Assembly: GCF_016278385.1 (NCBI RefSeq)
Contig: NZ_JADQBY010000025.1
Coordinates: 1-34,441, forward strand
Length of the DNA stretch: 34,441 nt
Reading direction: 5' to 3'
From: Methanolobus sp.
GTDB taxonomy: Archaea; Halobacteriota; Methanosarcinia; Methanosarcinales; Methanosarcinaceae
Of this stretch, positions 1-34,441 are shown in pieces. The notes beneath the pieces were generated by a model. That model saw nothing but the letters and a program-made list of their open reading frames with translations. It made no database searches and was not told where the DNA came from. How positions within the stretch are numbered: the stretch's first letter is position 1; each line of letters opens with the position of its first letter. Position numbers and translations under genes: made by a program.

Positions 1-15
1 GAAATTGTAAATTGA

Positions 16-49
16 GGCGCATATTTTGCGCCATCTTTTTTTCTTTTTT
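16..49 (+). terminator. Hairpin plus T-run terminator
   Basis: GGCGCA (16-21) pairs with TGCGCC (27-32) around a 5-nt loop, and a T-rich tract follows to about 49. It probably ends a plus-strand transcript that enters from outside the window. The gene it serves is not visible. Confidence 0.6.
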
Positions 50-67
50 GTTCTCTTTAACATCGAG

Positions 68-178
68 TCAGTAATGTAATTTTCCTGCCATAAAAATCAT
101 AGTATTCCTATATTTTTCCGTTTTCAGACCATAAGACCTTTTAAAGGCAGTTTTAATTTTATTGTTCAATCCCCAGTT
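68..178 (-). mobile_element. C-terminal remnant of an ISL3-like transposase
   Basis: Read on the minus strand, 36 codons ending in TGA (68-70) encode a basic tail containing NNKIKTAFKRSYGLKTEKYR and then NTMIFMAGKLHY. The NNKIK-x(3)-KR-x-YG pattern is the conserved C-terminal end of ISL3-type DDE transposases. The frame is closed by stops just upstream (plus-strand positions above 180), so only the last part of the gene survives. No start, catalytic residues or terminal repeats were found. It lies directly upstream of the uvrA/kinase chimera and may record the rearrangement that made it. The family is assigned from the motif alone; another DDE family is possible. Confidence 0.55.
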
Positions 179-272
179 TGACAGTTATCACTATTGATGA
201 AGAGAATATCTTCTCTTTCAACCCAAATGTTCATTTTTTTGTCAGGAAAAACTATTTGACAGTTTTAACAAT

Positions 273-1316
273 TTGATGCTAAATTACACGATTTTGCCCA
301 TTTTTGCCTTAATATCAGTGCATTTATCGCATCAAAATTGGCATAAATGTACTTTTTTGCCTGATGTTTACGTCCCGTGTGAAGTATGTCACGGCAAGCG
401 TTACAACAGAGAAACTCTCGAAGTAACCTGTAAAGATAAGAATATAGCAGAAGTCCTTCGAGATATCACAGGGAAGAAAAAAGCAGAAGAAACACTGCTT
501 GAAACAAACAGATATCTTGAGGAAACCACATACCGTGCAAAAAATATGGCCGCTCAGGCAGAAATGGCAAATCGTGCCAAAAGTGAATTCCTTGCCAATA
601 TGAGCCATGAGATCCGCACACCTCTCAATGGAGTTATTGGCTTTTCAGATATACTAATGGAAACTGAGCCTACAGAGTCCCAATCCCACTACATGAAAAT
701 AGTGTATACATCAGCAAATACACTGCTTGATATGGTCAATGATGTACTGGACTTCTCAAAAATAGAAGCGGGTAGACTGGAACTTGACCCGGAAATAACA
801 GAGCTTACAGAGCTGCTTTATCAAATTAAAGATGTTGTAAAATACAAAGCTCATGAAAAAGAACTAGAACTTAAATTAAACATAGTCTCTGACATACCAC
901 AACATATTATTGTGGATAATCTAAGGTTAAGACAGATACTTATCAATCTATTAAGTAATGCAATTAAATTCACAGAGAAGGGAGAGATTGAACTAAAAAT
1001 AGAAACTTTCACAATTCCTGATAACACACATGAGATTGGATTAACATTCTCAGTAAAAGATACAGGAATAGGAATTGCAGAAGAGAACATAGGCAAAATA
1101 TTCGATTCTTTTTCACAGGAAGAGGGATCTATAAACCGCAGATCTGGCGGAACCGGACTTGGACTAACCATCTCAAACAGACTTCTGGAAATGATGGGAT
1201 CAAAACTGGAGCTTGAAAGTGAAGTTGGAAAAGGAAGCACATTTTATTTTACGATCGTTCTTCCCGTAAAAAAAGAGGAAAAATCAATTCTCATAGATAT
1301 TCCTGAAAATTCCTGA
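273..1316 (+). pseudogene. Truncated hybrid histidine kinase with a uvrA fragment at its 5' end
   Basis: A 347-codon frame opening TTG-ATG. Residues about 26-62 ([12 protein letters not shown], then [11 protein letters not shown]) are not kinase sequence: they match the segment of excinuclease UvrA around the second CxxC of its C-terminal zinc finger. From residue 63 ([13 protein letters not shown]) the sequence is the end of a PAS domain and a coiled coil, then a HisKA domain with phospho-acceptor H112 in [10 protein letters not shown], and a HATPase domain with N-box N225/N229, G1 box DTGIGI (263-268) and G2 box GGTGLGL (292-298). All sensory input domains are missing. The frame ends at an in-frame TGA (1314-1316); a receiver follows in the same frame. 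The kinase core is intact, so residual activity cannot be excluded, but the missing sensor, foreign 5' end and split output argue for a pseudogene. Confidence 0.75.
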
Positions 1317-1808
1317 AAAGCCCTCATAGAAGAGAAAAAGAAATTAAAATATTCCATATTAATAGCTGAAGACAATCAAACAGATATGGAATTAGCTTCA
1401 ATCATCGTTTCCAGATTACTACCGAAAGCAGAAATTTTGAAGGCATGGACTGGAAAAGAGGTCGTTCGAATATTCAAGGAAAATAAGCCAGATCTAATAT
1501 TAATGGACATACAAATGCCTGAAATGGATGGGTATGACGCCACACAGGAGATTAGAAAACTTGATTCTCAAAATAGAACACGTACTCCAATTATAGCCAT
1601 TAATGCAAATGCATTCAAGGGTGAAAAGGAACGCTGTCTGGAAACAGGTATGGATGATCAGATTACCAAACCCATTGTTTCCAGTATGCTCCAACATATT
1701 CTGGATAAATGGCTTTTCATGATTGAAATCAATAGAAGTGAAGAAAACGATGCGCTGCCATTGAACCTTTCCATTTCGACAAAGAAAATTATAAGAAGCA
1801 ATAAATAA
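1317..1808 (+). pseudogene. Detached receiver (REC) domain of the broken hybrid kinase
   Basis: Directly after the kinase's TGA the same frame continues as a response-regulator receiver domain (first ATG at 1386). The acidic pocket is ILIAEDN, the phospho-acceptor Asp is in LILMDIQMPEMDG (codon 1506-1508), and the conserved Lys is in TKPI. The usual Thr/Ser of the switch (AxTAxA) is Asn here (AINANAF), consistent with relaxed selection. There is no convincing ribosome binding site for separate translation, and the 1386 ATG lies inside the domain after the first acidic residues. It was therefore almost certainly the C-terminal receiver of a single HK-REC-HPt protein before the TGA arose. The frame ends with TAA at 1806-1808. 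Confidence 0.7.
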
Positions 1809-1860
1809 AAATAAGAAAGTATACTGCATGTTAACTTCCATGGCAATTGGATCCATTTGA

Positions 1861-2088
1861 TCTAACCTTGAATATATAATAACAGACTTTTCAAATAGAG
1901 ATGTACAGGGAGTAAAAGCTCATGCCCATAAGATGAAAGGAACTACACTTAATATAAATTTTAATATTCTCGGCAATCTGGCAAAGGAACTTGAAGAAGC
2001 TATTGAAGTAAATGGAGAAATTGTTCCCTATCTGCAGGAACAAATGAAAAACGAAATTGAAATTGTAAAACAGGATATTGAAAAATAA
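1861..2088 (+). pseudogene. HPt domain remnant of the hybrid kinase
   Basis: A frame open from 1861 to TAA 2086-2088, in a different phase from the kinase and receiver, encodes about 75 residues with KAHAHKMKGTT. This fits the histidine-phosphotransfer signature (AHxLKG), the second His of the run being the likely phospho-acceptor, and is followed by helical sequence (LAKELEEAIE). It has no start codon or ribosome binding site of its own. With the two upstream pieces it forms a broken HK-REC-HPt phosphorelay, so a frameshift lies between 1808 and 1861. It converges on purB, whose stop codon is only 18 bp away. Confidence 0.65.
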
Positions 2089-2117
2089 AATAATAAAAGA
2101 GAGGAATCAATTCCTCT
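2082..2117 (-). terminator. purB terminator overlapping its stop codon
   Basis: AGAGGAA (2100-2106) and TTCCTCT (2111-2117) form a 7-bp stem around TCAA, which contains the purB stop codon. On the minus strand a T-rich tract follows (the complement of 2082-2099). The same hairpin could serve the converging plus-strand remnant, but that side lacks a T-run. Confidence 0.55.
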
Positions 2118-3444
2118 TCAGTTTCGTAACTACTGCCTCAACCTGTTCCACAGCAGTACCGATGTACCTGTCCGGGTCTACAAGGTTGATAATATCCTCT
2201 TCACTCAGGTAGTTTGCAACATCCGGGTTTGCCAGCAATACATCCTTGAAATAAGCTCCGGTATCGTGGGCTTCCATTGCACTGGAGCGTACAAGCTCGT
2301 GAGCTTCCTGACGACCAACGCCACGTTTTGCAAGTTCTATCATTACAGCCTCACCCATGTTCAGACCTTTAAGAAGATTAAGGTTGCGGCGGATATTCTC
2401 CGGATAGAAACGCAAGTTCTCTATAACTCCGATTGCAAGTTTTATTATATGGTCTGTAAGCACACATGCTTCAGGGAAAACAATTCTTTCACATGAGGAG
2501 TTTGTCAAATCCCTTTCATCCCAGAGCGTGTTGTTCTGGAGTTCCGGTTCTATCATTGCGCGTACTATCCTTGCAAGGCCACATATCTGTTCGGACTTGA
2601 TAGGGTTACGCTTATGTGGCATTGTGGAAGAGCCAACCTGCTTTTTCCTGAAACTTTCTTCAACCTCAGCAATTTCACTTCTCTGAAGTGTGCGTATCTC
2701 CACAGCTATTTTGTCAAGAGTTGTTACGGTATTTGCCATCCACATGACAAATTCTGCATGGCGGTCCCTCTGGATGATCTGGTTTGAAACATCTACTGAG
2801 CCAATCTCAAGGTACTGCATAACTCTTTTCTGAATCTCAATTCCATCTTTACCAAATGCGGCCTGGGTACCTACAGCACCCGTCATCTGACCGACTATCA
2901 GGCGTGGTTTGAGCTGTTCGAGACGCTCAATGTGCCTTGCAACTTCGGATGCCCAGATAGCAAACCTCAATCCATAGGTTGTTGGAACACCAATCTGTCC
3001 GTGTGTCCTTCCGGCACATACAAGATTCTTATGAGTATCTGCCTGAATAAGAAGTACATCCAACAGTTTGTGGATCTTGTCTTCAAGGATCTTCGCAGCA
3101 TCCTTTAACTGGAGACCTGTTGCAGTATCAAGCATATCATTTGATGTGGCACCAAAGTGTACCCACTTGTCGGCATCATCTTCGCATTTTTCGGATATGG
3201 CGATCACAATTGCCATCATATCGTGGTGTATCTCATCCTCAATCTCCTTTACCCTTTCAAGTTCCACAGAACCAATGCTGTTCTCTATGATATCTGCAGC
3301 TTCCTTGGGTATCATTCCTATATCAGCTTCAGCTCTGGCAAGTGCAGCCTCAGCTTTCATGATTTTTTCCAGGCGGTTTGCCTCGCTCCAGACAAATTTC
3401 ATTTCGTCTGTTCCGTAACGGTATTCTATAGGGTGGATTGCCAT
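2107..3444 (-). CDS. purB: Adenylosuccinate lyase
   Basis: PurB catalyses two fumarate eliminations in purine synthesis: SAICAR to AICAR, and adenylosuccinate to AMP. The 445-residue protein is a normal length for the archaeal/Bacillus-type enzyme. The fumarase/aspartase superfamily signature GSSTMPHKRNP lies near residues 270-281. The catalytic-His region is in CAGRTHGQIGVPTTYG, and TSNDMLDTAT is the conserved substrate-binding segment. The start is ATG at 3444, giving MAIHPIEYRYGTDEMK, the usual family N-terminus. It is transcribed alone on the minus strand and ends with TGA inside a terminator hairpin. TGA as the natural stop here shows that TGA is not reassigned in this organism. Assignment is secure. 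Confidence 0.96.
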   Translation of the reverse strand: MAIHPIEYRYGTDEMKFVWSEANRLEKIMKAEAALARAEADIGMIPKEAADIIENSIGSVELERVKEIEDEIHHDMMAIVIAISEKCEDDADKWVHFGATSNDMLDTATGLQLKDAAKILEDKIHKLLDVLLIQADTHKNLVCAGRTHGQIGVPTTYGLRFAIWASEVARHIERLEQLKPRLIVGQMTGAVGTQAAFGKDGIEIQKRVMQYLEIGSVDVSNQIIQRDRHAEFVMWMANTVTTLDKIAVEIRTLQRSEIAEVEESFRKKQVGSSTMPHKRNPIKSEQICGLARIVRAMIEPELQNNTLWDERDLTNSSCERIVFPEACVLTDHIIKLAIGVIENLRFYPENIRRNLNLLKGLNMGEAVMIELAKRGVGRQEAHELVRSSAMEAHDTGAYFKDVLLANPDVANYLSEEDIINLVDPDRYIGTAVEQVEAVVTKLKRN

Positions 3445-3615
3445 TTATTGAATCTCCATGATCTTGATATGAATAACAGACACTATATCGTCGATATAAT
3501 AATCTATTATAGATAGCATTCAAATTAACGATATGCTTTTGGTATAGTTAATCTACCAATAAATAGGCTTTGTATGAATAAAAAAGTAAAAAATGATAGC
3601 AATGCCTTAACCGGA

Positions 3616-3819
3616 TTAGTTCTTTTCATCCTTAAAGCCACTTTCAATGTGAGAACCATCACAAAAAGGCTTGTTCTTTGATGAACCGCATCTGCAAAGT
3701 GCCATGACAGGCTGTGTTTCCAGGTTATCGCCTTTTGAGTTGGCAAGATATTTCACATTTTTGATGATATACGGACCATTTTTGCTGACTTCAATAGATG
3801 CTTCTTCTTTTGTGCTCAT
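3616..3819 (-). CDS. CDGSH iron-sulfur domain protein
   Basis: A 67-residue protein with one CDGSH zinc-finger-type motif: C42, C44, C53 and H57 (CRCGSSKNKPFCDGSH). In this family the 3-Cys/1-His set binds a redox-active, acid-labile [2Fe-2S] cluster. The N-terminal half, with NGPYIIKNVKY, is the short beta strand pair that precedes the motif in prokaryotic members. It is soluble, with no signal or membrane segment. It stands alone between purB and the divergent amt operon. The physiological partner is unknown; electron transfer or cluster handling is inferred from the family. Stop is TAA. Confidence 0.92.
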   Translation of the reverse strand: MSTKEEASIEVSKNGPYIIKNVKYLANSKGDNLETQPVMALCRCGSSKNKPFCDGSHIESGFKDEKN

Positions 3820-3898
3820 ATTTTAAACCCAATATTCATTGTATTTTCTGAATAAATAAGTATATGTTAATTAAAAAATAAGACTGCGAGTAAGTCAA

Positions 3899-3915
3899 AC
3901 CGAGTTATTTAAATA
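3899..3915 (+). promoter_or_regulatory. Likely amt-glnK promoter (BRE/TATA)
   Basis: A purine-containing BRE-like stretch (ACCGAG) is followed by TTATTTAAAT at about 3904-3913, a good archaeal TATA box. Transcription would start near 3930, giving a leader of about 55 nt before the small upstream ORF. A second AT-rich candidate (TTATAATATATAA, about 3957-3969) would start transcription inside that ORF. I see no clear NrpR operator (GGTA-N6-TACC or GGAA-N6-TTCC type) here. Confidence 0.35.
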
Positions 3916-3983
3916 GTAGTATATCGGAAGAGGGAATAGTATTACAGACATCCGAATTATAATATATAAACATAGGTGGAACT

Positions 3984-4028
3984 ATGGAACAGATAACAGA
4001 ATATAAATCAAACAAACAGGTGATGTAA
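3984..4028 (+). CDS. Possible leader peptide upstream of amt
   Basis: A 14-codon ORF (MEQITEYKSNKQVM, stop TAA at 4026-4028) starts with ATG, preceded by AGGTGG at 3974-3979 with 4-nt spacing. It is in frame with amt, and its stop directly abuts the amt TTG start. The amt ribosome binding site (AGGTGAT) lies inside its last codons. Ribosomes ending here would be placed to restart on amt, so translational coupling or attenuation is plausible. Alternatively the amt N-terminus once began here and an in-frame stop shortened it. Neither is proven. Confidence 0.35.
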   Translation: MEQITEYKSNKQVM

Positions 4029-5225
4029 TTGGTACTCGACACAGGAGATACAGCATTTATCATCATCTGTACCGCCATGGTCATGCTCATGACCCCGGGA
4101 GTAGGACTCTTTTATGGCGGAATGGTGCGTAGTAAGAACATAATATCCATGATAGCTATGTCGTTCATTGCCTTTGCTATTGTAAGTATTCAATGGGTTA
4201 CAATCGGCTACAGCCTCTCTTTTGGTCATGACATATCAGGATTCATTGGCGGTCTGGACTACATAGGCCTTACAGGTGTAGGAATGGAAGGAGAAGGAAT
4301 CCCTGACATGTTGTTCATGATGTTCCAACTTGTTTTTGCAGGAATCACACTGGCAATCCTCACATCAGGAATTGCCGAGCGTGTTAAACTAAGTTCCTTT
4401 ATAGTCCTCGGATTACTCTGGACTACCCTGGTCTATGACCCTCTCGCCCACTGGGCATGGGGAGGCGGCTGGGCTGGAGAACTGGGTGCTCTTGACTTTG
4501 CAGGTGGTACCGTAGTACACATCAGCTCAGGATTTGGAGCTTTAGCACTTGCAATCGTCATCGGTAAGCGTTCAGGATTCGGAAAATACAGCATGGAAGC
4601 CGAGAACATTACAACAACTCTCCTTGGTGGATCACTTCTCTGGTTCGGATGGTTTGCATTCAATGCAGGAAGCGCACTTGCAGCAAATGGACTTGCAGTC
4701 AATGCGCTTGTAGTAACCAACATCTCTGCAGCATCCGGAGCAATTACCTGGATGGGAGCATCATGGATCAAGGGTAAACCAAGTTCCCTGGGCCTTATCA
4801 GTGGAGCTGTCGCCGGTCTTGTAGCTATCACACCAGCCTGCGGTTTTGTCGGACCTATGTCCGCCATCATAATCGGGGGATTTGCCGGACTTCTCTGTTA
4901 CGGAGCACTGCTATTCCGTGTACGTAAGGGACTTGATGAGAGTCTTGATGCATGGGCAATTCATGGAATGGGAGGCTTATGGGGAGCACTTGCAACCGGA
5001 ATATTTGCAAGCGCAGCCATTGGCGGAGTTGACGGACTGATCTACGGAAACACACATCAGTTCCTGATACAACTTATTGATGCTTCCGCTGCTATACTAT
5101 ATGCATTCGTAATGACATTCATAATTGCCAAAATCGTGGACAAGGTAATGGGACTACGTGTAACCGAAGAAGAAGAATATGTTGGGCTTGATATATCCCA
5201 GCATGGAGAATCCACAACAGCCTGA
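4029..5225 (+). CDS. amt: Ammonium transporter Amt
   Basis: A 398-residue polytopic membrane protein of the Amt/Mep/Rh family that moves ammonium into the cell. The start chosen is TTG at 4029, behind AGGTGAT ending 4 nt upstream; no ATG gives a full first helix. Family hallmarks: an N-terminus running into [18 protein letters not shown], and the conserved twin pore histidines H164 (GTVVHISSG) and H312 (AWAIHGMGG). About eleven hydrophobic helices end in a short acidic cytoplasmic tail, EEEEYVGLD. glnK follows 10 bp downstream, the classic amt-glnK pairing in which GlnK blocks the transporter when nitrogen is plentiful. The first residues are unusually short because an in-frame TAA separates them from an upstream mini-ORF. 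Confidence 0.95.
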
Positions 5226-5235
5226 GGTGATATGA

Positions 5236-5571
5236 ATGAAGACAATTAAAGCAATTATTCGCCCGGAGAAGCTGGAAGATGTAAAGGCAGCACTTGAAGA
5301 AAAAGGCTACTTTCCAATGACCGTTACCCAGGTCAAAGGCCGTGGTGCACAGAAAGGTATCTGCCTCCAGTACAGAGGAAAACAGATCGTTGTAGACATG
5401 ATTCCGAAAACCGAGATAGAAATGGTCGTGGGTGATGATGATGTAAGACCCATAATCAAGACCATAAGAGCAAGTGCAAGAACCGGCAAATTCGGTGATG
5501 GAAAGATTTTCGTGTCTCCGATAGAGCTGGTAGCTGCAATCAGAAATGATGACGAGATAGTGTCCGAATAA
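5236..5571 (+). CDS. glnK: Nitrogen regulatory P-II protein GlnK
   Basis: A 111-residue PII signal protein that senses 2-oxoglutarate and ATP/ADP and binds Amt. Its ribosome binding site GAGGTGAT overlaps the amt stop codon, and ATG 5236 lies 4-5 nt further on. The T-loop reads KGRGAQKGICLQYRGKQIVV. An ungapped alignment with bacterial GlnK places Ile at position 51, where enteric PII proteins carry the uridylylated Tyr; Arg47, which plugs the Amt pore in E. coli GlnK, is kept. Uridylylation at Tyr51 is therefore impossible, so control is presumably by ligand binding, as in other archaeal GlnK proteins. An intrinsic terminator directly follows the TAA stop, so amt-glnK is a complete operon. 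Confidence 0.95.
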   Translation: MKTIKAIIRPEKLEDVKAALEEKGYFPMTVTQVKGRGAQKGICLQYRGKQIVVDMIPKTEIEMVVGDDDVRPIIKTIRASARTGKFGDGKIFVSPIELVAAIRNDDEIVSE

Positions 5572-5603
5572 TATGAGGTAATTCCTCATATTCTCCTTTT
5601 TTT
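5570..5603 (+). terminator. amt-glnK operon terminator
   Basis: AATATGAGG (5570-5578) and CCTCATATT (5584-5592) form a perfect 9-bp stem with loop TAATT, followed by CTCCTTTTTTT. It begins within the glnK stop codon. Confidence 0.75.
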
Positions 5604-5709
5604 ACCTAGCCCTATATATTTGCAGGCATCAATATATTATATATAGATTAATTATATATTCCCACATTCTAATGAGCAATTACCCATGACTCTTAACTGA
5701 GGAGAGAAC

Positions 5710-6598
5710 ATAAGGATTAACAAAAATATCGTAGATTTTCATACCCATACATGCTATTCTGATGGAGATCTCTTGCCTAAAGAAGTAGTAACACTGGCTA
5801 AAAGAACAGGATTACGTGCTCTTAGCATAACTGATCATGATACTGTTGAAGGACTTGAGTTTGCAAGAAGGGAATGTGAAAAACAAAACATTGACTTAAT
5901 AGCAGGTATTGAATTAACAACTGAAATGGAATTTTCCAATATTGAAATACACATTCTCGGATATGATATCGACCCTGATGATTACAGCCTTCTTAAACTA
6001 ACAGACCATGCAAAGGAAAATGCCAGGAATTACTCCAGGAAGGTCTGTTCAGCTCTGGAGTCGTTTGGCTGGGAAATCGACTATTACATAATAGATAGTA
6101 GTAAAGGTATTATCACCAAACATGATATTACAAGGTCGGTAGTCAATAAAAATGTCAGTAACTACGATTTTCATATCAACTGGTTGTCTGAAAAATCACC
6201 CATCGATACAGTGATGCAGAAATTATCCGCTAAAAGGCAATCAAAACAATAATAGTGCAGGTGGAAAAGCTGTTTGTGCACATATCTTAAGAACACTGGA
6301 ACAAACAAATGACCTGCCATTTTTGCCATATATATCAGAGTCACTCATAAGATGCGAACTCGATGGATTAGAGGTGTTTTATGCTAAAAGCAGCAAAGAA
6401 CAGGTTCACATGATGCATGAAATATGTTCAAAGCAGGGACTTTTGATGACCGGTGGGTCTGATTTTCATGGACCTGGAAGAACAGGACGTTGTCAGCGTG
6501 GGGAATTCAATACAGATTCCAGATTCAAACTGCAGGAACTGTTCGGTCAACTTAGTAATATCAGCAATGAACATATAAGACAACAAATATTGGCATGA
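5710..6598 (+). pseudogene. PHP-domain phosphoesterase, frameshifted
   Basis: The first part (frame open from 5701, stop 6250-6252) has PHP metal motifs: DFHTHTCYSDG, ITDHDTVEG and AGIELTTE. The second part (another phase, ending 6598) has AGGKAVCAH, CELDGLEVFY and the final motif TGGSDFHG. Together they make one protein of about 290 residues, as in the COG0613 family of metal-dependent phosphoesterases. The break at 6232-6262 fits two single-base losses: restoring one base in AAAAGGC and one in ATAATAG would join the halves as an AK-x-AIKT-I-NSAGG segment. The start is also defective: GAGGAG (5699-5704) is followed 5 nt later by ATA (5710) where ATG is expected. Three independent lesions suggest true decay, although sequencing error in homopolymers could mimic two of them. 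Confidence 0.75.
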
Positions 6599-6625
6599 CT
6601 TTTTCAGTTTCCTGTAAATTTAGCC

Positions 6626-7120
6626 TTACCGGACATACCATTCCAGAGGAACAACTATCTCATCACCATTCTTCTTCGCACCAAAAAGAGGAATCTCAAA
6701 TTTTGTATCTTCCAAAAGAACAACTGAGAGACCACATCCTCCACCACGCGGAATACATTGAATAACCTTTGCTTTAAAACAAAGCTCTTCACCTTCATTT
6801 CCCCATGAAGGGACATTGATAGTAATAGTATCACCAATGCTGTCAGGCAAACTATCTTCAAATTTGGATATTCTCTTGTAATCCAGTGCAAAACCTGTCC
6901 CTTTAAGGTTGTTCCCAATATCCCTCACGCCCATATCAAGTGCATCTGCAATTTCTTCTATAGAATATCCGGCCTGGTGAAGAAACTCTGTAGAGCCTTT
7001 TTTGAGATGGTCAAGGTCTGAATATTTCAACGGGCGAGTCTTACACAATTGACGCATCTGTTCTAATTTATCCTTAGATTTATCTTTAAATTCATCCTTA
7101 ATATCCGTTTCACAATCCAG
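6626..7120 (-). CDS. Helix-turn-helix protein of unknown function, likely CTG start
   Basis: I do not recognise a named family. From ATG 7057 the protein has 143 residues, but the only strong ribosome binding site, a perfect AGGAGG (7128-7133), lies 7 nt before an in-frame CTG (7118-7120). That start adds 21 charged residues (ETDIKDEFKDKSKDKLEQ). The first third contains a probable HTH, YSIEEIADALDMGVRDIGNN, similar to the segments that recognise DNA in small archaeal regulators. The C-terminal half is beta-rich with a glycine knot (CIPRGGGCGLSVVLLED) and could bind a ligand or dimerise. It is soluble and stands alone between two pseudogenes. A transcription-regulator role is inference. An ATG lost to CTG, with reduced translation, is an alternative. 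Confidence 0.6.
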   Translation of the reverse strand: MDCETDIKDEFKDKSKDKLEQMRQLCKTRPLKYSDLDHLKKGSTEFLHQAGYSIEEIADALDMGVRDIGNNLKGTGFALDYKRISKFEDSLPDSIGDTITINVPSWGNEGEELCFKAKVIQCIPRGGGCGLSVVLLEDTKFEIPLFGAKKNGDEIVVPLEWYVR

Positions 7121-7170
7121 AACAAAACCTCCTTAAATGAAATTAGAGCAATAACAAATATAAAACACTT

Positions 7171-7878
7171 TTACTTTGCTTTACTTCTGATGTTCTCTTC
7201 GAACCAGTCAAGTATTGTAAACATCAGGTAAGAAGAAGACTTGATCAAATCATCCCTGCCACATATTTGATTTTCGGATTGCACGTAAATACCTTCTGCA
7301 AGATCAGAGATGCAGTTTGTAATCAGACTGTCCACACATCCCTCATTGACTTCGGGGTGAAACTGCAATGCAAGCACATTATCCCCATAGATGAAAACCT
7401 GCTCTGGGCATGCTTCAATTTCAAAAAGACGTTTTGCACCCTTTGGAAGACTGAAGGTATCACCATGCCATTGGAAAGTATTAATTTCCCCAGAAATATG
7501 AAACAGAGTACCTGTCTGAAATACATCAAGTGAACAAAATTTATGCCAGCCAATTTCCTTAAGTGGGCTTTGTGACCCTTTACCCCCCAATAATTCTGCT
7601 ATTATCTGTGCTCCAAAACATATACCTCAGACGGCTTTACCGGATTCGATAGCAGTTTTAACAAATTTCTTTTCCTCCTTTAACCATGGATATTCTTCTT
7701 CCTGATAGACACTCATCAAACCGCCCATTATTATGAGCAGATCAAATTCGTCTGTTTGCGGAAAGGTGGAAGTAATGTACGGCATGGTCACAGCTATAGA
7801 GTGATCATTACTGCAAGCCCATTCTTTGATATTGCCAAGAGTTTCGAATTCTAAATGTAACAGACAATGTATTTTCAT
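7171..7878 (-). pseudogene. Class I glutamine amidotransferase interrupted by one TGA
   Basis: A GMP-synthase-like glutamine amidotransferase domain (GATase1) of about 235 codons in one frame, starting at ATG 7878. The N-terminal part has DLLIIMGGLMSVYQEEEYPW. It then stops at TGA (7627-7629) just before the nucleophile elbow GICFGAQIIAELLGG. The catalytic Cys is therefore encoded but lies two codons past the stop. The second part keeps QWHGDTFSLP and the catalytic-His motif LQFHPEV. Family members have a hydrophobic residue where TGA stands. TGA is a normal stop elsewhere here, and it is not the pyrrolysine codon, so read-through rescue is unlikely. This was probably a stand-alone amidotransferase of the Methanosarcina type (substrate unknown) lost by a single nonsense mutation, and recently, since the rest of the frame is intact. 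Confidence 0.8.
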
Positions 7879-8040
7879 AATTATCCTAACCCGAATAGAA
7901 TGTTAGCTTTAAAGCTTTTGGTTTGTTCTAAAAACAGCATTCAAATTTAGAAGGAATGAATATTAATTATTATTTTTTGCTTAGCAAGCATATTTGACAC
8001 ACAAAATAACAGTAATGTACAGATTCATATATATCATCAT

Positions 8041-8100
<60 letters not shown>

Positions 8101-8145
8101 CAAACTACTGAATAATATATTAAATGGTGATTATGGAAGGGTAAC

Positions 8146-10182
8146 ATGAGATACAAAGACATTTCAATTGGGCGTAAATTGCTAATATTTACACTAATAG
8201 CTGCTATAATACCCGTTCTTCTTGTAGGCACATATGCCTATGAACAGGCAAGCAACAGCATTTCAGATGAGATACAAAATAAACTTGAAGAGCAGGTACA
8301 AATAGAGAATGATTACATTGGCTCAACATTATCTCTTGCACAGGACAAAGTAAATAGTGATCTAGGAGTTGCAAGGGCCACTTTTTATTCAAAAGGTACT
8401 CCGAAGATAGTTGACGAACAAATGGTACTTGGAGAAGATTATGTTATTAATAACAACTTTGAAATAGTTGATAACATCAAAAACATGGTTGGTGGAACAG
8501 CTACCGTATTCCAGGTACAAAACAAAGAGGCTGTAAGGATATCTACTAATGTAATAACTGACGACGGAACCAGAGCAGTTGGCACTACTGTATCCCAACC
8601 AGTATATGATGCAGTTGTCAATAAAGGGGAAACCTTCTATGGAAGAGCCTGGGTTGTTAACGCATGGTACATGACAGCATATGAACCCATTAAAGATAAT
8701 TCAGGAAATGTAATAGGTATTCTTTATGTTGGTGTTTTGGAAGAGCCCTTTATCAATCAAATAAAAGAGCACATGGAAAAGCTTGTTGTCGGCAAAACAG
8801 GATACTTATACATAATGGACACAGAAGGTAATCTGATATTGCATCCTAATAAAGAGGGTGAAAGTATCTATGAATATGATTTTGCAAAAGAAATGATTGA
8901 AAACAAAGAAGGTTACCTCTCATACGAATGGGAAGGGAGGGAAAAGGTAGTAGCTTATTCCTACTACGAACCCAGAGAATGGATTATAGCATCCGGGAGC
9001 TACCTCGACGAGTTCACAGAAGGAATCAGATCCATAAGAAACACATTGATCGCAGTGATACTTATCCTTATAGTAGCAGGTTTTTTTGCTGCAAGGAGAT
9101 TTTCAAAATCGATCACCGACCCTCTTGAAAATATGGTTACTGCTGCCAACAATATAGCACAAGGAGACCTGACAATAACTCTTCAAAGTAATTCAAGAGA
9201 CGAGATCGGGCAATTATCCTCTGCAATAGATATGATGGCAAAAAATCTTAATGAGCTTGTACTCGAAATTGAACAAAGCGTAATCAAGGTAACCGGGAAC
9301 TCAAGTAGTATGCTTTCATCATCAATAGAAATGGAATCGGTGAGCAACCAGATATCCAAGACAATTGGTGAAATAGCCAGTGGTGCTCAGGGACAATCAA
9401 TAAAAACTGAAGAAACATCACGTGCAATGGCAGATATGACATACAATGTCCAGGATATTGCTTCAAGTGCCCAGGTTGCTGCAGAAACTGCAACAAAGGC
9501 AAGCCAGCTCATACAGGAAGTGGGAATCCAATCAGAAACACTTCTTATTCAGATGGATGAAATACAAAATTCCGCAGTACAATCAGCAAATGTTATAAGG
9601 GAACTGGATGTTAAATCAAGAGAAATTAGTGAAATAGTAGAGCTTATCACAAATGTTGCAGACCAGACCAACCTGCTAGCACTCAATGCTGCAATAGAAG
9701 CAGCTAGGGCAGGTGAACATGGAAGAGGATTTGCAGTTGTTGCCGACGAAGTAAGAAAACTTGCTGAGAACTCAGGAAACGCTGCACAACAGATATCAAA
9801 GCTGATCCTTGAGATACAACAAAGGACAGAAGAAGCTGTTGTGACAGTAGAGAAGGGAACCGGAACCATTGCAGGTGGTGCAAAAGCACTTCAGGAAACA
9901 GTAGATGCTGTTAAAAAAATAGTAGAGGGTGGTGGAAAAGTTGCAGGTATGGCACAGGATATTGCTGCTGCCGCACAAGAGCAATCTGCATCGATCCAGG
10001 AAGTCACTGCATCCGTGGAAGAAATATCATCCATATCGGAGTCATCAGCTGCCGGAACACAGGAAGTATCTGCAGCTGTTGAAGAGCAGACATCATCCAT
10101 AACAGAGTTCACAGAATCAACAAGAGAATTGTCTGAACTTGCAGATGCACTGAAAGCAAAGCTGGATAAATTCAAATTTTAA
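8146..10182 (+). CDS. Methyl-accepting chemotaxis protein with Cache sensor
   Basis: A 678-residue membrane receptor that feeds the CheA/CheY pathway controlling the archaellum. Order: TM1 (about 11-31); a large extracytoplasmic sensor of Cache_3-Cache_2 type (about 32-297) whose two lobes include [18 protein letters not shown] and [21 protein letters not shown]2 (about 299-316); a HAMP linker ([20 protein letters not shown]); and the coiled-coil signalling domain. The hairpin tip (about 498-542) has the highly conserved [20 protein letters not shown]. Gln/Glu-rich helices on each side supply likely methylation sites. No chemoreceptor-specific C-terminal pentapeptide is present. ATG 8146 is preceded by GGTGAT and GAAGGG-like sequence. 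The ligand cannot be read from sequence; small organic acids or amines are typical for such sensors. A strong terminator follows the stop. Confidence 0.95.
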
Positions 10183-10230
10183 AGTGAATAAGGGGTTCAA
10201 TGAGCCCTCACTTTCATCTTCTTTTTTATT
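10181..10230 (+). terminator. Terminator between the chemoreceptor and the PsiE-like gene
   Basis: AAAGTGA (10181-10187) pairs with TCACTTT (10208-10214), with an inner GGG/CCC pairing, followed by a T-rich tract to 10230. It overlaps the receptor's stop codon and reaches the 3' end of the convergent gene. Confidence 0.6.
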
Positions 10231-10663
10231 CTTTCTCATAATCAAGTGTACACTTAAACTCCTTTTCAGAGCTACTTACTAGATAATAAGCTGCTGCAAG
10301 TGCAATAATGAGCACACCCAGACCCATAAGGAAAAAAGGATCTGTATTCTTGATGTCGATTATCATTACTTTTCGGACAATGGCCGTGACACCTACAAGA
10401 ATGATGACATCCACATTCATTGATGATTCCACGATTATCATCTTAACGGTCTCCAGCAATTCTATACCTATGATAACAAGGAAGAACAGGCCGAATACAT
10501 CCAGTATTTGGTCCACACCGATCAAAAAAACGGGAGGATTCAGCATATCTCTAATAACTATCCATCCAATCTCCAGTGTCGCACTGAGAATAACAAGTGC
10601 CATCATCACAATTACTGCTTTTATGATAATAGTCTGAAAAAGGTTTATGTATTTAATTATCAC
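10226..10663 (-). CDS. PsiE-like (phosphate-starvation-inducible E family) membrane protein
   Basis: About 145 residues with four hydrophobic helices, e.g. FFLVIIGIELLETVKMI and LGVLIIALAAAYYLV. The conserved GIELLETVK segment and the HVDVIILVG-like stretch (here NVDVIILVGVTAIVRKVMI) are typical of the PsiE family. PsiE is named for phosphate-starvation induction in E. coli; its molecular role is unknown and need not relate to phosphate here. Two GTG codons at 10675 and 10672 form part of GGTGAG, which looks like the ribosome binding site for the GTG at 10663, so I chose the latter. Starting at 10675 would add four residues. The short C-terminal tail is acidic (SSSEKEFKCTLDYEKE). Confidence 0.75.
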   Translation of the reverse strand: MIIKYINLFQTIIIKAVIVMMALVILSATLEIGWIVIRDMLNPPVFLIGVDQILDVFGLFFLVIIGIELLETVKMIIVESSMNVDVIILVGVTAIVRKVMIIDIKNTDPFFLMGLGVLIIALAAAYYLVSSSEKEFKCTLDYEKE

Positions 10664-10930
10664 ACTGCTCACCACTGGAAGTCCATATATTTAAAATATC
10701 AATATAATAAAATAACACAGAAACATCATTCAGTTTAGTAAGACCTGGGTTAAGTACTTTATTCTTTTAATCCAAATAATTATTGCTACATATAGAAAAA
10801 ATATAGAATCCAGGAAACTTGTACACATATTATTAATACTGCAAATCAGACCTTTATTAGAAAAGATTACTGCTGATTTTAATAGATAAGAAATTGTTGC
10901 AGCTTTGTGTTCTGTTGAAGAAGTGTACCC

Positions 10931-11914
10931 CTATTTTTTGAAAAGCCATAAACCATACATAGACGGTTTTTTCAGTGTATTACCCCTGCCAATTACATAC
11001 AAATATAAACTTGAGCTTTTCAGTGGCAAAATACCTGAGGTTCCCGGTTCAATTAAAAGAATGAATGCACCAAGTACTATGAAAAAGCATCCCTGAATAG
11101 TATTCATAAATATTGGCTCATGGAGAAACAGGAAGCCAAAAACAATACCACTTACGGGTTCAAGTAATGCAAGTACACTTACAGTCTGAGCCCTTATTTT
11201 AGCAGCACTGTTAAGATAGAGGACTGAAGCAAAAGCCGTTGTTATAAGTCCGAAGAGAATAAGGGTGTGCAGGTTCATGAAAAGTACATCTGCAGGAATC
11301 ATACTTCCAAAAGGTAGCAATATAAGCAGACTGATAAAAGTCGACCAGAACAACTGGGTGAAGCCTGAGTATTCATCTTTGAGATAACTTACTGTCATTA
11401 TTGTGCCACTGTAAGAAATACCTGAGAGGATACCCATAATAATACCAATGAGAAAACGACCATCATATCCGGCTGCAGTGCTGCCAGGAAGTATAATCAT
11501 AAGTATTCCGGTTATTGATATTGACAATGAGAGCATACCGCGCTTTGTAATCTTCTCTTTTAAAAAAAGGGGAGATAACAGAGTAACATATACAGGTGCA
11601 GTGTAAAGAAGCAGGACAGCAATAGAAATACCTGCATATTGGATAGAACTGAAGTAAGTATAAAGCGTTAAAACGTTAAAGATTGCAATTAAAAGAATAA
11701 AGCGCTTTTTCTTGTTCAAATGCAGAATATTAAACTTCTTAAATACAATACAATAGGCAAACAGCATTGAGAATCCAAAAATAAGCCTGTAGAATATAAT
11801 AGAAGCTATTTGCATATCATAAATATGTTTAATAAAGATTCCACTGGCTCCAAAGATAGTACATGATATTATAAGCTCAATATAAGAGTATTTACTGCTT
11901 TTAGTAGATATCAT
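10931..11914 (-). CDS. EamA-family (DMT superfamily) transporter
   Basis: A 327-residue integral membrane protein with about ten helices in two EamA repeats. Repeat one holds TIFGASGIFIKHIYD and ends near YTAPVYVTLLSPLFLKEK; repeat two ends with LALLEPVSGIVFGFLFLHE, the conserved EPV-x(6)-LxE region of the family. Members export amino acids, nucleotides or other small metabolites; the substrate here is unknown. A 35-residue tail after the last helix (ending KKPSMYGLWLFKK) is longer than usual. The stop is TAG, rare in this window, and the same frame then stays open for 66 codons to TGA (10730-10732). In a lineage that uses UAG for pyrrolysine, that extension deserves a check, but the transporter fold is complete without it. 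Confidence 0.88.
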   Translation of the reverse strand: MISTKSSKYSYIELIISCTIFGASGIFIKHIYDMQIASIIFYRLIFGFSMLFAYCIVFKKFNILHLNKKKRFILLIAIFNVLTLYTYFSSIQYAGISIAVLLLYTAPVYVTLLSPLFLKEKITKRGMLSLSISITGILMIILPGSTAAGYDGRFLIGIIMGILSGISYSGTIMTVSYLKDEYSGFTQLFWSTFISLLILLPFGSMIPADVLFMNLHTLILFGLITTAFASVLYLNSAAKIRAQTVSVLALLEPVSGIVFGFLFLHEPIFMNTIQGCFFIVLGAFILLIEPGTSGILPLKSSSLYLYVIGRGNTLKKPSMYGLWLFKK

Positions 11915-12060
11915 CTTGGCTTTGCAGAAATAACCCTATATTATATAAAGAAATCTTAAATAAACAATCATGAAGATATATAACAGCAAAATAAGTTGAA
12001 ATGGACTACCCAGATAATAAATAAAAAGAATTAATTAAACAATACAAAAAAAGCCACCAA

Positions 12061-12912
12061 TCACCCTAATTCAAAACTCGTTACACCAAAAATATTGTTA
12101 ATCGGAAGCTTGGGAGCTTCTTTTGTATACATACGTCCGGTTTCAAAAACTCTGGACATGCCATGTGCATTTGCAATGGCCAATGCCTGCCTGTTGGGTT
12201 CAGGAACATCAAAAAATACAGGTGTTTCGCCGACCGAGGATAGGAGACCATTGAATATATCTTCAGCGATTTCAGGATTTGAAGCAAATAACGGACCTAT
12301 TTTAGAACCTGTGAAACATGACCTTATGACACCATACCCAAGAATTGAATCTGAATCGTCAAGTTTTACAAATGAATTACATTCTTTCTGGGAAAGCCAT
12401 GAACGCAGGAAATTCTCACGGCGGGATGGGAAATGCAAACTGTCATAATCAATCAGAGCATCAAAAGGAACTTCTGAAAACGAAACTAGCCCATCAGGCT
12501 CTTTTCCTCCTCCGATGCCTTCAAACCTTATGTTGCGGTAAACAAAAGTAAAACCAGACCTTTGCTGATACTTCTCCTGCATTTCCACCACCCCATCAGC
12601 ACCAATATTCCTGTTGCCTGCATAAGACAGGACTTCAGCAAAAAGTCTGCTTCCATATCCTTCATTTCTGTACTCAGGTTTTACAATATAAAAGCCAGCG
12701 AAAGCAAATCTGTCATCATAAATGATATTTGACATGCAACATATAGGCTCACCTTCAAGCTCGCCCATAAAGAAACCGAAAGGATCTGCAGCGTAAAAAC
12801 ACTCTGCATCATTTATACCAGGATTCCAGCCTTCAGTTTCTGCCCACTTGATAGCAATATCGACATCTGAACGCGTCATGGTACGAATATAGAAATCCCT
12901 GTTTTCACTCAT
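12061..12912 (-). CDS. GNAT-family N-acetyltransferase with two GNAT-like domains
   Basis: A 283-residue soluble protein. The N-terminal GNAT domain has the acetyl-CoA pyrophosphate loop R82-x-x-G85-x-G87 in VKPEYRNEGYGSRLF. It is followed by GFTFVYRNIRFEG, and then a second, degenerate GNAT-like domain (about 150-280; Acetyltransf_18 type, as in Bacillus YitH/YitI-like proteins) containing VPFDALIDYDSLHFPSRR and ETGRMYTKEAP. The ATG at 12912 is preceded by AGGTGTT with good spacing. The acceptor substrate is unknown. It is transcribed singly; the stop TGA is followed on the minus strand by a run of T that could end transcription. Family assignment is firm, function open. Confidence 0.87.
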   Translation of the reverse strand: MSENRDFYIRTMTRSDVDIAIKWAETEGWNPGINDAECFYAADPFGFFMGELEGEPICCMSNIIYDDRFAFAGFYIVKPEYRNEGYGSRLFAEVLSYAGNRNIGADGVVEMQEKYQQRSGFTFVYRNIRFEGIGGGKEPDGLVSFSEVPFDALIDYDSLHFPSRRENFLRSWLSQKECNSFVKLDDSDSILGYGVIRSCFTGSKIGPLFASNPEIAEDIFNGLLSSVGETPVFFDVPEPNRQALAIANAHGMSRVFETGRMYTKEAPKLPINNIFGVTSFELG

Positions 12913-13084
12913 CGAGTAACACCTACATAATTAATATAAAAATAGTTACAGATAAATTTTAGCTGGAAATATACTAAATTGTAAGATATAACACTCGTGA
13001 ATATAACAATGATAATATAATAAGAATTAGCTATGACCGCTACAAACTAAACCAGATTAACTGCAAAAACTGAAAAATAATTTA

Positions 13085-13190
13085 TTGCCAATAACCCCAT
13101 TGGCAACAATGTTGACAATAACTCCTAAGTTATTCCACCACCCAGGAATAACACTCCGAATACGCTCATACTCCACTGCCTACTTAGGCA
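13085..13190. repeat. Cluster of inverted repeats in a gene-poor stretch
   Basis: Four inverted repeats lie nearly end to end: TTGCCAAT/ATTGGCAA (13085-13106), AATAAC/GTTATT (13117-13134), GTTATTCC/GGAATAAC (13129-13152) and TGCCTA/TAGGCA (13177-13190). The second and third share GTTATT, so they cannot form together. A 13-bp direct repeat CTCATACTCCACT follows at 13165-13177 and 13214-13226. The whole span 12913-13528 (616 bp) holds no gene I can defend. Two overlapping frames (minus 13211-13432, plus 13251-13487) resemble nothing I know. A TATA-like CTATATAAATATAT lies at about 13432-13445. Confidence 0.7.
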
Positions 13191-13528
13191 CTTTTAACCC
13201 CATTCCCAAATCACTCATACTCCACTATTTTACCCGAAGGAAGGAAATGCATGCATTTTCGTTTTTCAGATGCAGAGGGGAGAGCATCATACACGCATTT
13301 CCGTGCAATCCAATTCCGTTTTTTAACCGGGGAGAGTTGGGATGAATACCAAATCGTACCACCGAATGGTATATTTCGTTGTGACATTTGCTGCTTAGCA
13401 GTTCTTGCCACAATTAATACTACATTATCCAACTATATAAATATATCTACACTACGATATATAATGAGCATGATGATGATGAGGTGACTTTTAGCGCAAG
13501 AAACACCATCAATAAGTGACAAAGAAAA

Positions 13529-13768
13529 TTATTCAGAGCAGAAGTATTTCCCTGTAAGAGCAAATTTCTCATGAATTAAGCATTCTGAACACATACATCC
13601 TTTCTTCACGGCCCCAGGATATGCACCTTTAGAACAGAACATGAAAGTTCCGGTTTCTGGATAAGAAGGGCATTTAGGACAATTGCAACCTTTGGAATGA
13701 TGATATGACGTGCATATCCCAAAATACTTACCACGATTTTCTGATAAACACGACTTCTCTTCTGTCAG
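13529..13768 (-). CDS. Small Cys-rich protein, DUF2769-like
   Basis: A 79-codon frame that conventional start rules miss. It has two cysteine blocks, GCNCPKCPSYPETG and GCMCSECLIHEKFA, each CxCxxC, plus FCSKGAYPG between them and a terminal YFCSE. This pattern (paired CxCPxCP-type knuckles around a (C)xxGK/GA segment) is the DUF2769 family of methanogens, probably metal-binding, with no known function. No ATG, GTG or TTG precedes the first block after the upstream TGA. The best start is CTG at 13766-13768, 5 nt behind GAGGTG. The stop is TAA. It lies downstream of thrC on the same strand, 47 bp past its stop. Loss of a former ATG is the alternative. Confidence 0.6.
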   Translation of the reverse strand: MTEEKSCLSENRGKYFGICTSYHHSKGCNCPKCPSYPETGTFMFCSKGAYPGAVKKGCMCSECLIHEKFALTGKYFCSE

Positions 13769-13815
13769 AAAAACACCTCAAGACTTTAGATAATCAGAAA
13801 CTAAAGAAGAAAAAC

Positions 13816-15159
13816 TCAATCGAGCTTTTCCTGCAGGTATTTCTTAAAATCAGGGTAATCTGTGCCAAGATAATCCATGTATTCTTCCTTTGCCTCGATC
13901 TCTTTAAGGCTCTGTGGAAGCTCAGGCTCAACTCCGGTCTCAGCTTTCACATGCTCAGGGAACTTTGCAGGGTCTGCTGTTTCCAGCGTTACTGCAAGAG
14001 TATTGTCACCAGTCTTTGCCCTGAAGTCCAGAAGTCCCTTGATTCCGACTGCGCCATGTGGTTCAATAAGGATGCCATATTTTTCATAGATCTCTTTGAT
14101 GGTTGCCTTGGTTTCGGCATCAGATACAGAACCTGAGTGGATATCACTTCTGAGCTTTTCCATATCAGGCTCTTTGCTGATATGACCAGTCTCGTCCATG
14201 ACACCACCATAGACAGCGATAAGTCTTGCAATATTGCTTGGGTGTCCCACATTCATAGCATTGGAGAGACAATTCTTTGAAGGAACTATCTTCTCGTATC
14301 CTCCTGTACTCAGGAAGGTTGGCACCTCATCATTCTCATTGACCGATGCAATTATCTTTTTCACAGGGATACCCATGGTCCTTGCCAGAACACAGCCCAT
14401 CATGTTACCGAAGTTACCGGATGGGATGGAGAATATGATGCCCTCAGGATAGTTCCGAAGCTTTGCGTAAGAGTAGATATAATAGATGGATTGTGGAACC
14501 AGACGACCGATGTTAATGGAGTTTGCTGATGAGAGGTTCATACGCTTGAGATCCTCATCTGCAAATGCCTGCTTTACCATTGCCTGGCAATCATCGAATT
14601 TACCATCTACTGAGATGGCGGTGATGTTCTTGCCCAGGGTTGTCATCTGCTTGCGCTGGCGGTCGGATACCTCATCTGTAGGGAAGAGCACGATGACCTT
14701 GATGTTATCAAGACCGTAGAAAGCATCTGCAACAGCACTACCAGTGTCACCGGATGTGGCTGTGAGAATTGTCAGGCTCCGGTTCTCCTTGCTAAGATAG
14801 TACTGCATGAGCCTTGCCATCATGCGGGCTGCGAAGTCCTTGAAGGATGCAGTTGGTCCCCTGTCAAGTCTCATGATGTAGGTCTGCTCGTCCACTTTCT
14901 CAAGAGGGACGTCATAGTTGTAAGCGTCATAGGTGAGGGCTTTCAGTGACTTGTCATCGACCTCGCCCTCAAGTACCTTGCTCAGTACCCTGTAAGCTAC
15001 CTCAGGATACGGTGCATCTTTGAAGGAATCGATCTCCTCCTTTGTAAATGTCGGAAGGCTACGTGGCATGTAAAGCCCCCTGTCCGGTGCAAGTCCGGTG
15101 ATAAGGGCTTCCTCAAAGCTCACTTCCGGCGCATTTAGATTTGTGCTGTAGAGTTTCAT
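13816..15159 (-). CDS. thrC: Threonine synthase
   Basis: PLP enzyme converting O-phosphohomoserine to threonine. At 447 residues it belongs to the longer, E. coli/yeast-like ThrC class rather than the short archaeal class, shown by the N-terminus KLYSTNLNAPEVSFEEALITG followed by DRGLYMP. The Schiff-base lysine is K107 in GPTASFKDFAARMM; the phosphate-binding segment is TSGDTGSAVADAFYG; SIPSGNFGNMMG is a further cofactor-contact loop. ATG 15159 has little ribosome-binding complementarity (ATTACA upstream), so the transcript may be leaderless. It is transcribed alone, ends with TGA, and is followed by the small Cys-rich gene. Confidence 0.95.
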   Translation of the reverse strand: MKLYSTNLNAPEVSFEEALITGLAPDRGLYMPRSLPTFTKEEIDSFKDAPYPEVAYRVLSKVLEGEVDDKSLKALTYDAYNYDVPLEKVDEQTYIMRLDRGPTASFKDFAARMMARLMQYYLSKENRSLTILTATSGDTGSAVADAFYGLDNIKVIVLFPTDEVSDRQRKQMTTLGKNITAISVDGKFDDCQAMVKQAFADEDLKRMNLSSANSINIGRLVPQSIYYIYSYAKLRNYPEGIIFSIPSGNFGNMMGCVLARTMGIPVKKIIASVNENDEVPTFLSTGGYEKIVPSKNCLSNAMNVGHPSNIARLIAVYGGVMDETGHISKEPDMEKLRSDIHSGSVSDAETKATIKEIYEKYGILIEPHGAVGIKGLLDFRAKTGDNTLAVTLETADPAKFPEHVKAETGVEPELPQSLKEIEAKEEYMDYLGTDYPDFKKYLQEKLD

Positions 15160-15341
15160 TGTAATCAGGAATTTAAGTTGATATGGATTAGTATAATAGA
15201 TAGATAATGACCTTTAAAGGATAAATAAGTATGAATAACTTGCTATTCACATAAAGCAACTACTCATGTAGGCTTATCACTTACATATTTAAATAATATG
15301 CAACAGTGAGACATTCTTAAGAATTCAAAGGTTGAGAGAAA

Positions 15342-16157
15342 GTGAAGAAACTTGGCAGGAGATTAAAGACAATCACATTACTAATAGCTGCACTGATGAT
15401 TATTTCCATTGTATCGATAGTGATATATGTGGAGAGTGGCAGCCAGAACGAAGAGTCATACATGAGCAGCTACAACTATGATATTTCCATTGAAGCCAAC
15501 GGACCTCTGGATAATGTAATGCTGTATGTCCCACTGCCAACCTTTGAGAATAAATCGATTGTTGGAGAGAACATGATTTCCAGAGATTTCTATAATAAAG
15601 CTCCTGAATGGAACTTCAGCATTGTGGAAACCGAACATGGAAACATGCTATCGATAACTAACGACAAGATAATTCCAAGGTATCAATCGCTACCAATTGC
15701 TATAGAAGAAGATGAAGATTCAGAGAACGAAGTTTCTGTAGCTACAGAATCACATGAATACTCAGAGGAAACACCCGTGATCTGGCCTGTTGATTTTTCT
15801 ATTATGACAAAGGTGAACCAGAGCATTGACACAAAAGATCCTGTAGACAATGCCTTGGTCCTGCTCCCAAAATACAAGCTCAGCAGCTCAGAACCACCGT
15901 ACGACATACCAACTCCTGACTACATCGAACCCGAATACTATGAGTACGAAAGCAGGATATTCGCACAATACAACTCCTCGAACCAGACCAGTGTTTATAT
16001 CCGCGTTGAGGTGAACGGTGCAAATGAATGGTGGGTCGGTGGATGGAGATCAAACTCTTTCCAGGACAGAATCATCATCCGGATGAACGGACCACAGGAC
16101 GGCTGGAGAACAGCAGAGGGAAGTATGGTTACTGGCGATGGGATCTATGATGACTAA
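15342..16157 (+). CDS. Membrane-anchored extracytoplasmic protein of unknown function
   Basis: 271 residues starting at GTG 15342. Residues about 10-30 form one hydrophobic helix (TITLLIAALMIISIVSIVIYV) after a basic KKLGRRLK, giving a signal anchor with the remainder outside. The outer part is acidic and Asn/Ser/Tyr-rich (EEDEDSENEVSVATE; PEYYEYESR), beta-strand-like, with NDYDISIEANGPLDN-type and WWVGGWRSNSFQDRIII segments. NxS/T sequons (e.g. NKS, NQS, NSS, NQT) would allow N-glycosylation as on methanogen S-layers. I do not recognise the family; similar paralogues occur in Methanosarcinales from memory. It stands alone and has its own terminator overlapping the stop. Confidence 0.7.
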   Translation: MKKLGRRLKTITLLIAALMIISIVSIVIYVESGSQNEESYMSSYNYDISIEANGPLDNVMLYVPLPTFENKSIVGENMISRDFYNKAPEWNFSIVETEHGNMLSITNDKIIPRYQSLPIAIEEDEDSENEVSVATESHEYSEETPVIWPVDFSIMTKVNQSIDTKDPVDNALVLLPKYKLSSSEPPYDIPTPDYIEPEYYEYESRIFAQYNSSNQTSVYIRVEVNGANEWWVGGWRSNSFQDRIIIRMNGPQDGWRTAEGSMVTGDGIYDD

Positions 16158-16201
16158 GGCAATGGTAAATTGACCTGCCTTAGCCATATTATCTATTTTT
16201 T
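16154..16201 (+). terminator. Terminator overlapping the stop of the extracytoplasmic protein gene
   Basis: CTAAGGCA (16154-16161, containing the TAA stop) pairs perfectly with TGCCTTAG (16176-16183) around a 14-nt loop. A T-rich tract (CTATTTTTTG) follows. Confidence 0.6.
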
Positions 16202-16216
16202 GATCGTGCTTTAGCT

Positions 16217-16795
16217 TTATTCCGCATTTATCTTCTTCAGCAACCATGCAATGTTTGATGCAAGATTAGCCATGGTCTGCATGCCTTCAGCATCCTCATT
16301 GACATCCCCCGGATTTAAACCAATACCAAGGTTCCAGTAAGAGGAACCCACAGTTACCATGTTGGTTATCCCAAAGAGATGATTGATAGAATCATAAGCA
16401 TGTACTGCACCAGCTCTGCGAACTGCAATTACAGCAGCACCGGCTTTCCTCGAAAAGAATCCACCGTTTGCAATAGATACGAACCCTGCACGATCAATAA
16501 GTGCCTTGGTCTCTGTGTTGACATCAGCGAAGTAGGTTGGAGAACCTATGACAATACCATCGGCATCCTTCATCTTTGCGATACACTCATTGATGGCATC
16601 ATCATCAAAAACGCATTTATCGTTCTTATTCTCGAAACATTTCATGCATGCAGTGCATCCATGGACCTTCTTCCCACCAATGTTGATGGTCTCGGTCTCG
16701 ATACCTTCAGCTTCGAGTTTGCTGGTGAGTTCTTTCAGGAGGGCGGCTGTGTTTCCTTCTTTACGTGGACTTCCGTTTATTGCGATGACTTTCAT
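16217..16795 (-). CDS. Iron-sulfur flavoprotein / NAD(P)H-dependent FMN reductase family
   Basis: A 192-residue flavodoxin-like protein. The FMN phosphate loop is NGSPRKEGNTA (7-17), and SPTYFADVNTETKALIDRAG is the second flavin-contacting region. The compact cysteine set C47, C50, C53 and C61 (GCTACMKCFENKNDKC) matches the unusual motif that binds one [4Fe-4S] cluster in Methanosarcina iron-sulfur flavoprotein (Isf). Isf takes electrons from ferredoxin and can reduce O2 and H2O2. ATG 16795 is preceded by GAGG. Soluble, monocistronic, with TAA stop. Isf identity rests on the motif; a general multimeric flavodoxin WrbA-like reductase is the fallback. Confidence 0.88.
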   Translation of the reverse strand: MKVIAINGSPRKEGNTAALLKELTSKLEAEGIETETINIGGKKVHGCTACMKCFENKNDKCVFDDDAINECIAKMKDADGIVIGSPTYFADVNTETKALIDRAGFVSIANGGFFSRKAGAAVIAVRRAGAVHAYDSINHLFGITNMVTVGSSYWNLGIGLNPGDVNEDAEGMQTMANLASNIAWLLKKINAE

Positions 16796-16858
16796 GGTGG
16801 TTTCCTCATTTAAAGAGACTTATATTGAGTCTACCTTGATAAGAACATTGATAAAATG

Positions 16859-17262
16859 GGTTCTGTAGAAACCCTTATTTGAATGGCTTATGCAATTGTG
16901 CATAAATGTTATGGTTGGGAACTATCAATTTTGTGGGAAACATCGCGGCTTTTAATTACCAGTATTCAGAAACAGAGTTAAAGACAACAGATTGTTTTAT
17001 TAATCTTATCTGATCGTGCCGGCTTCACCGGATTCTCTTGGATGGTTTTATTTATTCATGACTTACGAGTAGTCAAACATATTGTCCCCTGCGCCTTCGT
17101 GTTTCTGATAGCTTTACAAAAAATCATTGACAAACAAAGAACTATGCTATCAACCGCCGCAGGAGGCACGTTCTTTTGCTATCGTTCTGAACACTACTGA
17201 AATAATGCAGTTATTGAAAATTGCTGAGTTAAAGTTGGAATTTGCAGGATTTCTACAGAGCC
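16859..17262. mobile_element. 404-bp MITE-like element with terminal inverted repeats
   Basis: The left end GGTTCTGTAGAAACCCT (16859-16875) and the reversed right end GGCTCTGTAGAAATCCT (17262-17246) match at 15 of 17 positions. A subterminal hairpin TTATGCA/TGCATAA lies at 16888-16905. The flanks share AAAT (16854-16857 and 17264-17267), a possible short target duplication if one extra base is allowed at each end. No transposase frame is visible inside, so it is either a non-autonomous element or an IS with a deleted core. The first 26 bases of its left end match the end of the IS1-like relic at 33949-33974 in 23 positions, suggesting mobilisation by that family. This element fills the otherwise gene-free 16796-17287. 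Confidence 0.7.
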
Positions 17263-17287
17263 GAAATGTTTAATAAAAAAAGTATCG

Positions 17288-17375
17288 TGGTGCGGGAGAT
17301 GCGATTCGAACGCATGAACTCCTACGAGACTAGGCTCTGAACCTAGCGCCTTTGGCCAGGCTGGGCAACTCCCGC
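17288..17375 (-). tRNA. tRNA-Leu (anticodon CAG)
   Basis: Read on the minus strand: acceptor GCGGGAG pairs with CTCCCGC, then discriminator A and a genome-encoded CCA (17288-17290). Anticodon stem CTAGG/CCTAG carries loop TTCAGAG, anticodon CAG, which decodes CUG. The long variable arm (about TCTCGTAGGAGTTC) is the class II form expected for leucine. The T arm has GTTCGAATC. Length is 88 nt with CCA. Confidence 0.95.
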
Positions 17376-17452
17376 ATTGTGAATGATGGTTAGTAGCGCT
17401 TTTTCTAATTAAACTTTGTGTTTGAAAAAAGTTTGAAGGAAACTGATTGGCA

Positions 17453-18358
17453 TTACGCCAGCAATTTCAGTAAAAGTGCTTTCTGGGCGTGGAGGCGGTT
17501 CTCAGCCTGGTCAAATACTACAGAATGAGGGCCGTCCATAACCTCGGCACTTATCTCCTCTCCGCGGTGTGCAGGAAGGCAGTGCATGACGATAACATCG
17601 GGTTTTGCATGCTCCAGCAGTTCGGAGTTGATCTGGTATGGTGCAAGGTCTTTCAGGCGTTTGTCGCGTTCATCCTCATCGCCCATGGAAACCCAGACAT
17701 CCGCATAGATAATGTCAGCGTCCTTTGCAGCTTCATTCGGGTCGTTAGTGATAGTGATGTTGCCACCAAGTTCCCTTGCAAGTTCTACAATGTCCTCATC
17801 TGGCTCATATCCGGGAGGACAGGCAACCACAGCTTCCATATCCATGAGAGCACAGCCAATGATAGCTGAGTTACACACATTATTTCCATCGCCTACCCAT
17901 GCGTATTTCAGGCCGGATAGCTTGTTCTTGTATTCACGGATAGTGAGAAGGTCGGCAAGTATCTGACACGGATGCTCCTTATCGGAAAGTGCATTGATGA
18001 CAGGAATAGAAGAATGCTCTGCCAATTGTTTTACCGTTTCATGACTGTAGACCCTTGCAATGATACCGTAGAGATATCTTGAGAGTACCTCAGAAGTGTC
18101 TGCAACAGTCTCACCGCGTCCAAGCTGCATATCCCTTGGATTCAGGTACAGCCCATGCCCGCCAAGGTCACACATTGCAACCTCAAATGAGACACGAGTA
18201 CGTGTAGAAGACTTCTCGAATATCATACCAAGGCTCTTATTCTTCAGGAGGTCTGTGACCTTACCCCTCAGACGTTTCTCCTTCAGGTCTTCCGCCATAT
18301 CGAGTAACTCAACGATCTCATCATGAGAAAGGTCAGCCATGGAAATCAGGTGTTTCAT
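17453..18358 (-). CDS. argF: Ornithine carbamoyltransferase
   Basis: Transfers the carbamoyl group from carbamoyl phosphate to ornithine, giving citrulline in arginine synthesis; cytosolic trimer. 301 residues from ATG 18358, usual for the family. Motifs: carbamoyl-phosphate loop [10 protein letters not shown] (about 50-59), [15 protein letters not shown], ornithine-side DVWVSMGDE, and the catalytic [11 protein letters not shown] prefer ATG 18358 ([14 protein letters not shown]) over the in-frame GTG at 18373, because GAGGGTTGAT lies just ahead of the ATG while the GTG has no ribosome binding site. purD ends 33 bp upstream on the same strand, so purD-argF are likely cotranscribed. Stop TAA. 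Confidence 0.95.
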
Positions 18359-18391
18359 ACTATCAACCCTCACTGTTATCTATTAATACTG

Positions 18392-19696
18392 TTACTGCCC
18401 GCGTATTTTATTCATGTGATCAATACGCCTCTGGATAAGATACCCCTTACCGATGTCAGTCCTGTAATGCAGGTCACCGGAAAGGTTCTCCAGGGCAAGC
18501 TGGGCAATCTTTTCTGCCTCTTCAATGGAATCCGCAACACCTACAACAGCAACAGCCCTTGAGCCGGTAGTGTAGACTTTGCCATCCTTCTCGTAAACAC
18601 TTGAATAGAATAATATCGCACTGCCAATGTCACCCACAACAACTTCCTTGTCCTTTGTAGGATGGTCAGGATAACCAGCGGGAACAGCATACTTACAGAC
18701 AGTTGCCTTCTTGCTGAATTTAACAGCCAGTTTATCAAGTGTACCACTTGCCATTGCAGCCAGCACATCTACATAATCAGTTTCAAGCAAAGGCAGTACA
18801 TTCATTGCCTCAGGGTCACCGAAACGTGCATTGAATTCAATTACCCGGGGACCATCCTTTGTGATCATGAACTGACCGTACAACGTACCCTTATACTTCT
18901 GCCCGGTTTCCTTATAAAGTGCCTTTACAGTATCGATCATTATCTGCTTGGAGCCTTCCACATCTTCAGCAGTAAGGAAAGGAAGTATCTCCCCTGGTGC
19001 ATTATAGGAACCCATGCCACCCGTATTAGGTCCAAGGTCATTCTCAAATGCCCTCTTATGATCCTGAACCGTTGGCATGAAAGCAAGGTTCTTGCCATCC
19101 ACAAAAGCCTGAAGGGTAAATTCCTCACCAACGAGGTTCTCCTCAACAACAACACTTCCCTGATCAAGCAGACTTGCAGCATACTCTTTTGCAGCTTCAA
19201 CATCCGGTAACTGGTCACCCATTACCTTGACACCCTTACCACCTGTAAGGCCGGCTGGCTTAACAGCGACATTTCCAAGTTCGTCAATGAAAGCATCCAT
19301 AGCATCTTTATCTGTGAAAACATCAAACACAGGGCAACCTGCAATATTATTGTTTCTCATAAAATTGCGTGCCCATGCTTTATCAAATTCAAGCTGTGCA
19401 ACCTTCTTCTTCGGACTCGCAACACTGATATCCGCATCTTCAAGGGCATCTGCAAGACCTACTGCAAGAGGTGCTTCCGGACCAACTACAACAAGTTCAA
19501 TGTTCTTAGATAATGCGAACTCGACAACCTTTTCAACATTTGTCTCTTTTTCGAGGAGAAAATCCTCACACAATTCAGCGATGCCTGGATTCTTCTTTGA
19601 CATCACCGCATAGATGGACGGGTCTTTTCTACTTCGCGCTATTGCAGCTATCATAGCATGCTCTCTTCCGCCGCCACCAACTACTAATACATTCAT
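18392..19696 (-). CDS. purD: Phosphoribosylamine-glycine ligase (GAR synthetase)
   Basis: Second step of purine synthesis: ATP-dependent joining of phosphoribosylamine and glycine. 434 residues, full length for a monofunctional PurD. Starts [16 protein letters not shown], the family's N-terminal dinucleotide-type fold. The ATP-grasp part includes [51 protein letters not shown] (PurD hallmark) and [20 protein letters not shown], which carries the metal-binding Glu/Asn. The ribosome binding site GATGAGGT precedes ATG 19696. argF follows closely on the same strand. No fused PurM or PurN domain. Confidence 0.96.
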
Positions 19697-19854
19697 ATAT
19701 TAAACCTCATCATAAAACAATCATTAGCAATATACAGATACGATTATAACTTATCTCAATATCCTTTATTATTTTACTATTTTATAGGAATAAGAATACC
19801 AAAGAGTTCTAATTCCTGAAATAAATAACTTGTCTTTATTTTTACTGCATAAAT

Positions 19855-20388
19855 TCAGATAAGGTCACTTGCTCTGACAAGAGGAACAAGCTTCACGCCA
19901 ATATCACTCAAACTCTTCTCTGCCCCGGACTCACGGTCAACAACAGTAATAACCCTGTCCACAACAGCACCTGCTTCACGTATTGCCTTAATGGCATCCT
20001 TAACAGACCCACCACTTGTAGTCACATCCTCAAGTAGCAAGATCTTTGAACCTTTCTCGAACTCCCCGACAAAACGTCCGCCGGTACCATAATCCTTTGA
20101 AGACTTGCGAATTAGTATAAGTGGGAGCCCCGACTCAAGGGAGACAGCCGTAGCAAGAGGAACACCACCAAGCACGACACCTCCAACAGCATCGAGATCC
20201 AATCCTTTTATGACATGTGTTGCACCCTTTGCTATCACTTTAAGCGTAGCAGGATCCGTACTTGCCTTCTTTATGTCAATATAATATGTACTCTTCTTCC
20301 CTGAAGAAAGTGTGAAATCACCGAACTTAACAGCACCACATGCTTTCAGAGCATCTATCAATGCGCGTTTACCATTCCCATCAGACAT
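19855..20388 (-). CDS. pyrE: Orotate phosphoribosyltransferase
   Basis: Makes orotidine 5'-phosphate from orotate and PRPP in pyrimidine synthesis. 177 residues from ATG 20388, chosen because AGGTGAT ends 3 nt before it; an upstream in-frame ATG at 20424 overlaps the carS stop and would add 12 unrelated residues. Motifs: SSGKKSTYYIDIKKAS, the flexible-loop region RKSSKDYGTGG, and PRPP loop ILLLEDVTTSGGSVKDAI. It follows carS by 32 bp on the same strand, so the two are probably cotranscribed. Stop TGA. Confidence 0.94.
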   Translation of the reverse strand: MSDGNGKRALIDALKACGAVKFGDFTLSSGKKSTYYIDIKKASTDPATLKVIAKGATHVIKGLDLDAVGGVVLGGVPLATAVSLESGLPLILIRKSSKDYGTGGRFVGEFEKGSKILLLEDVTTSGGSVKDAIKAIREAGAVVDRVITVVDRESGAEKSLSDIGVKLVPLVRASDLI

Positions 20389-20420
20389 TCGATCACCTAA
20401 TAATTGTATTTTTAAAACGC

Positions 20421-20990
20421 TCACCAGGGTTCATTCTTAACCCCGATGAAGTAACCTATAATATTAGTACTCAGGTGCAAAACAGGAGTCAGCACCAGCA
20501 ACACAATGACTATTGAAGCCGTAAAATTAGCAGCAAACCATACAGGAGCCGCTATGTAAGTAAACAACCATGCCCCTAACACAAAGTCAAGTTGGTCAAC
20601 AACCGGCATGGCAGCACCTCTTTTAAGGCCAAGCCTTCTCTTAAAGAAACTCATAAACATGTCTCCGAACAGAGAACCAAATGCCAGCGCAAATATCACA
20701 ACGACTGCGTTTGCACCGTTTCCTGCAAAAGAAGGAAGCTCAACTGAAAACATCGTTGTTTGCCGGGACAGATAGTACATCTGCAAAAGACCTGCCATCA
20801 TTCCAAATGCTATGCCGCAAAGAAGGCCTCGATATGTTTTCCCGTCTCCAAGTATACGTCGTCCATCAATAAAGTTTTTCCCACCATCAATTGATTTTCC
20901 TCCGCCAAATACAGCAGCCATAGGACTGGGTATATAGGCAGGAAGCATAAGCCAGACAGCAATAATCAGCATCTCAATCGTAAGTATCAA
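20421..20990 (-). CDS. carS: CDP-archaeol synthase (DUF46)
   Basis: CarS couples CTP to unsaturated archaeol (2,3-digeranylgeranyl glyceryl phosphate), the activated intermediate for archaeal polar lipids. 189 residues, all-helical membrane protein with about five helices. The family block DGRRILGDGKTYRGLLCG sits near residues 42-59, and FALAFGSLFGDMFMSFFKRR is a second conserved segment with the metal-binding Asp; PVVDQLDFVLGAW is the third. The start is uncertain: TTG 20990 gives MILTIEMLIIA, while ATG 20972 gives MLIIAVWLMLPAYIP; neither has a clear ribosome binding site. This gene is archaea-specific and supports the taxonomic call. It is cotranscribed with pyrE. Confidence 0.92.
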   Translation of the reverse strand: MILTIEMLIIAVWLMLPAYIPSPMAAVFGGGKSIDGGKNFIDGRRILGDGKTYRGLLCGIAFGMMAGLLQMYYLSRQTTMFSVELPSFAGNGANAVVVIFALAFGSLFGDMFMSFFKRRLGLKRGAAMPVVDQLDFVLGAWLFTYIAAPVWFAANFTASIVIVLLVLTPVLHLSTNIIGYFIGVKNEPW

Positions 20991-21136
20991 CTCTCATTTG
21001 CAAATCTAAATATATATTTGCAACCTTAATTTGTTGCCCTTTTCTCATATGCAACATCATTATTTAATATATCGAAGCACACTGGCTAAAATAGCTCTAA
21101 TTATAAATATGTTGTACACATAGAATTTGCCGCGAG

Positions 21137-22168
21137 ATGAAAAATAAAATACCACAACTGACAACAAGTAATACAATGCTTGCGACTGTTGTCACTTTTC
21201 TATTACTGGCAACAATCATAACAATGGGGATGCTAACGCCTCTTATCGCAAAGCTTGCAACCGGAATCGAGCTTAGCCTCGAACCTGCTTATTTCAATAA
21301 CAGAACTGCAATTCCTGTATCAATCCTTATGCTGCTTCTGAGCACATGCATGCTCGTAGGTTACGCAGACCGCAAATACGTCATTCCAATAGTAGGAGCA
21401 TCTGCTGCCATTTCTATCCTTTTTGTATTTATCTCGCCCTTTGAAAACACCCCTATGGACATCTCCATACCAATTCTCATTGTGACCTTACTGGCAACTA
21501 TTTTCAGGATATTCAAGATATACACCAGCAGCAAGAACCTTGCTTCGTCAGTAAAGATCAGGAAGATCAGTGCACACATAATTCACGTTGGGATCATACT
21601 CATCCTGCTGGGAATTGTCCTCAGTTCCAATATGAAAGTAGAAGGATCCTCTGTGCTTGGCATAGATGAAACAGGTTCATTTGAAGACCAGCATTACCAG
21701 CTGAAAATAAACAACATGGACTCATATTACAGCGGTGAAGCTTTCCGCACATATCAGGCATCATCTTACATAACAGAAGTCAATTTTGACATTTACAAAA
21801 ATGGGAATTACTTCAAAAGTGGACAGGTTAACTACGTCACTGATTTCAAGTGGGGACAGACCTACACAACCACATACATAAACCGTGGGCTCACTGAGGA
21901 ACTTTTCATTGCGCCAAGAGCCATCGATGAATCCGAAGGGAAAATCGACCTCTACATGCGAACCGTACCTTTCATCAATTGCCTCTGGGGAGGCATGTAT
22001 CTCATGGTAATAGGCATCATAGCCCTGCTCCTTACGGACCGTAAATACGAAGGGAAGACAGCCTCATCCGGCAATGGCAACAAAACAACTGCCGATGAAA
22101 AATATAACCGGATGCTCGAACAGGAAATAGAAAAACGCAGAGCAAAGAGGACAACGAGCAAGAGGTGA
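21137..22168 (+). CDS. CcmF-like cytochrome c biogenesis protein, C-terminal half
   Basis: 343 residues with about four N-terminal helices, another near LILLGIVLSSNM, then a large extracytoplasmic domain (about 165-275) and a final helix (LWGGMYLMVIGIIALLL) before a basic tail (EQEIEKRRAKRTTSKR). The KISAHIIHVGIILILLG segment, with conserved His, and the RTVPFINCLWGGMYLM end match the C-terminal part of bacterial CcmF, the heme-lyase component of system I cytochrome c maturation. The N-terminal (WWD) half is the next gene, so CcmF is split in two with the C-terminal half first. The stop TGA overlaps the AGGTGAT of the next gene, indicating tight coupling. No ccmA, B, C or E is in the window. 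Confidence 0.8.
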   Translation: MKNKIPQLTTSNTMLATVVTFLLLATIITMGMLTPLIAKLATGIELSLEPAYFNNRTAIPVSILMLLLSTCMLVGYADRKYVIPIVGASAAISILFVFISPFENTPMDISIPILIVTLLATIFRIFKIYTSSKNLASSVKIRKISAHIIHVGIILILLGIVLSSNMKVEGSSVLGIDETGSFEDQHYQLKINNMDSYYSGEAFRTYQASSYITEVNFDIYKNGNYFKSGQVNYVTDFKWGQTYTTTYINRGLTEELFIAPRAIDESEGKIDLYMRTVPFINCLWGGMYLMVIGIIALLLTDRKYEGKTASSGNGNKTTADEKYNRMLEQEIEKRRAKRTTSKR

Positions 22169-22172
22169 TGAT

Positions 22173-23267
22173 GTGAACTTAGGAATGATATTTATATGGC
22201 TGGCCTTTATCAGTGGATTGGGTGCTACTTTTTATTCAATTCGTTATTACACAGCATCAAACTACAAGACAAAGATACGCTCAAAAAAACTGGAAATGCT
22301 GTGTGCCTCCAGCATCACACTCTCGGCATTCATACTTGTTATACACCTGTTGAGTGTCAATGCTTCCTATGAATACGTGTACAACCACTCCAGTACTGAC
22401 CTTTCATGGTTCTACCGCATCTCAGCCTTCTGGGCAGGACAGGAAGGCTCCATGCTGCTCTGGACATGGGCAATACTTGTAATGCTTTTACTGGTGCGTT
22501 ACACAGGTTACACAAAAAAACTATCGGAAACAAGAATGATGGATATCACAACAATGATATCAATGGCAATAGCATCCGTATTCCTTATACTGCTGGTAAT
22601 GGATAACCCATTCTCTGCATTCCGCATACTTCCATCAGGTTCCATAGAACCCACTAACTGGAATCCTTTTGCTGCACTTTACAATGTACCCTACGGACAG
22701 GGAATGAACCCGCTTCTACGCAATCCATGGATGGCTGTACACCCACCTGTTCTGTTCCTTGGATACGCAGCTTTCACCATACCCTTTGCAGCCGCCATTG
22801 CCAACCTTTTCACAAAGGATAACCGCTGGACACTGGTGGCAAGAGACTGGATGAGAATTGCCTGGCTTTTCCTGACGCTGGGAATCGGACTTGGCGGATT
22901 CTGGGCATACGAGGTGCTCGGATGGGGAGCATGGTACTGGACATGGGATCCTGTCGAAACTTCTTCACTTATACCATGGATTACTGCTACAGCTTACCTG
23001 CATGCACAGACACGAACAAAACACGGTGAATATGAGTTCTTGGCACCACTGCTTGCAATTGCTTCATTCATACTTGTCATATTTGCAACTTTTGTAACAA
23101 GGAGCGGAATATGGGCATCCGTACACTCCTGGCAGGATTTCACAACAGAAGGACTTGTGATTGCAATATTCCTGCTTATCCTTACAGGAAGCAGCATATT
23201 TCTGCTTGGGAAAAGATATCTGGAGGAAGATGAAGAAGAGAACGGACAGGAAGCAGGTTTAGCCTGA
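22173..23267 (+). CDS. ccmF: CcmF/CcsA-type heme handling protein, N-terminal (WWD) half of CcmF
   Basis: 364 residues, about nine helices. The diagnostic tryptophan-rich WWD motif is WAYEVLGWGAWYWTWDPVE, flanked by conserved histidines (HPPVLFLGYAAFTIPFA; THAQTRTKHGE-type loop, here LHAQTRTKHGE). The early block FWAGQEGSMLLWTW is also typical of CcmF. It presents heme for covalent attachment to c-type cytochromes, such as the multiheme cytochromes of Methanosarcinales. GTG 22173 lies 4 nt after AGGTGAT, which itself overlaps the stop of the upstream C-terminal-half gene. The acidic tail (EEDEEENGQEAGLA) marks the end of the short form. It converges with the methyltransferase gene, the stops being 22 bp apart. 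Confidence 0.88.
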   Translation: MNLGMIFIWLAFISGLGATFYSIRYYTASNYKTKIRSKKLEMLCASSITLSAFILVIHLLSVNASYEYVYNHSSTDLSWFYRISAFWAGQEGSMLLWTWAILVMLLLVRYTGYTKKLSETRMMDITTMISMAIASVFLILLVMDNPFSAFRILPSGSIEPTNWNPFAALYNVPYGQGMNPLLRNPWMAVHPPVLFLGYAAFTIPFAAAIANLFTKDNRWTLVARDWMRIAWLFLTLGIGLGGFWAYEVLGWGAWYWTWDPVETSSLIPWITATAYLHAQTRTKHGEYEFLAPLLAIASFILVIFATFVTRSGIWASVHSWQDFTTEGLVIAIFLLILTGSSIFLLGKRYLEEDEEENGQEAGLA

Positions 23268-23288
23268 AATTCCAGCCTCTTTATTCTA

Positions 23289-24068
23289 CTATTTTTTCAC
23301 TGCGTGAACATTCAGCCTTCTGAAGTACTCAAGATATGTTCCATCCGACTGATCTGCAACCTCTTTGGCTTTATCCACAACCACATCCCTGAAAAGAGTT
23401 GCATTCTCCTCTGGCAGATATGAAACAAAAGGAACAATACTGGGTTGCTCGATCCATCCGACAAATGAAGCTTCATCAGGGAAATTACGGTCTGCATTCT
23501 CCATCCAGACCCTGTATTCTTCAAAACCTACTGAAAGGAGAAGTTTTTCATACTCAGAAGTCCCCGACATTACCCACGGCCATTCAAATGAACTGAGAGA
23601 CGATGAGAATTCAGGAGAAGACATTACCTCTTTAAGAACACCGATAAGATTCGTACAATTACCTTCGCCTGCAAACTGAACCCTCATTACCCCATTCTTT
23701 TTTAAGCAGCCGTGAACAGTACGAAGGAGAACATAGTGACCTTTTACCCAGTGAAATGCAGCGTTGGAAAAAACAACGTCAAACTTATCCTCAATGATCA
23801 TGTTCTCCATATCCAGCAAACGAAACTCCATGTTATCAGCCCTGTGCTTTTCTGCCTGCTTAAGCATGGAAGGAGAACTATCAACGCCCACAACCTTCCC
23901 TTCAGGAACCCGTTCTGTCAGCTTTGCTGTGAGAAGACCATTACCACAACCAAGGTCAAGGATATGCTCATCACCCTGAAGTTCAAGTTCATCCATCATT
24001 TTGCTGCCCCAATCCTGCTGTGGCTGCGAAAACTTCTCGTATTTCTGACCGTTAAATCCTTTTTCCAC
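23289..24068 (-). CDS. Class I SAM-dependent methyltransferase
   Basis: 259 residues. Rossmann motif I is ILDLGCGNGLLTAKL (about 36-50), followed by GKVVGVDSSPSMLKQAEKH (acidic end of strand 2), LLDMENMIIEDKFDVVFSNAAFHWV and KKNGVMRVQFAGEG. The FSNAAFHWV block and overall length resemble trans-aconitate 2-methyltransferase-like enzymes, but the substrate cannot be assigned. GTG 24068 is preceded by GGGTGAGA. The gene starts 19 bp after xseB stops and is probably in its operon. The stop is TAG immediately followed by a second in-frame TAG, one of only two TAG-terminated genes in the window. Confidence 0.88.
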   Translation of the reverse strand: MEKGFNGQKYEKFSQPQQDWGSKMMDELELQGDEHILDLGCGNGLLTAKLTERVPEGKVVGVDSSPSMLKQAEKHRADNMEFRLLDMENMIIEDKFDVVFSNAAFHWVKGHYVLLRTVHGCLKKNGVMRVQFAGEGNCTNLIGVLKEVMSSPEFSSSLSSFEWPWVMSGTSEYEKLLLSVGFEEYRVWMENADRNFPDEASFVGWIEQPSIVPFVSYLPEENATLFRDVVVDKAKEVADQSDGTYLEYFRRLNVHAVKK

Positions 24069-24087
24069 TTATCTCACCCGGCCAGAA

Positions 24088-24345
24088 TTATTCATCAATA
24101 AATGTTTCAGCCTTCAACTTTCCATTTTCTTCAATAAGTATCTCTATTTTCCTTTCAGCTTTCGAGAGCTGCTGGTTACACACGCGGGCAAGTTTCATGC
24201 CACGCTCAAATATCCCAAGACTCTCATCAAGGGTTAGTTGACCCTTTTCAAGTTTATTTACAAGATTTTCCAGTTCTTCCAGTGAACTTTCAAAACTCAT
24301 ATTATCCAGTCTCTCCACAACTTCTGGTCCATTCATTTCTTCCAC
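24088..24345 (-). CDS. xseB: Exodeoxyribonuclease VII small subunit
   Basis: 85 residues, two-helix coiled coil. The central block MSFESSLEELENLVNKLEKG and then LTLDESLGIFERGMKLARVC matches XseB closely, including the family's LEKG-x-L-x-LDESL pattern. Start GTG 24345 is chosen because GAGGAG, in the last codons of xseA, lies 8 nt ahead; ATG 24336 is the alternative. The longer frame from 24450 overlaps xseA and is not real. XseB binds XseA in multiple copies to form exonuclease VII. It begins 4 bp after the xseA stop. Confidence 0.88.
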   Translation of the reverse strand: MEEMNGPEVVERLDNMSFESSLEELENLVNKLEKGQLTLDESLGIFERGMKLARVCNQQLSKAERKIEILIEENGKLKAETFIDE

Positions 24346-24349
24346 AAAC

Positions 24350-25573
24350 TCAACTCCTCTTTTTACCAATGCCCCGCTTTTCAGACTTAACACCCGTAAC
24401 TCTGCATTCCACAGTTCCATCGATAACCCGGACATCAAGAGATCCGTCAATGTTTACCTCATCAATGCTTCTGACAACACTATGATCTGTGCTTTTAAGG
24501 GTGATACTGTAACCCCTCTCCAGTGTATTCAAAGGACTTACTGCATTCAGGCGACCTGCAAGTCCTGAAAGAGATGATGCCTTCAAATCAATTATTTTCC
24601 TGAGGCAAAATTCCATGTGAATACTGAGTTCATCAACCCTTTGCATATCGCGATGCAGTATCTCAGCGAACCTTTCCGGCTCTATCCTTGAAGAAAGGTA
24701 ATCCACTTGCCGCTTGTTATCAGATACAACATGTATTGCAGCCTGTTCCATACGTGATGACAGGGACATCACATGTTTCTTAAGGTCGGTTTTTTCAGGA
24801 ACTGCAATCTCTGCAGCAGCCGATGGTGTCGGAGCCCTCACGTCAGCCACGAAATCTGCAATTGTATAGTCAGTTTCATGCCCCACTGCAGATATAATAG
24901 GAATTGTTGAATCAAATATCGCCCTTGCAACCACTTCCTCATTAAATGACCACAGGTCTTCCAGTGAACCACCACCCCTCCCAACAATGATTACATCAAC
25001 ATCTGTTTTATTGAGATGTTCAATTGACCTTACGATGCTCTCTGCAGAATTCTCTCCCTGGACTGTTGCCGGACTTAATAGAATATCTACCGGAAAACGA
25101 CGTTTCAACACATTCAGTATATCATGTATTGCTGCACCTGTAGGAGAAGTAACAACGCCCACTTTTGCCGGAAAACGTGGAATCTTCTTCTTGTGTATGA
25201 CTTCGAACAAACCTTCTTCCTGCAAACGGTTGCGAAGCTGTTCATAAGCCTTGTAGAGTTCACCAATCCCATCAGGTCGCATGTCAAGTACCCTGAGCTG
25301 ATACTGACCTCGTACTGTGTAGACATCCACGGTCCCGAAAACAAGCACTTTCATGGACGACTCCGGTTCGAATTTGAGTGTGCGGTTGGTCATCCTGAAA
25401 CTCACGCAACTTACTTGGGCACTTTTGTCCTTCAGAGTAAAATAATAATGGCCGGAACTGTGTTTGGTAAGATTCGATATCTCACCACGTACCCATACCT
25501 GTCCTAGTTGCGGGTCATGTGTCAAAACCTGTTTTATGTGTTCATTCAATTGCGAAACAGTATATATACCCAT
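24350..25573 (-). CDS. xseA: Exodeoxyribonuclease VII large subunit
   Basis: Single-strand DNA exonuclease degrading from both ends, in complex with XseB. 407 residues, slightly shorter than bacterial XseA. N-terminal OB-fold (about 1-100) with YTVSQLNEHIKQVL, VWVRGEISNLTKHSSGHYYF and LKDKSAQVSCVSFR. The nuclease core has VGVVTSPTGAAIHDILNVLKRR, DVIIVGRGGGSLEDLWSFNE and ISAVGHETDYTIADFVADVR then APTPSAAAE, all hallmark blocks. The C-terminus has NAVSPLNTLERGYSIT. ATG 25573 follows GGAGATCC. A bacterial-type enzyme in an archaeon; xseAB is known in Methanosarcinales and was probably acquired by lateral transfer. Confidence 0.95.
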   Translation of the reverse strand: MGIYTVSQLNEHIKQVLTHDPQLGQVWVRGEISNLTKHSSGHYYFTLKDKSAQVSCVSFRMTNRTLKFEPESSMKVLVFGTVDVYTVRGQYQLRVLDMRPDGIGELYKAYEQLRNRLQEEGLFEVIHKKKIPRFPAKVGVVTSPTGAAIHDILNVLKRRFPVDILLSPATVQGENSAESIVRSIEHLNKTDVDVIIVGRGGGSLEDLWSFNEEVVARAIFDSTIPIISAVGHETDYTIADFVADVRAPTPSAAAEIAVPEKTDLKKHVMSLSSRMEQAAIHVVSDNKRQVDYLSSRIEPERFAEILHRDMQRVDELSIHMEFCLRKIIDLKASSLSGLAGRLNAVSPLNTLERGYSITLKSTDHSVVRSIDEVNIDGSLDVRVIDGTVECRVTGVKSEKRGIGKKRS

Positions 25574-25797
25574 ATAGGATCTCCGGCCTTTCAGGGAAAG
25601 TATGTTTTGGGAATATAAAACCCAGATGGAAGTTATGTGAAAGTATTATATTAACGATTGTTGCTGGTTGAACAGGAAACATACATAATATTCAAAGTAA
25701 AAATGGTTTCAAAAATTGAATATTGACAGAATTATTTCGAAAACTATTAATAGATTCTTTTTCTTTCTTGTAAAAACCTGTAAAGTGGGGTAAAAAC

Positions 25798-28371
25798 GTG
25801 AAATATAAAAAAACGAAGGCAGACATGCTATCAAATAGCTCTGCTATTGTGGATAGCAGTGACATAGACACAATACATTACCGGCAAATGCAACTGATAC
25901 TCTCAGAAGAAATACCACTTAGACCAGCTGACTCTGATACTTTAATTGAGAACAGAGAGAAGATAAACGTCCTGATGGACAAAGTGCGCTTATGTGTTTC
26001 TTCACTTGCCGGAAAAAAAGAAGAAAACAATGATATTTGCCCTTACAGATCAAGGGTTGCAAAGAAAAGCAGGACCATCAACATAGACTGCAAGGAATGT
26101 GACTGTGAATCCAGTTTTGAAGATGAGAAATGCAGAACAAATATTTTTACTATTCTTCAGAAAGAGCCTGTTGCCGAAAGACTCACCCTCTCAAAGCTCT
26201 ATGAAAGAGATTATGAAGGCAGGTCGCTTGAAGCTATCTACATAATGGCAGGCCTGAAGGACAAACTCCTGCCCTACAAAAGTTCAAAATTTGGGGTGGA
26301 AACATGCGATAACTCTGCACGATGCAGAAAAGAGCATGCAAGGATAATGGAAACAATCCTGGATACATCGAAAACTGACCCTCTCAAAACCTTCTACATC
26401 ATCGGCAAGCTCATAGAATACAACGAAACAAAAGAACTGCAATCTGAAAGGCAGACCGAATGTTCATTCTGCAGGGAAAAATTCACGAATACCTTACGTG
26501 AAATGAGCATCATTTCCGGAAGAATAACAACAGGAGTTGCTTTTGAAAGATATGGAGAAAAAAGAAGAGTATTTGCTGCTAAATCTACAGAATATACCAT
26601 GGATTATGAAAAACATCTCAAATCCTATGTAAGACCACCTTTTTCCACATCAAGAATTTACACCGAGCCACCTGATAATACCATATTCCTGGAATGTTAC
26701 GACATCAGCTTCCAGGATGAAAGGCGTTTGCCGGTGAATATCTACCAGTTAACAGACCGTCCTGAAAAAATGTATATCATCAACCCGGTAGAATATTCCC
26801 TTGAAGAGAGGGAGCTTAAACTGGTGGAAAGGATTAGAAAAAAGATGATAATGCACCGTCCTGCAGACCTTCATTTTTCAGACCCTGCCAATTCACGACA
26901 ATACTTCCACAGGCTCAGCAAACAGTTCCTGCTTGAAGAAAAAGATGTTGAGGACATTATATCAGACCCGTCAAAGGTGAAGCTCTGTTGTGACCTTCTT
27001 ACCAAATACACCACAGGACTTGGAATACTTGAAGATCTGATGTCCGATGAACGCGTCACAGATGTCTATGTGAACGCGCCAGCTGACCAGAATCCGGTTC
27101 ATGTAGTACTGGATGGTGAGGAATGTATCACTAACATTTTTTTATCCCAGGAGGACATGGAATCCATGGTCTCAAGGCTGCGTTCAATCAGCGGGCGTCC
27201 TTTTGGAGAAGCAACTCCCGTGCTTGAGATGTTCCTGAAAGAATACGGAGTTCGTGTTTCAGTCATCGGTGACCCCCTTAGTGCAAAAGGAATTGCCTAT
27301 GCATTCAGGAAGCATGCAAAAGACCCCTGGTCATTGCCCAGACTCATCAACAACGGTTCAATTTCACCACTTACTGCAGGTCTTCTTAGTTTTATAATGG
27401 ATGGACAGGCGTCCATACTTGTTGCAGGTGGAGTTGGAGCAGGCAAGACCTCACTAATGTCCGCAATGCTTCTGGAAATTCCGCAAAAATATCGTATGAT
27501 CACGATTGAGGATACGCCTGAAATACCCATTGAAGAACTTCAGGAAATGGGATGGAAAGTTCAGGGACTGAACTCCCAGTCTGCAATCATGAAGTACGGA
27601 GTAGAGATCGAACCTTCTGTGGCACTGAGGGCATCCCTTAGACTTGGGAGTTCATCCCTTGTAATGGGAGAAGTCAGAGGACCTGAGGTGGCAGTACTGT
27701 ATGAAGCTATGCAGGTAGGAGCAGCCGGTAACTCAGTTATCGGTACTATTCACGGATCATCAACTAATGCAGTATATGAAAGGGTTGTAAACACACTGGG
27801 GGTTCCACCGGCATCCTTCAAGGCCACAGATGCTGTTGTAGTCTGTGCAAATACCAGAATTTCAGGAAGCATGACAATGAAAAGACGTGTCATGCAGGTA
27901 GCAGAGGTCAATGAGAAATGGGATGAAGACTCCGGAAAAGTATTCTCGGACATACTCACCTATGATGCTTCAGGAGATTGTCTGCGGCCTTCTGACATTA
28001 TGGACAGGGGACAATCTGTTCTTATAGGCAAGATAGCTGACAAGTGGGGCATATCCATGGACGAGGCGTCCCGCAACATACGCATGAGAGCAAAAATAAA
28101 AGCAAAAATAGCAGAATATGGCAAAGAGGACAAAAGTCTGCTGGAGGCCAGAAATGTGGCTGTTGCAAACAACATGTTCTGGCTTCTCATGGATAAAGAA
28201 ATAACAGAACCCGACGGGACTGATTACCAGAGAGTCTATGACAGGTGGCTCGACTGGTTTGGAGGGTTTGCAGACAAAACGGAAGTATGCACTCCCATGA
28301 CAGTTGAAGGACAGCTAAGTACCGGGCAAAACGAACATTATATCTGCGAAGGTGGTCAGGCTGTACAATGA
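25798..28371 (+). CDS. Type II/IV secretion ATPase (GspE/TadA-like) with Cys-rich N-terminal region
   Basis: 857 residues from GTG 25798; membrane-associated hexameric ATPase powering assembly of archaeal type IV pilus-like or secretion machinery. The C-terminal motor has Walker A GGVGAGKTS (K550), the ITIEDTPEIPIEE Asp-box region, Walker B LVMGEVRGPE (about 620-628) and the His box VIGTIHGSS. Upstream, LMSDERVTDVYVNAP is the usual N2-domain lead-in. Unusual is the first 230 residues, with C81, C98, C101, C103 and C112, then C170, C176, C222 and C225 (CSFC), suggesting a metal- or Fe-S-binding module. The membrane partner gene overlaps its end by 20 bp. No pilin or prepilin peptidase gene is nearby, so the machine's product is unknown. 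Confidence 0.9.
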   Translation: MKYKKTKADMLSNSSAIVDSSDIDTIHYRQMQLILSEEIPLRPADSDTLIENREKINVLMDKVRLCVSSLAGKKEENNDICPYRSRVAKKSRTINIDCKECDCESSFEDEKCRTNIFTILQKEPVAERLTLSKLYERDYEGRSLEAIYIMAGLKDKLLPYKSSKFGVETCDNSARCRKEHARIMETILDTSKTDPLKTFYIIGKLIEYNETKELQSERQTECSFCREKFTNTLREMSIISGRITTGVAFERYGEKRRVFAAKSTEYTMDYEKHLKSYVRPPFSTSRIYTEPPDNTIFLECYDISFQDERRLPVNIYQLTDRPEKMYIINPVEYSLEERELKLVERIRKKMIMHRPADLHFSDPANSRQYFHRLSKQFLLEEKDVEDIISDPSKVKLCCDLLTKYTTGLGILEDLMSDERVTDVYVNAPADQNPVHVVLDGEECITNIFLSQEDMESMVSRLRSISGRPFGEATPVLEMFLKEYGVRVSVIGDPLSAKGIAYAFRKHAKDPWSLPRLINNGSISPLTAGLLSFIMDGQASILVAGGVGAGKTSLMSAMLLEIPQKYRMITIEDTPEIPIEELQEMGWKVQGLNSQSAIMKYGVEIEPSVALRASLRLGSSSLVMGEVRGPEVAVLYEAMQVGAAGNSVIGTIHGSSTNAVYERVVNTLGVPPASFKATDAVVVCANTRISGSMTMKRRVMQVAEVNEKWDEDSGKVFSDILTYDASGDCLRPSDIMDRGQSVLIGKIADKWGISMDEASRNIRMRAKIKAKIAEYGKEDKSLLEARNVAVANNMFWLLMDKEITEPDGTDYQRVYDRWLDWFGGFADKTEVCTPMTVEGQLSTGQNEHYICEGGQAVQ

Positions 28372-30298
28372 GAACTGGTACTATAACGGCTGCAAGTTCA
28401 CGTCTGCTAATTTCAGATGGTTTGTAAAAGATTTCGATACATTCCGCCAGAACTCAGATAAATCTACCAGTGAAGACTATCGTAATGCCATGGTTTACAC
28501 AGGATTTGCACTTGAACCGCATGAAACAGTGCTTTTTTCCTACGTATGCGCAGCCATTGCTTTGATAGGAATACTGATATTTGACTTTTTTCTCTTCAGG
28601 TTAACATCCTTTGAACAATCCACACTCATAGGAGTAGTAGCACTGAGTCTAATGTTCCCGCTTGCAGTCCTGTTTTACGCGAGCGAATACATCAAGATAC
28701 ATGCAAAATGGATGAAGGTTAATTCCCTGGGTGATATGCCGGAAATAATCAGTTACATTGTGATGTCAATGAAATTGGTACCAAACATGGAAGTAGCCAT
28801 TCGCTTTGCAGCCAGCAATTCCGGCAGGCCCCTTGCAAAGGACCTGAAAAAAATGATATGGAACCTGCATGTCAGGGAATATAAAGGAATTGACGATGCA
28901 ATACTTGAGTTTTCAAATCTCTGGGGCAAGGAAAGCGAGTATTTCAAAAGGGCCCTCCACCTCATCAAAAGCTCTACAAGCGAACCGGATGAAGCACAGA
29001 GAGTTATAACGCTTAACAGGTCACTGGACCTTGTACTTGAAAGTACACGGAACCTGATGGACAGTTTCGCTTCTAAACTTAAAACGCCGACTTATGTTCT
29101 GTACTCCATATTCATCCTGATACCCCTAGCACTGGTAGCATTGATGCCTGCAATAACTGTTGTTGGAATACGTTTTGGTATCGGAACTCTCGTAATAGTA
29201 TACGATGTTATTCTTCCACTACTAACCTTTGCATATGCAGAATACATACTAATGCAGCGTCCTGCAGCATTCATACCCCAGGACATACCTGAAAGCCATC
29301 CTGAACTTGAGGGCATCAAAAAAAGAAAACAACAATCATTGCTTATCGCCCTGGTCATCGGGATCTTCATATCATCACTTGGCTACATTTTGATATACAG
29401 AGGGAACCCCTGGAATATTGTATCAACCGCAACTCTTAATGGAATAATCCCTCCCACTCTTTTTATAATATGGGGTCTTGTCTTCTCAGTTGCTGTTTAC
29501 CTGAATATCAACTACACCCCTTACAAAAAAATAAGGGACGAAATACGCAAAATGGAGAACGAGTTCTCAGATGCCCTGTTTGTTCTTGGAAGAAGAATAT
29601 CCGAAGGAAGATCTGCTGAGGAAGCCTTTATCCATACTGCTAGAACCATGGAGGGGTCTGATATATCAAATGCCCTTGAAAGGATATCACTAAACCTCAT
29701 GAACATGAGAACAGATGTTCACTCTGCAATATTTGATGAGGAATTCGGGGCTTTTAAGGACATCTATTCCGAAAGAATAAAAACTACAATGCTTTTGCTA
29801 ATTGAAAGTGTCAATAAAAGTCATGAAGTGGCAGGTGTTGCCATTGTTAAGCTTGCAGACCACCTTAAAGAGCTTCAGGATGTGGAAATAAAAATCAAGC
29901 AGTCACTCTATGACATGACATCAACTATGCGCTCAACTGCTGCTGTCTTTGCACCCCTGATCGCAGGTGTTACCATCGCCCTCTCAGAAGTAATAGCAAA
30001 GATACTCCAAAACATAGCAGACAGCATAAGACGTCTGCCTGAAAATGCATTCCCAGGCCCGGCGCAGATATCTCCCGAGAACCTGAGCCAATCCATCCCT
30101 TCTGACCTCTTTATGTTTGCAATCGGCATATATATCATACTTATAACTGTGATACTTGTGCGCTTCTCCGGCACAATCGAATACGGAGGAGATAAAGCGC
30201 AACTGCGTTACGATATAGGACAGATACTGCCGGTTACAATAATTGTTTTCACGGTTTCTACTATATTCTCAAGGATAATTTTCAGAGGTATGATATGA
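28352..30298 (+). CDS. Type II secretion system F-domain membrane protein (GspF/TadC/ArlJ-like)
   Basis: 648 residues; the platform protein that pairs with the upstream ATPase. GTG 28352 lies inside the last codons of the ATPase gene (20-bp overlap), with GAAGGTG ahead. The layout is duplicated: two F domains, each a cytoplasmic helical bundle followed by helices. The first (about 120-220) includes GDMPEIISYIVMSMKLVPNM and the second (about 395-530) FSDALFVLGRRISEGRSAEE. Hydrophobic helices occur near 65-110, 250-310, 325-395, 530-560 and at the end (FMFAIGIYIILITVILVRF, and ILPVTIIVFTVSTIFSRIIF). This long two-domain form is typical of euryarchaeal GspF-2. It ends in TGA with no further secretion genes. 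Confidence 0.9.
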   Translation: MVRLYNENWYYNGCKFTSANFRWFVKDFDTFRQNSDKSTSEDYRNAMVYTGFALEPHETVLFSYVCAAIALIGILIFDFFLFRLTSFEQSTLIGVVALSLMFPLAVLFYASEYIKIHAKWMKVNSLGDMPEIISYIVMSMKLVPNMEVAIRFAASNSGRPLAKDLKKMIWNLHVREYKGIDDAILEFSNLWGKESEYFKRALHLIKSSTSEPDEAQRVITLNRSLDLVLESTRNLMDSFASKLKTPTYVLYSIFILIPLALVALMPAITVVGIRFGIGTLVIVYDVILPLLTFAYAEYILMQRPAAFIPQDIPESHPELEGIKKRKQQSLLIALVIGIFISSLGYILIYRGNPWNIVSTATLNGIIPPTLFIIWGLVFSVAVYLNINYTPYKKIRDEIRKMENEFSDALFVLGRRISEGRSAEEAFIHTARTMEGSDISNALERISLNLMNMRTDVHSAIFDEEFGAFKDIYSERIKTTMLLLIESVNKSHEVAGVAIVKLADHLKELQDVEIKIKQSLYDMTSTMRSTAAVFAPLIAGVTIALSEVIAKILQNIADSIRRLPENAFPGPAQISPENLSQSIPSDLFMFAIGIYIILITVILVRFSGTIEYGGDKAQLRYDIGQILPVTIIVFTVSTIFSRIIFRGMI

Positions 30299-30357
30299 AA
30301 GGACAGCATCCGCAAGATTAAAAATATTTTAATACTATTTTTACAGAGGTGTATCCA

Positions 30358-30921
30358 ATGAAAAAATCAATCGGTGCAAAAACTTTAGCATACCCCACTC
30401 CTGCATGGCTTGTGGGAACCTATGACATGTTTGGAAAAGCAAATGCAATGACTGCAGCCTGGGGAGGGATCTGCTGCTCTGAGCCCCCATGCATCAGCGT
30501 AGCCCTGCGCAAGGCCACATATACTTACGCCAACATAATGGAGAAAGAGGCTTTTACCGTAAACATCCCTTCAGAAGAGTATGTCAAAGAAACCGACTAT
30601 TTTGGTATCGCAAGCGGTAAAGATGTTGATAAATTCGAAAAGATGGGACTTACGGCTGTAAAAAGCGATCTTGTATATGCACCGTACATAGAAGAGTTTC
30701 CGATTGTACTTGAATGTAAACTGGTACAAAGTTTCGAGCTTGGACTTCATACACAATTTATAGGGGAAATTATAGATATCAAAGCAGAAGAATCAGTGCT
30801 TGATGAAAATGGAATCCCCGATATTGAAAAAATAAAACCCATAATCTACTCGCCACAAAGGACCTACTACAGTATTGGAAAAAAGCTTGGAAAGGCATTT
30901 TCCATAGGGATGGAGAAATAA
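30358..30921 (+). CDS. Flavin reductase-like FMN-binding protein
   Basis: 187 residues of the flavin reductase-like (DIM6/NTAB) split-barrel family. Conserved features: [12 protein letters not shown] near the N-terminus, [20 protein letters not shown] (the usual N-x-MT-x-sW block), [13 protein letters not shown], and FTVNIPSEE. Methanogen members bind FMN and often act as flavoredoxin-like electron carriers. ATG 30358 is 6 nt after GAGGTG; an in-frame GTG at 30349 is part of that ribosome binding site and is not the start. It is convergent with the small ferredoxin gene, a plausible electron partner by context only. Confidence 0.9.
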
Positions 30922-30949
30922 CATACGAATCGCCGAAATGAGGCTCTGG

Positions 30950-31135
30950 TCATTCCATATATAAAAGGGCCTTGTTCGGACATATTATTACACATTTCAT
31001 GCAGAGATCACATTTTGTATGCTCCACATTCACAAATCCATTGATCCTGTAAAGTGCACCATTGGGACAAACATTCTCACATTTACCACATTTCCTGCAA
31101 CCCAGTGCTACAATAAAACCTTCACGCTCTTCCAT
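30950..31135 (-). CDS. 2[4Fe-4S] ferredoxin
   Basis: 61 residues with two complete cluster motifs: C13-x2-C16-x2-C19-x3-C23-P (CRKCGKCENVCP) and C42-x2-C45-x2-C48-x3-C52-P (CDLCMKCVIICP). Each cluster uses three cysteines of one motif and the fourth of the other. Low-potential electron carrier in the cytosol; its partners are unknown. ATG 31135 lacks an evident ribosome binding site, so the message may be leaderless. It diverges from the radical SAM gene, which needs a low-potential electron donor; a functional link is inference. Confidence 0.92.
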   Translation of the reverse strand: MEEREGFIVALGCRKCGKCENVCPNGALYRINGFVNVEHTKCDLCMKCVIICPNKALLYME

Positions 31136-31192
31136 TAGAAAGGATTATTGCATGAATCTTACATAAGTTTTCGGACAATGGAAATAAAATAG

Positions 31193-31201
31193 CCTTATAT
31201 A
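31193..31201 (+). promoter_or_regulatory. TATA box of the radical SAM gene
   Basis: CTTATATAC is centred about 28 nt before ATG 31225. With the usual archaeal spacing, transcription would begin at or next to the start codon, so a leaderless mRNA is likely; the bases before the ATG (TTTGCCGGG) also lack a good ribosome binding site. Confidence 0.45.
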
Positions 31202-31224
31202 CCTGCAAGTTATAGTTTGCCGGG

Positions 31225-32280
31225 ATGAGTAAAATTGTCCCAGGAGAAGCAGGCTCTTTTCATTCATTTTTATCAGAAGGCTGCAAACTCTGTAAGCAGG
31301 GAGCTAAAATGGTCCTTTTTGTTACCGGAATATGTCCAAAGGATTGCTTCTATTGCCCTGTGTCAGAGGAAAGACGCGCTGATGAAACCTATGCTAATGA
31401 GAGAAAAGTGCTTTCTGACATAGACGTGCTTGATGAAGCACGGCAAATGGATGCCATGGGTACAGGAATTACCGGCGGTGAACCGCTATTAAAACCAGAG
31501 AAGGTGCTGCATTACATAAGCTTGCTAAAAAATGAATTTGGACCTGAACATCACATACATATGTACACGTCTATGACACCTGATGCGGAATTAATGGAAA
31601 AGCTCTCAAAAGCCGGACTTGATGAAATTAGATTCCACCCTCCTGTGAAACTCTGGGATAAACTGGATGATACCAGCTATGCAGACTCAATTGTCCTGGC
31701 TAAGAAACTAGAAATTGAAGCAGGAATAGAGATACCTTCGATTGAAGGTGCGGACAAGGTTGCGTTTTTTGCAAACAAAAATGAATGCTTCCTTAACCTT
31801 AATGAACTGGAGTTCTCAGACACAAATGCAGATGCAATGAAATCAAAGGGTTATACTCTAAGAGATGATCTGTCAAATGCAGTAAAGGGTTCTGAGGAAT
31901 ATGCAACTGAAATATCATCTAATTATGAAAATATCCACTTTTGCTCTTCCAGCTATAAGGATGCAGTGCAGCTTCGAAAAAGACTCATACGCATTGCAGA
32001 GAATACTGCAAGACCCTTTGATGAGATCAGTGAGGATGGCACCATTTTTTACGGGCAGATAGAGTGTATCGAAAGTGTTGACAGGGAATTTGTAACAGAA
32101 GAACTGTCGCAGATGGAAGTGCCGCCTGAAATGATAGAGATTGGTGGAAATTGTATTGACATTGCCTGGTGGATCCTTGAAGATATCGCAGAATCTATAA
32201 GGGATACAAAAAGAAAATTGTATATTATAGAAAGATATCCTTTTAAAGAAGGATTAATTGTTGAGAAGATACCACTGTGA
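31225..32280 (+). CDS. Radical SAM protein, COG2108 type
   Basis: 351 residues. The [4Fe-4S]-SAM motif is C37-x3-C41-x2-C44 in GICPKDCFYCPVSEE; the SAM amino-group motif is GITGGEPLL (about 78-86). A preceding C20-x2-C23 (EGCKLCKQGAKMVLFVTG) is a family-specific pair that may hold metal. The remaining barrel has HIHMYTSMTPDAELMEKL and GLDEIRFHPP. This is the archaeal group annotated as related to pyruvate formate-lyase activating enzyme; its reaction is unknown. C-terminal residues about 240-351 form an extra domain. ATG 31225 has a TATA box about 28 nt upstream. It diverges from a ferredoxin gene. Confidence 0.88.
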   Translation: MSKIVPGEAGSFHSFLSEGCKLCKQGAKMVLFVTGICPKDCFYCPVSEERRADETYANERKVLSDIDVLDEARQMDAMGTGITGGEPLLKPEKVLHYISLLKNEFGPEHHIHMYTSMTPDAELMEKLSKAGLDEIRFHPPVKLWDKLDDTSYADSIVLAKKLEIEAGIEIPSIEGADKVAFFANKNECFLNLNELEFSDTNADAMKSKGYTLRDDLSNAVKGSEEYATEISSNYENIHFCSSSYKDAVQLRKRLIRIAENTARPFDEISEDGTIFYGQIECIESVDREFVTEELSQMEVPPEMIEIGGNCIDIAWWILEDIAESIRDTKRKLYIIERYPFKEGLIVEKIPL

Positions 32281-32407
32281 AAGCTAAAATATATATGTGA
32301 GAATGTTATAGATGGTACACTTTTCATATCTAATACGGGTTTTAGAACTATTACAAATAAATAGTTTTATAAGATAAAATAACATATTGAAGAAAGAGGT
32401 GTTTGTA

Positions 32408-32710
32408 CTGGAAACGATTGAAGAGCGAGTAAGAGAAAGACTAATAAAATATCTTAGTCGCGATGATACTGGTATACGAAAAGTAGTACTGAAATTGTTC
32501 CTTAACGGTGGTAAATTTACTACAGGTGACGTGTACGAGCATCTGCATAATACAGATTTTGATGTGAGCTACAGAGGAGTATCGGCCATGGTAGGTCTTA
32601 TGAATACAAGACTTGGGATCCTGAGCATTGATGTCACTGGAGATCACAACATATACTTGCTAAAGGAAGATTATAGGGATATTGTAAGGTCTGTTCTCGA
32701 TAACTACTAA
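32408..32710 (+). CDS. DUF2551 family protein, likely CTG start
   Basis: About 100 residues, soluble and helical then beta, with FTTGDVYEHLHNTDFDVSYR, and then GVSAMVGLMNTRLGILSIDV. This is the DUF2551 family of methanogens, with a winged-helix-like pattern; function unknown, possibly a small DNA-binding protein. GAGGTG (32396-32401) is followed 6 nt later by CTG 32408, which gives LETIEERVRERLIKYLS, the expected family N-terminus. The alternative TTG at 32387 lies before the ribosome binding site and GTG 32399 is inside it, so neither is attractive. Stop TAA; uppS starts 74 bp downstream on the same strand. Confidence 0.8.
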   Translation: METIEERVRERLIKYLSRDDTGIRKVVLKLFLNGGKFTTGDVYEHLHNTDFDVSYRGVSAMVGLMNTRLGILSIDVTGDHNIYLLKEDYRDIVRSVLDNY

Positions 32711-32784
32711 TACAAAAACCCTTCTTTTTCGTTTTGAAAACTCGAAACTTAAAACTGAATGTATTTTGCATATAACTCACGGGA

Positions 32785-33666
32785 GTGGTACTCATACTAA
32801 GAAGTATACCCCGAATAGTGTACAAAGGATATGAACGCCTGCTTATGCAGGAAGTTCAAAGTGAAGTAATCCCACAGCACATAGCCATCATCATGGACGG
32901 AAACCGCAGGTATGCGCGTAAGCTGGGGCAAATTACGTCTTTTGGGCACAGTAAGGGCGCAGATGTCACTGAGAATGTAATGGAATGGGCTTGCGAACTT
33001 GGAGTAGAACACCTTACGATTTACGCATTTTCAACTGAGAATTTTAACAGGTCCAACGACGAGAAGGATAAGCTCTTTGATCTTATCAAACTCAAATTTG
33101 ATGAGATAGTCGTAGACGAAAGGACGCATGAAAGAAAGATGCGAGTCCATGCAATAGGAGATATTGAAAAATTACCTGAATCTCTTCGTGAATCGATAAA
33201 GAACGTAGAACTTGTGACATCAATATATGACAAATTCAATCTCAATGTTGCAATTGCATACGGTGGCAGGCAGGAGATAGTCCTGGCAGTCAGGGAAATA
33301 GCTGCCAAAGTTGAATCAGGAGAACTGGAACCGGAGGATATCAATGAAGAGACAATATCCAGCCACCTGTATCCCTCAGGAGCTGCTGCACTGCCTGATG
33401 TAGACCTTATTATACGCACAGGTGGTGATGAGAGGGTATCCAACTTTTTACCCTGGCAGGCTAACGGAAGCGAGTGCGCAGCATATTTCTGTGCGCCATT
33501 CTGGCCTGAGTTCCGCAAAATAGATTTTCTCCGCTCTATACGTATCTACCAGTCACGCATGAGAGAAAGACATCAGCATACAACCGCTCGTGCCGCACAC
33601 TTTTTAAAAGTCCTTGGAAAAGTTGAGATAGAGGAAGTCAAGCACTATTCCAAAGAGAGGATATGA
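32785..33666 (+). CDS. uppS: Polyprenyl diphosphate synthase (cis-prenyltransferase)
   Basis: Builds the long-chain cis-polyprenyl diphosphate that becomes the dolichol-type carrier for N-glycan and S-layer assembly in archaea. 293 residues. Catalytic-Asp motif [15 protein letters not shown] (D38), then [25 protein letters not shown], and the diphosphate-binding [19 protein letters not shown]. The length exceeds bacterial UppS by about 40, mostly at the N-terminus ([19 protein letters not shown]), as usual in methanogens. The start is uncertain: GTG 32785 has no ribosome binding site, while GGGAGTG (32781-32787) would fit a start about 6 nt further on, where only CTC and ATA are found; ATG 32845 would trim 20 residues. 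A small hairpin ATGATC/GATCAT overlaps the stop. Confidence 0.92.
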
Positions 33667-33674
33667 TCCCCCGA

Positions 33675-33974
33675 TCATGTTTCTATCTCCCTGTTACCAA
33701 AAGAACAGTCGATGAACTTTATCCCATCTCTATCAACAGCAATCCAGATCCAGCGATATTTTTTTTGATCCCTGTATAAGTGCGTATCTCATCTAATCAA
33801 CGAAAAATGATTAATCCAGAGTATTACGGACCATAAAAAACACAATATAGTAAAGAAATCAGGGCAAAAGTGTACTGGAATCAAGCAAAATAAGTTAGAT
33901 AAGTTATTAGTGCATAACCTTGACAAATATGCCAAGGTTATCTTAATTATTCAAATAAGGATTTCTACAAAGCC
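33675..33974 (-). mobile_element. Relic of an IS1-like insertion sequence with one terminal repeat
   Basis: Minus-strand frame 33678-33788 encodes YRDQKKYRWIWIAVDRDGIK and then FIDCSFGNRE; W-x-WIA-x-DR-D followed by F-x(3)-G-x-R is the DDE core of IS1-type transposases. It is bounded by TGA on both sides and lacks the N-terminal zinc-finger half. At the other end, the reversed sequence of 33974-33949 begins GGCTTTGTAGAAATCC and matches the left end of the 404-bp element at 16859 in 23 of 26 bases. Just inside is a perfect inverted repeat ATAACCTTG/CAAGGTTAT (33914-33941). The opposite end is not seen, so the copy is truncated near the uppS stop. It occupies most of 33667-34003, where no intact gene occurs. 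Confidence 0.65.
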
Positions 33975-34003
33975 AATACCCGAGTTAATTCTTTCAGAAA
34001 AAG

Positions 34004-34159
34004 TTATTTTTTCCAGTTTGCAGTTTTGCCACTTGGCTTAATATTCTCTTTTTCTTTTTCTTCAACGGCCTCTATTGCTTTTCTTCTCCTATCCGCTGTA
34101 GTGTTATTGACCATTAATCCTTCTATTATTTCTTCATCTTTCTGGAATTTCTTCTCCAT
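34004..34159 (-). CDS. Small charged protein of unknown function
   Basis: 51 residues: MEKKFQKDEEIIEGLMVNN, then TTADRRRKAIEAVEEKEKEN and a basic end, SGKTANWKK. The ATG at 34159 follows GGGGAGTGA with about 4 nt spacing, and the stop is TAA, so translation signals are good. The composition (Lys/Glu-rich, helical) suggests a small nucleic-acid- or ribosome-associated protein, but I recognise no family. It lies between the IS relic and tRNA-Leu, and is too short for usual ORF cut-offs. Confidence 0.6.
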   Translation of the reverse strand: MEKKFQKDEEIIEGLMVNNTTADRRRKAIEAVEEKEKENIKPSGKTANWKK

Positions 34160-34386
34160 GTTCACTCCCCACATGTTGATTTAGACATGTCGGACATTCA
34201 ATGTAAAGCACAACTCCCCGATATTACCCAAATTGAGAAATACACATGCCAAATGAGTAGAATAATCTGTAACTATATGAAGATATAGTCAAACAAGTAA
34301 AATTAAAACATGATGAAACATTGAGACAGAGTAAAAGCTAAATTGGAATTAATAATAAAAACTAGCCTCAAAATAACATGAATATC

Positions 34387-34441
34387 TGGTGCGGGAGGTG
34401 TGATTCGAACACACGAACTCCTACGAGACTAGGCCCTCAAC
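34387..34441 (-). tRNA. tRNA-Leu (anticodon GAG), 3' part, cut by window end
   Basis: Read on the minus strand from the window edge: G, loop TTGAGGG (anticodon GAG), stem CCTAG, long variable arm TCTCGTAGGAGTTC, T arm with GTTCGAATC, acceptor strand CTCCCGC, discriminator A and encoded CCA (34387-34389). The 5' half lies beyond the window. Variable arm and acceptor strand are the same as in the tRNA-Leu at 17288-17375. Confidence 0.9.

What the first reader, a model, noticed from the sequence alone, without database searches (positions are those of the whole stretch)
16859..17262. 404-bp MITE whose ends match an IS1-like relic 17 kb away
Terminal repeats pair 15 of 17, a subterminal hairpin is present, flanks share AAAT, and the left 26 bases match the IS relic end at 33949-33974 at 23 positions. 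Both ends have a hairpin just inside the terminal repeat. This suggests a non-autonomous family mobilised by an IS1-type transposase in this genome, and the element lies 25 bp from a tRNA gene.
Basis: seen in the sequence. Interest (0 to 1): 0.6.

Follow-up and report, generated by a model that had tools for sequence, protein, structure and literature searches.

The report
Worn-out MITE of an IS5-type element
The 404-base stretch is a decayed copy of a short non-coding jumping DNA, repeated through the methanogen genus Methanolobus and most likely moved by the transposase of an IS5-family element (not IS1); it is a new member of a known kind.

Summary
The sequence observation holds. The 404-bp element has terminal repeats pairing 15/17, a left subterminal hairpin, a left end matching 33949-33974 at 23/26, and lies 25 bp from a tRNA-Leu gene. 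MITE is the right class; IS1 is the wrong partner. The relic is two relics side by side. Bases 33837-33974, which include the matching end, are the 3' end of an IS5-family transposase gene (84% identical to L145). The IS1-type fragment (33675-33803) is on the other strand. Intact ~1.0-kb elements with these ends (236-301-aa frames, NCBIfam transpos_IS5_2) occur in congeners with perfect 8-bp target duplications. In the window's own genome, eight sampled contig ends stop about 54 bases inside these ends, as expected of an unassembled multi-copy IS. The 404-bp family is found in 19 of 60 genomes searched, all in one genus (Methanolobus, through G016 = M. profundi). Copies with both ends show, as a group, an 8-bp duplication and no other length. 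The window copy has lost its duplication and its three GC-rich hairpin stems are broken, so it is probably dead. Unexplained: two GC-rich palindromes conserved above the rest of the family, carried in opposite order by a sister family.

The parts
16859..17262 (+). 404-bp MITE copy, decayed
   Evidence: TIR 15/17; copies in 18 congeneric genomes besides its own
16859..16875 (+). left terminal inverted repeat
   Evidence: same as the left (transposase 3') end of the IS5-type element
17246..17262 (-). right terminal inverted repeat, 16/16 to GGCTCTGTAGAAATCC
16859..16931 (+). left 73 bp, 71-73% identical to the left end of IS5-type copies L139, L143, L144
   Evidence: E 1e-4 to 7e-8
16888..16905 (.). 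subterminal hairpin TTATGCA-ATTG-TGCATAA
17016..17044 (+). GC-rich palindrome module A, both stems broken in this copy
17150..17174 (+). GC-rich palindrome module B, stem broken in this copy
33837..33974 (+). relic 1: 3' end of an IS5-family transposase gene plus IS end (84% identical to L145, 81% to the intact IS in L133)
33675..33803 (-). relic 2: fragment of an IS1-type (PF03400-like) transposase gene, 84% identical to L083
17288..17375 (-). tRNA-Leu (CAG), neighbour

Best explanation
Bases 16859-17262 are an old, decayed copy of a genus-wide non-autonomous transposable element (MITE). Its terminal repeats, and about 70 bp of its left end, are those of a ~1.0-kb IS5-family insertion sequence with a DDE_Tnp_1 transposase that is multi-copy in the same genome. 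Inferred mechanism: the IS5-type transposase supplied in trans binds the ends GGCTCTGTAGAAAWCC, moves the element and leaves an 8-bp target duplication. This copy inserted between a tRNA-Leu gene and a gene that looks like an FMN reductase (named from its sequence, not tested) and has since degraded. Shown: shared ends, multi-copy family, 8-bp duplication at family level, no family copy at the tRNA-Leu site in the congeners where that site was recovered. Inferred: mobilisation by the IS5-type transposase, and immobility of this copy.
For: TIR and IS-end match. 19 of 60 genomes (own included) hit at E<=1e-5, all in the genus, several copies full-length at 401-405 bp. Full-length IS of 1000-1055 bp with these ends; five copies with perfect 8-bp TSDs (L134, L139, L144, L155, L160). 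NF033579 transpos_IS5_2 at 227.6 bits. Paired flanks of 12 two-ended copies match at 4.83/8 against 3.07 shuffled (0 of 20000 shuffles); no other length from 4 to 10 gets below p=0.05. Own-genome contig ends stop 53-55 bp inside the left IS end (4 sampled) or the right IS end (4 sampled). A 131-132-bp MITE family in the same genome has perfect 8-bp TSDs in 3 of 7 copies. The family model hits none of the tRNA-Leu/argF loci fetched from the 26 congeners.
Against: The window copy has no 8-bp TSD (3/8). Beyond its ends the interior has no similarity to the IS. The core is 73% identical on average between copies, so recent mobility of the 404-bp family is not shown. The right end shares little beyond the 17-bp repeat with the IS. 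The 12 copies in the TSD test were chosen by recognisable ends and may not all be independent by descent.
Confidence: 0.88

Rival explanations
1. MITE mobilised by an IS1-family transposase.
For: An IS1-type transposase fragment lies 33 bp from the relic that owns the matching end; IS1 elements also make 8-9-bp duplications (general knowledge).
Against: The matching end is contiguous with the 3' end of an IS5-family transposase gene in intact elements. Both IS1-type transposase loci in the genome lack such ends within 1.5 kb at <=3 mismatches.
Confidence: 0.04
2. Conserved structured RNA or cis-regulatory element that happens to have terminal repeats; palindromes A and B are its functional core.
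For: The best 10-column blocks of the palindromes are 93-95% conserved while the core averages 73% pairwise identity. Copies are retained at orthologous sites in several species.
Against: No Rfam match. Almost no compensatory pair changes in the stems; most changes break pairs. Modules broken in the window copy. No copy at this site in congeners. The 8-bp duplication supports transposition.
Confidence: 0.06
3. Relic of a longer element with its own transposase, or a degraded gene, that lies by chance between IS ends.
For: An open stretch of about 70 codons in one frame of the consensus.
Against: Full-length copies in several genomes keep 401-405 bp; copies differ by single-base gaps and all frames have stops.
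Confidence: 0.02

Closest known systems
IS5-derived MITEs of Methanosarcinaceae (partners ISMma12, ISMac15, ISMba19, ISMbu10; PMC3852290 Table 4)
   Same: Short, non-coding, 15-17-bp terminal repeats shared with an IS5-family partner, in related methanogens.
   Different: Those are 140-252 bp with listed duplications of 0-3 bp; this family is about 404 bp, shows 8-bp duplications and carries two GC-rich palindromes. Not compared by sequence here.
IS5 family, NCBIfam NF033579 transpos_IS5_2
   Same: The autonomous partner's transposase scores 227.6 bits against a cut-off of 140.
   Different: The 404-bp element encodes no transposase. The 8-bp duplication recalls the ISH1 subgroup, from memory and untested.
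IS1 family
   Same: An IS1-type transposase fragment lies near the relic end.
   Different: It does not own the matching end.
REP/REPIN palindromic repeats (PMC3116915)
   Same: GC-rich palindromes of about 20-30 bp dispersed in the genome.
   Different: Here they sit inside ~400-bp elements bounded by IS5-type ends with 8-bp duplications; no REP-associated transposase was sought.

Membership tests
MITE | short, no transposase gene | tested here: met
   404 bp; stops in all frames, longest stretch without a stop 72 codons
MITE | terminal inverted repeats shared with an autonomous IS | tested here: met
MITE | dispersed in multiple copies | tested here: met
   3 places in own genome at E<=1e-5; up to 11 matches in a genome, where only 11 candidates were scored; more module hits by pattern
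MITE | target duplication of the partner's length | tested here: met
   Family level: 8 bp, 0 of 20000 shuffles reach the observed agreement; the window copy itself has only 3/8
MITE | empty site in a relative | tested here: inconclusive
   No copy at the tRNA-Leu site of congeners; two (G009, G018) keep the reductase-like gene next to the tRNA, but the spacer is too divergent to align
IS5 family (partner) | IS5-type DDE transposase | tested here: met
   NF033579 above cut-off; PF01609
IS5 family (partner) | ~1-kb element with terminal repeats and a fixed duplication | tested here: met
   1000-1055 bp, 8-bp TSD perfect in five copies
IS5 family (partner) | moves the 404-bp element in trans | not testable with these tools
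   needs a transposition assay

The most novel reading that the evidence does not exclude
The two GC-rich palindromes are a functional cargo (a DNA-binding or RNA-processing module) that has been carried in either order by two MITE families and is retained by selection at fixed sites in Methanolobus.
Probability: 0.1. Interest if true: 0.55.

Novelty: new member of a known kind. Interest (0 to 1): 0.3.

Why it matters
It adds a sizeable, apparently undescribed MITE family, with its likely IS5-type partner, to a methanogen genus, and corrects the assignment from IS1 to IS5. The conserved palindromes in swapped order in two MITE families are a modest open question that expression data could settle.

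Tried and rejected
IS1 as owner of the ends: rejected. Coding interior: rejected. Known RNA family: none. Covariation in the palindrome stems: almost none. Plasmid, phage and viral collections: no match. Papers on Methanolobus MITEs: none found in the open library. A glycosyltransferase ORF near IS ends on C9 looked like cargo, but the two ends are in the same orientation, so it was dropped.

Full report
Setting. The window is contig C33 (34,441 bases) of a 2.88-Mb draft genome in 52 contigs. The genus is identified as Methanolobus through its congener G016: its contig C7 is 1,112,953 bases long, the length of Methanolobus profundi contig NZ_FOUJ01000001.1. This is an inference from contig lengths.

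Observation. All stated features were found: terminal repeats 15/17, left hairpin, 23/26 match to 33949-33974 (next best in the window 17/26), and 25 bp to tRNA-Leu. The end motif occurs 51 times in the genome with up to one mismatch, against 1 for the reversed pattern. The shared AAAT in the flanks is not the family's target duplication.

The relic is two relics. Aligning 33650-33990 to fetched elements gave 33837-33974 as the 3' end of an IS5-type transposase gene with its IS end (84% to L145, 81% to the intact copy in L133), on the plus strand, and 33675-33803 as an IS1-type transposase fragment (84% to L083), on the minus strand. The two IS1-type loci of this genome have no GGCTCTGTAGAAATCC-like end within the flanks held, at up to three mismatches.

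The partner. A transposase fragment abutting such an end at C22:50769 was used to search the genus; 23 of 27 genomes matched. Full-length elements are about 1,000 bp, with reading frames of 236 to 301 aa counted from the first methionine, and end in GGCTCTGTAGAAATCC / GGCTCTGTAGAAAACC. Five have perfect 8-bp duplications: ATATTTTC, GTTTTTTT, TGTCATTA, AAAGAATC, GGATTTCG (the last, L160, is a decayed copy with one mismatch in one end). L151, a 1200-bp copy, shows a 9-base match. Other copies show none, as expected of old or recombined insertions. The 301-aa protein is PF01609 and NCBIfam transpos_IS5_2 above cut-off. No intact copy was found in the assembled contigs of the window's genome, but four sampled contig ends stop inside the left IS end and four inside the right one, 53-55 bases in, with near-identical sequence. 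I read this as at least four collapsed copies.

The 404-bp family. In the own genome three places match at E<=1e-5; across 60 genomes 19 match, the own genome included, all in the genus. At most 11 candidates per genome were scored there, so counts are lower bounds. Most copies with both ends measure 401-405 bp in a long form and about 316-330 bp in a short form. The left end is IS-like for about 22-30 bp in most copies tested and for about 70 bp in L001 and L113. Paired flanks of the 12 copies with both ends recognisable agree at 4.83 of 8 positions against 3.07 when shuffled (0 of 20000), and no other length from 4 to 10 reaches p<0.05. The duplication length therefore equals that of the IS5-type element.

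The site. The region around this tRNA-Leu or its argF neighbour was fetched from 26 congeners, and the family model hit none of these loci except the window's own. In a few congeners the tRNA lies apart from argF and was not in the flank held (1.5 kb or less), so the absence covers the sites recovered. In G009 and G018 the reductase-like gene still stands next to the tRNA, about 146-150 bp away, without the element; the spacers do not align, so the exact empty site is not defined.

Interior. Two palindrome modules stand out: A (GTGCCGGCTTCGCCGGACCCTCCGGGATG) and B (CCATCCGCCGCAGGCGGCACGTTCC). Their best 10-column blocks are 93-95% conserved against a mean pairwise identity of 73% over the core. 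In 45-50 copies, changes in stem 1 of A and in B mostly break pairs; only the second A stem shows alternative standard pairs, at two or three of its pairs (gapless windows, so copies with an inserted base are out of register there). Sequence, more than pairing, is what is conserved. In the window copy all three stems are broken. A second family in G001, G007 and G024, probably also G025, carries B before A between similar ends. Some copies stay at orthologous positions in two to four species. Whether this reflects selection on copies or only on the source elements is not decided.

Literature. IS5-derived MITEs are described in Methanosarcina and Methanococcoides species (PMC3852290); none was found for Methanolobus in the open library. 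The finding is a new family of a known kind.

Noticed in passing
G000 C17:39819-39950, C21:31915-32045, C47:16684-16815, C22:51118-51249, also C18, C20, C49: A 131-132-bp MITE family with the same ends; three copies with perfect 8-bp duplications (GTAGTTAA, CAATTATT, AATATTTG); the C22 copy sits inside an IS5-type relic.
   Followed up: partly
L207-L215, L220, L221 (G001, G007, G024, G025): A second MITE family carrying the same two GC-rich palindromes in the opposite order (B then A).
   Followed up: partly
L051 190/209, 2985/3002, 4432/4452; L054 1763/1783: Paralogous ATP-grasp-like genes (named from sequence, untested) each followed 17-20 bp after the stop by an IS5-type end motif.
   Followed up: no
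window 34390-34441: The contig ends inside a second tRNA-Leu-like gene; contig C23 begins with a 56-base match to the later part of such a gene, so C33 and C23 may be neighbours.
   Followed up: no
L087, L090, L103, L120: A 404-family copy at the same position, at the 3' end of an ABC-transporter-like gene (named from sequence), in four species.
   Followed up: partly
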